NCBI GenBank assembly: GCA_945893365.1
Contig: CAMDED010000020.1
Span: 1-64,000, forward strand
Length of the DNA stretch: 64,000 nt
From: Candidatus Sulfopaludibacter sp. SbA3
Lineage (GTDB): Bacteria; Acidobacteriota; Terriglobia; Bryobacterales; Bryobacteraceae
Direction of reading: 5' to 3'
How positions within the stretch are numbered: the stretch's first letter is position 1; each line of letters begins with the position of its first letter. Shown piece after piece: positions 1-64,000 of this stretch. The notes under the pieces are model-generated. The model saw only the letters and a list, made by a program, of their open reading frames with translations, did not search any database and had not been told where the DNA came from. The translations under genes and the position numbers were made by a program.

Positions 1-75
1 CACTGTGATTTTTCCCGTCACCGCGTTTTCCACTACCTTTACTCGTTTCAGTTCGTTTGCTGTCAATTCGATCAC
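1..75 (-). CDS. N-terminus of an ISNCY-like transposase (runs off the window)
   Basis: On the minus strand an open frame runs off the left edge. It begins at GTG (position 75) or, better spaced from a GGAAGG ribosome-binding site, at TTG (position 66). The visible residues are about 25, starting VIELTANELKRVKVVENAV. From memory, ISNCY/IS1202-type transposases begin with this kind of ELT..E..R.KV leader before a helix-turn-helix. The upstream GGGGTGACA repeats support an IS end. Only the tip is visible, so the family call is tentative and intactness cannot be judged. Confidence 0.45.
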   Translation of the reverse strand, partial: MIELTANELKRVKVVENAVTGKITV

Positions 76-90
76 CCTTCCATTTTGAAA

Positions 91-127
91 TGGGGTGACA
101 GAGTTTCGTTGCAGTTAAGGGGTGACA
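91..127 (-). repeat. Direct repeats at a putative IS end
   Basis: GGGGTGACA occurs at 92-100 and again at 119-127, in direct orientation and 27 bp apart, just upstream of the partial transposase. Read on the minus strand they are TGTCACCCC. Such repeated motifs near the terminus could be transposase-binding sites. The exact element boundary and any target-site duplication cannot be seen because the other end lies outside the window. Confidence 0.4.
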
Positions 128-214
128 TTATTATGGAGCATCTACAGGGATAAGACTCGCGCTTGCCGTCGCCGCCATGCAGGTGTACCTTGGTGGTAGG
201 GAAACGCCTGAACG

Positions 215-460
215 ATGACGGACGCCCAACTTTACTTCGCTGTCGGTTTACCGGTCGTTGCGGTGCTAACCAGTCTGATTGTGAGCCTCGTTCAAATAAG
301 CGGCATCCGCGGAGAGATGGGATCGCTGCGCGGAGAAATGCAGTCGCTCCGCTCCGACGTCCGCTCCGATATCGAATCGATCCGCTCCGATATCCGCGAA
401 ATCCGCTCCGATGTGAAGCTCCTCACGGGCAAGGTGTACGAACTGATGGGGCAGAAATAA
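215..460 (+). CDS. Small membrane-anchored coiled-coil protein
   Basis: 81 aa. Residues about 5-28 are hydrophobic and form one likely membrane segment (FAVGLPVVAVLTSLIVSLV). The rest is a charged coiled coil made of repeated RSDI/RSDV heptad-like blocks (about residues 33-70), visible in the DNA as repeats of ATCCGCTCCGAT. No enzymatic motif. Similar small proteins with one helix plus a coiled coil are common hypothetical proteins in this group. The role is unknown, perhaps a scaffold or stator for an unseen partner. Codon use matches the neighbourhood, so I think it is a real gene rather than a chance frame. Confidence 0.55.
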   Translation: MTDAQLYFAVGLPVVAVLTSLIVSLVQISGIRGEMGSLRGEMQSLRSDVRSDIESIRSDIREIRSDVKLLTGKVYELMGQK

Positions 461-599
461 GGAGCGGGCGACCCTGGCCATGCGCTCGCCTACCCGCTCA
501 AGATCTTAGGCGCGGAAGAGACCGGAATGTCTTGATCCATTCGAGGCGGACCTAAAAGGCGCGGATAACCTTTGGCGCCCGGATGCGTCTCTCAAGCGT

Positions 600-1073
600 A
601 TGCGAATTAGTTTCCTCTCGGCTGGACTCGCCTTACTCGTGTTTGCCTTTAGCCTCACTTCCATGTCCGGGCAGTTGAGGCCTACTCGAGGAGCCAAGGG
701 CGCCAAGCCCCCCGGTCCACAAGCGGCAGTGGCGAAGTTCGAGGGAATCCTCGTGTCCCTCGACAAGAAGCAAATGCTGCTGAAACTGGAAGGCGAACAA
801 AGCCTGACTTTCCGGATCAACAGAAAGACCCGGTTCTTTCTCGACGGAAAGGAAACCGCCGCTTCAAAGCTATCCCACGGTAGCGCCGTCACTGTTGAAG
901 GGATGAAAGAGATGAGCGGAGAACTGGCGGCTGTCACCGTGTCGGGCGGCAAGACCGGGTCTTCTCCCGTCGAGCAGCCCCGCGCGGAAACCGATTATCA
1001 TGAGGCATGCGATTTGCCGCGATTCTCGCTTTACTTACTTCCGCGGGCTTGCCCGGCCAGACGTATGACCTGA
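600..1073 (+). CDS. Secreted small protein with a DUF5666-like beta domain
   Basis: 157 aa with a clear signal peptide (residues about 1-24, ending near SMSGQ). Residues about 45-115 resemble the small beta-barrel repeat of DUF5666-type proteins: 'FEGILVSLDKKQMLLKL' followed by 'RINRKTRFFLDGKE' and 'GSAVTVEGMKEMSG'. It is therefore probably an exported protein of unknown role. The last 22 codons overlap the start of the following amidohydrolase gene in another frame. The tail after residue 120 looks uncoupled from any domain, so the overlap may be a slightly overrun stop. Confidence 0.55.
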   Translation: MRISFLSAGLALLVFAFSLTSMSGQLRPTRGAKGAKPPGPQAAVAKFEGILVSLDKKQMLLKLEGEQSLTFRINRKTRFFLDGKETAASKLSHGSAVTVEGMKEMSGELAAVTVSGGKTGSSPVEQPRAETDYHEACDLPRFSLYLLPRACPARRMT

Positions 1074-2611
1074 TCCTGCGCGGCGGCCGAATCGTCGATG
1101 GTACCGGCAGCCCCTGGTACATCGCCGACGTTGCGATCCAAGGAGATGCCATCGCGGTCGTCGGTCCGCTCACGAATGCCTCCGCGAAGCGGGTCCTCAA
1201 TGTAAAGGGACTGACCGTCGCGCCCGGTTTTATCGACATCCATACGCATTCCCGGCGCGGCATCGAAGCCAACCCCACGGCGGAAAACTACGTTCGCCAG
1301 GGCGTCACAACTCTCATTGAAGGGAACGACGGCGGTTCGCCTCTTCCGATCGGCGCATTCCTCGATAAACTGCCGCGGACGTCGGTCAATTTCGGGACCT
1401 TCGTGGGCCAGGGATCCATTCGCCAGGCCGTCACGGGACTTGAGAACCGGAAGGCCACAATCGAGGAGATCCTCAAGATGAAGGATCTGGCCCGGCAGGC
1501 GATGCGCGACGGCGCGCTCGGCATGTCGACCGGCCTGTTCTACGTGCCTGGCAATTTCACGCCCACCGAAGAGGTAATTGAGCTCGCGAAGGCGGTCGCC
1601 TCCATGGGCGGCATGCACATTTCGCACATGCGCGACGAAGCCGCGGCGGTTCTCGATAGCGTTCGCGAGATCGTTCGCATCGGAGAAGAGGGCGGCCTCC
1701 CCACGCAGGTGACGCACCACAAGATCATCGGCTCTCCGAACTGGGGGCGGAGCGTGGACACGCTGCGGCTAATCGATGAAGCGCGGGCGCGGGGAGTCGA
1801 CGTCTCGCTCGACCAATATCCCTACACCGCTTCGAGCACCGGCACCGCGGCGCTCCTGCCCCAGTGGTCTCAGGCTGGCGGCCAGAAGCAACTCGTCGCG
1901 CGCCTGCATGAACCCGCGACGCGCGCCCGGATTAAGGCGTATGTCGTGGAAAACATCAAAATCAACCGCGGCGGGGGCGATCCCAAGAACGTATTCATGG
2001 CGAATTGTTCCTGGGATCATTCTCTCGACGGCAAGCACCTTGCGCAGATCACCGATGAGCGCGGCCGGACGCCATCGGTCGAGAACGCCGCCGAAACGGC
2101 GCTCGAGATCCAGGAGAAAGGCGGATGCGCTGCGGTTTACCACTCCATGGGCGAGGAGGATCTGGAGCGCATTCTGCGTTACCCTGCGACGATGATCGGC
2201 TCCGACGGCGAGATCCCCGAGTTCGGCAAGGGCGCGCCTCACCCGCGCAGCTACGGCACGTTCGCGCGGGTGCTCGGCCGGTACGTGCGCGAGCGCAAGA
2301 CGCTTACGCTTGAAGATGCGATCCGCCGCATGACAGCGCTGCCCTCCGCGCGGCTGCGGCTGCTCGACCGCGGGACGCTGCGGCCCGGCATGAGAGCCGA
2401 CATCGCGGTTTTCGACTCCGCCGCCGTTGCCGACAAAGCGACATTTCAGAAACCGCATCAGTACGCCGAGGGCTTCCGGCATGTCATCGTGAACGGCACG
2501 CCCGTGCTGCTCGACGGGAAGATTACGGCCGAGCGTCCAGGCCAGGTCCTGAGATCGAGTAATGCAAACTCACGCATTGTGAGACCGGGCATTGTGAGGT
2601 CGCGCGAGTGA
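1007..2611 (+). CDS. N-acyl-D-amino-acid deacylase (D-aminoacylase), amidohydrolase superfamily
   Basis: 534 aa. It begins with a short signal peptide (MRFAAILALLTSAGLPGQ), so it is likely exported. It then shows the amidohydrolase N-terminal beta domain (LILRGGRIVDGTGSPW) and the metal-binding strand D-I-H-T-H at about residues 77-81. Further features are HHK near residue 239, the SDGEIPEF loop carrying the late catalytic Asp (about 405), and the C-terminal signature with LRPGMRADIAVFD. These are typical of the D-aminoacylase/dihydroorotase-like branch, which hydrolyses N-acyl-D-amino acids. Length is normal for the family. It shares 4 bp (GTGA) with the next gene, suggesting co-transcription. 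Confidence 0.88.
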   Translation: MRFAAILALLTSAGLPGQTYDLILRGGRIVDGTGSPWYIADVAIQGDAIAVVGPLTNASAKRVLNVKGLTVAPGFIDIHTHSRRGIEANPTAENYVRQGVTTLIEGNDGGSPLPIGAFLDKLPRTSVNFGTFVGQGSIRQAVTGLENRKATIEEILKMKDLARQAMRDGALGMSTGLFYVPGNFTPTEEVIELAKAVASMGGMHISHMRDEAAAVLDSVREIVRIGEEGGLPTQVTHHKIIGSPNWGRSVDTLRLIDEARARGVDVSLDQYPYTASSTGTAALLPQWSQAGGQKQLVARLHEPATRARIKAYVVENIKINRGGGDPKNVFMANCSWDHSLDGKHLAQITDERGRTPSVENAAETALEIQEKGGCAAVYHSMGEEDLERILRYPATMIGSDGEIPEFGKGAPHPRSYGTFARVLGRYVRERKTLTLEDAIRRMTALPSARLRLLDRGTLRPGMRADIAVFDSAAVADKATFQKPHQYAEGFRHVIVNGTPVLLDGKITAERPGQVLRSSNANSRIVRPGIVRSRE

Positions 2612-3255
2612 ACCGGCGCGAGTCTATCGCGAGCCTGGCCGTCATGGCTCAGAAGCCTGGGTCCGGCATCCAGCTGGGCTGCCGGACCCGGGTCTTCGCG
2701 TCCCCCCTCGAAACCAACTTCCGGGGCGTCGAACACTCGTTTGAAAACCCGGCTCCCCTGCGCGCGGAGCTTGAAAAACGGCGCTTGGACCTCATCGGCC
2801 TTCATGTGAGCTCTCGAGCGGATGCGAGCCGGATGGCGTCCGTGACCAAGGCGCTCGGCGGATCGCAAGCCGTCGCCAGCGGGGGCAAACTTACCAGCGC
2901 GGAGTTCGAAGACGGCGGCCTTCAGCTTCGCGAAATGCTCGCCCGAACCGGCCCCGAAGCCGTTTCGCCGATGCTCGACGTGGGGAATCCGTTCCCGCCC
3001 GATTACGGCGTTACGAACATTGTTCAGATGCACGCCAACCGCATCGCCGGGTTTCATCCGCGCGATACCGGCGGCGGCGCGGAAGCGCCGATGGGAGCGG
3101 GCGAGTTCGATTTCGCCGGCCTCGCGCGCGCGATTCGCGAGACGCGCTGGGCCGGATGGCCGATTGTCGAGGTAAACCGCCGCGCCGGCGTTCCGAGCCG
3201 CAAACTGGCCGAAATGCCGCTCGCGCACATTCGAAAGACCATGGAGATCCAATGA
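2608..3255 (+). CDS. Short sugar-phosphate isomerase/epimerase-like TIM-barrel protein
   Basis: 215 aa with a GTG start overlapping the previous stop by 4 bp. The body keeps parts of an AP-endonuclease-2/xylose-isomerase-like barrel: 'LIGLHVSSRAD', 'PMLDVGNPF', 'IAGFHPRDTGGG', and a C-terminal 'WPIVEVNRR'. Full-length relatives are nearer 270-300 aa, and the N-terminal strands before residue 35 and a middle section appear missing. It may be an internally deleted member that remains in frame. Metal ligands expected in the family (Glu, Asp, His, Glu) are only partly identifiable, so activity is doubtful. It overlaps the nuclease gene downstream by 4 bp. Confidence 0.6.
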   Translation: MNRRESIASLAVMAQKPGSGIQLGCRTRVFASPLETNFRGVEHSFENPAPLRAELEKRRLDLIGLHVSSRADASRMASVTKALGGSQAVASGGKLTSAEFEDGGLQLREMLARTGPEAVSPMLDVGNPFPPDYGVTNIVQMHANRIAGFHPRDTGGGAEAPMGAGEFDFAGLARAIRETRWAGWPIVEVNRRAGVPSRKLAEMPLAHIRKTMEIQ

Positions 3256-4178
3256 AACTTGCCGCTATCCTGCTGCTGGCGGCACACTCGGCGATGGCGT
3301 GGAACTCCGCCGGGCACCGCACCATCGCCTATATCGCTTTCAAGAGCCTCACTGCCGCCGAACGGGAAAAAGTCGCGGCGCTGTTGAAGGATCATCCCGA
3401 GTTCGCGGGGTTCGACGGCGTCGAGACGATCATGAAAGCGTCCGTGTGGCCCGACGAGATCCGCGGCGACAAACGCTTCCACGATGAGAGCCGGTCCTCC
3501 GTCAAAACGCTCGAGCCCTACGATCCGCGCCTGCCCGATGCGGCGGTTCACGCAAGCTGGCACTACATCAACCTGCCCCTGGTTGGCGAGAACCTTCGCC
3601 GCCTCGCGGTGGGACCTGGAACGGCATACCGGAACGGCCAGACCATCCTCGAACGGATCTCGACGCTTCAGACGGAGATGGCCGATCCGCGATTCCGCGC
3701 TTATCGTCTGAGCTGGCTCACGCACCTGGTTGGCGATCTTCATATGCCGCTGCATGCCGTGGCGCACGTTACCGCCGCGGCTCCGCGTGGGGACCAGGGG
3801 GGAAACCTCTTCAAGATCGAGCCGTTCCGCAACGCCGTAATCAAGCGCTCGTCGGCCAACCTGCACTCGTTTTGGGATAGCGCTTTGGGGCAGGACGACT
3901 CAACGGCCGCTGTCTCGGCGCTCGGCGACCGTCTGCGGAAAAGATATCGGAAGCCTTCGGCGGCAGCGCTTGGCGGCGTCGAGAAATGGTTCAACGAAAG
4001 CGCCACTGTAGCCCGGCGATTCGTCTATCCAAAGCTTGCCGGGGCGGCGAAGGGACCAGGCGGCCTGCCCATTGTTCCGGAGACGTATTTCATCGACGCG
4101 AACAAGATCGCGGAGAAGCGCGCGGCCTACGCGGGCTACCGGCTGGCCGCGATGCTGAGGAAACTGGTCGGGCCTTGA
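3252..4178 (+). CDS. S1/P1-type zinc nuclease, secreted
   Basis: 308 aa. The start at 3252 gives a signal peptide ending AMA, so the mature protein begins W17-NSAGH22. In S1/P1 nucleases the mature N-terminal Trp and this His bind zinc. Further zinc-binding segments are visible: 'SWHYINLP', 'THLVGDLHMPLHAV' and 'NLHSFWDSAL'. The family cleaves single-stranded DNA/RNA and 3'-nucleotides with three zinc ions, outside the cytoplasm. Its size matches fungal and bacterial homologues. ATGA overlap with the preceding gene implies an operon. A longer frame upstream exists but would bury the signal peptide, so I reject it. Confidence 0.9.
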   Translation: MKLAAILLLAAHSAMAWNSAGHRTIAYIAFKSLTAAEREKVAALLKDHPEFAGFDGVETIMKASVWPDEIRGDKRFHDESRSSVKTLEPYDPRLPDAAVHASWHYINLPLVGENLRRLAVGPGTAYRNGQTILERISTLQTEMADPRFRAYRLSWLTHLVGDLHMPLHAVAHVTAAAPRGDQGGNLFKIEPFRNAVIKRSSANLHSFWDSALGQDDSTAAVSALGDRLRKRYRKPSAAALGGVEKWFNESATVARRFVYPKLAGAAKGPGGLPIVPETYFIDANKIAEKRAAYAGYRLAAMLRKLVGP

Positions 4179-4217
4179 TTTGCCTGGGACGCCTTTGCCT
4201 GGGACGCCTTTGCCTGG
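4179..4217 (+). repeat. Tandem 15-bp repeat, about 2.6 copies
   Basis: TTTGCCTGGGACGCC is present at 4179-4193 and again at 4194-4208, followed by a degenerate third copy from 4209. It lies directly after the nuclease stop codon and just before the oxidoreductase remnant. It looks like replication-slippage DNA. Confidence 0.75.
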
Positions 4218-4225
4218 AGCGGCCC

Positions 4226-4621
4226 CGTTCCATCCGGATCGGAATCATCGGCCTTGGCAACCGGTCGCGAAATCGCTACGGCCTTAAGCTTCGCCAAGGA
4301 GTTGCCGCCGTCACCGCGCCATGCGATCTCGCTCGAGTACTTCTTCCGCGGCTTCGCTCCGGACTCCCGGCGCGCTTGAACTGCACGACGACCGGCTGGC
4401 CGTCCGCGCCGCCCGCGCAAGCGGGAACCGAAAATTTGAACGAAGGCGAATCCGCGGAATCGCAAATGTACCGGGATGTCTTCCGGAGCGTTCGCGACCG
4501 CAAGCCGTCGGCGTTGAATCCCGAGTTCGCCATCGAAGCGGCTAAACTTGCCTGCGCGATGGACATCGCGATCGCGGAAAACCGCGCCGTTACGGCTGCG
4601 GATTTCCCGTCACTTCGTTAA
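4226..4621 (+). pseudogene. Decayed Gfo/Idh/MocA-family oxidoreductase
   Basis: The reading frame has the Rossmann start of the family (IRIGIIGLGNRSRNRYG) immediately followed by scrambled sequence. It then resumes with a recognisable C-terminal part (MYRDVFRSVRDRKPSALNP, then EFAIEAAKLACAMDIAIAENRAV). Intact family members are 330-450 aa, while here only about 130 codons remain and the catalytic EKP-type region and dehydrogenase domain are missing. No convincing start codon or ribosome-binding site precedes it. I read it as an internal-deletion remnant. Its stop overlaps the tail of the convergent carbonic anhydrase by about 12 bp. Confidence 0.6.
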
Positions 4622-5269
4622 GAGTTCGACCACTCCCGTGTCCAGATCGTACCGTGCGCCGACAACCTTGAGCCTGCCTTCGTGGATCAATTCGGAAAGG
4701 ATCGGCTTCGACGTTCTTAGCTGCTCGACGACCATTTCCACGTTCGCCCGGACCGCATTGTCCAGCGGGTCGCCCGGCATTCCCTTCGTCTTTTCCACCG
4801 CGGGCTTAATGGCGTTTGTCAGGCTCGAAATGTGACCGGGAATCTCGCCTCCCTTCACCGTGGCCTCCACCGCGCCGCAACGCTCATGGCCGAGAACCAT
4901 CACCAGCGGGACATGAAGGTGTTCCGCCGCATATTCGATGCTGCCGACGACCGCGTCGTCCACGATGTGACCGGCGACGCGAATTACGAACAAATCGCCA
5001 AGGCCCCGGTCGAAAATCACCTCGGGCGGCACTCTCGAATCCGAGCAGCTCAGCACAATCGCAAACGGGTGCTGGCCTTTCGCCATGAGTTCTCGGCGGT
5101 ACTTCGTCTGATGGGGGTGCATGTAATGGATCTCCATGGACCGCTGGTCCCCAGCCATCAGCCTTGTCAATGGATCCGCCTCTCCCGCGGATTCCACCCG
5201 CGCCGGCGAAGCCGCGCCCAGGAGACGCACCGCGAGGATAGCTACGCCAAGTCGAGTTATGTTCGTCAT
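4610..5269 (-). CDS. Beta-class carbonic anhydrase, exported
   Basis: 219 aa. The ATG at 5269 gives a signal peptide (about residues 1-28), which points to a periplasmic enzyme; a longer upstream frame lacks sense. The beta-carbonic-anhydrase zinc site is complete: C75-S-D77-S-R79, then H128-E-R-C131. The enzyme interconverts CO2 and bicarbonate. The region around 'VIRVAGHIVDDAVVGSIEYA' is the usual core. It is transcribed divergently from the DUF3311/symporter pair, and the 70-bp gap carries a tandem repeat. Exported beta-carbonic anhydrases are less usual than cytoplasmic ones. Confidence 0.92.
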   Translation of the reverse strand: MTNITRLGVAILAVRLLGAASPARVESAGEADPLTRLMAGDQRSMEIHYMHPHQTKYRRELMAKGQHPFAIVLSCSDSRVPPEVIFDRGLGDLFVIRVAGHIVDDAVVGSIEYAAEHLHVPLVMVLGHERCGAVEATVKGGEIPGHISSLTNAIKPAVEKTKGMPGDPLDNAVRANVEMVVEQLRTSKPILSELIHEGRLKVVGARYDLDTGVVELLTK

Positions 5270-5306
5270 GGTTCTGTAATCGGGGTTCGGCGCGAAATAC
5301 TTTAGT

Positions 5307-5326
5307 TGTGGCATACTGTGGCATAC
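5307..5326. repeat. Tandem 10-bp repeat in a divergent promoter region
   Basis: TGTGGCATAC occurs twice head-to-tail between the carbonic anhydrase and DUF3311 start codons. Each copy contains TGGCATACT or TGGCATACTG, which resembles an extended -10 element for rightward transcription. It could be a duplicated promoter or a regulator half-site. Confidence 0.4.
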
Positions 5327-5343
5327 TGCGAGTTGCGCCGCCG

Positions 5344-5616
5344 ATGAACCGAACCAAGTCCTGGCTTTTTGCGATTCTCCTTGCGGCACTCTACGTTCTG
5401 CACCAGGATTTTTGGTTCTGGTCCACCGCAAGGCCTCTTGCTTTCGGATTTCTGCCCCCCGGCCTCTGGTATCACGCCGGATTCGCCCTGGTTACCTCCC
5501 TAGTCATGTGGCTGCTGGTGTACGCCGCGTGGCCTTCGCACCTTGAAGAGACCGTCAGACCGGACCGTGCCGAATCCGGAAGAGCCGAATCCGGCCAGGA
5601 GCATGCGGGTTCTTGA
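5344..5616 (+). CDS. DUF3311-family small membrane protein
   Basis: 90 aa with two hydrophobic helices (about residues 8-25 and 45-64) separated by a short aromatic loop (LHQDFWFW). The C-terminal tail is charged and contains a repeated RAESG. DUF3311 proteins are small two-helix proteins usually encoded right before a sodium:solute symporter, as here, and are thought to be accessory subunits. Its stop overlaps the TTG start of the symporter by 4 bp, consistent with translational coupling. The Glu/Ser-rich C-tail is probably cytoplasmic. Function is inferred from gene context only. Confidence 0.75.
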
Positions 5617-7223
5617 TTTCCACGGCCGTCGTTTTCCTCTACCTGGGAGTCGTCCTTTACATCGGCATCTTCGCGTTCCGAAAGTCGCGCGGCGCGGGCA
5701 AGGCGGAGGATTATTTTCTCGCCGGACGCTCGCTCGGACCGTTCGTCTTCCTGCTCTCCATGTTCGGGACGCACATGACGGCGTTCGCCATTCTCGGCTC
5801 CTCCGGACACGCGTTTCACAACGGTATCGTCACCTTCGGCCTAATGGCGTCGTCGTCCGCGCTGGTCGTGCCGGTGCTGTTCTTTTTCGCCGGGACCAAG
5901 CTCTGGGCGCTCGGAAAGAAACACGGCTTCATGACGCCGGTGCAGTTCTTTCGCCAGCGTTGGGAATGCGGGCATATCGGAACCGTCATCTTCGCCGTGC
6001 AGGCCGCGCTGCTTGTGCCATACATCATCATCGGCGTCATGGGCGGCGGCGCCGCGCTCAGCGCGATCAGCGGCGGACTGATCCCCTACTGGTTCGGAGG
6101 GGCGCTCGTCGCCGTCGTCGTCATGAGCTATGTGTTCTTCGGCGGGATGCGCGGCACGGCGTGGGTGAACACCTTCCAGACGCTGCTGTTCCTGTGCTTC
6201 GGCGCCGCGGCGATTATCGTGATCGGGTCGGGTATGGGCGGTTTTCGCTCTTCGGTTGAAGCGCTGCTTGCCTCCCCGGCCACCGCGGCTCTGCTCACCC
6301 GCGAACGCGTGCCTCCGCTGTTCTTCCTGAGCTACACGTTTATTCCGCTTTCGGCCATCGCGTTTCCGCACATCAGCATTTTCTGCCTCACCGCCGCGAA
6401 GATGAGCCATTTCAAGAAGACGGTGATTCTGTATCCCATATGCATTCTGGCGATCTGGATGCCCTGCGTGTTCCTTGGCGTGATGTCGAACCGCGTCACG
6501 GACGTTCCCCGCATCCAGGAAAAAATTCAGGCGCGCCGTACGCTTGCAAGTGAAGGCTCGCGGCTTTCACCCGGCCAGCGCGATGAATTGAAGGAGAAGA
6601 TGGCGGCCGACGACGTGATGTTGCTGCTGCTCGGACGCTACGCCCCGGTGTGGCTGGCCGGACTGCTCGGCGCGGGCGTCATGGCGGCCGTCATGGCCAG
6701 CGATTCGCAGATTCTAGCGCTCTCCACCATCTTCACCGAGGACGTATTCGCCTATTACGGCGCGAAGGACCGCTTCGGCGAAGCCGCGCAGATACACACC
6801 GGGCGAGCGTTCGTGATCGCGGTCACGGTGTTCGCCTATGCCGTTGCGCTTGAAGCGCCGCAGACGATCTTCGATCTTGCGATCCAATTTGCGTTTTCAG
6901 GCTACTCGTCGCTCGCGGTATTGCCTCTCGCCGCTTTGTTCTGGAAGGGAAGCACGAAGTGGGGCGCGCTCGCCTCCACGCTGTGGACAGCCGCCGCCGT
7001 GCTCGGCGTGGCTGCATTTCAGACTTCGATTCCGGCCCCGCCGCCCGGACCGGGAATCGTCGCATGGTCCGCGGCGGGCGTCGATATCCTGACGCGCACG
7101 CCGTCGGGAACGGCGGTGCTCGGTTTCATGCCGGTCGTCCCCATGACGCTGATCTCGGCACTGCTGATGTTCCTGGTTTCCACGGTGACAAAGAAGCCAC
7201 TCAACGGGCGGGAGATGGTGTGA
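5613..7223 (+). CDS. Sodium:solute symporter family (SSS) permease
   Basis: 536 aa, start TTG at 5613 coupled to DUF3311. It has about 13 hydrophobic helices and the SSS N-terminal pattern ([19 protein letters not shown], then [18 protein letters not shown]). The GxxxA-rich helices and '[20 protein letters not shown]' segment (about residue 360) are typical for Na+-coupled transporters of the SLC5-like family. A soluble loop at about residues 295-330 contains charged residues. The substrate is not predictable; nearby amidohydrolase and CPBP genes give no clear hint. The C-terminus ends in [13 protein letters not shown], a sequence repeated in degenerate form 1.3 kb downstream (8472-8528). Confidence 0.85.
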
Positions 7224-7582
7224 CGGCGCCCGGACAAAACTCCTGAGATAGGTCTCGACCCAAGGCGAAAGTCGCGATGTTACGCTCGACGCTCAGCCCG
7301 TTTCGGATTCGCAGCCGGGACTGGAAGTTGGAGGCGGCGCGAAAGCAGCGACAGATGCGCAGCCTGCTGCCTGCGTGACACAACTCCTGGATGACGGCGC
7401 ATCCGGAAACAATTCACCGTAGATGTGGTCCCTGCCGCCCTTCCGGGCTTGTGCCCGATATGTGGGCTTATCGTAGAGTGGCAACTTCCCGGAGCTGAAT
7501 TCCCGGAGTGTTCCCGGTCTGGGCACTCACGGGGCAGCGTTGAGAAGCCGGGCTTCCAAGGCGCCTAACGCTTCCAAGGCGT
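7224..7582. other. Intergenic region without a convincing gene
   Basis: About 360 bp between two convergent genes. On the minus strand a short frame contains LYDKPTYRAQARKGGRDHIY, faintly like the C-terminal end of a GGDEF domain, but nothing else of that domain is present. A short direct repeat (CTTCCAAGGCG) occurs at about 7554 and 7571. I see no terminator or RNA gene. Confidence 0.35.
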
Positions 7583-8440
7583 CTACTGAGGTTGGGCCAC
7601 TTCCGCGCGGCGCATCCAAAAATAGGCGGCTAGCACAGCCACTACAAGGGTGAATCCGATGCCGAACTCTCCGAGGATGTATTTCGCGTGGCCAGTGTAC
7701 GCGGTCATGGGGTCGAAGAAATGTTGGATGAAGTGGTTGCTGGAAGCGTGCAGGATGACGCCGGTCCACAAGCTGCCGGACTTCAGACGCAGCCATGTCA
7801 GGACGAAGCAAAGGCCGATCATGTTGGCGGAGACAACGGCCAAACCACACCAGCCGGTTCCCACGTTGTAGCCGGCGAAGACGATGATGGGCACATGCCA
7901 CAAGGCCCAAATTACGCCGGAGAGAACGGAGGTTGCCGTGAATGAAAAGCGTTTGGCTAACTCGGGCACGAGGAATCCACGCCAACCGATTTCTTCGCCC
8001 AGAGTGGTGGCGCAGTTTTGGATTACGCCGGTCGTTCCGACAACCAGGAAATAGAGCCCTATACCGAAAGGTCTGGACAATGGACCGAGACCGAAGAACC
8101 GCGAAAGTGCATCGGCAGTCTGTATCGGGTTTAACGCGGCGATGCCAGTCAACCAGGCGATAGAGTAGGTAAGGGTGGAATAGCCCAGAGGAATAAGGTA
8201 GCTGAGGACTTGGTAACGGGTTTGGCCCCACAGCCAACCAAGGCTGGCGATAGGGCGACCGAGATACTTGCAGGTGAGCAAGGCCCCTATGGCGGGGCAC
8301 CACATCAGTCCGGTGGTGTAGGCTCCGCTCGCGGCATTGGAGCCCGCGGATTTGATGATGAGGAAATAGAACAGGGAACTGACGGTCGACGTGACGAGCA
8401 GATACACCGGAATCGCACGGCGGTCGGCGGCCAGATTCAT
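7583..8440 (-). CDS. CPBP-family intramembrane glutamic endopeptidase
   Basis: 285 aa, about eight membrane helices. The three CPBP (Abi/CAAX protease Rce1-like) motifs are intact: E149-E150-x3-R154 in 'GEEIGWRGFLVPEL', W-A-L-W-H182, and H231-x3-N235 in 'LHASSNHF'. These residues form the glutamate-based active site inside the membrane. Bacterial members process membrane peptides or prenylated proteins, sometimes bacteriocins; the substrate here is unknown. It is a single gene in opposite orientation to both neighbours and seems to have split a region carrying a symporter-like C-terminal remnant, which hints at insertion. Confidence 0.88.
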   Translation of the reverse strand: MNLAADRRAIPVYLLVTSTVSSLFYFLIIKSAGSNAASGAYTTGLMWCPAIGALLTCKYLGRPIASLGWLWGQTRYQVLSYLIPLGYSTLTYSIAWLTGIAALNPIQTADALSRFFGLGPLSRPFGIGLYFLVVGTTGVIQNCATTLGEEIGWRGFLVPELAKRFSFTATSVLSGVIWALWHVPIIVFAGYNVGTGWCGLAVVSANMIGLCFVLTWLRLKSGSLWTGVILHASSNHFIQHFFDPMTAYTGHAKYILGEFGIGFTLVVAVLAAYFWMRRAEVAQPQ

Positions 8441-8471
8441 TAGGACAGGTTACAACATTCTGCGTTTACCG

Positions 8472-8528
8472 ATGCTTGTGGTTTCCGCGGTGACGAAGAA
8501 GCCGGTCAATGCGGGCAACATGGTATAA
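8472..8528 (+). pseudogene. 18-codon remnant of a symporter C-terminus
   Basis: This stretch translates to MLVVSAVTKKPVNAGNMV followed by a stop. It closely parallels the last residues of the SSS permease ending at 7223 ([16 protein letters not shown], stop). The nucleotide sequences also match over most positions. No more of the transporter is visible upstream, where the CPBP gene lies. I take it as the tail of a second, mostly deleted symporter copy or a small duplication. Confidence 0.5.
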
Positions 8529-8537
8529 GGTACTCTA

Positions 8538-9632
8538 GTGAACCTCACTGCAAGACCCGTTATACTAGCCCCGATTCTGCTTGTGCTTGCCATGGCCGCC
8601 GCCCCGGCGCCGGCCGCGGACTGGAATCCACAGGCGGCCGCAGTGTACCTGGACTCGCGCCAAAGGGAATGGTTTGCGTGGCCTCCGGCAAATTCGCAGG
8701 GCACGCCTTGCCTTTCCTGCCATACGGGGCTGACCTACCTGCTGGCGCGTCCGGCGCTGCGGCGCGCGCTCTCGGAATCAGGTCCGACTGAATACGAGAC
8801 CGGGCTGTTGAATGCCCTGCGCTCGCGCGTCATGCTTAAAGACGCCAAGGAGCTTTTCCCAAAATCGAAGGGTCCGGCCGCGGTTCAGCACGCCGGAGTC
8901 GAGGCGATCCTCGCGGCGCTGCTGCTGGCGAATGCGGACGCATCCACCGGACGGTTCGCGTCCGAAACGCAGCAGGCTTTCGACCGGCTCTGGTCGCTTC
9001 AGACGAAGGACGGTCCCTCGAAAGGGGCGTGGGACTGGTTCGCGCTCGACCTCGATCCGTGGGAGACCACCGATTCGGTGTTCTTCGGCGCGTCGCTCGC
9101 GGCGCTCGCGGTGGGCACTGCGCCGCCAAGTTATCAGGCGCGTCCGGAGGTCCGGGAGGGCGTCGCCGCATTGACTTCGTACCTGCGCGGGGCGCAGTCC
9201 CGGCAGCCGCTGCACAATCGAATCACGCTGCTATGGGCTTCGACGAAGCTTCCGGCAGTGTTGGCGAAGCCGGATCGACACGCCCTGCTCGAAGAGATTG
9301 CGCGCAAGCAGCAAGCCGACGGCGGGTGGAGCATGGAATCGCTGGGAGCTTTTGCGGTCCACCCCAACGCCCCGGCGGCCACGCCCGGATCGAACAGCTA
9401 CGCCACGGCCTTCACGGCGTTCGCGTTGCGCGAGGCGGGTGTTCGGGTGAAGGACCGATCGCTGAAGCGCGCGCTGGCATGGCTTCGGGTGCATCAGGAT
9501 CCGCGGACCGGCGTCTGGACCGCGTCGTCGATGAATAAACGCTACGACCCCGGATCAAACCAGATCCGATTCATGCAGGATGCGGCCACGGCCTATGCGA
9601 CGCTGGCGCTGCTGGAACCGCTCAGGAAGTAA
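8538..9632 (+). CDS. Secreted protein with one haem-c motif and squalene-cyclase-like repeats
   Basis: 364 aa. A signal peptide (residues 1-27, ending APAPAA) is followed by one CxxCH haem-c attachment motif (PCLSCHTG, about residues 54-61). The rest has alpha/alpha-toroid repeats like prenyltransferases and squalene-hopene cyclases: 'AFDRLWSLQTKDGPSKGAWDW', 'ARKQQADGGWSMESLGAF', 'ALAWLRVHQDPRTGVW'. The catalytic DxDD of squalene-hopene cyclase is not seen, so cyclase activity is unlikely. Similar haem-binding toroid proteins occur beside PSD1/DUF1501 genes. It is probably periplasmic, with a redox or binding role that is inferred only. Confidence 0.7.
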   Translation: MNLTARPVILAPILLVLAMAAAPAPAADWNPQAAAVYLDSRQREWFAWPPANSQGTPCLSCHTGLTYLLARPALRRALSESGPTEYETGLLNALRSRVMLKDAKELFPKSKGPAAVQHAGVEAILAALLLANADASTGRFASETQQAFDRLWSLQTKDGPSKGAWDWFALDLDPWETTDSVFFGASLAALAVGTAPPSYQARPEVREGVAALTSYLRGAQSRQPLHNRITLLWASTKLPAVLAKPDRHALLEEIARKQQADGGWSMESLGAFAVHPNAPAATPGSNSYATAFTAFALREAGVRVKDRSLKRALAWLRVHQDPRTGVWTASSMNKRYDPGSNQIRFMQDAATAYATLALLEPLRK

Positions 9633-9634
9633 CG

Positions 9635-11032
9635 TTACCCCCGCAGGATCTCGCGAATAGCCCGGCCTTTGCCGTCTCGCGTCACATGCACGGGCCGCTT
9701 CTCCACCTCATACGCCAAGTCGGCCGGAATCCCCATCGCCCTGTAGAGCGTGGCGTGCAGATCCTCGATTCGAACCGGATTCTCGATGGTCCTGCACGGC
9801 CGCTCATCCGCGGTCTTTCCGTACAAATAGCCCTTCCTGAACCCGCCGCCGAATAGCAGCACGCAGCCCGCGTCGGTGAAATGGCGGTGCATCCCGTAGT
9901 GTTTCGGCTGCTCGATCAAGGCAGGCACAATCACCTGATCCTTGACAGTTTTATCCGGCCGGCCTTCCATCATCATGTCGCGGCCGAACTCGCTCGCCAG
10001 TACGATTACGGTGCGGTCGAGCAGCCCACGTTCCTCCAGATCGAGCACCAACTGCGCGACCGGCGCGTCGATCTGCCGCTTCATGCCGACGGCCCGCGTG
10101 TGCCCGTTTTCGTGCGAGTCCCAGTTCTTGAACGGTATATATTCGCTGGTCACTTCAATGAAACGCGCGCCCGCCTCCGTCAGCCGCCTGGCCAGAAGGC
10201 ATCCCAGTCCGAACTGCCCCGTATTGTAGATGTCGTAGCTTTTCTTCGGTTCGAGCGAGAGGTCGAACGCCTTCGCGGACGGCGAATTCAGCAGCCGGTG
10301 CGCATTCTCGATCGACCGCAGCAGCGATTCCCGCTGATAGTCGCTTCCAAGCCGCGCCACCGCGCTCGCGGCCGCAAGTTTCGTGTAAACTTCTTCCCGC
10401 CGCTTGAATCGCGACTCACCCATTTCAGGATGCGGCCGCACGCTCGCCGCCGCGTCCTCCGGATTCGCGATGTAGAACGGCCCGTATTCCGACCCTAGAA
10501 AACCGGCCGAGTGGAAGGACTTCAGCGCATCCGCTTCAGCGCCAATTTCCAGGTTCTGACCCGCGTCGATGAACGCCGGCATGTCCGGATTCTTCGGCCC
10601 GAGCGTCCGCGAGATTACCGCTCCGATATGCGGGACGGCCACGGTCTGCGGCGGCGCGTACCCGGTGTGCCAGTGATACTGATGCCGCGCATGCAGGATG
10701 AATCCAAGGTCGCCCGCCTGATAGGAACGGATCAGCGTGCCGCGGTCAATCACGCGGCCGAGACGCTCCAGTCCCTGCGAGAATTCGATGTTGTCGACAG
10801 CGGTGCGGATCGAGGGAAACGTGCTCAACACGCGCTTCGACTCGAGGCCGGTCTCGTAGGGCGTGTACCGTTTCGGGTCGAAGGTTTCGGTTTGCGCCAT
10901 GCCGCCCGCCATCCAAAGCAGGATCATCGTATCCGCCGTGGGTGCGATGTTCTCCGCCCCTCGCAGCATGCGCGGTTCGCCGCCGGCCATCGCGGTCGCG
11001 GCCATGGTCGTCAGAAATTGCCTGCGGTTCAT
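9635..11032 (-). CDS. DUF1501 protein with Tat-like signal
   Basis: 465 aa. The N-terminus MNRRQFLTTMAATAMAGG carries a twin-arginine-type RRQFL signal, so export in folded form is likely. DUF1501 belongs to the alkaline-phosphatase/sulfatase fold. Visible motifs are 'TMILLWMAGGMAQTETFDPK' near the start, 'SHENGHTRAVGMKR' and 'VIVLASEFGRD' in the second half, and a C-terminal 'RIEDLHATLYRAMGI'. The gene starts 13 bp after the PSD1 gene stop, and such PSD1-DUF1501 pairs are conserved in Planctomycetes and Solibacter relatives. They are proposed to act on complex polysaccharides or sulfated substrates, but no reaction is proven. Confidence 0.85.
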   Translation of the reverse strand: MNRRQFLTTMAATAMAGGEPRMLRGAENIAPTADTMILLWMAGGMAQTETFDPKRYTPYETGLESKRVLSTFPSIRTAVDNIEFSQGLERLGRVIDRGTLIRSYQAGDLGFILHARHQYHWHTGYAPPQTVAVPHIGAVISRTLGPKNPDMPAFIDAGQNLEIGAEADALKSFHSAGFLGSEYGPFYIANPEDAAASVRPHPEMGESRFKRREEVYTKLAAASAVARLGSDYQRESLLRSIENAHRLLNSPSAKAFDLSLEPKKSYDIYNTGQFGLGCLLARRLTEAGARFIEVTSEYIPFKNWDSHENGHTRAVGMKRQIDAPVAQLVLDLEERGLLDRTVIVLASEFGRDMMMEGRPDKTVKDQVIVPALIEQPKHYGMHRHFTDAGCVLLFGGGFRKGYLYGKTADERPCRTIENPVRIEDLHATLYRAMGIPADLAYEVEKRPVHVTRDGKGRAIREILRG

Positions 11033-11045
11033 TCGAACGTCCTCA

Positions 11046-13319
11046 TTAGTAAATCAGTTGAAACTCGGGAAGCATGGCGACGCACCACATCAGGTCGGCG
11101 AGACCGCCTTCGTTAGCCAGAAGCTCCTTCGCAAGCCGGCGCTCCGCGGATTGGGGCTCGCGGCCGAGCGCATGCAGGAACACGCGCGACACCAGCGCAT
11201 CTCCCGCAAACGGGCCCTTCGGCGCGCCTGTGGGCGTCTCCGGCTCGACCCGCGCAAGCCGCTCAAAATCGGGTTTTTCGGCAAAGACGAAGAAGCGGAC
11301 GGCAGGACCAATGTCCGATTGGATGCTCGCCGCTTCCACTCCCACGACGGCCCGGAAGCGGGTGTATCCCTTTCCCGCAATCCGCTCCACGATCTCTTGC
11401 GACGCCTTGGCCCTCAACCCGCGCTCGAATGTCTTGTCTTTCATCATGACGGGTTCACCTTCGAGCTTCGTCACGCCCGCCGGGCCTTCGAACTCCGCGT
11501 CCGCCCAAACCGGCAGAACACGCTCCGGCGAGTACGATCCCATATCCACGATGAGCAGCCGCAATTCCTTGAGACCCGCGACGTCGATATCGACCGTCAC
11601 CCGGTTCGAGGACACCCGGCCGCTATCGAAGAGATTCACCGGCGCCGGCGGAAGGTCGCCCTGCATTCTCTTAGACGCGCGGCGGAGAAACTGAGTGATC
11701 GAGCCGCCATTCGTCATTTCGAGAGCCTGCAAGGTTGTCGATTCGCCGTTTCGCTCGGTGAACACCTGATCGCGGATGGGGCGGCCCATCGCTCTCGCGA
11801 GCGGCGTTGCGGCGAGGCGCCAGTCCCGCGCATAACTTCCGGCTTTTCCCTGCGAGGACGTCAGCACTCGCCACTCGCCCGTGATCGCGGAGATGGTGTC
11901 GGAGAATTGCTCGGCGGTGATTCGCCTCCGCTGCGGTCCGCGGAACACGTATTCCTTCTCGTCCTTACCGGGATCGACGGACTCCATGTTGTAGGCCCGC
12001 GAAGTCATGATGCGCGCGATCAGCCACTTCAGGTCGTAGCCATGCTCGACGAAATCGGCCGCCAGTCCATCGAGCAGCTCGGGGCTCCAGGGCTCGGCAT
12101 CCATGTCGTCTACGGGCTCGACAATTCCGCGGCCCGCGAGCTTCTTCCATATCCGGTTTACGATGGTGCGTGCGAAGCGGCCGTTCTCGCGGGCGGTGAA
12201 CAACTTTGCCGCCGCCTCACGCCGCGAGGCGAGCGTGCCGCCGGCTCCGCCATCGCCAAGCTCCGGGTAGAGGAACTTGATCTCAGCGATCTGGCCTGTC
12301 TTCGCATCGCAGCGCACCAGTTCCAGCTTGTCTTCCGAGAAGAAGCTTGCGAGCCCGTAAGCGTCTTTCAGCTTCCACCGGCTGATGAAGCTGTCGTGGC
12401 ACGAATTGCATTTCAAGTTCACGCCGGCGAAGATCTGCGCCGTGTTCTGCGCTGCCTGAATGACGGGCGTCTGGCTGGCGTTGACGTCGCCTCGCCAGTT
12501 GACGCCCATCAGGAAGCCCTCCGGGTCGCGCCCGTTTCGCGGATTCAAGAGTCGCGAAACGAACTCGTTGTACGGCATGTTGTCTTCAAGCGCGCGCAGA
12601 AGCCACGGCGTGATGCTCTGGCGTCCGCCGTGATAGTTAACGCCCTCGTCGTTACGGAGCAGATCGTTCCAGTAGGAGATCCAGTGTTCGGCGTAGTTGC
12701 GCCAGTTGGCGAGAAGCGTGTTCACCAGACGCTCACGCTTGTCCGGTCTCGGGTTCGCGACGAATTCACGAAGCTGCTCAGGCGAGGGCGGCATACCCCA
12801 GACGTCGAAATAGGCGCGGCGCGCAAACCGGGCGTCGGAGACGATTTGCGGCTGGATTCGATGCTGCTTGAAGTAGGCGGAGAGCGCGCGATCGGGCGGA
12901 GCGGGCGGCGAGTCCAAGGCCAGTTTCGGAACCCAGCGGCGCTTGGCTGCGGGCCCGTCAATTCGGGGACGCGCCCCTTGATCGATCCACTCTCGGAGCA
13001 GTGAGATCTCGGTTTCGGTCAACGGCTCGCCCGCGGGCGGCATTCGCTCGGAGGTCTTTGCCGTGAGCCGCGCGATGAGCAGGCTTTCCGCGCTCGCGCC
13101 CGGGACCAGCGCCGCGCCGTTGCGTCCTCCGCGCAGGACATCGTCGTAAGAGCTGAGCGACAGACCGCCGGAGCGCTTGTCGCCGCTGTGGCACGTAAAG
13201 CATCGCGCGGCAAGGACGGTGTGGACGTCGCGGGCATAATCGACGGTAGCGGCGAAAGCGGCGCTTGCGCCAAACATGCCCGCAAACATCGCGCCGAATA
13301 AGCGTAGTGGAGCGTTCAT
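11046..13319 (-). CDS. PSD1/DUF1549/DUF1553 planctomycete-type cytochrome protein
   Basis: 757 aa from ATG at 13319, which gives a signal peptide ending AFAA; the longer upstream frame is not supported. Domain order: cytochrome-c-like PSC/PSD1 motif (C-F-T-C-H-S-G, about residues 38-44), DUF1549 (from 'PDKRERLVNTLLANW' to 'YNEFVSRLL'), a second CxxCH in 'KCNSCHDSF', then a beta-rich NPCBM-like segment, and a C-terminal DUF1553 part ('TIVNRIWKKLAGRGIVEPVD', 'LKWLIARIMTSRAYNME'). Together with the downstream DUF1501 gene it forms the classic pair. Its role is probably redox-linked degradation at the cell envelope. Confidence 0.88.
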   Translation of the reverse strand: MNAPLRLFGAMFAGMFGASAAFAATVDYARDVHTVLAARCFTCHSGDKRSGGLSLSSYDDVLRGGRNGAALVPGASAESLLIARLTAKTSERMPPAGEPLTETEISLLREWIDQGARPRIDGPAAKRRWVPKLALDSPPAPPDRALSAYFKQHRIQPQIVSDARFARRAYFDVWGMPPSPEQLREFVANPRPDKRERLVNTLLANWRNYAEHWISYWNDLLRNDEGVNYHGGRQSITPWLLRALEDNMPYNEFVSRLLNPRNGRDPEGFLMGVNWRGDVNASQTPVIQAAQNTAQIFAGVNLKCNSCHDSFISRWKLKDAYGLASFFSEDKLELVRCDAKTGQIAEIKFLYPELGDGGAGGTLASRREAAAKLFTARENGRFARTIVNRIWKKLAGRGIVEPVDDMDAEPWSPELLDGLAADFVEHGYDLKWLIARIMTSRAYNMESVDPGKDEKEYVFRGPQRRRITAEQFSDTISAITGEWRVLTSSQGKAGSYARDWRLAATPLARAMGRPIRDQVFTERNGESTTLQALEMTNGGSITQFLRRASKRMQGDLPPAPVNLFDSGRVSSNRVTVDIDVAGLKELRLLIVDMGSYSPERVLPVWADAEFEGPAGVTKLEGEPVMMKDKTFERGLRAKASQEIVERIAGKGYTRFRAVVGVEAASIQSDIGPAVRFFVFAEKPDFERLARVEPETPTGAPKGPFAGDALVSRVFLHALGREPQSAERRLAKELLANEGGLADLMWCVAMLPEFQLIY

Positions 13320-13385
13320 CTCGACACCATCAATTATAGACGGGGCGGTGGTAGGCGGGGTACCGAGACGATAAGATGAGAGTTC

Positions 13386-14861
13386 ATGCGACGATCGAGA
13401 AGATCTTTCCTGGCGCTGATGTCCGTCGCCTCCGTACCCGCCGCGGAGAAGCGCGAGTTCCGCGATCCGCGTCCACCTGCACCGCCAAGCGCCCCCGCAA
13501 TGGAACCTGGGCTGCCGAAGCAGAACGCGGACGTGAAGTTTCACGGCAAGCCGAAGCCTCTGCCGCCGGGCGCGGTGACGCACGATTGGAAATCCTTCCT
13601 CGGCCCCACGCACAACTCGATCTCGACCGAGACCAAACTACTCCACGACTGGCCGCGCGGAGGGCCGAAGATCGTCTGGGAATTGAAGAAAGGCACGAGC
13701 TTCACGTCTCCCGCCATCGCCGGCGAGCGCCTGGTTTATTTCCATCGCGCAGGCGCGGAGGAGAGGATCGAATGCCTCCATCCCGAGAACGGCTCGCGCT
13801 ACTGGCAGTTCAGCTACGGCACGCGCTTTGAAGACCGCTATGGCTACAACAATGGACCGCGCTCGAGTCCCGTCATCGACGAGGACCGCGTATTTACCGT
13901 CGGCGCCGAAGGCAAGCTGCACTGTCTGAAGCTCTCGACCGGGCAGCTTCTCTGGAAGCGCGATCTCGCTGCCGACTTCAAAGTTCCGCAGGATTTCTTC
14001 GGCACGGCGTCCACTCCGCTGATCCATGGCAGCTACCTCATCGTCACCGTCGGCGCTCCAGGCGGACCGACCGTCGCCGCGTTCGACAAGGTCAACGGAA
14101 AGCTGGTATGGGGCGCTGGAGACCAGTGGGGACCGAGCTACTCCTCTCCCGTGCCCGCGACCGTCCACGGCAAGCCGCGCGTTTTCGCTTTCGCCGGCGG
14201 CGAGAGCCGTCCACCCACGGGCGGTCTCCTCTCGATTGACCCGCGCGACGGCACGCTCGACTTTTCCTTCCCGTGGCGGAGCAAGAGCTACGAATCCGTC
14301 AATGCGTCGTGTCCCGTGATCGCAGGCAACCAGGCATTCGTTTCGGCGAGTTACAAGGCTGGCGGCGCGCTGCTGAATCTGGCGGCGGACGGCGCGTTTT
14401 CGGTCGCCTGGACGACGCAGGAGTTTGGACTGCACTGGAACACCCCAGTCCACAAAGACGGTTACCTGTACGGCTTCGACGGCCGCAACGAGCCGGACGC
14501 GTCGCTCGCCTGCATCGAGCTCAAGACGGGCAAAGCGATGTGGCGCGAGACGCCGGAGTGGGAAGAAACGTTCAACATGGGCGGGGCGCCGCGGGCGCAG
14601 CGGCTCGGGACATTCCGCGGGTCGCTGTTGCACGTGGACGGACGCTTCCTGTGTCTGGGAGAACTCGGACACCTGATGTGGCTCGATCTCACGCCGAAGG
14701 GCTATAAGGAACTGGCGCGGACGTGGCTGTTCGCGGCGCGTGAGACCTGGGCTTTGCCCGTGGTGAGCCGGGGGCTGCTCTACATAAGCCAGAACACGGC
14801 GGGCCTTTTCGAGCGCGAGCCGCCGCGGTTGATCTGCTACGATCTCCGCGCAGCGAAGTAG
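13386..14861 (+). CDS. PQQ-binding-like beta-propeller protein
   Basis: 491 aa with an N-terminal signal rich in Arg (MRRSRRSFLALMSVASVPAA), possibly Tat-dependent. The body consists of repeated beta-propeller blades with the tryptophan-docking pattern of PQQ dehydrogenase-like proteins, for example 'LSTGQLLWKRDL', 'DKVNGKLVWGAGD' and 'ELKTGKAMWRE'. No catalytic Asp/Ca site of a true quinoprotein dehydrogenase is evident, so it may be a structural or sensory propeller. It diverges from the PSD1-DUF1501 pair with only 66 bp between starts, suggesting a shared control region. Confidence 0.8.
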   Translation: MRRSRRSFLALMSVASVPAAEKREFRDPRPPAPPSAPAMEPGLPKQNADVKFHGKPKPLPPGAVTHDWKSFLGPTHNSISTETKLLHDWPRGGPKIVWELKKGTSFTSPAIAGERLVYFHRAGAEERIECLHPENGSRYWQFSYGTRFEDRYGYNNGPRSSPVIDEDRVFTVGAEGKLHCLKLSTGQLLWKRDLAADFKVPQDFFGTASTPLIHGSYLIVTVGAPGGPTVAAFDKVNGKLVWGAGDQWGPSYSSPVPATVHGKPRVFAFAGGESRPPTGGLLSIDPRDGTLDFSFPWRSKSYESVNASCPVIAGNQAFVSASYKAGGALLNLAADGAFSVAWTTQEFGLHWNTPVHKDGYLYGFDGRNEPDASLACIELKTGKAMWRETPEWEETFNMGGAPRAQRLGTFRGSLLHVDGRFLCLGELGHLMWLDLTPKGYKELARTWLFAARETWALPVVSRGLLYISQNTAGLFEREPPRLICYDLRAAK

Positions 14862-14872
14862 CCGGGGAATCC

Positions 14873-15442
14873 CTATTTCGCCATCGCCGCGCGTTTGATC
14901 GCGAAGATCAACGCGCCGCGGCATTCGCCGGTTATCAATTCAGGCGCCGCGTTTCTCCACTCCGCCACCGCTCTTCGCGCGATCTCCTGGCCGATGCCGC
15001 TGTTTCGTATCTTGTGGGTCAGCATCTCGGAGATCGTGCCTCCATCCTTTCGCCGCAGGCCTTCAAGCATTCGCGTCTGAAAGATCAGCTTATCCTCGAC
15101 CTTCTTTGCCAGCGCTTCAGCGGTGGGACTGCCTCTCAACTCGGCCACGATCAAATCGGAAACATCATGCGCCATCGCCATCACGAAAAGATCTTCGAGC
15201 TGCGACGCCTGCTCACGAGTAAGCAGGCTCTGCTGGCCGGCGACAATCTCTCCAAGAGAGGTGACGGATTGGCGAAGCTGATCGTACCGCTCGCCCTCCT
15301 TGGGCTGCATCACGAGTACGTAATACAGCACAAGGAAAACGGCCAAGCCAAAGGTGCCGACGAGTTGAACGGCAACCGCCCAGCTTTTAGGCAAACCGGC
15401 GATACCGGCTTCGCTGGACTTTGGATCGTCTTCGTTCGGCAT
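14873..15442 (-). CDS. Hypothetical protein with one membrane helix
   Basis: 189 aa. After a polar N-terminus there is one transmembrane helix (about residues 24-45: VQLVGTFGLAVFLVLYYVLV). A soluble helical domain follows, starting with a predicted coiled coil (YDQLRQSVTSLGEIVAGQQS) and ending with 'RGALIFAIKRAAMAK'. I recognise no family. The topology suggests a C-terminal domain in the periplasm or cytoplasm tethered to the membrane. It converges on the beta-propeller gene, 11 bp away. Confidence 0.6.
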   Translation of the reverse strand: MPNEDDPKSSEAGIAGLPKSWAVAVQLVGTFGLAVFLVLYYVLVMQPKEGERYDQLRQSVTSLGEIVAGQQSLLTREQASQLEDLFVMAMAHDVSDLIVAELRGSPTAEALAKKVEDKLIFQTRMLEGLRRKDGGTISEMLTHKIRNSGIGQEIARRAVAEWRNAAPELITGECRGALIFAIKRAAMAK

Positions 15443-15488
15443 ACGTTCTCCTTTGCCGGTTCCTCAGCGCGACCGGGTGCGTGGCGGC

Positions 15489-15710
15489 TTACGCATCGGG
15501 GCGCCCGCGCGGGCGGGGTGGCGTCAGGCCGTCTTCACGCATGCCGCGAATATGGAGTGAGACTGCTTTTTCGATGCGGCGAAGAGTCTGGCCGATCGTC
15601 TTCCTCGTTGCTACGCAGCCTGGTAAGTCGGGAACCGAAGCCCCCCAATCGCTGTCGGAATACTTATTGATGCGGACCGTGTACTTGGTTTTGCTCTCTC
15701 GGGGGTTCAC
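15489..15710 (-). CDS. HicB-like antitoxin fold protein
   Basis: 73 aa. The core 'YTVRINKYSDSDWGASVPDLPGCVATRKT' pattern (strands followed by DLPGC) and the helix 'TLRRIEKAVSLHIRGM' are typical of the HicB antitoxin N-terminal domain. No DNA-binding C-terminal domain is present and no intact hicA lies next to it. Its ATG overlaps the stop of the DUF2442 gene by 4 bp, so it is co-transcribed with DUF4160 and DUF2442. It may be an orphan antitoxin recruited to that small operon. Confidence 0.75.
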   Translation of the reverse strand: MNPRESKTKYTVRINKYSDSDWGASVPDLPGCVATRKTIGQTLRRIEKAVSLHIRGMREDGLTPPRPRGRPDA

Positions 15711-16009
15711 AGCTGCGCCTTCCGGCGCGCACGGTGCGACGCATTTCTAGGTCGGTTTATAGGCCGGTCGGCTGCGTGCTGGTATTCGTAAAGAGTTTCA
15801 GGGGCAATGTCGGCGCCGTTCGGCCACGCGACCGTGCCACCTTCGAGAAAGAACCGCCGAAAGTAGCTTGGCTTCTTTAGTGGCTCGAACACAGGGCCCT
15901 CCAACCACTGACGAAAATCAATGGTCTTCTCTGAATTGTCATTGAACGTCATGTGAATACGATGGCCGCCGCAGTACTCTGCACGTATCACCGATGGCAG
16001 AAAGCTCAT
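15707..16009 (-). CDS. DUF2442 domain protein
   Basis: 100 aa. 'YCGGHRIHMTFNDNSEKTID' followed by 'GPVFEPLKKPSYFRRFFLEG' and 'TVAWPNGADIAPETLYE' is the DUF2442 signature. DUF2442 proteins are regularly encoded right after DUF4160 proteins, as here (9-bp gap), and are suspected to form a toxin-antitoxin-like pair. The last 20 residues are basic and overlap the downstream HicB gene start. Biochemical function is unknown. Confidence 0.82.
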   Translation of the reverse strand: MSFLPSVIRAEYCGGHRIHMTFNDNSEKTIDFRQWLEGPVFEPLKKPSYFRRFFLEGGTVAWPNGADIAPETLYEYQHAADRPINRPRNASHRARRKAQL

Positions 16010-16018
16010 AGCGACACC

Positions 16019-16279
16019 TCACTCCAGGGGCTCGATCCTCTCCAGAGGACGGCCAGCCTTCATCCTTTTCCAGTTCACCTCCAACTCCCGCCGATGAAGG
16101 GACGCCCACTGACGGATAAGCCGGCGCGCCGTCCGCGACCGCATGTTTCCAACAATCATCTTTCCGTCCAGATCAAACTTGGCCTCCTGCCCCTGGTACT
16201 CGGCATGAAAGTGAACTGGCTCGTGCTCTCGATAAAACATCCGAACGATGATCCCGAAGAACATCGAGAGGGTCGGCAC
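16019..16279 (-). CDS. DUF4160 domain protein
   Basis: 86 aa. It starts MPTLSMFFGIIVRMFYREHE and contains 'PVHFHAEYQGQEAKFDL', the typical DUF4160 sequence with an HxHAEY motif. It is first in a three-gene minus-strand operon with DUF2442 and HicB-like genes. DUF4160/DUF2442 pairs behave like candidate type II toxin-antitoxin modules; the assignment of toxin or antitoxin is not settled from sequence alone. Confidence 0.85.
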   Translation of the reverse strand: MPTLSMFFGIIVRMFYREHEPVHFHAEYQGQEAKFDLDGKMIVGNMRSRTARRLIRQWASLHRRELEVNWKRMKAGRPLERIEPLE

Positions 16280-16333
16280 TCTTCAAGCTTATCGCGTCCG
16301 CGCCGAGCGAGCGTCCACGGGTAAAGTCACTGC

Positions 16334-16379
16334 AAAAACCAAACGCCGAAGCTCCCCAAAAGGGAACCTCGGCGTTTGG
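16334..16379 (-). terminator. Rho-independent terminator of the TonB-receptor gene
   Basis: An 11-bp perfect stem (CCAAACGCCGA at 16339-16349 with TCGGCGTTTGG at 16369-16379) has an inner TCCC/GGGA stem. On the minus strand it is followed by five T (16338-16334). It lies 23 bp downstream of the receptor stop codon, exactly as expected for an intrinsic terminator. Confidence 0.85.
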
Positions 16380-16401
16380 CCAATCTACACCTGAACGCGC
16401 C

Positions 16402-19400
16402 TTACCAGATCATCTTCATGCCGAACTGAATCACGCGCGGGCTGTTCCCTTGTCCGCCGATGATCCCGAAATTCCCGGCCGAGAAATCCGTCGAAGGCGC
16501 GCCAAAAATCGTCCGGTTAAACGGATTCGACAGCTCCAGACGGAACTGGTGGGTCAGGCGTTCGAAGATTTTGGTCTCCTTGAACGCACCGAACGACTCC
16601 TGGACGAAGTTCGGCTGCCGTGTACGCAGGTAAACGGGGGCATTGCCGAACTGAAGCGGTCCGGGATTCGAGAAAGCCGCTCTGTTCAAGTAGGCGTCCC
16701 GCCGCGGGTCGAACTTGTCCGACGCCTGGGGCGCGCGTATGGCCGATCCCGTCAGGTTGGGGCGAAGCCCGCCGTTAAAAACCGGCAGCCCATTGATCGT
16801 CGAGACCGCCAGCGGGAAGCCGCTCGAGTAGGCGCCCACTCCGCTTACCGACCATCCGCCCGTCAACCGGCCCAGACCTTTCTGGCCGCGGCCGAAAGGC
16901 AGCACGTAGTTGAAGCTGAACGTCAGGATGTGCGGCTGGTCGGTTGCGTACAACGCCTTCTCCCTCTGGAACAGGTTCTGGCGGATCACGCCTCCATGCA
17001 CGTCGGTGAATCCCGCGCCGTCGGAGAGATTCTTCGAGAACGTGTACGCTACGGTCGATGCGAGACCCTTCGAGAATCGCTTGTCCAGTTTGTACTGGAA
17101 CGAATGGTAGGTCGAGTTCGCGTAGGGCGCGCCGACCGTTGCCACGTTCTGGTACTGCGGGAACGCACGGAGAGCCTGAGCGACCGTCGCGCGCGAGCCG
17201 TATAACTGCGTGAATCCCGCGAACGGTTCCCTGATACCGGCCGCCTGCGCCGCGGGAGATGTGATCTGAGAGCGCAGCAAGGCGTCGCCTAAGGCGTGAT
17301 ACTTGGGATCCACCTGATTCAGTCCAAGGGAATCGTACAAGTGCGTCCCCTTGTTCGCGACATAAGCGCCGCTCATCATCAGAGTGCCCGTGAGCTGGCG
17401 CTCCAGGGTCAGGTTGTATTGCTGGGCATAGGGAATCTGCCCGCCCGTCGCCTTTACGACGATGGCCGCGTTCTGGCCGTTCGCCACGGTTGGCGAAATC
17501 AGCGGGGGACGGTTGAAGTTCTGCGGGAAGCCGTTGTCCCAGTTGAACGCCGGAGTCACGCCGTTGTCGGCGCTCGCGAAGCTTGGCGTAATGGAAAAAC
17601 CGGTTTGCGGAATTCCGACGCCCTGGTTGATGTACTCCTTGTAGAAGATCCCATAGCCGCCCCGAATCACGGTGTTTTTCGTAATGGAGTATGCGAATCC
17701 GATGCGTGGGGCGAAGTTCTTGTAGTGGATGTCGAAGAAGCGGTTGAATCCCTGCCGCCCGGTTCCCGTGCCGCCGAAAACAAATGCGCCCGGCAGGTTT
17801 CCGGCGCCGGGATTCGCCGCGCCTGGATCCATGTAGGAAACGCGCCCGAGCGGATCGGAAGTCGGTACTTGCACCTCCCAGCGCAGGCCGATGTTAAGGG
17901 TCAGTTTCGGCGTCACCTTATAGGTGTCGTCGACAAAGAGACCAAAGTATTTGTAGCGGCCGCCCGGGAGCGAATCGCGGAAGTAGGAACTCGCGCTATC
18001 GACGCTTCCAAGCAGGAAGCTGGCAAACGGGTTGCCCGATCCGCTTACGCCAGGAAGCGCGGTTTCCAGATTGCTGAAGTTGAAGGTTCCGCCTCCGTTG
18101 CCGTAGTTCCGGTAGTTGTCGCGGTGCGTCTGAACCTCCACGCCCATCTTTATGGTGTGCTTGTTCTTGATCCACGTCAGGTTGTCGAGAAAGGCGAAGG
18201 TTGAGAAGTAATTGTCGGAAGCGATGTCGTCGCCGAACCGGGTGTACCCCTGCGTGAACGTTACGGTCGGAAACAGGTCGTACTGGACGCCTGTGAGACC
18301 GAGTTTACTCGGCCACCCCTGGTTAAAACTAAGCGAGAAGTTAGGATTCCGGAAGCGGGAGAAGCCCGCGCCGATGTGGTTCAACAGGGTCGGACTCACG
18401 TTCCAGTCGTAATTCAGCCGGATGATCCGCGTGGTCACCACCTGGAAATTGTAATTTTCGAGCGCGGTCGAACGGCCTACGGAAAGCAGCCGCGACGGCG
18501 CCGGGCTCTTGATGGACGGGCGATCCGTGTAGTTGAACATTCCGCTCAGCCGGTGCCTGCTCTTGATGGCGTGATCGATCTTGAAGCCGCTGGTGCGCTG
18601 GTCGGCCGACGGGCTCCCCAGAGGCGCGATGCTGTTGTTGACCAGACCCGGCAACTCCGGCGTCGGATGGAAAGGCAGCATCTTCGAGGAAATCGAGCTG
18701 AACTGGGACTTCGGAATCACGTTGCTTGCGAACGGCGTGCGCGTAACGCGGCCGGAGGCGTCGACCGAGGTGGTGCGCGGATCGTAAATCGGCGCGGCCA
18801 ACTCGCCGAAATCGCCCTGGAGCATGCGCGCTGTCGCGAGCGTGTTGAATCCGGCGAGCTGTCCGCCGCGGATGTAGAACTGATCGAGGGAGAAGAACCA
18901 GAAGGTGCGGTCCTTGCCGTCATAGAGCTTGGGAATCCGGACAGGTCCGCCAGCCGTGAACCCCCATTCGTTCTGTTTCCGGGATGCTTTAGTCGGGCTG
19001 AAAAAGCCGCGCGCATCCAGTTTGTCGTTCGCCAGGAACTCCCAGGCGCTGCCATGGAACGCGTTGGTTCCGCTCTTCATGGTGAAGCTCGTCACGCCGG
19101 AGAGGGCGTGCGTGTATTCGGCCGAATAGTTGTTCGTGATGAGCTTGAATTCCGCGATCGCGTCGACCGACGGATTCACTTCGGCGTCGTTCGCCAGGTC
19201 GCCTCGCGACAGCGCGATGCCGTCGTAGTAGATCTGGTCGTTGAACGATCCGCCGCCGCCGATATGTTTCTCCCATGTGTTGCCCGGCGCGACGCCCGGC
19301 GAGAGAAAGATAAACGCCGACGGGTTGCGGATGCCGCCGCCAAGCGTGAGCGGCAGATCGAGGAAGCGCTTGTTGTCGAGCACCGCGCCGACATCGGTCG

Positions 19401-19782
19401 ATTCCGTCTGAATCAACGAAGCCAGAGCCTGGACCTCGACCGTCTGCGTCACCTCGCCGACTTGCATTGTGACGTCGATACGAGACTGCTGGTTCACCTG
19501 GACCTGAATGTTCTTCACGTCCTGGCGCCGGAATCCGGCGGCCTGCGCCGTGAGGGTATACAAGCCCACCGGCAGATTGAGAAACGCGTAGGTACCGCTC
19601 GGGCTCGAAGCGCCGCTGAAGGCGAGATTCGTACTGTCGTGCGTGATGCTGAGCGCGACGCCGGGCACGACGGCGCCGGTCGAGTCGATAATGGTGCCGG
19701 CGATGTTGCCGCGGTCGCCCTGCGCAAAAGCTGCAATCGAAAGCGCCGCGAGGGACGCAATCAGAAGTAGAGTCTGTTTCAC
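16402..19782 (-). CDS. Oar-like TonB-dependent outer-membrane receptor
   Basis: 1126 aa. The GTG at 19782 is chosen because it follows GGAGG by 5 bp and gives a signal peptide (VKQTLLLIASLAALSIAAFAQ). After it comes a carboxypeptidase-regulatory-like/CnaB domain (about residues 25-105, 'GNIAGTIIDSTGAVVPGVALS'). Next is a plug-like region ('IQTESTDVGAVLDNKRFLDL') and a very long 22-strand-type barrel ending in an aromatic residue (FGMKMIW). Such proteins, numerous in Solibacter, probably import carbohydrates or act as adhesion-related transporters. A sigma-70-like promoter and an intrinsic terminator flank it, so it is monocistronic. Confidence 0.9.
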   Translation of the reverse strand: MKQTLLLIASLAALSIAAFAQGDRGNIAGTIIDSTGAVVPGVALSITHDSTNLAFSGASSPSGTYAFLNLPVGLYTLTAQAAGFRRQDVKNIQVQVNQQSRIDVTMQVGEVTQTVEVQALASLIQTESTDVGAVLDNKRFLDLPLTLGGGIRNPSAFIFLSPGVAPGNTWEKHIGGGGSFNDQIYYDGIALSRGDLANDAEVNPSVDAIAEFKLITNNYSAEYTHALSGVTSFTMKSGTNAFHGSAWEFLANDKLDARGFFSPTKASRKQNEWGFTAGGPVRIPKLYDGKDRTFWFFSLDQFYIRGGQLAGFNTLATARMLQGDFGELAAPIYDPRTTSVDASGRVTRTPFASNVIPKSQFSSISSKMLPFHPTPELPGLVNNSIAPLGSPSADQRTSGFKIDHAIKSRHRLSGMFNYTDRPSIKSPAPSRLLSVGRSTALENYNFQVVTTRIIRLNYDWNVSPTLLNHIGAGFSRFRNPNFSLSFNQGWPSKLGLTGVQYDLFPTVTFTQGYTRFGDDIASDNYFSTFAFLDNLTWIKNKHTIKMGVEVQTHRDNYRNYGNGGGTFNFSNLETALPGVSGSGNPFASFLLGSVDSASSYFRDSLPGGRYKYFGLFVDDTYKVTPKLTLNIGLRWEVQVPTSDPLGRVSYMDPGAANPGAGNLPGAFVFGGTGTGRQGFNRFFDIHYKNFAPRIGFAYSITKNTVIRGGYGIFYKEYINQGVGIPQTGFSITPSFASADNGVTPAFNWDNGFPQNFNRPPLISPTVANGQNAAIVVKATGGQIPYAQQYNLTLERQLTGTLMMSGAYVANKGTHLYDSLGLNQVDPKYHALGDALLRSQITSPAAQAAGIREPFAGFTQLYGSRATVAQALRAFPQYQNVATVGAPYANSTYHSFQYKLDKRFSKGLASTVAYTFSKNLSDGAGFTDVHGGVIRQNLFQREKALYATDQPHILTFSFNYVLPFGRGQKGLGRLTGGWSVSGVGAYSSGFPLAVSTINGLPVFNGGLRPNLTGSAIRAPQASDKFDPRRDAYLNRAAFSNPGPLQFGNAPVYLRTRQPNFVQESFGAFKETKIFERLTHQFRLELSNPFNRTIFGAPSTDFSAGNFGIIGGQGNSPRVIQFGMKMIW

Positions 19783-19815
19783 GAGAACCTCCAAGGGGAC
19801 TACCGTATTGGTTGG

Positions 19816-19845
19816 ATTATGCCGCTTGCCACGGGGCGGTGTCAA
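19816..19845 (-). promoter_or_regulatory. Sigma-70-type promoter of the TonB-receptor gene
   Basis: On the minus strand: -35 TTGACA (19845-19840), 18-bp spacer, -10 CATAAT (19821-19816). Transcription would start near 19809, about 27 nt before the GTG, with GGAGG in the leader. Confidence 0.65.
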
Positions 19846-19873
19846 CTTCCAAAAGCGCGTAAATTAGAAGTAT

Positions 19874-21265
19874 ATGTTCCTTGCCCTTGTGCTTTCGCTC
19901 GCTGCTCCGGCCGATTGGGTGCCCGCCCGCTGGAAGTGGACCGAACCAGCGACACTCGAACTGGCAGCCGGGACGCCCATCAACTGTCTGCTGCTCGACT
20001 GGACTTCGGAAGAGAGCGGGAAGATCGCGGCGTTCGCGGCGAAGGCCAACGAGAAAGGCATCGTCTCGCTGGCCGTGCTGCGGCCCGGCGGCGATACCGC
20101 GAAAGAGGCGCGGGGAGTCTCGCTCGCGAAGCTGAACGGCGTCGTTCTCGAAGGCGATTTCCCGGATGGAACGGCCGGCCGCGTCCGCGATGCCATAGCG
20201 GATTCGAAATCCGTCGTCATCGAGCTTACCTCCCGCGGCAGGATGAAGCTCGGCGTCGCGAAGGAAGGCGCCCCGATCATTGGAACCTACCAGGCCGTTT
20301 GGCCCGGCATTCAGATTCAGGAGGATGGCCACACGAAGGCCGGTCCCACGGGAGGAACCTGGATCGACACCAATTCCGGTTTCGTTCGATCCGTGCGATC
20401 GTACGGCGACGCAACCGTCTGGCTCGGGAACCTGCCGCCGCCCGGCACGGCAGTTACCTCCGAGCGATATCTTCAGGTGCTCGCCGACGCGGCGATCGTC
20501 GGCGCGCGCTGGATACTGGCGATGGACGACGGCTTCAGCGCCCGCCTGCACGCCCGCGACCCCAAGACTCTCGAGGCGTGGATGGCCATCGGGCAGCACC
20601 TGAAATATTTCGAGCAACACCCGGAATGGCGCTCGTTCAAACCGCACGGGAAGCTGGCGATCGTGCAGGATACCGCAAGCGGCGCTCTGCTGTCCGGCGG
20701 AATTCTGGACATGATCGCGGTCAAGCACACGCCTGTCCGCCCCGTGCCTCCGCAAAGGCTGAGCCGCGAAACGCTGAAGGGAGCGAACCTCGCCGTCAAT
20801 CTCGATAGCGACGCGTTGGACGCCCGCCAGAAGGAAATCCTCCGCGACTTCACCAAGGCCGGCAACACGGTTCTCACGGCCCCGAAAGGCTGGAAGGACA
20901 AGTCGAGCATTGGCGGCGACACCGTCACTTTGGAGAAAGCCGAACTCGAGAGGATCTACGAAATCTTCAAGGAAGTTTCCGGACTGATCGGCCGCAACAA
21001 CCTGGGAGCGCGCCTTTTCAACGTCTCGACCATGCTCTCGAACCTGACGGCAAGTGACGACGGAAAGCAGGTATTGGTGCACTTGGTGAACTACTCGGGC
21101 TTCCCGGTCGAGAACGTATCCGCGCATTTCCTGGGGGATTTCAAACGCGCCCGCCTGTTTACGCCGGAGGGCAAGGAGCGCGATCTCGAAGTGTACAAGA
21201 ACGAAGAAGGCACGGGCGTCGACATCGACCTGGTTTCCGTCTGCGCGAGTTTGAGACTAGAATGA
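19874..21265 (+). CDS. Exported protein of unknown function
   Basis: 463 aa with a short hydrophobic N-terminus (MFLALVLSLAAPADW), probably a signal peptide. The protein has alternating alpha/beta segments: 'GIVSLAVLRPGG', 'LNGVVLEGDFPDG', 'ADAAIVGARWILAMDD'. Near the C-terminus it has 'VLVHLVNYSGFPVENVS', a beta-sandwich-like part of the type found after glycosyl-hydrolase-like barrels. I suspect a catalytically altered TIM-barrel glycosidase-like protein, but no active-site motif can be named. It diverges from the TonB receptor and precedes the DUF362 gene by 29 bp, so it may be co-transcribed with it. Confidence 0.6.
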   Translation: MFLALVLSLAAPADWVPARWKWTEPATLELAAGTPINCLLLDWTSEESGKIAAFAAKANEKGIVSLAVLRPGGDTAKEARGVSLAKLNGVVLEGDFPDGTAGRVRDAIADSKSVVIELTSRGRMKLGVAKEGAPIIGTYQAVWPGIQIQEDGHTKAGPTGGTWIDTNSGFVRSVRSYGDATVWLGNLPPPGTAVTSERYLQVLADAAIVGARWILAMDDGFSARLHARDPKTLEAWMAIGQHLKYFEQHPEWRSFKPHGKLAIVQDTASGALLSGGILDMIAVKHTPVRPVPPQRLSRETLKGANLAVNLDSDALDARQKEILRDFTKAGNTVLTAPKGWKDKSSIGGDTVTLEKAELERIYEIFKEVSGLIGRNNLGARLFNVSTMLSNLTASDDGKQVLVHLVNYSGFPVENVSAHFLGDFKRARLFTPEGKERDLEVYKNEEGTGVDIDLVSVCASLRLE

Positions 21266-21294
21266 GGTCAGACAAAGCAGGATTGGAGTAATGC

Positions 21295-22413
21295 ATGACA
21301 AGACGAGAATGGCTTGCGCTGTTAGCCTCGGCGCCCTTGCTGCGCGCGGCCCCCGACGCTCCCACTGCCCCGGTCGCCGTTGCGAAGTGCCCCGCTTACG
21401 AGGGCGATGTGACCGGCGCTCTCAACACGATGTTCGACCAACTGGGTGGCCTCGCGCACATCGTCAGGAACAAGACCGTCACCGTAAAGTTGAATCTCAC
21501 CGGTAGCCCCGGACAGCGCTTCATGGGACGGCCGCTCGGCGTCACGCACTACACGCATCCGAAGCTCGTGGGCGCGACCGCGTACCTGATGGGAAAGGCG
21601 GGAGCGAAGCGCATCCGTTTTGTCGAGAGCGCCTGGGCCACCGCCGGACCGCTTGAAGAAGTGATGCTCGATTCCGGCTGGAACGTGCGCCAGTTGCTCT
21701 CCTCCGCGCCCGGCGTCGAGTTCGAGAACACGAACGGCTTAGGCAAAGGCAAAAAGTACTCGCGGTTCAAGGCGCCTTCCGGCGCCTACATCTACCCGGC
21801 GTACGATCTGAATCACGCTTTCGAGGACACCGATGTCTTCGTCAGCATGGCGAAATTGAAGAACCACGAAACCTGCGGCGTCACCCTTTCGCTGAAGAAC
21901 TGTTTCGGCAACGCGCCGGCTTCCATCTACGGCGACGACGCGAAAGAGAACGAACCGAACGAATCGCCCACCAAGGGCCGCCTGGAAGTGTTCCACCTGG
22001 GGCGGCGGGGGCCGGCGAAAAGTGCGCCGCAGGAGATCGACCCGAGCTCGAACCGTCAGGCCGGTTATCGCGTGCCGCGTATTGTGGCCGATCTGTGCGC
22101 GGCGCGGCCGATCGATCTCGCCATCATCGACGGCATCGAGTCCGTCTCGGGCGGCGAAGGGCCGTGGATCAAAGGACTGAAGCTGGTGAAGCCCGGGGTT
22201 CTGGTTGCCGGGACCAATCCGGTTACGACCGACGCCGTCTCGACAGCGATCATGGGCTACGATCCGCGGGCAACGCGCGGCGCGGGGCCCTTCCGCAAGT
22301 GCGACAACACCATGCTGCTTGCCGAGGCGCACGGACTTGGCACTACCGACCTGAAGCGCATCGAGGTGCGCGGCGTCTCCATCGCGGATGCACTCTACAA
22401 TTATGAAGCTTAG
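21295..22413 (+). CDS. DUF362-domain protein, exported
   Basis: 372 aa. The N-terminus MTRREWLALLASAPLLRAAP is a signal peptide with RR, possibly Tat. The DUF362 core is visible: 'KTVTVKLNLTGSPG', 'KRIRFVESAWAT', 'DVFVSMAKLKNHETCGVTLS' and 'NCFGNAP', then 'DLAIIDGIESVSGGEGPWI' and 'TDAVSTAIMGYDP'. DUF362 proteins often carry iron-sulfur centres, but no Cys cluster is present here. The role is unknown. GGAG precedes the start, and its end overlaps the start of gamma-glutamyltransferase by 11 bp. Confidence 0.82.
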   Translation: MTRREWLALLASAPLLRAAPDAPTAPVAVAKCPAYEGDVTGALNTMFDQLGGLAHIVRNKTVTVKLNLTGSPGQRFMGRPLGVTHYTHPKLVGATAYLMGKAGAKRIRFVESAWATAGPLEEVMLDSGWNVRQLLSSAPGVEFENTNGLGKGKKYSRFKAPSGAYIYPAYDLNHAFEDTDVFVSMAKLKNHETCGVTLSLKNCFGNAPASIYGDDAKENEPNESPTKGRLEVFHLGRRGPAKSAPQEIDPSSNRQAGYRVPRIVADLCAARPIDLAIIDGIESVSGGEGPWIKGLKLVKPGVLVAGTNPVTTDAVSTAIMGYDPRATRGAGPFRKCDNTMLLAEAHGLGTTDLKRIEVRGVSIADALYNYEA

Positions 22414-24175
22414 CTTTCTCATACTCTCACTCGGTCTCGCGGCGGCGGAACTGTTCGCGCAGTCGCGGCCGACTATGTTCCCTCCCGTGCGCGGCACGCG
22501 CGAGATGGTGGGCGCGGCGAATAACTTCGAAGTCGAAGCCGGTTACCGCATTCTGCAGCAGGGCGGAAACGCATTCGACGCCGGCGTCGCGGCGGTGCTC
22601 GCCGCTTCTGTTACCGAGCAGGCTCGCTTCGGCATCGGCGGCGAAATGCCCCTGCTGGTGAAGCCCGTGGGAAAGCCCGTCTCCGTCATCGCGGGCGTCG
22701 GGTACGCGCCCACGAAGGCCACCGTCGAGTTCTACAGGAACCGCAAGCCCGAGCCCTGGGAAGAAGCCGGGCGGATGCCCCCGATTCCGTCGCAGGGCAT
22801 CCTTGCGACCACCATTCCAGGAGTGTTCGACGGCCTGATCCTCGCCCTCGATCAATACGGGACCATGTCCTTCTCGCAGGTGGTCGCTCCCGCCATCGAG
22901 TACGCGCAGGGCTTCCCCATGGGTGAAGAGTTCGCGGCGTTCATCCGCAACAATCAGGCGGTGCTCGAACTCTGGCCCACGTCGAAGGCGTTCTTCCTGC
23001 CGAACGGCGCGGCGCCGAAACGCGGCGAGGTTTTCCGCGAGCCCGATTTAGAGCGCACGTTCCGCGAACTCGCGGCCGTCGAAGTCAAGACCAGGGGGAA
23101 GCGCTCCGCCAAGCTTAAAGCCGTGCGCGATCTTTTCTACAAAGGTTCGCTCGCCAAGCGGATGGCGGATTTCTCGGAAAAAAACGGCGGACTGATCTCT
23201 TACAACGACCTCGCCGAGTATCGCGCGGAGATCGACAAGCCGCGCACGGGCACTTACCGCGGCTACGAAGTCAACAAGCCGGGCTTCTGGACGCAGGGGC
23301 CGGTGATGATCGAAGCGCTGAATCTGCTGGAAGGCTACGATCTGAAAGCGCTTGGCCACAATAGTCCGGAATATCTGCACATTGTGGTGGAGGCGGCGAA
23401 GCTCGCTTTTGCCGACCGCGACCGCTATTACGGCGATCCGAAGTTTTCGGAGATTCCCGAACAGATTTTGCTTTCGAAGGAATATGCGTCGGACCGGCGG
23501 AAGCTGATCGATCCTCAGCGGGCCTCAATGGAGCACCGCCCCGGTACGATCGGCGCGCCTTTGAAGATGCCGAGTGGCGGCGGCGCGACCGGGAACGTGC
23601 AGGACACCACGTGCGTAAACGTCGTGGATAAGCACGGCAACGTTTTCTCCGCCACGCCGAGCGGCGCATGGCTGCCATCGGTGATCGCGGGCGACACGGG
23701 AATTCCGTTCGGCTCCCGCCTGCAAACGCTGCTGCTGACTCCGGGCCATCCGAATCAGCTCGCGCCGCGCAAGCGTCCGCGCGTGACGCTGAGTCCGACC
23801 ATCATCTTGAAGGACGGGCAGCCGTTTCTAGCGTTATCGACGCCGGGCGGCGACAATCAGGATCAGGCCATGCTGCAGGTGATCCTGAATATCATCGACT
23901 TCGGCATGGGCCCTCAGGAGGCGGTGGAAGCGCCGAGATTCCAGACGGAGCATTTCTACTCGTCGTTTGCATTCCATGAATTCGCGGCGGGCGGACTGAA
24001 TCTCGAGGCGCGTATTCCGAAGGGAACGGCGGAGAAGCTGGGATCGCTCGGGCATAAGGTGAGGGTGACGGGCGACTGGAGCAACGGCTCCGCGCCGACG
24101 GTGATTCAGACGTCGAACGGCGTGTTGCAGGGCGGCGCGGACCCTCGCCGCGGGCGGTTTATTTTCGGGCGGTGA
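22403..24175 (+). CDS. ggt: Gamma-glutamyltransferase
   Basis: 590 aa. I use ATG 22403 (MKLSFLILSLGLAAAELFAQ, a signal peptide). The Ntn-hydrolase precursor is recognisable: 'ILQQGGNAFDAGVAAVLA' near residue 55, 'FGIGGEMPLLV', and the autoprocessing site in 'VQDTTCVNVVDKHGNVFS', where a Thr becomes the N-terminal nucleophile of the small subunit. 'LSTPGGDNQDQAMLQVILN' near the end is the conserved GGD/Q region. The enzyme cleaves gamma-glutamyl bonds (glutathione and related) in the periplasm. Length matches the family. It follows DUF362 with a short overlap, suggesting an operon. Confidence 0.9.
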   Translation: MKLSFLILSLGLAAAELFAQSRPTMFPPVRGTREMVGAANNFEVEAGYRILQQGGNAFDAGVAAVLAASVTEQARFGIGGEMPLLVKPVGKPVSVIAGVGYAPTKATVEFYRNRKPEPWEEAGRMPPIPSQGILATTIPGVFDGLILALDQYGTMSFSQVVAPAIEYAQGFPMGEEFAAFIRNNQAVLELWPTSKAFFLPNGAAPKRGEVFREPDLERTFRELAAVEVKTRGKRSAKLKAVRDLFYKGSLAKRMADFSEKNGGLISYNDLAEYRAEIDKPRTGTYRGYEVNKPGFWTQGPVMIEALNLLEGYDLKALGHNSPEYLHIVVEAAKLAFADRDRYYGDPKFSEIPEQILLSKEYASDRRKLIDPQRASMEHRPGTIGAPLKMPSGGGATGNVQDTTCVNVVDKHGNVFSATPSGAWLPSVIAGDTGIPFGSRLQTLLLTPGHPNQLAPRKRPRVTLSPTIILKDGQPFLALSTPGGDNQDQAMLQVILNIIDFGMGPQEAVEAPRFQTEHFYSSFAFHEFAAGGLNLEARIPKGTAEKLGSLGHKVRVTGDWSNGSAPTVIQTSNGVLQGGADPRRGRFIFGR

Positions 24176-24606
24176 GCGGGGGACGGGCGCAGGTACGGTT
24201 GTCAACACCTGGACGCCTACCCTCGCTCCCGATCTTCCAGATCAGGCTGTCGACGAGGGCTTGGGAGACGCGGAAATTCGTGCTCAATAATCGAGCGAGT
24301 ACCGAGGGCAGGCCAATCAGACCTTTGATTGCAGCCAGTCTGAGCACACCGAGGGTACGAGAAGTGCATCGCCGGCCATCTGCGCGAGCAGAATGGCAGA
24401 TCGCTCACCCGGGTCCAGTGCTGCCAACGATGTATCGTCATTGAGGGGAGCCATTCGGCAATTTCCGCGGGCGCTCCGGCTGCATTCAGTTCAGCCACCA
24501 CCTCGGCTGGCACACAAATGCGCCCGTGGAGTCCCGGTGGCACTTCCACCGCGCCGATTAAAATCAGGTAGTTCAGCGGCGAGGTGTCGGCAACCACTAC
24601 CTTCAT
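24159..24606 (-). pseudogene. Broken DUF3368/PIN-domain toxin
   Basis: The N-terminal half (from ATG at 24606) shows the PIN motif 'VVVADTSPLNYLILIGAVE' and 'RICVPAEVVAELNAAGAPAE'. After about residue 75 the frame degenerates. The C-terminal half reappears in a different frame (24159-24347) with 'LRLAAIKGLIGLPSVL' and 'LSTNFRVSQALVDSLI'. The middle, which should carry catalytic acidic residues (GEREAI-type region), is lost. PIN toxins are RNases. It overlaps its UPF0175 partner by 4 bp (ATGA), the normal antitoxin-toxin arrangement, so this is a dead toxin beside an apparently intact antitoxin. Confidence 0.65.
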
Positions 24607-24884
24607 TTTGTGAACGCGGCTGCCGCTTCACTCTCGTGCCGAATATCCTCGATGGTCAACGGTAGAAGAACTCCGTATGCCTTCAGGAAGCCGTCCATCT
24701 CGTACCTTGAGCCGATTCCCAGCAGGCGGCGAGCCTGCGAAGGGGTCAGCTTCCCTGATCGGACTCCCTCCAACGCAAGAGCCGCAAGGGCAGCCCGCGT
24801 TAGACTTCCGCTGTCGGCAGCGAAATTCCGCGCCAAGTCTTCCGGCAGGTCCAGGGTGATCTGCATTTCGTCCTCAACGCTCAT
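24603..24884 (-). CDS. UPF0175-family antitoxin
   Basis: 93 aa; an alternative start at the internal Met ([12 protein letters not shown]) is also possible. The sequence '[26 protein letters not shown]' followed by '[17 protein letters not shown]' is the UPF0175 signature: a helix-turn-helix-like segment with GKLT..A..LLG. UPF0175 proteins pair with DUF3368/PIN toxins, which matches the broken gene directly downstream. It would normally neutralise the toxin and repress the operon. Confidence 0.82.
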
Positions 24885-25053
24885 TGTCGCTCAATCCAGG
24901 CGAAACAGGTTTGCCGATTGTTACGGACAACCGCTCCGCGCCCGCCGCGCAAGGAACAATGCCAAGAGGACGTCGATGGGTGTTTCGCATCGGAAAACCA
25001 CACAGTCCCCGATACCTGTTATGGTCACTGCATGGCCCGACGCCCGAGGAATA

Positions 25054-25252
25054 CGGCCGCGATCGCCACCCTCGATGTTTCACGGTCCGGATGGCCGGCG
25101 GCGGCATCAAACCCGGCGTCACCCGGGGCGAAACGGACGACTATAGATACAACATTACGCGCGGACCACACCCGCCTCACTTTCAAGTATCAAGGCCGGC
25201 ATTTTCGGCTGACCGACGTGCACGGGGAAGTTGTAAAACCCTTCCGGCGTAG
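25054..25252 (+). pseudogene. C-terminal fragment of a DUF1501 protein
   Basis: The frame contains [20 protein letters not shown] and [15 protein letters not shown], typical of the last 80 residues of DUF1501 proteins. After a deletion and frame change it continues with [20 protein letters not shown] and VVKPF, the family's C-terminus. The missing piece would be the HDL-ATIL region. The N-terminal 400 residues are absent. No start signal is seen. It is unrelated in sequence detail to the intact DUF1501 gene at 9635-11032 and so represents another, decayed family member. Confidence 0.65.
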
Positions 25253-25263
25253 CGCGGCGCGCT

Positions 25264-26193
25264 TTAACTGTCGCGCTGCCGTGGCCGTGCCAGGGTTGCC
25301 GTGGCTAGCGACCCGCCCAGGCCCATCGTTTCGACGGCGGACGAGGGCACAATCACCATGGAGCCCTTTTCCTTGAGCGCTTCGTAAAGCATGTTCATGG
25401 CGCGCAAATGCAGCGCCGTCGGGTTGTCGGCGTAGACGAGCGACGCCTGCTGGAACTTCTCGGCAATCTCCGTTTCCGCCGTTCCCAGAATGATCCGCGC
25501 CTGGCGCTCGCGCTCGGCCTGAGCCTGTCTCGACATCGCGTCTTCCAGCTCTTTTGGAATGTGGACGTCGCGGATCTCGACCGACTGAACCGTGATTCCC
25601 CACGGGTTGGTCTTCTCGTCGAGGATGCGCTGAAGCTCGCGGCCGAGCGTCTCGCGCTCCGTGATCATTTGCGCCAGCTCGTGGCGGCCGATCGACTCCC
25701 GTAGCGCGGTCTGCGAACTCAGCATGATGGCTTCCTGGAAGTCGGCTACCTCGAGAATACATTTCTCCGCATTCCAGACCACCCAGAATACGATCGCATC
25801 CACGTTTACCGGAACCGTATCGCGCGTAAGCGCCGTCTCCGCCGTGACGTTGCTGACACGCACGCGCTGATCCACAAAGCGGCTCAAGCTGTCGATGACC
25901 GGAATCATATGGAAGATCCCAGGCCCGCGCAGCCCCACATAGCGGCCTAGCCGAAGCACCGCCACTTTCTCCCACTGGTCCGCCACTTTGATAGCGAAAA
26001 GCAGGTACATCCCAAGAATCGAGCCTGTGACAAGCGGTATTGGTGAGCGGAGAACGCCCGTCCCGATAATCCCGATCATTATCAAGGCAAAACAGAGCGC
26101 CCCTCCGACCGGGCTCACTGGCTGATTGCGATTGATCTGGCCGTCCGCCTCCCTTTTTCCGCCTCCTGCATGAATCACCGGCACAAATACCAT
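25264..26193 (-). CDS. Stomatin/slipin-like SPFH membrane protein
   Basis: 309 aa. Two hydrophobic segments at about residues 30-75 anchor the protein. The SPFH domain follows: 'EKVAVLRLGRYVGLRGPGIF', 'VDQRVRVSNVTAETALTRD', 'VNVDAIVFWVV' and 'DEKTNPWGITVQSVEIRDVH'. A charged coiled coil (MSRQAQAERERQARIILGTA) precedes the C-terminal oligomerisation part. Slipins form membrane rings or microdomains and often pair with NfeD, which is absent here. It follows the GntR regulator by only a few bases with a GGAGGAA ribosome-binding site, so the two form one operon. Confidence 0.88.
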   Translation of the reverse strand: MVFVPVIHAGGGKREADGQINRNQPVSPVGGALCFALIMIGIIGTGVLRSPIPLVTGSILGMYLLFAIKVADQWEKVAVLRLGRYVGLRGPGIFHMIPVIDSLSRFVDQRVRVSNVTAETALTRDTVPVNVDAIVFWVVWNAEKCILEVADFQEAIMLSSQTALRESIGRHELAQMITERETLGRELQRILDEKTNPWGITVQSVEIRDVHIPKELEDAMSRQAQAERERQARIILGTAETEIAEKFQQASLVYADNPTALHLRAMNMLYEALKEKGSMVIVPSSAVETMGLGGSLATATLARPRQRDS

Positions 26194-26196
26194 AGG

Positions 26197-26619
26197 TCAC
26201 TTCCTCCTGTTTTCGTGTTCGTCGAGAAACTCGCCGAGGCAGGCCGCCAGTTCGCGCGCCGTGAAGCCCGCGCCACCGGCCCGCGCCACAAAGTCGCCGA
26301 CCAGTTGGGTCAACTGGCGCTGCCGCTCGGCCTCATCCACCTTCACCAATTTGCTGGAGATGAACGTCCCCGTCCCCTGTTGCGTATCGAGCACGCCGCG
26401 GATCTCGAGCTCCCGATATGCCTTCCCTGCTGTATTCGGGTTGATAGCCAGGTCCACCGCAGCCTGGCGAACGGTGGGCAACTGATCTCCAGGTGCGAGC
26501 GTTCCGGCCGCAACCGCTCCAAGAACCTGATCGATGATCTGGCGGTAGATCGGAACGCCGCTGCGCGCATCCAGAGTGAACTGGAACGGGCGGCTGACTT
26601 GACTCTGTCTACTAGTCAT
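26197..26619 (-). CDS. GntR-family transcriptional regulator, YtrA subfamily
   Basis: 140 aa. An N-terminal winged helix (residues about 12-85: 'GVPIYRQIIDQVLGAVAAG', 'LAPGDQLPTVRQAAVDLAIN', 'YRELEIRGVLDTQQGTGTFI') is followed by a short helical C-terminal dimerisation tail of about 55 residues. A short tail instead of a large effector domain is the YtrA type, which usually autoregulates operons encoding membrane proteins or ABC transporters. Here the target is the stomatin-like gene in the same operon. A palindrome overlaps its -10 box. Confidence 0.88.
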   Translation of the reverse strand: MTSRQSQVSRPFQFTLDARSGVPIYRQIIDQVLGAVAAGTLAPGDQLPTVRQAAVDLAINPNTAGKAYRELEIRGVLDTQQGTGTFISSKLVKVDEAERQRQLTQLVGDFVARAGGAGFTARELAACLGEFLDEHENRRK

Positions 26620-26620
26620 C

Positions 26621-26658
26621 TACACAATTAGTGTACTAGATGTATAGTGCATTGTCAA
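26621..26658 (-). promoter_or_regulatory. Promoter and putative GntR operator
   Basis: Reading the minus strand: -35 TTGACA (26658-26653), 17-bp spacer, -10 TACACT (26635-26630). The inverted repeat TACAC-AATTA-GTGTA (26621-26635) overlaps the -10 box and the start site, and the ATG of the regulator follows at 26619. This predicts autorepression and an almost leaderless transcript. Confidence 0.6.
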
Positions 26659-26912
26659 GAGGAAGATTTACTCGGCTTCGTGAAACCCCGGGGGGCAGCC
26701 TCAGACTGGTCGAGTTGCGAAGCGAAATTGAGGCGGAAGCTTGGATTTGGGCAAGAACGGCGCAAATCCCCAACCTCCGCTACCGATCTGCGACAATATG
26801 GTCCTGGAACATCGGAGTCCCGCTCCGATGTCCGCTCATGCCATCGCCCAACGCCATACCAGGATAGGCGTGACGCGGCTGTGACTGGCGTTGGCACGCA
26901 GTTAAGGAACTC

Positions 26913-28017
26913 ATGCGCCCCCATCTGGAAAAAGTTAGTCTGCGCGGTTTTAAGACGATTCGAGAACTGAGGGATTTCGAACCGGGTCCACTGACGGTTC
27001 TGATTGGTCCCAATGGCGCGGGCAAGTCCAATTTCATGTCTTTCTTTCGGCTCCTCTCCTGGGCGCTTGTACCGCCCGGCGGATTGCAGGAGCATGTCGC
27101 GAAACTCGGGGGCGCTAGCGCTCTTTTGCATGACGGACCGGACCTCGTCCATAGAAGCTCAACTTCGCCTCGTCACGGATGCAGGCGAGAACGAGTATTT
27201 CATACGTTTGGCACACGCCGCCGGGGATACCTTGATCTTCACCGAAGAGAAGTACCGGTTCTCGCGTTCCGCTTTCTCCACGTCTGCAAATTGGACGGAC
27301 CTCGACGCCGGACAACGGGAAGCGAAACTTGTGAACAAGGCGGAACAAGGAGACGCGACGGCAAGAACCATTCACACACTACTGAGGCGAGTGACTTTCC
27401 ATCAATTCCACAACACTTCGGACACGGCTCGTATTCGACAAAAGTGGTCCGTTGACGAGGGCCGATGGCTCAAAGAGGACGCCGGAAACCTGGCGCCGTT
27501 TCTCTTTCGACTCCAGTCGCAACAGCCTCGATACTATCATCGCATCGTGGAAACGATACGCTTGATTCTTCCCTTTTTTGCCGATTTTGAGTTCGATGCC
27601 CAATACGGCCAGCTACTCCTTCAGTGGCGGGAAAAAGGTACGGATCGGATCTTCAATGCCAGCCAAACCGCCGACGGGATGTTGCGAATTCTTGCGCTCG
27701 TGGCGCTGCTGCAACGGCCCGAATTCGACCTGCCGGACGTTCTCATCCTGGATGAACCGGAGCTTGGTCTCCATCCGTACGCAATAGAGGTCGTCGCGGG
27801 ACTGATACGCGCGGCATCGAAGAGCGTCCAGATCATCCTGGCAACGCAGTCGGTCTCCTTGATCGATCGGTTTTATCCCGAGGATATCGTTGTGGTTAAC
27901 CGCGTGGAACGAGAGTCTCAGTTTCAGCGGCTTGGAACCGAAGCACTTGCTGAGTGGCTCAAGGAATACACTCTTTCCGAGTTGTGGGAGAAGAATGTGA
28001 TCGGTGGGAGGCCTTGA
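26913..28017 (+). pseudogene. AAA15/OLD-like ATPase with a frameshift
   Basis: The start (MRPHLEKVSLRGFKTIREL) leads to a Walker A (GPNGAGKSN, about residue 32) in one frame. Around 27131-27150, after 'LLHDGPD', the coding moves by one base into another frame that continues 'SSIEAQLRLVTDAGENEYF'. It then runs to the signature 'ASQTADGMLRILAL', Walker B 'DVLILDEPELGLHPYA' and 'QIILATQSVSLIDRF'. Joined, the protein would be about 365 aa, like its intact paralogue at 45157-46320. The break lies in the repeat-like GGACCGGACC, so slippage, a sequencing error or true inactivation are all possible. It is partnered with the DUF4276 gene downstream. Confidence 0.75.
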
Positions 28018-28645
28018 CGCTTTGGTACGGCTGCATGTCGTGGTTGAGGGCCAGACCGAGGAGACGTTTGTTCGCGATCTGCTTGCGCCGTCACTCGGCC
28101 TTATCGCGGATGTCCATCGCGTGACCACAGGCAGGAAGGGTCCAACAACATATCGCGGTGGACATACAAGCTACCAGCATTTGAGGCGCGACCTGACGCG
28201 ATGGATGGCGGAGGATCGGCATTCGGAGTCCTGGTTCACTACTATGGTCGATCTCTATCGAATTCCGAACGACGTGCCGGGCTACGAGAAATCTCGCAAG
28301 ATCCGCGATCCTGTCGAGAGAGTGAAATTCCTTGAGCGGGAGTTCAAGTCCGATATCGGTCACCCACGGTTCGCGCCATATATTCAGCTTCACGAATTTG
28401 AGGCTCTGCTCTTTTCCGATCCGGAAAGCTTCTTAACTTCATTTCCGGATAATCGCCAAGCGGTCGCTGCTTTGGCACGAATCCTTGAGCAGTTGAGTAG
28501 TCCGGAGTACATCGACGATGGCGCCTTTCCACAGTTTATGAAGCCTGTCGATGGTCCTAAAATTGCGCGTGAGATCGGTTTGCCGAAACTTCGCGCGGCG
28601 TGCCCGCATTTCAATGAATGGATTGACGCTCTCTTAAGCCTGTAG
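28004..28645 (+). CDS. DUF4276 protein, TOPRIM-like nuclease partner
   Basis: 213 aa from GTG 28004; a TTG at 28022 behind GGGAGG would match the N-terminus of the paralogue better. The core 'LHVVVEGQTEETFVRDLLAP' holds the conserved Glu of TOPRIM-like domains, followed by 'FTTMVDLYRIP' and 'APYIQLHEFEALLFSDPESF'. These acidic positions would bind metal. DUF4276 genes sit directly after AAA15 ATPases in defence-like pairs comparable with AbiL- or PARIS-type modules; this link is from family knowledge and inference. It overlaps the ATPase end by 14 bp. Confidence 0.78.
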   Translation: MGGLDALVRLHVVVEGQTEETFVRDLLAPSLGLIADVHRVTTGRKGPTTYRGGHTSYQHLRRDLTRWMAEDRHSESWFTTMVDLYRIPNDVPGYEKSRKIRDPVERVKFLEREFKSDIGHPRFAPYIQLHEFEALLFSDPESFLTSFPDNRQAVAALARILEQLSSPEYIDDGAFPQFMKPVDGPKIAREIGLPKLRAACPHFNEWIDALLSL

Positions 28646-28662
28646 CGCGGCAGCCATGCCCC

Positions 28663-30111
28663 TCAGAGCCCCGCTTTCTTCCACAGCGCGTCCACCCTTA
28701 CCTTCACTTCTTCGGACATGCGTATCACCTCCGGCCAGGGCCTCGTGAAACCCTCGCCGGACCATTTGCGGGTCGCGTCGACGCCCATCTTCGAACCGTA
28801 GTTTATGAGACGGCTCGAGTGGTCGAGCGAATCGACCGGCCCCATTGTGAACTGAATGTCCCGCTCCGGATCGATATTGTTCAGCGCCTTCCACGCCACC
28901 TCGCGGACGTTCTGCACGTCCACGTCTTCATCCACAATTACGATGCATTTGCTGAACATCGCCTGCCCCAGGCCCCAGATCGCGCTCATGACCTTGCGCG
29001 CGTGTCCGGGGTAAGATTTGCGGATCGCCACCAGAATAAGGTTATGAAAAATGCCCTCGGCGGGCATGCAAATGTCCCGCACCTCAGGCAACTGCATGCG
29101 CATCAGCGGTAGAAAAATGCGCTCGATCGCCTTGCCCATGTAGTAGTCCTCCATGGGAGGCGGCCCGACGATGGTCGTCGCGTAGATCGGGTCCTTTCGC
29201 TGCGTGATGCAGGCGACGTGAAAGACCGGGTATTCTTCGGCCAGCGAGTAGAACCCCGTGTGGTCTCCGAACGGACCCTCCGTGCGCAGCTCGCCCAGCT
29301 CGACATAGCCCTCGAGCACGATCTCCGCGTTTGCCGGAACTTCCAGATCGCACGTCTCGCATTTCACCATTTCCACCGGACTCGACCGCAGGAAACCGGC
29401 AATCATCATTTCATCGAGATCGGGCGGCAGGGGCAGGATCGCCGAATACATCACGGCCGGGTCGGCGCCGATGGCGACCGCGACATCCATGCGCTTCCGC
29501 TTGCCCTCTTTCAGCAAACGCCGGTAGTGCTCCGCACCCTGCTTATGCGTCTGCCAGTGCATTCCCGCGGTCCGCTCGTCGAAAACCTGCATGCGGTACA
29601 TGCCGCAGTTGCGCTTCCCCGTATCGGGATTGCGCGAGAACACGAGAGGCAATGTGATGAAGGGTCCGCCATCGTCGGGCCAGCATTTGAGCACCGGATA
29701 GTCGAGGAGCGAGAAGCCTTCCGTTCGGATCGCTTCCTTGCACGGCCCCCTGGACACCGTGTGCGGAAAAAAGGAGCCCATCTCGGCAAGCTTCGGCAGC
29801 ATCTTCAGCTTGCCCATGAAACCCTCGGGCATGCGCATTTCCAGATACTCCGAAATGCGCCGGGCCACCTCTTCCACCGAGTCGACTTCGAGTGCGATCT
29901 CCATCCGGCGCGCGCTGGCGAACGCGTTGATGAGGACGGGCGTGCGATAACCCTTTGGATTTTCGAACAGGAGCGCCGGTCCGCCAGTCTTGACGGAGCG
30001 GTCCGCAAACTCGGTGATTTCGAGATTCGGATCCACTTCGACGGTAATGCGCTTCAATTCGCCGTTCTTCTCAAGCGCCCTGATGAAATCCCGGAGGTCC
30101 TTGTATGCCAT
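28663..30111 (-). CDS. UbiD-family decarboxylase
   Basis: 482 aa from ATG 30111 (MAYKDLRDFIRALEKNGELK). The upstream extension is not supported. UbiD enzymes use prenylated FMN to decarboxylate aromatic acids such as polyprenyl-hydroxybenzoate in quinone synthesis. Visible family segments are 'GPALLFENPKGY', 'DGGPFITLPLVFSRNPDTG', 'NCGMYRMQVFDERTAGMHW', 'EGPFGDHTGFYSLAEEYPVF' with the catalytic-type Glu region, and 'YGSKMGVDATRKW'. Length agrees with the family. No flavin prenyltransferase (UbiX) is in the window. In this group it may serve menaquinone or aromatic-acid metabolism. Confidence 0.9.
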   Translation of the reverse strand: MAYKDLRDFIRALEKNGELKRITVEVDPNLEITEFADRSVKTGGPALLFENPKGYRTPVLINAFASARRMEIALEVDSVEEVARRISEYLEMRMPEGFMGKLKMLPKLAEMGSFFPHTVSRGPCKEAIRTEGFSLLDYPVLKCWPDDGGPFITLPLVFSRNPDTGKRNCGMYRMQVFDERTAGMHWQTHKQGAEHYRRLLKEGKRKRMDVAVAIGADPAVMYSAILPLPPDLDEMMIAGFLRSSPVEMVKCETCDLEVPANAEIVLEGYVELGELRTEGPFGDHTGFYSLAEEYPVFHVACITQRKDPIYATTIVGPPPMEDYYMGKAIERIFLPLMRMQLPEVRDICMPAEGIFHNLILVAIRKSYPGHARKVMSAIWGLGQAMFSKCIVIVDEDVDVQNVREVAWKALNNIDPERDIQFTMGPVDSLDHSSRLINYGSKMGVDATRKWSGEGFTRPWPEVIRMSEEVKVRVDALWKKAGL

Positions 30112-30225
30112 GGAGTATGAGCCTACATTACACCGCAACGCGCGCGCGACGCCAGTTCGCACGCGGCTCAGAACCAAACGGGGCACTTTCCTCCGTTTCG
30201 AGCCGAAGGGCGCCTTGAACTGAGT

Positions 30226-30500
30226 TCACAAAATGAGAACCTCAGGGAGCGCTGCGGTTGGAGGGTGGTGGTTGGCCAAGGCCCGGATGCCGCGGGCGGC
30301 CTTGATTTGTCCGAAGACCGGCCTCATGATCGCTTTGCGCATCTTGTACAAGCCCCGGCCTGTTTCGGTCTTCAGATTCTGTTTCATTTGCTCTACTGCC
30401 GAAGCGGCTTCGGCGGAGGGTTCGGTTGGCGGCTCGGCCGGATCAACCCTGCCGGCATCCTCAGGCTGGTCCCGTTTCTCCTTTCCCGTTAGAATGGAAA
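30226..30500 (-). pseudogene. IS1182-like transposase C-terminal remnant
   Basis: On the minus strand the frame includes EQMKQNLKTETGRGLYKMRK followed by AIMRPVFGQIKAARGIR. The pattern M..L.T..GR.LY..RK....PVFGQIK.ARG.R is the C-terminal end of IS1182-family transposases. The rest of the protein and the inverted repeats are missing, and the tail deviates after 'ARGIR'. The stretch 30500-30787 upstream holds no other recognisable part. It is a relic. Confidence 0.6.
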
Positions 30501-30787
30501 CATTTAGATTGACAAATGTTTGTATCTCCTTTCGTCCTGGAGTTGAGGCGTTCAATGTGCGGATCGCGGTGGACGGCGCGGCGCGGATCGTTGCGGCGGT
30601 CGAGGTGACGCAGGAACCAACGACAAGCGGCGACTGGCGCCGATGCCGGCGCAGGTAGAGCGGAACCTGGGGGGCCAAACCGCAAGCGGTCAGCGAAAAG
30701 CAAGTGAACGATGAGCGAGTGAGAGACATCGAGTTGTAGTGGCGACGGATTTCGACACGCTACTAGACGGACCGGCCGCGAGGACGG

Positions 30788-32521
30788 CTAATTCTTATCC
30801 GGACGGTCCTTAAGACTCATCACTTCTTCAATGGTCGATGTGGCCGCGGCCGCCTGGCGCCTGTAGTCGACAAGACGGTTTCGTTCCTCGTCGTCGGCAA
30901 TCGCCTTCATGCTCAGTCCGATGCGCTTCTCCGCTTCGCTCATCTTGAGGATCTTGAAATCGTACTGTTGGCCGATTTCGACCGGCAACTCGTCGCGCTT
31001 GCCGCTGAAGCCGGGAATCTCGGAATGATGGCAGAGACCCTCGACACCCTCGGCCAGTTCCACGAACACGCCGAATCCAGCCGCGCGGCAAATCGTTCCC
31101 CTTACCAGATCGCCCGGCTGATGCGTCTGGAAGAACAGCTCCCAAGCGTCCGGCTGCAGTTGCTTGATGCCGAGCGAGAGCCGCTTCCCTTTCGAATCGA
31201 TCTGAAGGATCGCAGCCTGCACGACCTGGCCTTTCTTCAATATTTCCGAGGGATGCTTCACGCGCTTCGTCCAGGAGAGGTCGGAAACGTGTACAAGACC
31301 GTCGATTCCGTCCTCGATCTCAACGAACGCGCCAAAATCGGTCATGTTTCGCACGCGTCCTTCGACGACCGAGCCGATGCTGTACCGTTCGTCGATCGTA
31401 GTCCAGGGATTCGCTTCAAGCTGCTTCAGACCCAGTGAAATCCGCCGTTCCCTCGGATGCACTTCAAGCACGACGGCTTCCACCTGATCGCCTGGATGCA
31501 CCACTTTCGCCGGATGCTTCATCCGGCGGGACCACGACATCTCTGAAATATGAATGAGTCCCTCGACGCCGGGCTCGAGTTCGACGAAGGCGCCGTAATC
31601 GGTAACGGTCACCACCTTTCCCACCACACGGCCGTTCAGCGGGTAGCGATCTTTCACCGTGAGCCACGGGTCGGGCGCGAGCTGCTTCATCCCGAGCGAG
31701 ATCTTCTCTCGCTCCCGATCGAGCTTTAACACCATTACGGTGACCGTATCGCCCGGATGCACAAGGGCGGAAGGGTGCGGCACCCGGTTGTGCGCCATAT
31801 CGGTCACGTGCAGCAAGCCGTCGATGCCGCCCAAGTCCACAAATGCGCCGTAATCGGTAAGATTCTTGATCGTACCGGTAACCGTTTCGCCCTCCTTGAG
31901 ACGATCCAGCGCGGCGCGTTTCCTCTCGTTCGCCTCCTGTTCGATGGCGGCTTTCCTGGACACCACGACGTTGCCGCGCCGGCGATTGACCTTGACGATC
32001 TTTACCGGAATGTCCCGGCCCACCCAGCCGTCCAGATTGTGAACGAGCCGCAAATCGATTTGCGAGCCCGGCATGAACGCTTCCACGCCCACGTCCACGG
32101 CAAGCCCGCCGCTCATGCGCCCCGTGACGCGGCCAAGTATGGTGAGCTGTTCTTCGAAGTCGCGTTCAAGATCGTCCCAGACGCGGATGCGCGCGGCTTT
32201 CTCATGAGAGAGCAGGACGTAGCCCTCCTGATACTCGCCATGGTCGATCATGACGTCCGCGGGATCGCCGGGCTGCACGGTCAGCTCGCCCTGGCGGTTT
32301 AGAAACTGGCCGATTGGAACGATGCCCTCGGACTTGTAACCGAAGTCGATGATGACGTCTTTGGCGGTGATGCTGAGGACCCGGCCCCTTAGTACTTCAC
32401 CTTCGGCCGGAGGCGCAAAATGGCTATAGTCTTCGAGGAGGTGTTCATATTCCTCGGCCCCCAGTTGCTCCTGGCTTCCGTTCGACATGCCCTGCGTGCG
32501 CTCAGCGTTGCCGCTAGCCAT
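30788..32521 (-). CDS. rpsA: 30S ribosomal protein S1
   Basis: 577 aa from ATG 32521, which is preceded by GGAGG at 8 bp; a TTG two codons upstream is an alternative. Six S1 RNA-binding repeats are visible, for example 'GEVLRGRVLSITAKDVIIDF', 'GTIKNLTDYGAFVDLGGIDG', 'GKVVTVTDYGAFVELEPGVE' and 'GRVRNMTDFGAFVEIEDGID'. S1 binds mRNA on the small subunit and helps translation initiation. Length fits a six-domain S1. A strong promoter with a leader of roughly 120 nt lies upstream, leaving room for the autogenous control known for S1 in other bacteria. Confidence 0.96.
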   Translation of the reverse strand: MASGNAERTQGMSNGSQEQLGAEEYEHLLEDYSHFAPPAEGEVLRGRVLSITAKDVIIDFGYKSEGIVPIGQFLNRQGELTVQPGDPADVMIDHGEYQEGYVLLSHEKAARIRVWDDLERDFEEQLTILGRVTGRMSGGLAVDVGVEAFMPGSQIDLRLVHNLDGWVGRDIPVKIVKVNRRRGNVVVSRKAAIEQEANERKRAALDRLKEGETVTGTIKNLTDYGAFVDLGGIDGLLHVTDMAHNRVPHPSALVHPGDTVTVMVLKLDREREKISLGMKQLAPDPWLTVKDRYPLNGRVVGKVVTVTDYGAFVELEPGVEGLIHISEMSWSRRMKHPAKVVHPGDQVEAVVLEVHPRERRISLGLKQLEANPWTTIDERYSIGSVVEGRVRNMTDFGAFVEIEDGIDGLVHVSDLSWTKRVKHPSEILKKGQVVQAAILQIDSKGKRLSLGIKQLQPDAWELFFQTHQPGDLVRGTICRAAGFGVFVELAEGVEGLCHHSEIPGFSGKRDELPVEIGQQYDFKILKMSEAEKRIGLSMKAIADDEERNRLVDYRRQAAAATSTIEEVMSLKDRPDKN

Positions 32522-32651
32522 TCCCAAAGCCTCCGAGGCGACCCACTATTTGCGGCGAGGGCAACCAACCCAGGGACTCCGAGCCCCCAATAACCTCAAA
32601 GGATTCCAGTTCCCGCCACCAATAAGCCGTTGACAAAACAGTATGAATCAA

Positions 32652-32680
32652 ACAATAGCCAAGACGTGTCACCTTGTCAA
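32652..32680 (-). promoter_or_regulatory. Promoter of rpsA, flanked by inverted repeats
   Basis: On the minus strand: -35 TTGACA (32680-32675), 17-bp spacer, -10 TATTGT (32657-32652). The heptamer TTGACAA at 32630-32636 and its complement TTGTCAA at 32674-32680 flank the promoter region as an inverted repeat about 37 bp apart. Confidence 0.65.
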
Positions 32681-32705
32681 CAGCTAAACCCCTCGCCGGG
32701 GAGAA

Positions 32706-33611
32706 TCAGATTGCGGAAAGCCTGGCTTTCGCCTCGCGGAGATAGCGTGGAAGATCTTCGGCCGCGCCGCCGAGCTCGAGCATCCACAGGCCCGCGTAGC
32801 CGCTTTTTCGAAGCGCGGCCGCGAGCCCCGGATAATCGACAAAGCCGTGCACGAGCGGTTTGTGTTCCTGCCACGTTTGCGGGTCGATGTCATGAACATG
32901 GAAGTGGAAAACCTTCGACCCGAGCCGCTCGACGATCGCCATAGTGGTGTCGTTGTACGCCCCGATGCCCGCGGGCGTGGCCCTGTCTTCGGGCTTGACG
33001 CGGGTGATAAGCTCTTCGTAGCGGCTTTGGTGGCCCACGTCGATTGTGGCGCCAACCGACTCGTGGGCGATCTCCCGGATCAGCCGGACGAAGCCTCGAA
33101 CCGACCTCGGATACCCAGTCTCGAGGGCAAGACGGAGTCCCAGGTTTCGCGCACGGTCCCCCCAGCCACGAAAGCGCTTCAGATACTCAGCCCACCGGGC
33201 TTCCAGTTCAGCGCCGGGGAGCGGTTGCGGATGGAGCACCGCCAGCGTTCCGCCGAAAAAGGCCGCTCCCTCCATCGCGATTTCCACCGTCTTCACGGCC
33301 TCGGCATCCGCCATGTAATTCAGACCTGTGTACGGCAAATGAGCCGTGACGCGTTCGAAGCCCGCGAGCGCGGATTTGATTTCGTCCCGCTGACGGGTGG
33401 TGAGGCGGTCGAACTGAAAGCCGGGGAACCGGCCCGCGCGCGGCTCGGGCTCGCCCATCGTATGAATCTCGATTGCCGGAAATCCGAGTTCGCGAATCTT
33501 GTTAACGGCCTGCAACAGGCCGTATCCATCGATGGCTGTATTCGCCCCAAGCATCCAGGGAGCGCGGCCGGCAGCGGCAAGGGGAAGCTGAAGCAGAGTG
33601 CGGCGGGTCAT
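32706..33611 (-). CDS. Sugar-phosphate isomerase/epimerase-like TIM-barrel protein, exported
   Basis: 301 aa. The N-terminus MTRRTLLQLPLAAAGRAPWM looks like a Tat-type signal. The AP-endonuclease-2/xylose-isomerase barrel shows 'ELGFPAIEIHTMGEP', 'RVTAHLPYTGLNYM', 'GLRLALETGYP' (metal-ligand Glu), 'VGATIDVGHQSRYEE' (Asp/His) and 'VFHFHVHDIDPQTW' (His, Asp). The C-terminal 'GYAGLWMLELGG' has the last Glu. The metal site therefore appears complete. The start codon overlaps the stop of the preceding CMD-like gene by 4 bp, placing it in the alcohol dehydrogenase operon. Substrate unknown. Confidence 0.83.
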   Translation of the reverse strand: MTRRTLLQLPLAAAGRAPWMLGANTAIDGYGLLQAVNKIRELGFPAIEIHTMGEPEPRAGRFPGFQFDRLTTRQRDEIKSALAGFERVTAHLPYTGLNYMADAEAVKTVEIAMEGAAFFGGTLAVLHPQPLPGAELEARWAEYLKRFRGWGDRARNLGLRLALETGYPRSVRGFVRLIREIAHESVGATIDVGHQSRYEELITRVKPEDRATPAGIGAYNDTTMAIVERLGSKVFHFHVHDIDPQTWQEHKPLVHGFVDYPGLAAALRKSGYAGLWMLELGGAAEDLPRYLREAKARLSAI

Positions 33612-34168
33612 GAGCGGTTTCTTCCTTCAATCGGGCAGACATAGAAATTCTCGCTCTCGATTCCCAGCGCGTGATCGAACCGCGCGCGATAGTTCTCGAG
33701 CGCGATCGCGGATGTGATCTCGACGATCTGGTTGCCGTTGAAGTATCTTTTCAATTCCGCGAACACTTCGTCCGTCACGCTCACCGGAGTGTCGCACACA
33801 CGATCCACGTAGACAAGCGCGGCCTTCTCGCGGGCGCTGAAAAACCCGCTAGAAGCGAACTCGGCGACGGCGGCGATTTCTTCGTCGGTAATCCCATTCT
33901 TTCTGCTCACGGCAGAGCCTGCATCGATTCAAAACAGACAGCCGATGCGCTGAGCCCCGCGCAAGTGCATCAGCGAATGGAGACGGCGGTCGACCAGGCC
34001 GGAGCTTTCGACCGCCGCGCCGGCAATATTGATGGTCCAGGCGATACCGGGCGTGCGCGCTTGAACCTTGACCGGACCCGGAACCCGGCCCAGCGCCTTT
34101 CGAACAATCCAGTAGAGCGGCCGCACCCACCACGCCGCGTCCCGCTCTTCAAGCCCCGTGATTCGCAA
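33608..34168 (-). CDS. Carboxymuconolactone-decarboxylase/AhpD-like protein with in-frame TGA, probable selenoprotein
   Basis: Read through one TGA (33931-33929) the gene encodes 186 aa from TTG 34168. Upstream of the TGA: 'ITGLEERDAAWWVRPLYWIV' and 'LHSLMHLRGAQRIGCLF'. Downstream, in the same frame: 'IDAGSAVSRKNGITDEEIAA', 'FFSAREKAALVYVDRV' and 'EITSAIALENYRARFDHALG'. Relatives have GC-x-F-C-x-D at this spot, so the TGA replaces the second Cys of CxxC, giving C77-L-F-U80. Both halves keep family similarity and no other defect is visible. The start overlaps the alcohol dehydrogenase end by 20 bp and the stop overlaps the isomerase by 4 bp. A thiol/selenol peroxidase or reductase role is inferred. 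If TGA is a true stop, this is instead a cleanly interrupted gene. Confidence 0.72.
33902..33916 (-). promoter_or_regulatory. Candidate bacterial SECIS stem-loop
   Basis: Starting 12 nt after the in-frame TGA, the minus strand reads TCTGC-CGTGA-GCAGA: a perfect 5-bp stem with a 5-nt loop. The loop begins 17 nt after the TGA and has G as its second base. Bacterial SECIS elements recognised by SelB need an apical loop about 16-37 nt from UGA with a G among the first two loop bases, so this fits. A short AATC/GATT pairing could extend the base. Confidence 0.6.
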
Positions 34169-35285
34169 CGCCGGCGCCTCCCGCGTCCGGTACCAACACC
34201 GCCTTGCCCGATTGCCACCGCCGCACGGTATCGAGCGCCTTATTCGCGTCCGCGAGCGCGAACTTGTGCGTCACCTCCGACGCGAACAGATCCTTGAGAT
34301 GCGTGCCCGCGAGGAGCGTGATCGCGCGGTCGACATGACGCGGCTCGAAACCCCAGGACCCGATCAGCTGCAGTTGTTTTCGAGTGATCGCATGCGGATT
34401 GAAACTGATGTTACCCGCATCGGCGTACTGCCCGAGCACGAGATAGCGCGCCCCGTCGCGGCAGAGGTCGATGCCTTCGGTGACGGCGTCGGGATGGCCC
34501 ACGCATTCGACGGCGTAGTCCGCGCCAAACGGCCCGGTTTCGTCGAGAACCGCGCGGCGGCGGTCCGCGGCGCTTGGAATGGCCGCGACGTCGATGGTTG
34601 CGTCCGCGCCGAAGTTCCGCGCGAGCTCGAGACGGTGTGGAGGGCCGCCGATGGCGATGACGCGCGCCGCGCCTGCATGCCTGGCGAGAGCGATGGCCGC
34701 AAGACCGACCGGCCCCGTACCCTGAACCACGACGATATCGCCCCACTCCACAGGGGCGCGCTCGAATCCGTGAATACCGGTTACCAGCGCGCATCCGGCG
34801 CCCACAACCGACTCGGACGGGAGGTCGTCCGGAATACGAAAGATCGCCGTTCCCGCGCGCAGCAGGATCCGTTCCGCGTAGCCGCCGCGCAGATGCGGGG
34901 CCTGATCGGCACAGTAGGAGATCCCGTAGGCCTTGCGCGAGACGCAGCGCGTGGGCTGCCTCTTCAGGCGGCAGTAATAGCACTCGCCGCAGACAATGGA
35001 ACTGGCCCAGGTAACGCGGTCGCCCAGCGAAAGCGGGTTGCCGCGCCAGTCCTTCTCGATCCCGGCTCCAAGGCGCTCAATCCGTCCGGCGGTCTCGTGG
35101 CCCATGATGACGGGCAGCGGGATGGCGAGCTGGCCGAGCCACAAGTGAACGTCGGTGCCGCAGATGCCCGCCATTTCCACGCGCACGAGAGCTTCACCCG
35201 CGCCCACTTCTTGGATGGCCGGATACTCGCGAATCTCGAGCGGCTGTTGAAACGCGGTGAGCACGGCGGCCTTCACGGTCGGCAT
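34149..35285 (-). CDS. Zinc-binding medium-chain alcohol dehydrogenase
   Basis: 378 aa from ATG 35285. The GroES-like domain has the catalytic zinc ligands 'MAGICGTDVHLW' (Cys) and 'MGHETAGRIERLGAG' (His, Glu). The structural-zinc-type cluster is C-GE-C-YY-C with a further Cys after RQPTR. The Rossmann domain contains 'VVVQGTGPVGLAAIALARH' (GxGPVG). It oxidises or reduces a polyol or alcohol with NAD(P); relatives are sorbitol- or threonine-dehydrogenase-like. It is first in an operon with the CMD-like selenoprotein candidate and a TIM-barrel isomerase. A TACAAT box 7 bp before the ATG could be a -10 of a nearly leaderless transcript. Confidence 0.88.
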   Translation of the reverse strand: MPTVKAAVLTAFQQPLEIREYPAIQEVGAGEALVRVEMAGICGTDVHLWLGQLAIPLPVIMGHETAGRIERLGAGIEKDWRGNPLSLGDRVTWASSIVCGECYYCRLKRQPTRCVSRKAYGISYCADQAPHLRGGYAERILLRAGTAIFRIPDDLPSESVVGAGCALVTGIHGFERAPVEWGDIVVVQGTGPVGLAAIALARHAGAARVIAIGGPPHRLELARNFGADATIDVAAIPSAADRRRAVLDETGPFGADYAVECVGHPDAVTEGIDLCRDGARYLVLGQYADAGNISFNPHAITRKQLQLIGSWGFEPRHVDRAITLLAGTHLKDLFASEVTHKFALADANKALDTVRRWQSGKAVLVPDAGGAGVANHGA

Positions 35286-35621
35286 CGCTTCATTGTACTG
35301 AAATGGAGTTGCGCGATCGTTTGTTCCGAAATCCGAAGTTGAAGCCAAGGACAGTGCGGACTGGGCGGATGGAAGCTGAAGGCACACGGATATTCGGCGG
35401 GCGGAAGGCTTGCGGTCGTTGCGGTCTCTATAGCCCGTTTGTGCGCTTCGCGCCAAACCGTGCTGACGGAAATGCGCCGTTCACGCGTTAAGCTCCCGAT
35501 AGTCCAGCTTCGCCGGCGAGATAGTGCATTGTTCCCTTCGGGCAGGCACGCGCCTTGCGCCCAGCCAAACATCCGGATTCATCGTGGGTGCGGACCTAAG
35601 CCGCTTGTGGGCCGCTCCCGA
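35286..35621. other. Intergenic region
   Basis: About 335 bp between the starts of the alcohol dehydrogenase operon and the 3' end of the UDP-glucose dehydrogenase gene, both minus strand. I see only the possible TACAAT box near 35292-35297. Frames here do not resemble any protein family. Confidence 0.4.
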
Positions 35622-36944
35622 TCAACGCGACCGCCCAATTCCCACGTAGACGAGACCGGCACGCCGCACTTCGTTAGCCTCCAGTATGTTACGCCCGTCG
35701 AAGATCACCCGATCCGCGAGCCGGTCGCTGAGTTCATGGTAATCGGGGCTCTTGTACGCATCCCACTCGGTCATGATCGCGAGCGCATGGGCGCCGCACA
35801 CCGCGGCGTATTTGTTTTCGAACTGTTTAACGCGGTTGCCAAAACGGTCTTCAGCCCGACGCAAAGCCTGGGGATCATGAGCCTGGATGCATGCCCCGCG
35901 CTGAAGCAGATACTCGATCGCGTCCACTGCCGGAGATTCCCGGATATCGTCCGTTCGGGCCTTGAACGCCAAGCCCCAAACCGCGATGGTCTTCCCCGCG
36001 ACATCCCCGAAGTATCGCTCGATTTTCTTCGGCAGGTAAAGCTTGTGCCGATTGTTCGATTCCTCGATCGCCGGGATCACGCTCGCATCCACTCCGTGTT
36101 CCCGCGCGCTTTCGCGGAGCGCTCGAATATCCTTTCCAAAACAGCTTCCGCCGTAACCCGGCCCCGCGTACAGAAATAGTTGCCCGATGCGCGGATCGCT
36201 GGCCAGTCCAGTCCGCACGGATTCGATGTCGGCTCCGGCAACATCGCAATAGCGTGCAAGCTCGTTGATTAGCGCCACGCGGCACGCGAGGAAACTGTTG
36301 GCGGCGAGTTTGGTGACGATCGCCGATTTTGGATCTGTAAACTGCAGCAGGCCAAGCTTGCGCTTCGTGAACGGAGCGTAGAGAGCCTCCATAAACTGCT
36401 GCCCTTCCGGCGAAACCACCCCAACGATAACTCGATGAGGCTGTGCGAAGTCGCGTACCGCCGTCCCCTCGGCAAGGAATTCGGGATTCGACACCACCTC
36501 GAACTCCGCGCCGGATCCCGACGCCTCCTCGACCAGGATCGCGTGCACGCGCTCATAGATGTCCGGTGTCACCGTGCTCTTCAGCACGATCAGATGCCGC
36601 TTGGGACCGCGCAGCGCACGGCCGATCTCGTGGGCCGCCGCTTCCACGTACTGAAAGTCGTAGGCGCCGGATTCGAGCGATGGTGTTCCCACCGCTATGA
36701 ATACGGCGTCGGCAGCGTCAACCGCTTCCGCTATATCCGTGGTGAAACTAAGGGCGCCGTCCGCGACCGCGGCGCGCAGAATCTCGTCGAGCCCCGGTTC
36801 ATGGATTGGACATCCGTTTGCTTGGAGCGCTTCCACGACTTTAGGATCTTTGTCGACGCACGTCACGCGATTGCCGACCGATGCAAACATGGCTCCGCTT
36901 ACGAGCCCAACGTATCCCGTACCAACGACTGCCAGGCGCTTCAT
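35622..36944 (-). CDS. UDP-glucose 6-dehydrogenase
   Basis: 440 aa from ATG 36944, giving the Rossmann start MKRLAVVGTGYVGLVSGAMF (GxGYVG). The central part has 'LKSTVTPDIYERVHAIL' and 'VVSNPEFLAEGTAVRDF'. The catalytic Cys lies in 'GPGYGGSCFGKDIRALRESA', and the C-terminal UDP-binding domain in 'IAVWGLAFKARTDDIRESPA'. It oxidises UDP-glucose to UDP-glucuronate with two NAD+, for exopolysaccharide or cell-envelope sugars. The length is typical. Longer upstream frames lack family similarity. No other polysaccharide genes are adjacent. Confidence 0.95.
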   Translation of the reverse strand: MKRLAVVGTGYVGLVSGAMFASVGNRVTCVDKDPKVVEALQANGCPIHEPGLDEILRAAVADGALSFTTDIAEAVDAADAVFIAVGTPSLESGAYDFQYVEAAAHEIGRALRGPKRHLIVLKSTVTPDIYERVHAILVEEASGSGAEFEVVSNPEFLAEGTAVRDFAQPHRVIVGVVSPEGQQFMEALYAPFTKRKLGLLQFTDPKSAIVTKLAANSFLACRVALINELARYCDVAGADIESVRTGLASDPRIGQLFLYAGPGYGGSCFGKDIRALRESAREHGVDASVIPAIEESNNRHKLYLPKKIERYFGDVAGKTIAVWGLAFKARTDDIRESPAVDAIEYLLQRGACIQAHDPQALRRAEDRFGNRVKQFENKYAAVCGAHALAIMTEWDAYKSPDYHELSDRLADRVIFDGRNILEANEVRRAGLVYVGIGRSR

Positions 36945-37232
36945 AGACGTTAAGTAATTTAGCACAATTGCGCCGCGAACCGATTGTGAGGTCTCCCAGG
37001 CGTGCGCCAAAGGCGGACCGCGCGGGAGCGTTCTTGGGTACAAAATTCCCGGAGGTAAGGTCGCGTGGCGGAGCCTTTCGTCCGAGCCCTGAGCGGGTTC
37101 TCGCAGATGCTGAAAGAACTCAAACTCCTGAACGAGTTCCACGGAGCGAGAGTGCGATGACGCTCTACGATCAAGCTGGTCTTCGACGCGACGGAACTAC
37201 GAAAGGCTATGGCGGCGCCGCCGTAGCTGGGC
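36945..37232. other. Intergenic region, nothing recognised
   Basis: About 290 bp upstream of the UDP-glucose dehydrogenase start. On the plus strand a short frame (MLKELKLLNEFHGARVR) ends around 37158, but I recognise no family and no start signal. Promoter boxes are not obvious. Confidence 0.35.
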
Positions 37233-38072
37233 CTATCCGCGAATCCGTTCCAGCAGTCCGACGCCCATCGCGATGTCGCGCAGACGCTCCTGGTGATCCG
37301 GCACTTCGCGTTCGATGTTCATGGGGCCCCGGTAACCGACCTGCTTCAGCTTCTCGACGAAGCGTTCCATCCCGACCGATCCCCGGCCCAGCGGACGTTC
37401 GGTACCAAGAGCCCCGGGTACATCCTTCGGCGGCCAGTCGCCGTCCTTCGCATGGACGGACACCACATGCTCGGCAAGCACGCCGAGCGCCTCAATCGGG
37501 TCGCCCGTGCCGTAGAGGATCATATTCGCGGGGTCGAAATTGATGCGCAAATTTGCGCGGCCCGTGTCCTTGAAGAAATGGAGAAGCGTTTTGGCGGGCT
37601 CCTGGCCCGTCTCAAGCGCGAAGCTCTGGCCGTGCGAGGCGGCTCGATCGCAAATCCGGCGCACCATTTCACGCACTGCGATGTAATCGCGATGCGTCTC
37701 ATCCTCGGGCACGAATCCGATGTGGCAGGCGATGCCGTTCACGCCGAGAGCGGCCGCAAAATCGCTGCACTCGAGCGTGCGGGCTTCGCGCTCGGAGCGC
37801 GTGGCCTCGGGGATAAAGCCCACCGTTCGCTGCACGGTTGGAATGTCCGCGTAGTCCTCGCCCTTGTAGGCGCAGAAAACGGTGACCAGCGTAAACTGTT
37901 CGGCTGCGAGCGCGGCTTTCCACGACGCGGCGGCTCCCTCGAGGTTCATGTCGCCCGGAATCCCGATCTGCCCGCATCGCACGCCGAGAGCCTTCTGCTC
38001 ACGAATGGTTTCGACGGGGTCGCGCCCACCCCAAAACATGACGCCGATTTCCAGATCTCTCAAAGGGTGCAT
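37233..38072 (-). CDS. Sugar-phosphate isomerase/epimerase-like TIM-barrel protein
   Basis: 279 aa, cytoplasmic (no signal). The barrel elements are 'ALGVRCGQIGIPGDMNLEGA', 'LVTVFCAYKGEDYADIP', 'GINGIACHIGF'-like 'VNGIACHIGFVPED', 'SFALETGQEP' (metal Glu), 'NLRINFDPANMILYGTGDP' (Asp/Asn) and 'VSVHAKDGDWP' (His, Asp), ending with 'GPMNIEREV' (Glu). The complete metal set suggests an active enzyme, possibly a hydroxypyruvate- or inosose-type isomerase. Its start lies within the end of the upstream oxidoreductase gene (13-bp overlap), so they are co-transcribed and may act on the same sugar or inositol derivative. Confidence 0.86.
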   Translation of the reverse strand: MHPLRDLEIGVMFWGGRDPVETIREQKALGVRCGQIGIPGDMNLEGAAASWKAALAAEQFTLVTVFCAYKGEDYADIPTVQRTVGFIPEATRSEREARTLECSDFAAALGVNGIACHIGFVPEDETHRDYIAVREMVRRICDRAASHGQSFALETGQEPAKTLLHFFKDTGRANLRINFDPANMILYGTGDPIEALGVLAEHVVSVHAKDGDWPPKDVPGALGTERPLGRGSVGMERFVEKLKQVGYRGPMNIEREVPDHQERLRDIAMGVGLLERIRG

Positions 38073-39076
38073 ACGATTTTCTCTCCGTATCTCGCGCGCG
38101 ACTCAATCATGAGCCGCGTGATCCCGACCGCGGCGGCGGATTCCGCGGCAGGGCATTTTCCAGGCTGCCGCCCATCCGCCGCACAGCCGATAAAGTACTC
38201 GAGTTCAGCCTGGTAGCCATCCACTTCGGCTGTCGCCAGCGCTTCCGATTCGCCGTTCGCGCCGTAGAGCGCAAGCGGTCTGCCGGCGGAGTTGTATTCG
38301 AGCGTGCCGCCGTCCGACACGATGGTGAATTCCATCGAAAACGGGTACGACTTCGGATGGTGCCAACCGCCCGTTACCGTCACCGGACCGATCTCCGGAT
38401 AGTGAAGTTGCGCGACGATGTAGTCGATTCCGCCGGCCATGTTCTCGTGTCCCAGCGCGGAGACCGCGGTCGGACGGCCAAACAGGTGAATGGCGAAATC
38501 GACGTCGTGAATCAGAAGGTCGAAAACGCCGCCGCCGCTTTGGACTTCGTCATGGAGCCATTTACTCCAGGACGGCGCGGCGCACCGCCGCCGTAGAAAC
38601 GCGGAGCGGACCGCTCCCAGACGCCGCGATTGCAGGATGTCGCGAGCCATTTCGTAGTCGGGAAAGAAGCGCAGCACCTGCGCGACCATCAGAACCCGGC
38701 CGGCCCTCTTCGCTTCGGCGATCATGGCGTCGCAGGCTTCGCCGTTAAGCGCCATGGGTTTTTCGACCAGCACGTGCTTGCCGGCGCGTAGCGCCTCAGT
38801 GGCTACGGGCGCGTGCATGGCCGTGGGCAGACAGATGTCGACGGCTTCGATCGTGGGATCGCGTAGCGCTTCTTCGATGGTCCGGTACTTGGCGACGCCG
38901 GAGAAGTCGAGTTTCTCGCCCGGCCCGCCGAGATTACCCTGAATATCCGAGAGATCGCCGGTCAGCTTTTTCTCGTCGGCGCTGACGACGGCCGCGAGTG
39001 TGGCCGAAGGTATATGGCGGAGAGCCTTGAGATGCGTGCTCCCCATGAAGCCGAGTCCAAGGACGGCGATTCGCAT
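38060..39076 (-). CDS. Gfo/Idh/MocA-family oxidoreductase
   Basis: 338 aa. The N-terminal Rossmann fold is 'MRIAVLGLGFMGSTHLKALR'. The family's catalytic Lys lies in 'HVLVEKPMALNGEACDAM' (EKP motif, about residue 107). The C-terminal beta domain includes 'GGGVFDLLIHDVDFAIHLFG' (D..iHd.D). Such enzymes oxidise or reduce sugars and inositols with NAD(P). It forms a two-gene operon with the following TIM-barrel isomerase, a common pairing in carbohydrate catabolism. Confidence 0.9.
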   Translation of the reverse strand: MRIAVLGLGFMGSTHLKALRHIPSATLAAVVSADEKKLTGDLSDIQGNLGGPGEKLDFSGVAKYRTIEEALRDPTIEAVDICLPTAMHAPVATEALRAGKHVLVEKPMALNGEACDAMIAEAKRAGRVLMVAQVLRFFPDYEMARDILQSRRLGAVRSAFLRRRCAAPSWSKWLHDEVQSGGGVFDLLIHDVDFAIHLFGRPTAVSALGHENMAGGIDYIVAQLHYPEIGPVTVTGGWHHPKSYPFSMEFTIVSDGGTLEYNSAGRPLALYGANGESEALATAEVDGYQAELEYFIGCAADGRQPGKCPAAESAAAVGITRLMIESRARYGEKIVCTL

Positions 39077-39108
39077 GAAGAGGAAATTCTACCAGAGTAT
39101 CGGCCAGC

Positions 39109-39128
39109 GGGACAGGCCTCCTGGCCGG
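39109..39128. repeat. REP-like palindromic sequence, copy 1
   Basis: GGGACAGGCCTCCTGGCCGG here shares GGACAGGCCTCC[C/T]GGCC with the element at 53277. It is followed by a GC-rich run of CTGGCCGG units. It lies 33 bp upstream of the oxidoreductase start. Confidence 0.45.
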
Positions 39129-39270
39129 CTCTGGCCGGCCGGCGGCAGGCGGTTTCGCAGCCGGCACAGGTATTCAGCGGCGAAGCGCACTTGCACCGGA
39201 GACTAGAACCTTCGATTAGGCCGTAGATGGCCACAGCCGCGAACAGCTTGTCAAACGCGGAAATCTCACG

Positions 39271-39459
39271 ATGACCACGCCCGCTAGGAACGTCGGTGTG
39301 AGCCGGATTGAAATAGACAGCCGGCGCGGTTCTCATCGGCTGCTTTCACATCCGGACCGGCCGGATTACGAGTTCACTTTTCACGATCAAAACGAGATCG
39401 GACCTCGGATGTTGGCGAGAATTGCCAAGCGGACCGGATTGAGACCGGAAGGGATCCGA
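39271..39459 (+). pseudogene. HicA/YcfA-like toxin fragment
   Basis: The frame contains RRGSHRLLSHPDRPDYEFTF followed by HDQNEIGPRMLARIAKRTGL and RPEGI. This resembles the second half of HicA-type mRNA interferases (RGSHR with the catalytic His, then a FHD..EIGP.ML..I segment). The usual N-terminal helix and strand are replaced by an unrelated short lead, and the frame runs on into unrelated sequence. The 534-bp gap around it (39077-39610) holds no other gene I can recognise. Confidence 0.4.
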
Positions 39460-39610
39460 CGCTCTACGTTTCGAACGGGACCATGCGGTCGCTCTCCGAT
39501 GGTGAATGCGCGCAAGACTCCATTCGGGTCACCTTCAACCAGCACAAGCACTCCTTTCGCTTGCGCATCCTTCCCCATTTGTGATAAACCTTTCTCCCAC
39601 GGAGGTGACC

Positions 39611-40450
39611 ATGAGCGTCACGTCGTCCCAACGAACGATTTTCGCCGGTGTTCCCGCACTTTGCCTTTGCCTCGCATCCTGTGCAACGGATACGGCGCCA
39701 AAGCCAGGCACGCCCGCCTATCTCTGGGCGAAGGCGGTTGAAGCCGCGTCGGGCGGCGACTTGGTCAAGGCCGCCGAGCAACTCGACAAAGTAGCGTCAT
39801 CAACGGGCGAGTTTCGCTTGCGCGGGCAAACGTGGCTGCTGGTCCTGACCTCCGGGCTCGCCCGAGGATACGGGGATCTCGGCGATAGCTTCGAAGCCGG
39901 GGCCCGGGCAAACAAGGCTAATGCAACGGCGTTTCGAAGGCAGGTCACAACTTATCGCGGATTGGCAAACCGCTTTGGATTGCAGTTCGCGGAAGTGATG
40001 ATGGAGTTTGAGAAAGGTACGGACGAGAACATCCCGCTCTCCTTTCCGTTTCCCGGCGGCACGGCCGCTCAGGTAATCCAGCTCACGAAGGTCTCCACCG
40101 GCATCCTTCCGCTTACTTCCGAACTCGCGCCCGCGGAAAGACGCGCACTTGAGCGCGGCGTACTTTTGGCCGCCTGCCGCGCGGCGGGCTCCGCGGAAGA
40201 CGCCGCGAAGACACAGGATCTGTTCAAGTCCGCCACCCCTCAGGTGGCCCGCCCGGTGTTTATGATGGCGATCGCGCAGACGCTCTACGACCAGTCTCAA
40301 CTCTACGCCCGAATGAAAATGGACGACCCCGGTAAACTCAAGCTATTCTGCAACAAGGCCCTTGACACGGTGAAGAAACTGCCCGAAAGCAAACAGACTA
40401 AGGAATTGAGCGCGAAGATCAACGACGCGCTCAAGAAATTGAAATCGTGA
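39611..40450 (+). CDS. Lipoprotein of unknown function
   Basis: 279 aa. ATG 39611 is preceded by GGAGG at 5 bp. The signal peptide ends in a lipobox (LCLASC, Cys about residue 24), so it is a lipoprotein. The mature part is all-helical with TPR-like spacing ('YLWAKAVEAASGGDLVKAAE', 'FEAGARANKANATAFRR') and a Lys-rich C-terminus. I recognise no catalytic motif. Its stop overlaps the start of the ceramidase-like gene by 4 bp, so it belongs to the hydrolase operon that follows. Confidence 0.7.
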   Translation: MSVTSSQRTIFAGVPALCLCLASCATDTAPKPGTPAYLWAKAVEAASGGDLVKAAEQLDKVASSTGEFRLRGQTWLLVLTSGLARGYGDLGDSFEAGARANKANATAFRRQVTTYRGLANRFGLQFAEVMMEFEKGTDENIPLSFPFPGGTAAQVIQLTKVSTGILPLTSELAPAERRALERGVLLAACRAAGSAEDAAKTQDLFKSATPQVARPVFMMAIAQTLYDQSQLYARMKMDDPGKLKLFCNKALDTVKKLPESKQTKELSAKINDALKKLKS

Positions 40451-41775
40451 AAAAGATTATCGTCCCGCTATTGTTGTTGTGTGGACCGGCGCCCGCGGCC
40501 GAGCCCGCCTGGAAAGCCGGGGTTGCGAAAGTCAACATTACTCCCCGCGAGTCCATTTGGATGGCGGGATACGGAGCCCGCACCAAGCCCTCCGAAGGCG
40601 TCCTGCAGGAAATCTATGTGAAGGCGCTGGCCCTTCAGGACACCGCCGGCGCAGTGTCCGTTATGGTCACATCGGATCTGCTTGGATTCAGCGCAGCCAT
40701 TTCCGCGGCCATCGCAGGCAGCGCTCAGAAGCAGTTCGGACTCACACGCGACCGTCTTCTCCTGAATTCCTCGCACACGCATAGCGGGCCGGTGACCGGC
40801 ACTGTGCTCCGTCCGGCGTATGCCATGGAAAAAGCCCACGAAGAGGTGGTTGCACGCTACACGACGTGGCTGACCGAGCGCACGCTGACGGCGATTGGCG
40901 AGTCGATTCGGAACCTCGCGCCCGCATCGCTCTTCTTCGAGCAGGGCTTGGCGGGATTCGCCGTGAATCGCCGCCGCGTTGGAAACCGGCAATATCCGGG
41001 TCCGGTCGATCATGACGTGCCCGTGCTGGCCGTGCGCGGCGCGGACAATGCGCTTCGCGGCGTCGTTTTCGGCTACTCCTGCCACGCCACCGTGCTGAGC
41101 GATTACACAATCAACGGCGATTGGCCCGGTTACGCGCAAGAGGCCGTTGAGCGCGCGCATCCCGGCGCGATCGCGCTCTTTGTCGCCGGTTGCGGCGCGG
41201 ACGCGAATCCGTTGCCCCGGCGCTCGGTTACGTTGGCGAAAAATTACGGCGAAACCCTGGCCACGGCCGTGGAATCGGTGCTCGATGCAAAGATGCGCGC
41301 GGTTACAGGGCCGCTTCGCACGGCCTTCGAATACGTGGACATTCCGTTCGCCAAGGCTCCCTCGCGCGCCGAGTTTGAAGCGCGGCTTAAAGAGAAGGAC
41401 GCCGCCCGCGTGCGGCATGCCCGGTACATGCTCGACATTCTGGAACGCGACGGAAAGCTGGCGGCGACGTATCCATATCCCGTGCAAGCCTGGCAATTCG
41501 GCGGCAGCCTCACGCTGGTGCCGCTCGCGGGAGAAGTCGTGGTGGATTATTCCCTGCGCCTGCGGGGCAAGTACGGCTGGAACGACATGTGGGTGGCTGG
41601 ATACTCGAACGACGTCTTCGCGTACATTCCGTCGCTGCGCGTGTTGAAGGAGGGTGGCTACGAGGGCGGCGGCGCGATGATCGGCTACGGCCAGCCCGGG
41701 CCCTTCGGCGAGTCGGTGGAAGAGGACATTATGCGCAAGGTGGATGAGGTGTTGACGAAGGTGGGCCGCAAGTGA
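40447..41775 (+). CDS. Neutral/alkaline ceramidase N-terminal-domain protein, exported
   Basis: 442 aa with signal peptide (MKKIIVPLLLLCGPAPAAEP). 'WKAGVAKVNITPRESIWMAG' followed by 'YGARTKPSEGVL', then 'LLLNSSHTHSGPVTG' (zinc-type His pair) and 'GYSCHATVLSD' are the conserved parts of the ceramidase amidase domain. Only the N-terminal domain is present; full ceramidases are about 650 aa with a C-terminal domain. In soil bacteria such short forms are thought to hydrolyse other amides. It overlaps the lipoprotein gene by 4 bp upstream and the CocE hydrolase by 4 bp downstream. Confidence 0.82.
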   Translation: MKKIIVPLLLLCGPAPAAEPAWKAGVAKVNITPRESIWMAGYGARTKPSEGVLQEIYVKALALQDTAGAVSVMVTSDLLGFSAAISAAIAGSAQKQFGLTRDRLLLNSSHTHSGPVTGTVLRPAYAMEKAHEEVVARYTTWLTERTLTAIGESIRNLAPASLFFEQGLAGFAVNRRRVGNRQYPGPVDHDVPVLAVRGADNALRGVVFGYSCHATVLSDYTINGDWPGYAQEAVERAHPGAIALFVAGCGADANPLPRRSVTLAKNYGETLATAVESVLDAKMRAVTGPLRTAFEYVDIPFAKAPSRAEFEARLKEKDAARVRHARYMLDILERDGKLAATYPYPVQAWQFGGSLTLVPLAGEVVVDYSLRLRGKYGWNDMWVAGYSNDVFAYIPSLRVLKEGGYEGGGAMIGYGQPGPFGESVEEDIMRKVDEVLTKVGRK

Positions 41776-43544
41776 TCCGCCTGGTTTTTCGCGGTGCGCT
41801 TTGCGGCGCCCTGGGCGCGGCTCTCGCGCTCGCGCAGCCTGAGCCGATCAGCGAAAGCATCCGGATCGAGAGCCATGTGGCCGTCCCGATGCGCGATGGC
41901 GTCCGCCTCTACGCGGATGTATACCGTCCGCGCCGCGAGGGCCGTTTCCCCGTCATCGTGACCAGGACTCCGTACGGCGTGCAGCGCGACGGCGCGCACG
42001 AGACGTTGGTCAAGTTCGCGCAACGGGGCTATGTCGCCATGATGCAGGATACCCGCGGACGCTTCGAATCCGAGGGCGAGTGGTATCCGTTCCGCGAAGG
42101 AAACGACGGGTACGACACCATCGAATGGGCCGCGAAGCAGCCGTGGTCGAACGGCAAGGTCGGGATGCAGGGCGGTTCCTATTTGGGCAACGTGCAGTGG
42201 CGCGCGGCCGCGCTCGCGCCGCCGCACCTCGTGACTATTTTCCCCGCGCTGGCCTCCACCAGCCTCTACCACAACACGCTGTTCACAGGCGGAGCATTCC
42301 GGCTTTCACTCGCCATCGGCTGGGGCGTGGTGCGCATGCCGTTTCGCATCATGAACCCGCAATATTGGCACTCGGAGACATACTCGCCGGACGAGCTGCG
42401 CTATGAGAATCTTCAGTGGAGTCTGCCGCTCGCGACCGCCGATCTCGCCAGCTCCGGCCAAGCGGTCCGCCATTACCGCGACTGGGTCAAGCACCAGAGT
42501 TACGACGACTACTGGCGAGATTTCAGCGACGAAGAACGCTTCGGCAACGTCACGGTCCCGGCGCATACCTATGGCGGATGGTACGACCTGCTGCTCGGCG
42601 GCACATTGAACGGGTTCACGGGCATGCGGCGCGGAGGCGGCAACGAGCGCGCGCGGAGGGAGGCAAAAATCATGATCGGCCCCTGGGGACATGGGGCCAC
42701 GCAGAAGTTCGGCGAAGTGGATTTCGGGCCGTCCGCGATGCATTCCCTTTTCGACCGTCAGCTCCGCTGGTTCGATCACTATCTGAAGGGGATCGATAAC
42801 GGGGTGGACCGCGACAAGGCCGTCGAAATCTTCTTCATGGGCGTGAATCGCTGGGCCCGGTTCGACGACTGGCCGATTCCCGGCACGAAGTTCACTCCGT
42901 TCTACCTGGCGAGCGGCGGGCACGCGAACACTCTGCGCGGGGATGGGACGCTGTCACAAACCAAGCCCTCAGGCGCGGCGAAAGACGAATACCTTTACGA
43001 CCCCGCGCAGCCCGTTCCGAGCGTGGGCGCGCACGATTGCTGTGGAATGCCCATGTCCACGGGTCCGCGGGATCAGCGCGCCGTTCAATCGCGCAGCGAC
43101 GTTCTGGTGTATAACGGCGAGATTCTGACGCGGCCGGTCGCCATCGCAGGTCCGGTGACGATGAAGCTCCATGCCGCGACCGATGGCCGGGACACGGATT
43201 TCATCGTCAAGCTGGTGGACGTGAGCGAGCGCGGCGTGGCGTTGAACCTCGCGCAGGGAGTGCTGCGCGCCCGCTTCCGCAAGGGTGTCGATAAGATGGA
43301 GTTGCTCGAGCCGAATCGCGTCTACGAGTTTCCGATCGATCTGCTGGGCACGGCTCACGTGTTCCTGCCCGGACACCGCATTCGTATCGCCGTAACGAGC
43401 AGCGACTTTCCGCAATTCGACCGCAATCCGAATACGGGTGAGGATCTGGGCGCGTCGGACCGTCTGAGGATAGCCCGCCAAACGGTTTACCACAGCGCGG
43501 AACGGCCATCGCAGATTATCCTGCCGCTCGTGGACGCACCGTAG
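41772..43544 (+). CDS. CocE/NonD-family serine hydrolase, exported
   Basis: 590 aa, GTG start overlapping the previous stop, with a signal peptide ending ALALAQ. The alpha/beta-hydrolase domain has 'VPMRDGVRLYADVYRPRREG', the nucleophile in 'MQGGSYLGNVQW' (Ser of GxSxxG) and the catalytic His region 'IGPWGHGATQKFGEV'. The C-terminal jelly-roll 'FIVKLVDVSERGVALNLAQG' to 'PGHRIRIAVTSSDFPQFDRN' is typical of X-Pro dipeptidyl-peptidase/cocaine-esterase members. It probably hydrolyses esters or amides in the periplasm. Third gene of an operon with a lipoprotein and a ceramidase-like enzyme. Confidence 0.9.
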   Translation: MIRLVFRGALCGALGAALALAQPEPISESIRIESHVAVPMRDGVRLYADVYRPRREGRFPVIVTRTPYGVQRDGAHETLVKFAQRGYVAMMQDTRGRFESEGEWYPFREGNDGYDTIEWAAKQPWSNGKVGMQGGSYLGNVQWRAAALAPPHLVTIFPALASTSLYHNTLFTGGAFRLSLAIGWGVVRMPFRIMNPQYWHSETYSPDELRYENLQWSLPLATADLASSGQAVRHYRDWVKHQSYDDYWRDFSDEERFGNVTVPAHTYGGWYDLLLGGTLNGFTGMRRGGGNERARREAKIMIGPWGHGATQKFGEVDFGPSAMHSLFDRQLRWFDHYLKGIDNGVDRDKAVEIFFMGVNRWARFDDWPIPGTKFTPFYLASGGHANTLRGDGTLSQTKPSGAAKDEYLYDPAQPVPSVGAHDCCGMPMSTGPRDQRAVQSRSDVLVYNGEILTRPVAIAGPVTMKLHAATDGRDTDFIVKLVDVSERGVALNLAQGVLRARFRKGVDKMELLEPNRVYEFPIDLLGTAHVFLPGHRIRIAVTSSDFPQFDRNPNTGEDLGASDRLRIARQTVYHSAERPSQIILPLVDAP

Positions 43545-43691
43545 TGGCCAAGGACCCCGGTTTCGCCCTCGCCGCAATCGCGACTCTCGCGCTCGGGATG
43601 GGCGACAAATAGAAAGATCCTACGCTCCAAGAAGACAACGGGCGCATCTCGAACGGAATGCGTCCTCAAAAAACACCTGGAAATTTGCCGG

Positions 43692-44387
43692 CTACTTCCG
43701 GCGCGCGCGCGCGAAGCCCAGGGCCGCGGTACCGATGCCCATGAAGACAAGAGTGGATGGCTCGGGAACCGGGTTCATTAAAAATCCGATCTCGTTGGCT
43801 AACAGCCTCTCGCCATCGCTTCCGGGATTATAAGTGTCGGTCAATGGCGCGTTCAGAAAGGTGCGGCCGCTGTTGCCGTGAATCACCGCCGAACCGCCCG
43901 AATCAAGCGTGCCCAGGCCCGTCGCTAAACCTGTGGGATTCCAACCTCGAGAGAAGGTGATCCAGCCGGGATTGGCGAGAGCAATTGTCCCGCCCAAGCC
44001 TGCGAAAATCGCATGCCCGCTTGTGGTGATCGTGCTTCCGTTTGTACTGGCTGCCGAAGCCTGGAGCAAAGCGTCCAAGCCGCCGGTCCGCCAGGTCTGG
44101 CCGATTAATTTGCCCCCGCCCGCCACCCAAGTGGCCAGTTGAGTTGCGGAATTGACAAACGTGCTGGCGTTCTGCTCCGCGTAGATTACGAGGTCCCATC
44201 CACCGGCCGTCAAGTCGGCGTTAAAAGCAGCCGAGGTTGTGCGAGTGGTGCAGATACCGCAGCCGCCCCACAGCGCGAGAGCGCCGGGAATCGCCGAAGT
44301 GCCGTGCAGCAAATCTTCAAAAACCAGGACATTCCCCGCCTGCACACCAGTCGCGAGCGCGAAAAATACAGCCAGCTTCCGAGTCAC
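43692..44387 (-). CDS. PEP-CTERM sorted exported protein
   Basis: 231 aa with a signal peptide (MTRKLAVFFALATGVQAG). The C-terminus shows the PEP-CTERM sorting signal: VPEPSTLVFMGIGTAALGFA followed by RARRK, i.e. a PEP motif, a helix and a basic tail. The middle ('GGWDLVIYAEQNASTF', 'ATWVAGGGKLIGQTW') resembles a flavodoxin-like or glutamine-amidotransferase-like ThuA fold, perhaps a sugar-binding exported domain. PEP-CTERM proteins are processed by exosortase and relate to exopolysaccharide. No exosortase is in the window. Confidence 0.8.
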   Translation of the reverse strand: MTRKLAVFFALATGVQAGNVLVFEDLLHGTSAIPGALALWGGCGICTTRTTSAAFNADLTAGGWDLVIYAEQNASTFVNSATQLATWVAGGGKLIGQTWRTGGLDALLQASAASTNGSTITTSGHAIFAGLGGTIALANPGWITFSRGWNPTGLATGLGTLDSGGSAVIHGNSGRTFLNAPLTDTYNPGSDGERLLANEIGFLMNPVPEPSTLVFMGIGTAALGFARARRK

Positions 44388-44479
44388 GTGAAACCTTCCT
44401 CCTTACGGCCTATCAAAACCCGTATTCTAGCCGCGAAGATCCTGGTGGTCAAGCGATTTCCGGCACTTGTCGGCGCCTG

Positions 44480-45160
44480 TCACGACTGCATTGCTGGAAG
44501 GTCTGGTTCCAGTCGTTCGAGCTGCTCGATCCATTCGCGGAAATGCCGGCATTCCTGGCGCATGGTGCCGATCGTGACTGCCGCCGCGGCCTGTGTGCCG
44601 TGCAAGACCTTGCGGTACGAGCGGTAAATCTCGATCACCCGCTTCGACGGTGCGGTTTCGCGGTTGTTATTAATGTCCTCGGGACTGGCGAATTTGTCAC
44701 GAACAGCTTGAAAACGCGGCGCGAGTCCTGGTTGATTTATGCCCCTCGCAAATGCTTCCGGCGCACTGAAAAGCAGCCCCTCAAACTCGTGCAATTGGAT
44801 ATAGGGGATAAAGCGAACATCGGGCCTGAAGTCGGGAATTCGTTCGGAAATGTCACCCTTTACTGCGGCCTCGATCTGTTTCACCTTCTCAATGTTGGAC
44901 AAATGTTCCGGCGTGGGTGTACCTGGAAAGCCTGCGCCAAGGCCGTAGAAATCCAACATCGTGGAACAGTACGCCGTTCGATCTTGCTTGAGCTGCAAGA
45001 GAATGTCCTTCTGCACCCGCGCATAGGTGGGTCTTCCGCCCGAGCGTCCCAGCAGAATTGGAGTCAGGTAGATTGCGCGGTGATGGAGAGTTGGCGCAAG
45101 TATGTTTTCGATGAAGGATTCTTCCGTCTGTCCCTCGACGACAACCTTGACGCGCGTCAC
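44480..45160 (-). CDS. DUF4276 protein, partner of an AAA15 ATPase
   Basis: 226 aa from GTG 45160, which overlaps the ATPase stop by 4 bp (GTGA). The N-terminus 'RVKVVVEGQTEESFIENILA' has the TOPRIM-like Glu, 'YCSTMLDFYGLG' an acidic-aromatic strand, and 'FIPYIQLHEFEGLLFSAPEA' the third conserved block. It is paralogous to the 28004-28645 gene; the VEGQTEE and IQLHEFE.LLFS motifs are identical. A metal-dependent nuclease role in a two-component ATPase/TOPRIM system is inferred from the family. The spacing before the next minus-strand gene gives no further partner. Confidence 0.82.
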   Translation of the reverse strand: MTRVKVVVEGQTEESFIENILAPTLHHRAIYLTPILLGRSGGRPTYARVQKDILLQLKQDRTAYCSTMLDFYGLGAGFPGTPTPEHLSNIEKVKQIEAAVKGDISERIPDFRPDVRFIPYIQLHEFEGLLFSAPEAFARGINQPGLAPRFQAVRDKFASPEDINNNRETAPSKRVIEIYRSYRKVLHGTQAAAAVTIGTMRQECRHFREWIEQLERLEPDLPAMQS

Positions 45161-46320
45161 GAATGACCGTCTCCCGTTGTCATGAGTTGTGGTCTATCCT
45201 CAGCGCCTGGCCTACCGCCCAGGATGTTCTTTTGCCACAATTCGCCAAGTGTGTATTCGCTAAGCCATTCAGAAAGATCTACGGAGTTGAGGCGCCGAAA
45301 GGTGGACTCGCCTTGATGGCGTTCCACGACTATCACATCCTCCGGGGTAAATTCATTCAACAAGGCCGCAGACTGTGTCGAGATGATGATCTGTTTTTGG
45401 GGACGCTGGGACGCTTGGCAGAAGAGATTGCCCAACAAGGCTAATGCATAGGGATGCAGGCCGAGCTCAGGTTCGTCGAAGAGCATCGTTGGCGGCTGCT
45501 TCGGTTGGAGGAGGGCGGTGGCCAAACAGATGAAACGCAGGGTCCCATCGGAGAGCTGATTGGCACGGAACGGATAATCCGAATCCTTCTGAAGCCACTC
45601 CAGTTGAATCATGTTGGGATCGGTGGGGACGGGGCGAAGTTTGAAATCATCGAAGAACGGAGCGGCCAGCCGGACAACGTCGCGAATTTGGGTGTAGCTG
45701 TCGGGACTCGTCTTGCCGATTCGATACAGAAAAGCTGCGAGGTTCTCGGCATCTGTGCGCAATACTTCGTTGTCGTTGATGGGTTTCTGGCGGCGAACGC
45801 CGGCCGACAGGCTCGTATCGTGGAAATGATAAACGATCCAGCTTGAAATGGAGTCGAAGACATAGTGTGCCGGACCGCGGGCGGCCCCCGTTTTTCCAAG
45901 GTCGTCCTTTCGCTTGTTGAGTTGGGCCTCGCGGTGTCCCGATCCCAGAGATGTTGGGTAGCTGGTGCCAGAGTCTGACTTGAAGATGACGACTTCTTCA
46001 GAAAATACGAACTGGTTGTCCGTGGTGGGCACGAGCGAGAACTTATAACCATTCCTGCCAAAGTAGAGCTCCGCGCTTAACTGCGGCGTGAGCTTCGGAC
46101 CCATGTACAGGCATGCGTCTGCGCCTCCTTCGGTGGTTCCGACGGCTAATTGTAATTTTTGTTCGATGAGATCTCGCAGCAATCGAAAGAACCCGACAAA
46201 GTTGCTCTTGCCAGCGCCGTTTGCGCCGATCAGAACATTCAGGGAGCGGAGTTCTAACTCTTCGAGCTTCCGAATGGATTTGAAGCCCCGAATGGTCAGC
46301 TTCTCGATCGCATCGCTCAT
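45157..46320 (-). CDS. AAA15/OLD-like ATPase
   Basis: 387 aa from ATG 46320 (MSDAIEKLTIRGFKSIRKLE); longer frames lack similarity. Walker A is GANGAGKSN (about residue 33), the signature-like region 'ANQLSDGTLRFICLATALLQ', Walker B 'TMLFDEPELGLHPYALALLG' and the H-loop-like 'QIIISTQSAALLNEF'. The insertion between them is helical. The protein is the intact paralogue of the frameshifted ATPase at 26913-28017, sharing 'GFK.IR.L' and 'LSEYTLGELWQKNILGGRP'-like ends. With the overlapping DUF4276 gene it forms a two-gene cassette of the kind seen in phage-defence loci. Confidence 0.88.
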   Translation of the reverse strand: MSDAIEKLTIRGFKSIRKLEELELRSLNVLIGANGAGKSNFVGFFRLLRDLIEQKLQLAVGTTEGGADACLYMGPKLTPQLSAELYFGRNGYKFSLVPTTDNQFVFSEEVVIFKSDSGTSYPTSLGSGHREAQLNKRKDDLGKTGAARGPAHYVFDSISSWIVYHFHDTSLSAGVRRQKPINDNEVLRTDAENLAAFLYRIGKTSPDSYTQIRDVVRLAAPFFDDFKLRPVPTDPNMIQLEWLQKDSDYPFRANQLSDGTLRFICLATALLQPKQPPTMLFDEPELGLHPYALALLGNLFCQASQRPQKQIIISTQSAALLNEFTPEDVIVVERHQGESTFRRLNSVDLSEWLSEYTLGELWQKNILGGRPGAEDRPQLMTTGDGHS

Positions 46321-46778
46321 CGAGGAGCTACTCCTGGCACGACCGTCGCTGGGGGTGTCGCAAGGATGATCATTTCTGGATTGGCGCCCTCCGGCGCTGC
46401 GCTCACTATTGTTCATCATAGCGCCAGAACGTTTGCCGTCATTCCGCGCCGCGGCCTGCTCCCCGATCAATCGCGACGCATTCGGTCCGCACTCGACGCC
46501 CGGGACCGCCGGGCCACGTGACACTTGCAAATTTCCCAAGGCGTTGTAAGATACGAAGTGGATAAAAAACGCTGAACTCAGGGGCGTGGTGCTGGAGTGG
46601 TGTGCGAAGCGAGCCGGGCTTTTCGATCCTTACGTCAGTCGGGACCCCGTTCTTAAATCTTAGATTCGCTTCCATACTCTCAATGAAAAGAGACCGGTGA
46701 GCATCGCACCTGTCCAGCTCATGTTCTTGGCAAATTTAGGAGAGGATCGGCCGGCAAACGCCGGTCCATGGGACAAAA
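46321..46778. other. Divergent intergenic region before the respiratory cluster
   Basis: About 460 bp between the ATPase start and the Rieske start. A possible rightward promoter is TTGCAA (46527-46532), 17 bp, AAGATA, but it is weak. A minus-strand frame of 78 codons (46439-46675) has no recognisable similarity. I see nothing else. Confidence 0.35.
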
Positions 46779-47369
46779 ATGTCGAATCCAACCGAGGGAA
46801 CGCCCGCGCCGCCGCCGCCCGCCGCGAAGAAGCCGGGCATACAAGAGGCGCTGCTGAAAGTATTGAAGACCGACGACACGGACCCCGTAAAACAGGTAGC
46901 CAAGCGCCGGCGCTTCGTGATGGCGTCCGTGCTCGGATTCCTGGGCGTCAACTTCCTGATGTTCCTGCGGTTTTTTTTCCCGCGCGCTCTGTTTGAACCG
47001 AAGACGACGTTCCGGATCGGCTATCCGTCCGATTTCGGCTTCGGCGTCGACACGAAATTTCAGAACCAGTACCGCATCTGGGTGGTGCGGAATACGGAAG
47101 GGATCTTCGTCATCTCGGCTATCTGCACGCACCTCGGCTGCACGCCCGACTGGAAATCGAGCGAGAACAAGTTCAAGTGCCCCTGCCACGGCAGCGGGTA
47201 CGACCCGGAAGGCGTCAACTTCGAGGGTCCCGCGCCGCGGCCGATGGACCGCGCCCACGTGGAAATCGACCCTGAAGGACAGATTGTGGTCGACTTGAGC
47301 CGCGTCTACCGCTGGCCCAAGGGCGAACCTTCCCAGTTTAACGATCCGGGCGCTATCATCCGCGCGTGA
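46779..47369 (+). CDS. Rieske [2Fe-2S] subunit of a bc-type complex
   Basis: 196 aa. An N-terminal cytoplasmic tail rich in Pro is followed by one membrane helix (about residues 46-67) and then the Rieske fold. The cluster ligands are intact: C116-T-H118-L-G-C121 and C134-P-C136-H137-G-S139. It transfers electrons from quinol to cytochrome c at the periplasmic side. It opens a plus-strand cluster: cytochrome b N-part 27 bp downstream, cytochrome b C-part, then an octahaem cytochrome. The order Rieske/b/IV is like the b6f-type split arrangement. Confidence 0.94.
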   Translation: MSNPTEGTPAPPPPAAKKPGIQEALLKVLKTDDTDPVKQVAKRRRFVMASVLGFLGVNFLMFLRFFFPRALFEPKTTFRIGYPSDFGFGVDTKFQNQYRIWVVRNTEGIFVISAICTHLGCTPDWKSSENKFKCPCHGSGYDPEGVNFEGPAPRPMDRAHVEIDPEGQIVVDLSRVYRWPKGEPSQFNDPGAIIRA

Positions 47370-47396
47370 TGTACCTGAAGTAGAGGGGGAATTTCT

Positions 47397-48335
47397 ATGG
47401 CAGAAGGCAACGGTACGAACGGGACAAGCGGTCCCAACGGGACTCCAGGCGGGGCCGGAAGCGATGAGCCGAAAAGCAAGATCTCGGTCCTGCTCGAAGA
47501 TTCGAAGGTTGTCAAGGAGAAGGCTCTCGAAGAGATCAAGGCGCTCAAGCAACCCGAGAAGACCGATCTCTGGAAGTCCATCCTTCGCGTCAAGCATGAC
47601 GAGACGCCGCGCAGCCGCGCTCTCGGCGTGTTGTCGAACGTGTTCCTCCATCTGCATCCGGCGAAGATCAACCGCGATGCGGTCGCCTACAACTACACCT
47701 GGGGCATGGGCGGGATGACGTTCTACATCTACATCACGCTGGTGTTCACCGGCACGCTGCTGATGTTCTACTACCATCCCTCGAAGGTGGTTGCGTTCCG
47801 CGACATCCTCTATCTGGAACACGACGTGCCTTTCGGCAAGATCCTCCGCAACATGCACCGCTGGGGCGCGCACATGATGGTCATCATGGTCGAGCTGCAC
47901 ATGTTCCGCGTGTATCTGACCGGGTCCTACAAGAAACCGCGCGAATTCAACTGGGTGGTGGGCGTGCTGCTGCTCGTGCTCACGCTGCTGCTGAGCTTCA
48001 CGGGCTATCTGCTTCCCGACGATCAGTTAGGCTTCTGGGCCGTCACCGTGGGCACGAACATGGCCCGCGCAACGCCTCTGCTCGGCCACGACGGGCCGTT
48101 CGGGCCGCAGATGGGCATGACGGCGTTTAACGACGTCCGGTTCGGGTTGCTCGGCGGATCGATCGTCGATTCGAACGCATTGCTTCGCGCCTACATCTGG
48201 CACTGCATCGCGATTCCAATCATCGCCACCACGTTCATGATCGTGCACTTCTGGCGTGTGCGTAAGGATGGCGGGATTTCCGGTCCCGCTCCGGTGATGC
48301 TCGAGTCCGAAATCAAGGAGCCGCGGAAGATCTGA
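47397..48335 (+). CDS. Cytochrome b N-terminal subunit (b6-like)
   Basis: 312 aa. A long polar Gly/Ser/Lys-rich N-terminus (about 75 residues) precedes four membrane helices. The helices bear the bis-histidine haem pattern: 'ILRNMHRWGAHMMVIMVELH' (two His) and 'LRAYIWHCIAIPIIATTFMI' (further His). 'FTGYLLPDDQLGFWAVTVGT' is the quinol-site segment. It resembles cytochrome b6 of split b6f-type complexes. Ribosome-binding AGAGGGGG precedes the ATG. The C-terminal half of cytochrome b is encoded separately just downstream. Confidence 0.92.
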   Translation: MAEGNGTNGTSGPNGTPGGAGSDEPKSKISVLLEDSKVVKEKALEEIKALKQPEKTDLWKSILRVKHDETPRSRALGVLSNVFLHLHPAKINRDAVAYNYTWGMGGMTFYIYITLVFTGTLLMFYYHPSKVVAFRDILYLEHDVPFGKILRNMHRWGAHMMVIMVELHMFRVYLTGSYKKPREFNWVVGVLLLVLTLLLSFTGYLLPDDQLGFWAVTVGTNMARATPLLGHDGPFGPQMGMTAFNDVRFGLLGGSIVDSNALLRAYIWHCIAIPIIATTFMIVHFWRVRKDGGISGPAPVMLESEIKEPRKI

Positions 48336-48354
48336 TCCGCCGGACAAGGTTCAT

Positions 48355-49290
48355 ATGGATCTACATCAACTCTGGACAATTCTCAGCACGCCCGATAATG
48401 TACCGATCGTCCTGCTGCTTTTCGTCATCCCGTTTTATACCTGGTACGGCCTCCGCCAGTCGTTCGCCAACGACCGCCTGATCGCGCAACTGGAAAAAGA
48501 CCCGGTCATGGCGAAGACGCACCACCGGAAGACACAGCCGTGGCGTCCGGGGTGGGCTCGCGAGGTCCACGTCTGGCCCTACCTGCTTCGCATCGAGTTC
48601 CTCGCCGCGATCATCCTCACGGTGATCCTGATGGTTTGGTCGATTACGCTGAACGCGCCGCTTGAAGAGCCGGCGAATCCGACCCTCACGATGAATCCGT
48701 CAAAGGCTCCCTGGTACTTCCTCGGCCTGCAGGAGATGCTTGTGTACTTCGACCCGTGGATGGCCGGCGTGGTGTTCCCGTCGCTGATCATCGTGGGCTT
48801 GATGGTGATTCCCTACATCGACGAGAATCCGCTCGGCAACGGCTACTACACCTACAAGCAGCGCAAGTTCGCGATCTGGACATTTCTGTTCGGGTTTATC
48901 GCGCTCTGGGTTTCGATGATCGTGATCGGCACGCTGATTCGCGGTCCGGGCTGGATGTGGTTCTGGCCGGGCATGACGTGGGATCACAATCGCCTCACGT
49001 TCGACGTCAATCGGGATTTGCCGGACATTTTCGGTATCAAGAACCGGATCGGCAAGATTCTGTTCGGCGGAATCGTGGTCGGGATCTACTGTGTCGCGGC
49101 ATGGATAGGCGTCCATATGGCGATCGTCCGGGACGCCTTCGGTAAGAAGATTCTGGCTCGCATGAGTCTTCTGCAATACGCCACCATGCAGTTGATGCTG
49201 ATCCTGATGCTCTCGCTGCCGGTGAAGATGATCCTGCGCCTCGTGTTCCGCATCAAGTACGTATGGGTCACGCCATGGTTCAATATCTAG
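48355..49290 (+). CDS. Cytochrome b C-terminal subunit (subunit IV-like)
   Basis: 311 aa with about five membrane helices; its start is 20 bp after the previous stop. The segment 'NPSKAPWYFLGLQEMLVYFD' followed by 'PWMAGVVFPSLIIVGLMVIP' is the PEWY-region counterpart (here PWYF) of the quinol oxidation site in subunit IV/cytochrome b C-domain. Additional helices near the C-terminus ('GIVVGIYCVAAWIGVHMAIV') extend it beyond a standard subunit IV of about 160 aa. Together with b6-like and Rieske proteins it makes up a quinol:cytochrome c oxidoreductase core. Confidence 0.88.
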   Translation: MDLHQLWTILSTPDNVPIVLLLFVIPFYTWYGLRQSFANDRLIAQLEKDPVMAKTHHRKTQPWRPGWAREVHVWPYLLRIEFLAAIILTVILMVWSITLNAPLEEPANPTLTMNPSKAPWYFLGLQEMLVYFDPWMAGVVFPSLIIVGLMVIPYIDENPLGNGYYTYKQRKFAIWTFLFGFIALWVSMIVIGTLIRGPGWMWFWPGMTWDHNRLTFDVNRDLPDIFGIKNRIGKILFGGIVVGIYCVAAWIGVHMAIVRDAFGKKILARMSLLQYATMQLMLILMLSLPVKMILRLVFRIKYVWVTPWFNI

Positions 49291-49355
49291 CGTCCCATTA
49301 TCTAATACTCTCGCACGGCATTTTCAGGCTGGCGCGGCACGGAAGGGCATAATCG

Positions 49356-52300
49356 ATGAGCGAGTTGGAAGAAAAGGATCCGGTAGTAAATTCATCTCTG
49401 GCGCGGCCCATGGTGATCGCGTCGGTGCTGCTCATGGTGTCTTTGGCATGGGCGCTTTGGGACGAAGCCTATGCCACGCGTCCATGGAAGAGCTATCAGT
49501 CGCGGTTCGTCAAGCTTTATTCGAGCTACCTGAAGACGGCACGGCCGTCGGCCGAAGACGCCGAGAAGAAGATTCGCGCCTCCTCCGAATACCTGCGCCT
49601 CGACAAGGAAATGCAGGCGGCCGAGAAGTCCGTACTGGCGAAGGTAACGGAGATCGACCGGGAAGTGAATCAGGTGCTGGTCCCGCAGTCGCTCGCTCTC
49701 AACGAGCCTTTCCAGGAGGTTCGCAGCAGTATCGGCGCGCTCACCTATCAGATCGAAGTGGCGTCGAGCGAGAAGGCGAAGCAATCTCTGCGCGCGGAGA
49801 TTGAGGAGATCAAGAAGGATAAGGTCACGGTGAAGCTGCCGAATCCCGACGGCTCCATGAAGAAGGTGGAGTACACGTTCCCACAGATGGATAAGGATCT
49901 TCTGGACTGGAAGGCGAAGAAGGCCGCGCTTCTTCTTCAGCGCGTGGAATTGATGAAGCCCGCGAGCGAGTTGAGAGCGAGGCGCGACAAGTACCTCTCC
50001 GACCGCATCGCCGAAGTCTCGAATGAAACGCTTGCCGGCGTCGAGAGAAAACTCGCCGCGTTCAGCCCCGGTATCCGGCAGATTCACGTTAAGGACGTCG
50101 ATCTGGTGGATCGCTGCGAATCCTGTCATCTTGGGACGCGCGAGCCCGTCGTCCTCACCAAAGCCGCGATGGGCGGCGAGGCCATGTTCACTAGTCACCC
50201 GAACAAGGACCTGCTGAAAACGCACGATCCCGAAAAGTTCGGATGCACGCCTTGCCATGGCGGTAACGGCGTCGCCACATCGAGCGTCGATAAGGGCCAC
50301 GGCCGCCACAAGTACTGGCTGTGGCCCATGCACCACAAAGAGAATGTGGAAGCGGGCTGCCAACAGTGCCACTCGGGCGAAGTCGTCACCGAAATGGGCG
50401 ATACCCTCAACGCGGGGCGCGAGCTGTTCCGTCTGCGCGGCTGCATGGCCTGCCACCGCTATGAGGGGTTCGACAAAGAGCCGGAAGATCTCACCGGCGT
50501 CAATCAGCAGATGCGGCAGCTTGAACAGCAGAAGGCGGAGTGGGACCGCGAAGCCGGCTTCACGATTCAGAAGGCCGACAAGAGTAAGGACAACGCGGAA
50601 GCCCAGCGCCTCTATGCGCGCGCCGACGATCTGAAGGTCAAGATGAGCGGCCTCGATGCGAAGATCGAGCAGCTCGATATCCGTTCGCGCAGTCTGATTC
50701 GAGAAATTAAGAAGGTGGGCCCGAGCCTGAAGGAAGTCCGCTCGAAGCTGAAGAAGGAGTGGATTCCGGTATGGGTTAAGGATCCGAACCACTGGCGGCC
50801 CGGCACGAAGATGCCGGTTTTCCGGCTGGACGACGAGGAAGTGCAGGCGATCTCCGCTTTTATCTGGCAGGCCGGCGTGAACGGCAAAGTCCCACCGCAG
50901 CCGCAGGGCGACGCCGAACGCGGCAAAGAAGCGTTCGAAACCCGTGGCTGCATGGCCTGCCATTCGATGGGCGAGGGCAGCGCAAAGCAGGGCGGAACGT
51001 TCGCGGCGAATCTGAGCCGGGAAGGCGAGAAGGCGAATTACGAGTATCTGGTTCGGTGGGTTCATGAACCGCGCGAGCGCACGCTGCCGTACTGCCCTTA
51101 CGAGAAGAAGGACCTGACCGAGGAAGACTACAAGCGGAACGGCGCGCCCTTCGTTTTCGATCTCGAACACACGCGCTGCCCGAACGACGGACACGAATTG
51201 CAGGTGCAGCAGATGACGCCGATGCCGAGTCTGCGGCTCTCGATCGAGGAAGCGCGCGACATCGCGACGTATCTGATGACTCGCAAGCAGGCGAATGCAT
51301 CCCTGCCCGCCGCGCCTTATCTCGACGATCCGAAGCTCAAGGCGCGCGGTCAGTTTCTGGTGCGCAACTACGGCTGCGCGGGCTGCCACGAGATTTCAGG
51401 TCTCGAAGAAGAACAGCGCATCGGCACGGAGCTGACGCGCGAAGGGTCGAAGCCGATCGAGCGGCTGGACTTCGCCCTGCTCGGTCACGATGCCGCGAAA
51501 GAGGGCTGGTACAACCACAAGGGCTTCTTCGAGCACAAGCTCAAAGACCCGTCCGTCTACGACAAAGGCAAGGAGAAAGAGAACAAGCTTGAACGCCTGA
51601 AGATGCCGAACTTCAATCTCGCCAAGAACGAGATCGACGCGTTGGCCACTTTGCTCATCGGTTCCGTCGAGCCGAATATTCCCGCTCGCTATCAGTTCAA
51701 GCCCACCGATCAGCGGCAGGACATCATTGAGGGGTGGTGGGTGGTCCGCAAGTACAACTGCATGGGATGCCACCAGGTACACGTGGGGCAGACGACGGTC
51801 TTCAATACGCTTACGCGCTATCAGGATCCGGACTGGAAGGACCAGCGTCCGCCGAGTCTGATCGGCGAGGGCGCGCGCGTCGACCCCGCATGGCTGATGC
51901 GGTTCCTCAACAACCCCGCCCAGGAAGAGAAGGATCTGAACCGCAACGGCGTGCGACAATATCTAAAGGCGCGGATGCCAACCTTCCATTTCTCGGACGG
52001 CGAGCTCCGCAAACTGGTGCGGTTCTTCGAAGCGATGTCTTCCCAGGCACAACCCTACATTGCCCAGAAGCTCGATCCGCTGACGGAGCAGGAGCGCACG
52101 ATGGCGCGGCAGTTGTTCTCAAGCGAGGGTGCGCCGTGTCTGAAGTGCCACGCGACAGGCGATCCGAATCACGATAAGCGCGCCACGGCTCCGAACTTCA
52201 CGCTGGCGAAGGAAAGATTGAAACCGGGCTGGACCAAGCGTTGGATGATCGATCCGGCCATGATGGCGCCGGGGACGGCGATGCCGTCCGGATTGTTCCA

Positions 52301-52460
52301 GCGGGATGGCGGCCGGTTTATTTTCGCGGGTCCGACGCCCGCGAGCTTCCAGGGGTATCAGAAGGATCACGCCGATTTGTTGGTAAGGTACATGTTCCAG
52401 TTCACGCAGGAAGAACTGAGCCGCCTGCGCGCGAGCGCGGGAGCCGGAGCGGGCCGGTAA
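49356..52460 (+). CDS. Large octahaem cytochrome c of the bc complex
   Basis: 1034 aa, anchored by one N-terminal helix (about residues 16-33). Eight CxxCH motifs are present: CESCH, CTPCH, CQQCH, CMACH (R), CMACH (S), CAGCH, CMGCH and CLKCH. Between them lie charged coiled-coil blocks (about 60-240 and 385-465). It is the last of four genes forming the complex, so it probably accepts electrons from the Rieske protein and replaces the usual monohaem cytochrome c1. The size and haem number are unusual for a bc1 component. Periplasmic location is expected. The start ATG at 49356 follows a gap of 65 bp. Confidence 0.9.
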   Translation: MSELEEKDPVVNSSLARPMVIASVLLMVSLAWALWDEAYATRPWKSYQSRFVKLYSSYLKTARPSAEDAEKKIRASSEYLRLDKEMQAAEKSVLAKVTEIDREVNQVLVPQSLALNEPFQEVRSSIGALTYQIEVASSEKAKQSLRAEIEEIKKDKVTVKLPNPDGSMKKVEYTFPQMDKDLLDWKAKKAALLLQRVELMKPASELRARRDKYLSDRIAEVSNETLAGVERKLAAFSPGIRQIHVKDVDLVDRCESCHLGTREPVVLTKAAMGGEAMFTSHPNKDLLKTHDPEKFGCTPCHGGNGVATSSVDKGHGRHKYWLWPMHHKENVEAGCQQCHSGEVVTEMGDTLNAGRELFRLRGCMACHRYEGFDKEPEDLTGVNQQMRQLEQQKAEWDREAGFTIQKADKSKDNAEAQRLYARADDLKVKMSGLDAKIEQLDIRSRSLIREIKKVGPSLKEVRSKLKKEWIPVWVKDPNHWRPGTKMPVFRLDDEEVQAISAFIWQAGVNGKVPPQPQGDAERGKEAFETRGCMACHSMGEGSAKQGGTFAANLSREGEKANYEYLVRWVHEPRERTLPYCPYEKKDLTEEDYKRNGAPFVFDLEHTRCPNDGHELQVQQMTPMPSLRLSIEEARDIATYLMTRKQANASLPAAPYLDDPKLKARGQFLVRNYGCAGCHEISGLEEEQRIGTELTREGSKPIERLDFALLGHDAAKEGWYNHKGFFEHKLKDPSVYDKGKEKENKLERLKMPNFNLAKNEIDALATLLIGSVEPNIPARYQFKPTDQRQDIIEGWWVVRKYNCMGCHQVHVGQTTVFNTLTRYQDPDWKDQRPPSLIGEGARVDPAWLMRFLNNPAQEEKDLNRNGVRQYLKARMPTFHFSDGELRKLVRFFEAMSSQAQPYIAQKLDPLTEQERTMARQLFSSEGAPCLKCHATGDPNHDKRATAPNFTLAKERLKPGWTKRWMIDPAMMAPGTAMPSGLFQRDGGRFIFAGPTPASFQGYQKDHADLLVRYMFQFTQEELSRLRASAGAGAGR

Positions 52461-52501
52461 GAACCCGAAGGTCTACATAAGAATAGGAAGGCTTATTGAA
52501 A

Positions 52502-53272
52502 ATGCGAAAGACGTTAATTGCAGTAGGAGTAGCGTCGGTTCTGACGCTTGCCGGTTGCGGCGGCGGTAGTGGACCGGCAAAGACGGAGGCTCCGGCGGAG
52601 AAGCCGGCGGCCGCCGCCGCGGTCGACGATGCCAATGCGGCGACGTTAACCGGTAAGGTTGCCTTCACCGGCGAGAAGCCCACGCCGAAATCCATCAGCA
52701 TGGAGGCGACGCCGGCTTGCTCGCGCGCCCATGCGACGCCCCAGAAGTCGGAAGAAGTGATTGTCAACGGAAACGGAACCCTCGCCAACACCGTGGTTTG
52801 GGTCAAAGCCGGCCTCCCCGCCAAGGAATGGCCCGCGCCGGCCTCAGCCGTCAAGCTCGATCAGAAGGGCTGCGTGTATACCCCTCATGTGATCGCGGTG
52901 CAGACCAACCAGAACATCGAAGTCACCAACAGCGATCCCACCAATCACAACATTCATCCGCTGCCCAAGACCAACCGCGAGTGGAACGAATCGCAGCCGC
53001 CGAACGGCGAGGCGAAAATGAAGCAGTTCGCGCGCGAGGAAGTCATGATCCCGGTGAAGTGCAACGTGCATCCCTGGATGCGCAGCTACGTCGCGGTTGT
53101 TGGTCATCCGTTCTATGCCGTCACCGGCGACGACGGCAGCTTCTCCATCAAGGGCCTGCCTCCGGGGGAGTACACGATCGAAGCCGTGCATGAAAAGTTC
53201 GGCACGAAGGAAATGAAGGTAACGGTCGGCCCGAAGGAAAGCAAGGCCGTCGACTTCAGCTTCGCAGGGTAA
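52502..53272 (+). CDS. Lipoprotein with cupredoxin-like and CnaB-like parts
   Basis: 256 aa from ATG 52502; a TTG two codons upstream is an alternative. The lipobox is LTLAGC (Cys about residue 18) after a short signal. A Pro/Ala-rich linker (EAPAEKPAAAAAVDD) is followed by a beta-sandwich region. That region has 'VKCNVHPWMRSYVAVVGHPF' (Cys, His and Met spaced like a type-1 copper site) and a C-terminal 'GSFSIKGLPPGEYTIEAVHE' carboxypeptidase-regulatory motif. It may be a membrane-attached electron carrier or copper protein serving the adjacent respiratory complex. Confidence 0.75.
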   Translation: MRKTLIAVGVASVLTLAGCGGGSGPAKTEAPAEKPAAAAAVDDANAATLTGKVAFTGEKPTPKSISMEATPACSRAHATPQKSEEVIVNGNGTLANTVVWVKAGLPAKEWPAPASAVKLDQKGCVYTPHVIAVQTNQNIEVTNSDPTNHNIHPLPKTNREWNESQPPNGEAKMKQFAREEVMIPVKCNVHPWMRSYVAVVGHPFYAVTGDDGSFSIKGLPPGEYTIEAVHEKFGTKEMKVTVGPKESKAVDFSFAG

Positions 53273-53276
53273 TGTT

Positions 53277-53333
53277 GGACAGGCCTCCCGGCCTGTGTCG
53301 TTTGGGCGGGCGGGTAGCCCGCCAAACTTGTCT
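53277..53333. repeat. Two adjacent palindromes, REP-like copy 2
   Basis: ACAGGCC-tcc-cGGCCTGT forms one hairpin (53279-53296). TTTGGGCGGGC-gggta-GCCCGCCAAA forms a second with one bulged base (53301-53326). They lie right after the lipoprotein stop. GGACAGGCCTCC[C/T]GGCC also occurs at 39109. It could act as a terminator-like or REP element. Confidence 0.55.
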
Positions 53334-53356
53334 CCGCCAAAGAGGTATTCTCCGTT

Positions 53357-54232
53357 TTGGAAAATGTTTGGCTGCACCGCTACTCGGTGCTGTTAGCCGT
53401 CTGCACGCTCCTCCTTGTGGTAGCCGGAGGCTTGGTTACCAGCAACGACGCCGGCCTCTCCGTCCCCGACTGGCCGCTCTCCTACGGAAAGTTGATGCCC
53501 GTCATGGAAGGCGGCATCTTCTACGAGCACGGCCACCGCATGGTGGCGACTACGGTAGGCTTTCTCACCATCATCCTGGCGGTCTGGTTGTGGCGCGTGG
53601 ATGACCGCGCCTGGATGCGGCGTCTCGGTGTGGCGGCCCTCGGAGCGGTTATCGCGCAGGGGTTGCTCGGCGGGCTGACCGTCATTTTCATGCTGCCGAA
53701 AGCGGTCAGCATCAGCCACGCCTGCCTCGCGCAGTTGTTCTTCTCTACCACGGTTGCGATCGCGGTATTCACTTCCGCTTCCTGGCTGCGCGGCCCGCGC
53801 ATCACCGCGGACGGCGGAACGCCGGCGTTGCGAGCTTTGGCGATTGCCGCGCCTTTGTGCATTTTCGTCCAGTTGGCGCTCGGAGCGTCGGCCCGGCACA
53901 GGTTTCTTGGAGTGCTTCCGCACATCGTGGGAGCGGCGGTTGCCACCGGCGTGGTACTTTGGATATCGGTGCGTGTGTTGATGCGCCACGCCGAACATGA
54001 CGCTTTGCGAAAATCCGCGCTGGCGCTGGTTTCGATTACATTTCTGCAAGTGTTTTTAGGGATCGCCGCCTACATGAGCCGAATCGCCACTATCGACGCT
54101 CCGCAGCCGATGCCTCTGATGGTCGGCTTCACGGTGGCGCACGTCGCAACCGGCGCGCTCACGCTCGCGGCGAGCGTCATCCTCGCGATTCAGGTCAGGC
54201 GCAACGTGCCGCTAATGAATGTGACGCCATGA
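53357..54232 (+). CDS. ctaA: Haem A synthase (CtaA/COX15 family)
   Basis: 291 aa, TTG start (MENVWLHRYSVLLAVCTLLL). Eight membrane helices. Conserved segments include 'VVAGGLVTSNDAGLSVPDWP' and 'IFYEHGHRMVATTVGFLTII' with the haem-ligand His pair, and in the second half 'HIVGAAVATGVVLWISVRVL' and 'VGFTVAHVATGALTLAASVI'. The enzyme oxidises haem O to haem A in the membrane for cytochrome aa3 oxidase. It overlaps ctaB by 4 bp. Confidence 0.9.
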   Translation: MENVWLHRYSVLLAVCTLLLVVAGGLVTSNDAGLSVPDWPLSYGKLMPVMEGGIFYEHGHRMVATTVGFLTIILAVWLWRVDDRAWMRRLGVAALGAVIAQGLLGGLTVIFMLPKAVSISHACLAQLFFSTTVAIAVFTSASWLRGPRITADGGTPALRALAIAAPLCIFVQLALGASARHRFLGVLPHIVGAAVATGVVLWISVRVLMRHAEHDALRKSALALVSITFLQVFLGIAAYMSRIATIDAPQPMPLMVGFTVAHVATGALTLAASVILAIQVRRNVPLMNVTP

Positions 54233-55092
54233 AGGACTACATCGAGCTCACCAAGCCGCGCATTACCTGGCTCATCCTGATGAGCGCGGCGGTGGGGTAT
54301 TTCTTCGGGCAATCGGCGGACTGGCGCACGTGGACGAATTTCTGGACTTTGCTGCATACGATTCTCGGGACCGGCCTCATCGCTTCGGGAACAGCCGGTT
54401 TGAACCAGTGGTACGAGCGGGAAGCGGATGCGAAGATGCGCCGCACGAAAGGCCGTCCGATTCCCTCCGGTCGTCTGACCCCGAAGCGCGCTCTTATTTT
54501 TTCCGCAGTAGTGGCTGTCGCCGGTTTTCTCGAGTTGACGTTTGCCGTCAATCCGCTTACGGGGCTGCTCGGCTTGTTCACGCTCCTGAGCTACTTGTTC
54601 CTCTACACGCCGCTCAAGCAGAAGACGCAGCTTTCGACGCTGGTGGGGGCGTTTCCCGGCGCCATGCCGCCGATGATCGGATACGCCGCGGCGAGCGGAA
54701 CGCTCACGGCCGAAGCCTGGGTGCTCTTCGCGATCCTCTTCCTTTGGCAATTCCCTCATTTTCTCGCTATCGCCTGGATGTACCGCGAAGACTACGCGCG
54801 GGCCGGCATTCTCATGCTTCCGGTGGTCGAGCCGGACGGCGAGCGTACCGCCCGTCAGATCGTTCTCTATGCGATCGCGCTGGTTCCCGTCAGCGTGATT
54901 CCCAGCGTGCTCGGCATGTCCGGAAAGTTCTACTTTCTGGGAGCTCTTTTATTGAGCCTGATCTTCCTCTATTCCGGCGTCCGCGTGGCCTTCGACCGGA
55001 GCATTGTCCGCGCGCGCCGCGTGCTGCTCGTCTCCGTAATCTACCTGCCCTTGATTTACGGGTTGATGGTGCTCGATAGGCCCGGTTTGTGA
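54229..55092 (+). CDS. ctaB: Protohaem IX farnesyltransferase (haem O synthase)
   Basis: 287 aa. Start MKDYIELTKPRITWLILMSA is the typical CtaB opening. The prenyl-diphosphate site is in 'LNQWYEREADAKMRRTKGRP', with the N/D-x-x-x-D pattern and RT-K-RP, and a second acidic region follows in helix 6 ('IAWMYREDYARAG'). It farnesylates haem B to haem O in the membrane. Upstream it overlaps ctaA by 4 bp and downstream the ABC ATPase by 4 bp, so the block is translated as one operon. Confidence 0.94.
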   Translation: MKDYIELTKPRITWLILMSAAVGYFFGQSADWRTWTNFWTLLHTILGTGLIASGTAGLNQWYEREADAKMRRTKGRPIPSGRLTPKRALIFSAVVAVAGFLELTFAVNPLTGLLGLFTLLSYLFLYTPLKQKTQLSTLVGAFPGAMPPMIGYAAASGTLTAEAWVLFAILFLWQFPHFLAIAWMYREDYARAGILMLPVVEPDGERTARQIVLYAIALVPVSVIPSVLGMSGKFYFLGALLLSLIFLYSGVRVAFDRSIVRARRVLLVSVIYLPLIYGLMVLDRPGL

Positions 55093-55997
55093 TCAGCGTA
55101 GAAAACGTCACCCATCGCTACGGCGCACGCACCGCTCTCGCGGGGGTTACATTCCGGGTGGGAAAGGGCGAAATATTCGGCCTTTTGGGACCGAACGGCG
55201 GGGGAAAGTCCACGTTGTTCCGTATCCTGTCCACGCTGATGCTGCCGTCCGAGGGACGCACGGTCATCGATGGCCTCGATGTGGACAGGTCCGCGGCCGA
55301 AGTCCGCCGGCGGATCGGTGTCGTGTTTCAGTCGCAGAGTCTGGACAAGCAGCTTACCGTCGCGGAGAATTTGCGAAGCCAGGGAAGTCTTCACGGAATG
55401 TCCGGCAGCCGGCTCACCGCCCGCATGGAACACGTCATGGAGCGGCTCGGTATCGCCGATAGGCGAAACGACCTTGTCGACAGTCTTTCCGGCGGCCTCC
55501 GCAGACGCGCCGAAATCGCCAAAGGACTGCTGCACGCGCCGCGAGTGCTCCTGATGGACGAAGCTTCGACCGGTCTCGATCCACGCGCGCGTTATGAGCT
55601 CTGGACATTCGTCGAGGAATTGCGCACACGCGAGGGAGTCACGATTCTGCTGACCACGCACCTGCTCGATGAGGCGGACCGCTGCGACCGGTTGGCTCTG
55701 CTGCATGAGGGACGCATCGTTACCGAGGGCAGTCCTTCGGAAATGAGGGCGCGGATCGGCGGCGACGTCGTGGTGCTCGAATCCGCGGACACGGCCGCGC
55801 TTGGCAGCAACATCGAAGCGCGCTTCGGCCTGCACCCGAAACTGGTGGATGGCACGCTGCGCGTCGAGATTCCGAACGGCCACCGCTTCATCGCCGACGT
55901 CTTCGAGGCGTTTCCGGGGGTGATCGACGCGGTGTCGCTCCACAAGCCGACCCTCGAGGATGTTTTCGTCCGCGAAACCGGGGCGGTATTCACATGA
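55089..55997 (+). CDS. ABC transporter ATP-binding subunit
   Basis: 302 aa from GTG 55089. Walker A GPNGGGKST (about residue 37), Q-loop in 'IGVVFQSQSLDKQLTVAENL', signature 'SLSGGLRRRAEIAKGLLHAP', Walker B 'VLLMDEASTGLDPRARYELW', H-loop in 'TILLTTHLLDEADRCDRLAL'. The C-terminal 70 residues match the DrrA/NodI-type extension. It pairs with the ABC-2 permease 4 bp downstream. Its place within the haem-A/Sco block suggests export or assembly linked to cytochrome oxidase, a context inference. Confidence 0.9.
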   Translation: MISVENVTHRYGARTALAGVTFRVGKGEIFGLLGPNGGGKSTLFRILSTLMLPSEGRTVIDGLDVDRSAAEVRRRIGVVFQSQSLDKQLTVAENLRSQGSLHGMSGSRLTARMEHVMERLGIADRRNDLVDSLSGGLRRRAEIAKGLLHAPRVLLMDEASTGLDPRARYELWTFVEELRTREGVTILLTTHLLDEADRCDRLALLHEGRIVTEGSPSEMRARIGGDVVVLESADTAALGSNIEARFGLHPKLVDGTLRVEIPNGHRFIADVFEAFPGVIDAVSLHKPTLEDVFVRETGAVFT

Positions 55998-56737
55998 GTT
56001 TCTGGCTGCCCGTATTCGCCCTTTGGAAGCGGGAGTTGGTGCGTTTCTGGAGGCAGAAGAGCCGCATCCTTGGGGTGGTCGCATCGCCGCTCGTGTTCTG
56101 GCTGCTCATCGGTTCCGGATTCGGCGACATGGGGTTGTTTTTCCCCGGCTCTCTGGTTCTGACGGTCATGTTTTCGGCGATTTTTTCGACCATCACCATC
56201 ATCGAGGACCGTCGCGAGGGATTTTTGCTTTCCATGATGGTGTCGCCGGCCTCGCGCACGAGCATGGTGTTGGGCAAGGTGCTCGGGTCGGCAACGCTCG
56301 CCTGGATTCAAGGCATGATTTTCCTCGCGTTCGCGCCTCTCGCCGGAGTGAAGGCCGGAGCCTCCGGGTTTCTCGGAGCGGCAGGCAGCATTTTCCTGAT
56401 CTCCTTCACTCTTTCGGCCCTTGGATTCCTGATCGCCTGGAAAATGAATTCGACACAGGGCTTTCACGCCGTGATGAATCTGGCGCTGCTCCCTATGTGG
56501 ATGGTGTCGGGCGCGATTTTTCCGGTGACGAAGGCGGAGGTCTGGGTGAAGTGGGTGATGCTGGTGAATCCTCTAACGTATTCGTTGGCGCTTCTACGCG
56601 GCCAGTTGACACCCGATAGAGCGGCTGGCGGCCCGCCTGCGCCTGTGTCCATTGCGCTAACGGTGCTGTTCGGCATCGTGCTGCTGATTGCGTCGGCGAT
56701 GCTCGCCAATCGGAAGTCCACCGAGAGCGCGGCGTGA
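55994..56737 (+). CDS. ABC-2 type permease
   Basis: 247 aa with six hydrophobic helices. N-terminus 'FALWKRELVRFWRQKSRILG' is the amphipathic elbow helix typical of ABC-2 permeases, and 'IIEDRREGFLLSMMVSPASR' follows helix 2. The late 'WMVSGAIFPVTKAEVWVKWV' segment is the conserved signature before the last helix. With the ATPase it forms an exporter. Substrate unknown; in several Acidobacteria similar pairs sit between ctaB and sco. Overlaps the sco gene by 4 bp. Confidence 0.87.
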   Translation: MSFWLPVFALWKRELVRFWRQKSRILGVVASPLVFWLLIGSGFGDMGLFFPGSLVLTVMFSAIFSTITIIEDRREGFLLSMMVSPASRTSMVLGKVLGSATLAWIQGMIFLAFAPLAGVKAGASGFLGAAGSIFLISFTLSALGFLIAWKMNSTQGFHAVMNLALLPMWMVSGAIFPVTKAEVWVKWVMLVNPLTYSLALLRGQLTPDRAAGGPPAPVSIALTVLFGIVLLIASAMLANRKSTESAA

Positions 56738-57312
56738 AACGGCGATTCGCCATCGCCGCCATGACCGCTTGCGCCGCGGCGCTGCTCGTTTCGCCTTCGT
56801 GTTCCGGGCCGCCACCCCTGCCCATGCTCGGCCGGATTCCCGAGTTCGCGCTCACGGCGCAAACCGGCCAGCCGTTTCAGAGCAAATCGCTCGACGGCAA
56901 AATCTGGGTGGCGGATTTCATCTACTCCACCTGCACCGGTCCCTGCCCGCGCATGAGCTCGCTGATGCGGCAGGTGCAGTCCGCGGTTTCGGCGTACGGA
57001 GAGGGCGTCAAGCTGGTTTCCTTCACGGTGGATCCGGAACGCGATACCGCGGTGATTCTGGCTCAGTACGCCGAGCGTTACCACGCGCAGGACGGCCGCT
57101 GGTTCTTCCTCACGGGCGAACGCGAAACGCTGCACCGCCTGAAACGCGAAGCCTTCAAGCTAGGCGACGTCGACGGCAGTCTCAATCACAGTACGCGCCT
57201 CGTGCTGATCGACCGGCAGGGGCGAGTCCGCGGATACTACGGGACGGCGGACGAATCGCCGGTGGTACAGATCGTTCGCGGCATTAAGCAACTGCAGAAG
57301 GAGACTTCATGA
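56734..57312 (+). CDS. SCO1/SenC-family copper chaperone
   Basis: 192 aa. An N-terminal signal or anchor segment ends near 'LLVSPSCSG'. The thioredoxin-fold core contains the copper-binding C67-TGP-C71 in 'DFIYSTCTGPCPRMSSLM', then 'VSFTVDPERDT' and, near the C-terminus, the His in 'SLNHSTRLVLIDRQG'. It delivers copper to the CuA site of cytochrome c oxidase in the periplasm. The gene is coupled to the ABC permease and to the DUF420 gene by 4-bp overlaps. Confidence 0.92.
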   Translation: MKRRFAIAAMTACAAALLVSPSCSGPPPLPMLGRIPEFALTAQTGQPFQSKSLDGKIWVADFIYSTCTGPCPRMSSLMRQVQSAVSAYGEGVKLVSFTVDPERDTAVILAQYAERYHAQDGRWFFLTGERETLHRLKREAFKLGDVDGSLNHSTRLVLIDRQGRVRGYYGTADESPVVQIVRGIKQLQKETS

Positions 57313-57725
57313 TCGGCGTGAGCGACCTTCCCGCCGTGAACGCCACGCTGAACTCGACCGCCGCGGCGCTGTTGATTCTGGGTTATGTGCTGATCCGCCA
57401 GGGCAAGCGCGAAGCGCATAAGCGCGTCATGTGCGCGGCGTTTGCGGCATCCACGGTGTTCCTGATTTGTTACCTGGTGTATCACTTCCAGGTGGGTTCG
57501 GTGCCCTACCGGAAGACGGGCTTGCTCCGCACGGTTTACTTGACGATACTGCTGACGCACACGATACTTGCCGCAACGGTGCCGCCGCTCGCGATCGTCA
57601 CGCTTAGCCGCGGCCTTGGAGGCCGCATCGAGAAGCATCGCAAGATCGCGCGCTGGACTCTGCCCATCTGGCTGTACGTGAGCGTTACCGGCGTGGTCGT
57701 GTATTGGATGCTGTATCAAGGCTAA
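57309..57725 (+). CDS. DUF420 membrane protein
   Basis: 138 aa with four membrane helices. Segments 'LPAVNATLNSTAAALLILGY', 'REAHKRVMCAAFAASTVFLI', 'LVYHFQVGSV' and 'RKIARWTLPIWLYVSVTGVV' match DUF420 (CtaM-like) proteins linked to cytochrome c oxidase maturation. It is the final gene of the plus-strand assembly cluster. No cytochrome oxidase structural genes follow; a decayed ParD gene and a TonB receptor come next. Confidence 0.85.
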   Translation: MIGVSDLPAVNATLNSTAAALLILGYVLIRQGKREAHKRVMCAAFAASTVFLICYLVYHFQVGSVPYRKTGLLRTVYLTILLTHTILAATVPPLAIVTLSRGLGGRIEKHRKIARWTLPIWLYVSVTGVVVYWMLYQG

Positions 57726-57773
57726 GGACCTGTCAGCCGGTGGAGCACGCCGCATAGGCAGGCCACGAACTTT

Positions 57774-58022
57774 TTAGCCCCGCGTCTTAAGATCCTCGTC
57801 CGCCAAGCGCTTTCGACCACGAGCCTTCACCCATTCAGCGAGTTCGCGCATATTGCTTGTGTCGTAGTCCGTATACTCACCGCGTTCGACGGCCTCGAAC
57901 CCGGCGCGGATGTCACGCCGTTACGCTTCAAGGCGCCGATCGCGTTCCCGGAGCAAGCGGAGACCCTCGCGAACGACCTCGCTGGCAGTTTGGTACATGC
58001 CGGTCTCGACCTTGCCGTTCAC
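57774..58022 (-). pseudogene. Broken ParD-family antitoxin
   Basis: From GTG 58022 the frame reads VNGKVETGMYQTASEVVREG and LRLLRERDRRLEA, the ribbon-helix-helix core of ParD (SG.Y..ASEVVREGLRLL). A TAA at 57923-57921 then interrupts it, and the same frame resumes with RRDIRAGFEAVERGEYTDYD to the stop at 57774. The first strand of the RHH fold is missing. The stop is TAA, so selenocysteine readthrough is not an explanation. No ParE toxin lies nearby. Confidence 0.6.
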
Positions 58023-58071
58023 GAGGCTTCCCAGACCGCGGCGGAAGGCCGCGGCCAAATTTCCACGCCGC

Positions 58072-61000
58072 TCAAAAATTCAGTTTCAGCGCTAATTGCA
58101 CTTGGCGGGCGTCGGTTCCAGGCAACGTGGATGAGATGACGCCGAAGGCGGGCGTGCCGACCGTCGCGCCGGGGAAACCGAATGCCGGAGTGTTCATGAG
58201 GTTGAAGGCTTCCGCGCGGAAGTCGAGGCGCCAGCGTTCGGTGACTTGGAAGCTCTTGCCGGCCATGACGTCGAAGTTGACCAGGCCGGGGCTGCGGATG
58301 ACATTGCGGGCGGAGTTGCCGAACAGGTAAGCGGGAGGATTCACGAACGCCGAGGTGTCGAAGAACCGTCCGAGCGTTCTGGCGTCGCGGCTGAGCGGCC
58401 CATCGCCTACGCGGTTGGCGCGCTGGCGTCCGCCCTGGGAGTCGGTCGTGTTGGCGGTGGAGTCGACACCGAAGGGAAGGCCGCTGCGGAGTAACGCGAG
58501 TCCGCCGACCTGCCAGGAGCCAAGCAGGCGTGAGGCAAGAGAATTGCCGTTCCACAACTTGCGACCGGGGCCCCAGGGGAGTTCATAGGTGTAGCTGGCG
58601 ACGAATCGGTGCGCCTGGTCGTCGGCGGAGATGGCGCGTTCGCCGCGCATGTCGTAAAGATTCTGAAGCCGGAAGGAAGAACTGACGCTCGGATTGTCTC
58701 CGGGGAACAGGCCGGAGCCATTGTCGATGGACTTCGACCAGGTGTAGGAGATGAGGTACGTCAGACCAGCGCTGAAGCGCTGTTCGAGCTTCGTCTGCAG
58801 CGAGTGGTAGATCGAGGAAACGCCAAAGCTGTTGTAGGCGATGTTCTGGAATTCGGGGTAGGGACGTCGTTGTGCCGAGGTGAGTCCGCCGAATTGCGAT
58901 GGCGGGCCGAGTTGCTCGGCGCGCAGCTGGTTCAGGTTACCGCCGGGGGTGTAGATGTGCGTACCCTTCGTACCGGCGTAGGCCGCGTCGAGGGCGAGGT
59001 TCCGGCGGAGCTCGCGCTGAACGGAGACGTTCCAGCTTTGCATGTAAGGCGCTCGCGAGTTGACGTCGAAGTGGACGTTCTCGCCGGCAGTCCGGCCGGT
59101 CCGGTCGAATGTGGTGTCGCCGCCGGGGAAGCGGGAAAGGACGAACAGCGGGAGGCTCGGGAATGCCGGAGCGGTTAGGGCGAAGCTGCGCGCATAGGGG
59201 AACGGCGCTTCAAGCGGCGTGCCGGGATTCGAGGCGACCGGGGCCGAGGAGAAGTACATGCCATAGCCGGCGCGAACGACAGTCGAGTCGTTCCAGCGGT
59301 AGGCGAGGCCGAAGCGCGGGCCCATGTTGTTCCAATCGTTCTTGTAGAAGTGGCGCGGGTTGCCGTCTTCCCCGGCGAAGTCGAGCAGGCGGCGCTGGGG
59401 ATTGAAATGCGTCAGGCGGTTGTACTTCTCTACGAAGTGGAAGGCCGGCTCGTAGCGGAAGCCGAAGTTCAGAGTGACGCGCTTGGAGATTTTGAAGTCA
59501 TCCTGAAAGTAGAAGTCGTAGGAGGGGAAGCTCAAGTAGGTGGAGACGCCGGGGAGGAGCTGGAAGCCGGAGCCGCTGCCGAGCAGGTAGCTGGCGAAGG
59601 CGTGGCCGGAGTTGCCCGCTGTGGAAATGCCGGTCTGGAGGGGCCCGAATGAGAACTCGCCCGAGGCGTTAGTCGGATTGTAGTTGTTCGAATAGCTGCG
59701 GCGTAAGTCGAATCCGAATTTGAGATAGTGCCTGCCGTGGATGTGCGTCATGTTATCCACAATCTGGTAGGACGTGACCCGTGTGAGCGCGGGACGGCTG
59801 CGGTCATTGCCGACGGAGGAGAAACCCGTGATGTTGATGCGGGGGAAGTTATCCTGCGGAACGCCGGGGATGCCGAGCTGCGACGGGAAGTTCAAGCCGA
59901 GCGTCGGCGCGGTGCCCTGAGAGTAGACGCGATTCACGCCCAGGCGGAGCTCGTTGATCCAGGTGGGGCGAATCGTGTGAAGGTAGCTGAAGGCGAAATT
60001 CTGCTGGCGGCCTTCGGATGGGTAGTTCGTCGGATTGCCGGCGGTGAGGAACGTGGGAGACGGTAGATCCTCGGTGCGGCTCATGGAGTAGCGGCCCATC
60101 AGGCGGACGGCGGCGGAGGCGGCATGATCGATGCGAAGGTCGCCCTGGTCGTCCTGACGCTTGCCGGGACCGGCGAGGACATAGTTGTTCGCAAGCCCTG
60201 TGCCGTTCTGGTCGGGATAGTAGGCCATGACTTTGGCTGCGGCGGGGTCGAAGCGCGAGGCGGGGATTCGGTTGCCGGGCATCGGATCGCGGAGCACCGC
60301 GTTACCCTGGACGCGCGTCGTGTCCGGATCGTAGATCGCGTTCAAGCCCGAAAAGTCGCCGCCGCGCAACGCGGCGGTGGGAACCGACGACGTGCGGACG
60401 GCGGCGGTGCGGAAGCGCGTCCCTTGCCAGTCGGCGAAGAAGAACGTCTTGTCTTTGCGAATGGGGCCGCCGAGCGCGCCGCCAAACTGGTTCTGACGGA
60501 GGACAGGCTTGCTTTGGGAAGCGGGCGCGAAGAAGTTGCGGGCGTTCAGTTTGTCATTGCGGAGGAACTCGAACATCACGCCATGAAAGGCGTTAGTGCC
60601 GCCCTTGATCGTGGCAAGGATGACGCCCCCTCCAGTTCGCCCGTATTCGGCGGAGAAGCTGTTCGTGAGAATTTTGAACTCTTCGAGCGCGTCGACCATG
60701 GGCGTGTAGCCGACGTTGCCGCCCTTGATGTTGACGGCCGTGATGCCGTCGAGCTGGATTTCATTGAGACGGTTGCGTCCGCCGTTGATACGCGCGGACG
60801 CGCCGGACGTGCCTGCACCGGCGCCGTCTGCGACGCCCGGAACGAGCCCGATCAGGGAGAACGCGCCGCGGCCATTTAGAGGGAGGCCGACGATTTTGCG
60901 GTTGTCGACGACCTGGCCGATAGACCCGGTTTCGGTTTGGAGAACGGGCGCAGCCGCCGTGACTTCGACAATCTCACTCGTCGAGCCGATCGTGAGCGAG

Positions 61001-61317
61001 GCATCCACGCGGGCGCTTTGATCGATCTGGAGAGGGATCTGATTCTGAGTAAACCGCTTGAAGCCCTCCGACTCCACCGAGACCGAGTAGGTTCCGGGGC
61101 GAAGGTTGGGCGCGAAGTAGTTGCCCGGGGCATCGGATTTGACTCGCACCGTGTCGTTGGTCGCGAGGTTAACGACCGTTACGGACGCGTTTGCGATGGC
61201 CGCGCCGGAAGGGTCGGTGACCGTACCGAGAATGGATCCCGTGAAGCTGGCTTGAGCGAAGGCGGCGGCGGCGGAGGCAGCCGCAAGGACGAGGATCAGG
61301 ACGGATCGTTTGTACAT
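58072..61317 (-). CDS. Oar-like TonB-dependent outer-membrane receptor, LacI-controlled
   Basis: 1081 aa from ATG 61317 (signal MYKRSVLILVLAAASAAAAF). After the signal comes a CnaB/carboxypeptidase-regulatory domain ('GSILGTVTDPSGAAIANASV', residues about 27-110). Next is a plug region ('TGSIGQVVDNRKIVGLPLNG') and a long barrel ending 'LALKLNF' with a C-terminal Phe as required for BAM recognition. It is likely an outer-membrane importer of a sugar or polysaccharide fragment, inferred from the divergent lacI and the oxidoreductase. A perfect 14-bp palindrome sits at its start site. It is about one third diverged from the 16402-19782 receptor in layout. Confidence 0.9.
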   Translation of the reverse strand: MYKRSVLILVLAAASAAAAFAQASFTGSILGTVTDPSGAAIANASVTVVNLATNDTVRVKSDAPGNYFAPNLRPGTYSVSVESEGFKRFTQNQIPLQIDQSARVDASLTIGSTSEIVEVTAAAPVLQTETGSIGQVVDNRKIVGLPLNGRGAFSLIGLVPGVADGAGAGTSGASARINGGRNRLNEIQLDGITAVNIKGGNVGYTPMVDALEEFKILTNSFSAEYGRTGGGVILATIKGGTNAFHGVMFEFLRNDKLNARNFFAPASQSKPVLRQNQFGGALGGPIRKDKTFFFADWQGTRFRTAAVRTSSVPTAALRGGDFSGLNAIYDPDTTRVQGNAVLRDPMPGNRIPASRFDPAAAKVMAYYPDQNGTGLANNYVLAGPGKRQDDQGDLRIDHAASAAVRLMGRYSMSRTEDLPSPTFLTAGNPTNYPSEGRQQNFAFSYLHTIRPTWINELRLGVNRVYSQGTAPTLGLNFPSQLGIPGVPQDNFPRINITGFSSVGNDRSRPALTRVTSYQIVDNMTHIHGRHYLKFGFDLRRSYSNNYNPTNASGEFSFGPLQTGISTAGNSGHAFASYLLGSGSGFQLLPGVSTYLSFPSYDFYFQDDFKISKRVTLNFGFRYEPAFHFVEKYNRLTHFNPQRRLLDFAGEDGNPRHFYKNDWNNMGPRFGLAYRWNDSTVVRAGYGMYFSSAPVASNPGTPLEAPFPYARSFALTAPAFPSLPLFVLSRFPGGDTTFDRTGRTAGENVHFDVNSRAPYMQSWNVSVQRELRRNLALDAAYAGTKGTHIYTPGGNLNQLRAEQLGPPSQFGGLTSAQRRPYPEFQNIAYNSFGVSSIYHSLQTKLEQRFSAGLTYLISYTWSKSIDNGSGLFPGDNPSVSSSFRLQNLYDMRGERAISADDQAHRFVASYTYELPWGPGRKLWNGNSLASRLLGSWQVGGLALLRSGLPFGVDSTANTTDSQGGRQRANRVGDGPLSRDARTLGRFFDTSAFVNPPAYLFGNSARNVIRSPGLVNFDVMAGKSFQVTERWRLDFRAEAFNLMNTPAFGFPGATVGTPAFGVISSTLPGTDARQVQLALKLNF

Positions 61318-61339
61318 CGGAAAGCTCCCAAGTTTGGTT

Positions 61340-61384
61340 TGCACACGTGTGCATAAAGTATCACGAATGGGACGGCCTCGTCAA
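61340..61384 (-). promoter_or_regulatory. Promoter with LacI-type operator O1 (TonB receptor)
   Basis: Minus strand: -35 TTGACG (61384-61379), 18-bp spacer, -10 TACTTT (61360-61355). The perfect palindrome TGCACACGTGTGCA (61340-61353) directly follows the -10 and covers the start site, the classic place for LacI repression. The central CG and its match at O2 support this. Confidence 0.72.
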
Positions 61385-61409
61385 TTCGGAGGCGATTGTT
61401 ACAACCATG

Positions 61410-61456
61410 TTGCGGCCAAAAGCGCCGTGCGGTAGGATGGCTTGAACACGTTTGCA
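61410..61456 (+). promoter_or_regulatory. Promoter with LacI-type operator O2 (lacI-like gene)
   Basis: Plus strand: -35 TTGCGG (61410-61415), 17-bp spacer, -10 TAGGAT (61433-61438). TGAACACGTTTGCA (61443-61456) matches O1 at 12 of 14 positions and lies on the start site. The two operator centres are 103 bp apart, close to ten helical turns, so looping is possible. Confidence 0.68.
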
Positions 61457-61474
61457 TTCCGTGGCCGATGAAAC

Positions 61475-62488
61475 ATGCCTTTGTCGATTAAAGATGTGGC
61501 GCGTCTGGCCAGGGTTTCGCATTCCACGGTGTCGCGTGCGCTCGCCAACTCGCAAGCAGTGAACCGGTTGACGGCGGAACGCATACGGCGCATTGCGAAG
61601 GATGCCGGATACCGGCCGAACACCATCGGGCGGAGTCTGGCCACAAGCCGGACCCGCACCATCGGCTTCGTCGTGACGACGGTGGCCGATCCGTTCGTCG
61701 CCGAGGTGGCGGCGGGAATTGAGGACGTGGCGCGGCAGCGGGGCTACGCGGTGTTCCTGGCGAACAGTAACGCCGATCCGGATCGCGAGGTGGCGGTGGT
61801 GCGGTCGTTTCAGGAGCGCCGCGTCGACGGGGTGATTGTAATGGCGTCCAGGGTCGGTGGTCTATATATGCCGCTATTGGCCGAACTCGACGTGCCCATC
61901 ATGCTTGTGGACAATCAACATCCGGGCGGCTTCGCGCATTCGATTTCGATCGACGACCGGGGCGGAGCGCGCCTGATGACGAGCCACCTTGCGGCCCTTG
62001 GGCACAAGCGGATTGCGTATGTCGGCGACCGTAACGGCATGCAATCGGATGCGGATCGCATGAGCGGCTATGCGGATGCGCTGCAGTCCTCGGGAATCGA
62101 GCTCGACGCTGCGTACGTGGCGCTGGGGAACGGCGCGCCGGCTGGCGGCCTCGAAGCCATGCAGTCGCTGCTTGCGTTGAAACAACGGCCCACGGCCGTG
62201 TTCTGCTATAACGACATGACCGCGATCGGAGCGCTGCGGGCGCTGCACAAAGCGGGAGTCCGGGTGCCCGCGGAGATGTCGGTGGCCGGGTTTGACGATT
62301 TGGCGATTGCGTCATTCTTGCAGCCGCCGCTGACGACCGTCCGCCAGCCGAAGGCGGAGATGGGGCGGCAGGCGGCGGCAATCCTGTTCGAGCTACTGGA
62401 AGGAAAGCAACTGGAGGCGCGGATCACGGTACCGGGCGAGTTGATCGTCCGCGAGTCGACTGCGCCATTGGGAAGCATCGCACTATGA
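61475..62488 (+). CDS. LacI-family transcriptional regulator
   Basis: 337 aa. The N-terminal helix-turn-helix and hinge are 'SIKDVARLARVSHSTVSRAL' and 'RRIAKDAGYRPNTIGRSLAT'. The periplasmic-binding-like effector domain follows ('TIGFVVTTVADPFVAEVAAG', 'VDGVIVMAS', 'LGHKRIAYVGDRNGMQSDAD', 'MSVAGFDDLAIASFLQPPLT'). It should bind a sugar and release the operators at 61340-61353 and 61443-61456, controlling the divergent TonB receptor and its own operon. It overlaps the following oxidoreductase by 4 bp. Confidence 0.93.
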   Translation: MPLSIKDVARLARVSHSTVSRALANSQAVNRLTAERIRRIAKDAGYRPNTIGRSLATSRTRTIGFVVTTVADPFVAEVAAGIEDVARQRGYAVFLANSNADPDREVAVVRSFQERRVDGVIVMASRVGGLYMPLLAELDVPIMLVDNQHPGGFAHSISIDDRGGARLMTSHLAALGHKRIAYVGDRNGMQSDADRMSGYADALQSSGIELDAAYVALGNGAPAGGLEAMQSLLALKQRPTAVFCYNDMTAIGALRALHKAGVRVPAEMSVAGFDDLAIASFLQPPLTTVRQPKAEMGRQAAAILFELLEGKQLEARITVPGELIVRESTAPLGSIAL

Positions 62489-63615
62489 ATCAACCTTTGG
62501 ATATCGGCATTGTCGGAATTGGACGCATGGGAGGGGTGCACGTACGCCACTTGCTCGAACTGGAGCGGGAGACGGGCACGTGCCGGCTGTGCGCCGTCGT
62601 GGATAGCGACGCGGCCAAACTCAAACGGTTCTTGAGTGAATTTGGGACGGATGAATTCGCGTATAGAGGCCGGACATTCGCTTCGCTCGATCAGTATCTG
62701 GAGGCGGATGTCTGCCGGGCAACCATGGTGGTCGCGCCCACCGAGCATCACCGTCCGCACGCGATGGCGTTGGCCAAGGCTGGGCATCGGGTGTTGCTCG
62801 AGAAACCGCTGACGGGCACGCTCGAGGGAGACGTGGCGTGCTGCGCGGAATTGGATCGCAGCTATCCCAATGCTGTGATGCTGGCGCTGCAGCGGCGGTT
62901 CGATCAGGCGCTCGCCTACGGGCGCGATTTGATGCGGGAAGGCGCGATTGGACGGGTCTTCAAAGTGTATTCGGCGCTCGAGGATTCGGGTCCGCCGCCG
63001 GACGGGTACCAGAGCGACGGCATCCTGCCGGACATGTCCGTACACAACGTGGACGAAATTCTGTGGCTGGTAGGAGGCATGCCTGATCGGGCGATGGCCG
63101 TGGGGTCGGTGCTGTACAACAAGCGCGTGGCGTCGTGCAAGGAAGACTTTGACGACGCCACGCTCTACATGTGGTTTGGCGAAGAAGTGTTGGGACAGGT
63201 GCAGGTGACGCGGAATCACGTGTCGGGCTATCGCGTGGAGACGGCGATTTACGGGGAGCAGGGGCAGATTCAGATCGGGCGTTTCAACCAGAAACCGCGG
63301 GAGATTGTGGTGGAGGCGTTCGGGCGGCGGGGCCGGAGCGAACCGATCGCGCGGAAGGTGTTTCCGGGAGGCAACGGAGGGGATGCCGCGCCCGAGTTTG
63401 TGGACCGGTTTGGACCGGCGTACAAAGCCGAGGCAACTGCGTTTATCGATTGCTGCCGGCGGGATGCGGAGTTTCCTGCAACGCATCGGGACGGGTTGCG
63501 GGCGCAACAGGTAATCGCTGCGGGGATGCGGGCGGTGTATACCAGGAACGAGGCGGCAGTGGTGGTCCGGCATGACGTTGAACCGGACGAGCACGGGTCC
63601 GGGCTCCGATGTTAG
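62485..63615 (+). CDS. Gfo/Idh/MocA-family oxidoreductase
   Basis: 376 aa. Rossmann start 'LDIGIVGIGRMGGVHVRHLL' and the catalytic motif 'HRVLLEKPLTGTLEGDVAC' (EKP, about residue 101). The substrate-binding part is 'LPDMSVHNVDEILWLVGGMP' (H.VDE in place of the usual H.iD), as in inositol- or scyllo-inosose-type dehydrogenases. It is co-transcribed with the LacI regulator (ATGA overlap), so its substrate is probably what induces the regulon. The C-terminus is 40-50 residues longer than in minimal members. Confidence 0.9.
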   Translation: MNQPLDIGIVGIGRMGGVHVRHLLELERETGTCRLCAVVDSDAAKLKRFLSEFGTDEFAYRGRTFASLDQYLEADVCRATMVVAPTEHHRPHAMALAKAGHRVLLEKPLTGTLEGDVACCAELDRSYPNAVMLALQRRFDQALAYGRDLMREGAIGRVFKVYSALEDSGPPPDGYQSDGILPDMSVHNVDEILWLVGGMPDRAMAVGSVLYNKRVASCKEDFDDATLYMWFGEEVLGQVQVTRNHVSGYRVETAIYGEQGQIQIGRFNQKPREIVVEAFGRRGRSEPIARKVFPGGNGGDAAPEFVDRFGPAYKAEATAFIDCCRRDAEFPATHRDGLRAQQVIAAGMRAVYTRNEAAVVVRHDVEPDEHGSGLRC

Positions 63616-63692
63616 TCCGACATGCAACTCTTCTCAGCAATGCCGGGTTCGAGCGTGGTAGACTGAAGGAGTTGGGCGGTTTCCCGCAGAGC

Positions 63693-63769
<77 letters not shown>

Positions 63770-64000
63770 ATCCAACCTTTTTCTTGGCTGCACTTCGAGT
63801 TTTCAACCGCTTTCTTGCCAACATTCGTGGCTCGTCGCGTCCGCCACCGCCGCAGGCAGCTAGCCGATCTGCCGCAAGGAAGCCCAACCCTAACGAGGTC
63901 GTCGAAACCCGCTCGCCACGAATGCGGAAGCCAAAGGGCTGAGCGAGAAGGACGCAGTCCTCGGCTTGGTCTCCGGCGGGAACGGAGCAGCGCTTCTCTG
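63770..64000. other. Window edge after the tRNA
   Basis: About 230 bp. From about 63892 a plus-strand frame stays open to the window end and translates RRNPLATNAEAKGLSEKDAV and onward, but I recognise no family and see no start codon. tRNA 3' ends are frequent integration sites, but no integrase or att repeat is visible here. Confidence 0.3.

Follow-up and report, generated by a model that had tools for sequence, protein, structure and literature searches.

A predicted AhpD-like selenoprotein of the CMD superfamily with a CxxU motif in an acidobacterial genome

Selenoproteins of the carboxymuconolactone decarboxylase (CMD)/AhpD type with a CxxU motif were described in 2005 (PMC1088965), and proteins of this kind also appear in later tables (PMC2398784, PMC9312934, PMC13188914), as far as the relevant passages of these papers go. 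For Acidobacteria, a survey of 2006 gives three families and four selenoproteins in its passage on this group (PMC1794560). In AhpD, the five-residue proton relay is described as including a glutamate 12 residues before the first cysteine of the CxxC motif, Glu(-12), and a histidine 4 residues after the second one, His(+4) (PMC3141380, in part). With regard to the debrominase Bmp8, a passage of a review reports that cysteine oxidation to a disulfide has been proposed for its mechanism (PMC5577590).

The locus studied here lies in a stretch of 64,000 nucleotides from Candidatus Sulfopaludibacter sp. SbA3, which we refer to as the window; the genome measures 7.9 Mb in 299 contigs and is 96.65% complete. 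A first-pass annotation had proposed that a single in-frame TGA, located at the second Cys of a CxxC motif, interrupts an otherwise intact CMD/AhpD-like gene of a kind already reported as selenoproteins in bacteria, and the literature cited above agrees with the last point. The standard code cuts the gene into two frames (Table 1). The read-through product matches the Pfam CMD family PF02627 with 41.3 bits, above the gathering cut-off of 23. The terminal stop is a TGA (33610-33608), and the only internal stop is the TGA within the motif GC77-L-F-U80-I-D, so the frame is otherwise undamaged, as had been stated. The overlap of its start and stop with the neighbouring genes was likewise recovered.

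Table 1 Features of the putative selenoprotein locus (positions in the window)
Feature	Position	Strand	Remarks
AP_endonuc_2/sugar isomerase-like TIM barrel gene, downstream	32706..33611	minus	ATGA common to the stop of the selenoprotein gene
AhpD/CMD-like selenoprotein gene (predicted)	33608..34168	minus	TTG start to TGA stop, 186 residues, Sec at 80
Core of putative SECIS hairpin	33902..33916	minus	UCUGC / loop CGUGA / GCAGA; 5 bp, family form 7 bp
In-frame TGA, putative Sec codon 80 (C77-L-F-U80)	33929..33931	minus	Column has TGA in 20/24 matches, Cys in 4/24
Zinc-dependent alcohol dehydrogenase-like (ADH-like) gene, upstream	34149..35456	minus	20 nt overlap with the start of the selenoprotein gene
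Shine-Dalgarno-like GGAGG	34177..34181	minus	TTG start 8 nt downstream

A homologue search in 201 genomes, including the host genome itself (E<=1e-20), returned 24 matches in 18 genomes, the window gene and a paralogue from the same genome being counted. Exactly one TGA is present in 20 of these matches, the window gene included, and none in the other four. All 20 TGA codons fall in the same alignment column, in which the four remaining sequences exhibit a Cys (CxxC), as expected for the second Cys of the motif. This pattern is more than chance, because 20 of 24 matches carry exactly one TGA and always in that column. When 396 genomes of the phylum were searched with a profile, 140 of them gave matches (E<=1e-15). 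A wider set was then composed of 30 loci among the matches listed by this search, 60 more that were fetched and the loci of the earlier homologue searches; after removal of duplicates and of rows not covering the site, it comprised 59 Sec rows and 57 non-Sec rows. The non-Sec rows show Cys in the Sec column in 46 cases, the other 11 carrying Thr (7), Ser (2) or Glu (2, both from one protein). The Cys anticipated at position 80 of homologues is therefore found in all four TGA-free sequences among the closest 24 and in most of the wider set.

The genome had been expected to encode the selenocysteine machinery, and selA, selB, selC and selD are all present, the tRNA-Sec(UCA) and the three proteins scoring above curated cut-offs. 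The tRNA-Sec reaches 71.2 bits (cut-off 47), SelB 381 bits (cut-off 242.25), SelA 492.2 bits (cut-off 267.9) and SelD 369.7 bits (cut-off 125). Each of the three proteins has one match above its cut-off and the tRNA has two; as the second of these is a tRNA-Ser according to ARAGORN, the identity of the tRNA-Sec was decided by its anticodon (TCA, ARAGORN). The selA gene and the tRNA-Sec are located on the same contig (C101). A criterion of E<=0.001 is weak for this purpose: at that threshold the tRNA-Sec, selB and selD models match all 14 control genomes, with scores above the cut-off in 5, 2 and 2 of them, respectively, and the selA model matches 4 of the 14, one of them above the cut-off. The selD gene (L025, G000:C81:892-1815) itself appears to be a selenoprotein gene, with a single in-frame TGA at AG-U-ASK that precedes a strong hairpin. 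In a sample of 42 genomes, hand-picked from the results of the homologue search and the profile search, selB scored above the cut-off in 25 of the 27 genomes with the TGA form versus 4 of the 15 without a listed TGA form (Fisher 2e-5). The two TGA-form genomes without selB above the cut-off are G002 (73% complete) and G301 (95% complete). In the latter, the TGA form (L071, G301:C5:3442-3936) has a good hairpin, and either a missing contig or a loss of the machinery could account for this genome.

A hairpin with a G in its loop is present after the UGA at the level of the family, and that of the window gene is weak and non-significant on its own. The 20 closest Sec genes share a 7-bp stem at a fixed distance after the TGA, with 94.3% of 140 cells paired, versus 33.6-55.7% for stems slid along the same 20 rows. 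In a covariation test in which the stem was drawn from the same 20 sequences it was tested on, 13 cells had changed on both sides (shuffled mean 3.7), while the number of pairs changed on both sides (2, reached in 138/500 shuffles) and that of further pair types (5, reached in 205/500) were not above shuffles. In the wider set, the hairpin is stronger than synonymous re-codings (p<0.05) in 39/59 Sec rows versus 3/57 non-Sec rows, a contrast with a Fisher p of about 1e-12 when relatedness is ignored, and the loop of the best hairpin contains a G in 58/59 Sec rows. The codons used in the hairpin are also rare ones: among 29 Sec rows with Ser-Ala, Ala-Ala or Ala-Ser at positions +5/+6, Ser+5 is TCT in 17/19 (52/840 elsewhere in these frames) and Arg+9 is AGA in 15/17 (36/1129 elsewhere). 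With regard to the window gene, 5 of the 7 stem positions pair, the hairpin is not stronger than synonymous re-codings (p=0.457), and the isolated minimum free energy fold is a different 4-bp stem rather than the putative SECIS core. Its score is the third lowest of the 59 Sec rows; the two below it (L035 and L066) show no clear hairpin at this place.

This weakness could mean that Sec is inserted inefficiently, and bacteria normally show a degree of termination at Sec codons. Both points would fit a main product of 79 residues ending at the UGA, one form of an alternative in which this codon is not read as Sec; the other form is a reading as Trp or another residue. We consider this alternative very improbable, given the Sec machinery encoded in the genome and the selection acting on the second half of the gene, which is detailed below. 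Against a Trp reading stand the Cys found in all four non-TGA sequences of the closest 24, the absence of Trp from the 57 non-Sec rows, and the use of TGA as an ordinary stop, for example at the end of the selenoprotein gene itself.

Compared with the gene of a sister species (L030), which also carries the TGA, the window gene shows a dN of 0 and a dS of 0.83 before the TGA (65 codons), and a dN of 0.063 and a dS of 0.93 after it (106 codons), the latter corresponding to a dN/dS of about 0.07. Relative to this TGA-bearing species, both sides of the TGA are thus under purifying selection. A decaying gene, in which the TGA would be a nonsense mutation, could account for an internal stop and for the weak hairpin of the window gene. 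Nevertheless, the same TGA recurs across the matches, no second internal stop has accumulated, and the low dN/dS past the TGA leaves decay unsupported, so a pseudogene is highly unlikely, in keeping with the earlier opinion that decay explains the locus poorly. Least probable of all is a sequencing or assembly error for TGC or TGT, which a draft genome of 299 contigs might suggest, since the sister species (92% identity over 172 residues) and further genomes, all assembled separately, carry TGA at this codon too.

The reading that we retain, with a probability of about 95%, is that the gene encodes an AhpD-like selenoprotein of the CMD superfamily in which UGA 80 is read as Sec. The exchange of Cys for Sec suggested by the first-pass annotation is supported by the machinery, the TGA column, the selection on both halves and the family hairpin, from which we infer that Sec is actually inserted into the protein. 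SelB, with the Sec-tRNA(UCA), would decode UGA 80 under the guidance of a short hairpin, the loop of which starts about 18 nt downstream of this codon. Located where a helix begins, Cys77 and Sec80 would then form a C-x-x-U redox pair. One member could attack a substrate that is oxidised or electrophilic, a selenenyl-sulfide would close between the two residues, and this bond would be reopened by a reductant of the cell. A thiol/selenol redox function of the CxxU pair is likely. The substrate is most likely a peroxide or a disulfide, and a halogenated or other electrophilic compound is possible.

The residues corresponding to Glu(-12) and His(+4) of AhpD are Ser65 and Gly84 in the window protein. 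The window gene falls in a clade of 32 in a quick tree built on 115 rows, the support for this clade being only 86. The clade contains 27 Sec and 3 Cys sequences lacking both relay residues and 2 Sec sequences having both. Among all 59 Sec rows, both residues are retained in 28, one in 4 and neither in 27. Some relay-less rows exhibit a His or an Asp at position -12, and a His at this position may serve in another AhpD-like protein, according to a passage in PMC3141380. We considered a link between Sec and loss of the Glu/His relay across the whole superfamily and did not find support for it: 28/59 Sec rows keep both residues, and the loss belongs to one clade. A test on independent pairs gave p=1, but the supported branches supplied only 6 pairs, for which 0.05 is unreachable. 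Eight homologues (L074, L079, L081, L086, L096, L097, L101 and L123) exhibit a TxxC motif, with Thr for the first Cys, and keep both relay residues; seven of them group in one clade beside Sec forms in the quick tree.

The position of the hairpin also differs between these groups. In 24 of the 27 Sec rows without either relay residue, the best hairpin has a loop starting at +18 or +19. The start is +19 in the two Sec rows of the same clade that have both residues (L038 and L040), versus +21 in 29 of the remaining 30 Sec rows, the loop there being GGC or GTC. These two registers, at about +19 and +21, suggest that Sec may have been gained separately, because two loop positions are the pattern that separate origins would leave.

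The setting of the gene between an alcohol dehydrogenase and an isomerase had been put forward as an unusual operon. We compared seven window neighbours (BLASTP, E<=1e-10) with the open frames of 19 other neighbourhoods, some of them on short contigs: one in the sister genome, one around the paralogue of the host genome, and 17 spread over 16 further genomes. The isomerase part of the context held, this neighbour being kept in the sister genome with 85.6% identity, plus a second short match; no other tested neighbour is kept there, in a comparison whose sister contig begins inside the selenoprotein gene and thus places the ADH side outside it. At the paralogue locus, a distant ADH (27% identity) is present, and the 17 neighbourhoods of the 16 other genomes show no match to the seven neighbours. 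As a clue to function the operon is therefore weak: 17 of 19 neighbourhoods are without a match, and of the tested neighbours the sister genome retains the isomerase alone. Ten neighbours selected by a codon-bias rule in nine other genomes and at the paralogue locus belong to mixed Pfam families, one of them, at L162, to PF01261, the family of the window isomerase. None of the window neighbours examined was recognisable as halogen-related.

The paralogue of the same genome (L163 6030-6551, which is L050, G000:C23:19729-20250) is a second TGA-bearing, putatively Sec-encoding form, with a hairpin of 7 bp. It lies directly downstream of a gene for a two-domain bacterial microcompartment shell protein (BMC, L163:6564-7139), and a BMC shell gene with 94-95% identity adjoins the orthologue in both genomes of the same genus (L045 and L051).

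The AlphaFold2 model of the window protein, with Cys modelled for Sec, is all-helical (mean pLDDT 91.7) and places residue 80 in helix 78-90. By VIA-align, the fold of the model is AhpD-like, with Z scores of 21-22 to several AhpD-family structures. The top Foldseek match is the debrominase Bmp8 (6ohi and 6ohj), over the full length and with a TM of 0.82-0.83. As a closest relative, Bmp8 was nevertheless kept as a lead only, because VIA-align ties it with AhpD-family structures (Z of 21.4, versus 22.5 for 6k40) and phmmer places it level with PA0269 (48.9 versus 50.4 bits). Like the window protein, which has CxxU, Bmp8 has a CxxC pair and lacks Glu(-12) and His(+4), exhibiting W and F at these positions and a His at +3 in an alignment read by eye. 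In contrast, it contains Cys rather than Sec, and the identity is 21%. The link to a Bmp8-like reductive dehalogenation is a resemblance in predicted fold and active site only.

Deiodinases are Sec-dependent. A broader proposal is that the mostly relay-less, Sec-rich acidobacterial clade consists of Sec enzymes acting on carbon-halogen or other electrophilic substrates, similar to Bmp8 and deiodinases and distinct from AhpD-type peroxidases. In these enzymes, Sec would replace the base that activates the second Cys, and its acquisition would be independent of that in the relay-bearing Sec families (loop at about +19 versus +21). We regard this proposal as unlikely. A literature search combining CMD, selenoprotein and dehalogenation returned one unrelated paper and nothing relevant. 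In the text passages of the literature found, the acidobacterial clade, the relay loss and the two registers are not described.

With the window gene, an acidobacterial lineage gains a well-supported selenoprotein. The wider set, with its 59 Sec and 57 non-Sec rows, shows a repeated exchange of Sec and Cys within one superfamily, with two hairpin registers, and provides a usable case for studying the frequency of Sec gain and the ability of Sec to take the place of a base in the active site.

With regard to classified families, the best NCBIfam match is NF053654, 'YciW-related (seleno)protein' (109.9-110.1 bits, residues 2-175), and all 24 members of the alignment of homologues (A3) match this model at E<=0.001, the best at 3.5e-93. 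As the score of the window protein is far below the cut-off of 310 bits, its sequence places it as a diverged relative of NF053654 and not as a named member. A search of plasmid records returned 272 records, all under 60% identity. AhpD of Mycobacterium tuberculosis and PA0269 (2o4d) share with the window protein the helical fold, the CxxC helix and the redox pair, and the fold match is closer to 2o4d (Z of 20.1) than to M. tuberculosis AhpD (Z of 11.7-11.9). The predicted resemblance in fold might suggest an AhpD-type peroxidase or AhpC-reductase activity, but this chemistry is not simply transferable, because AhpD has the relay residues Glu(-12) and His(+4) where the window protein has Ser65 and Gly84. 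The known CMD/AhpD-like CxxU selenoproteins correspond to the window protein in both the PF02627 domain and the Sec at the second position of CxxU; this kind of selenoprotein is already known, and the window gene is a well-supported further member of it in an acidobacterial lineage.
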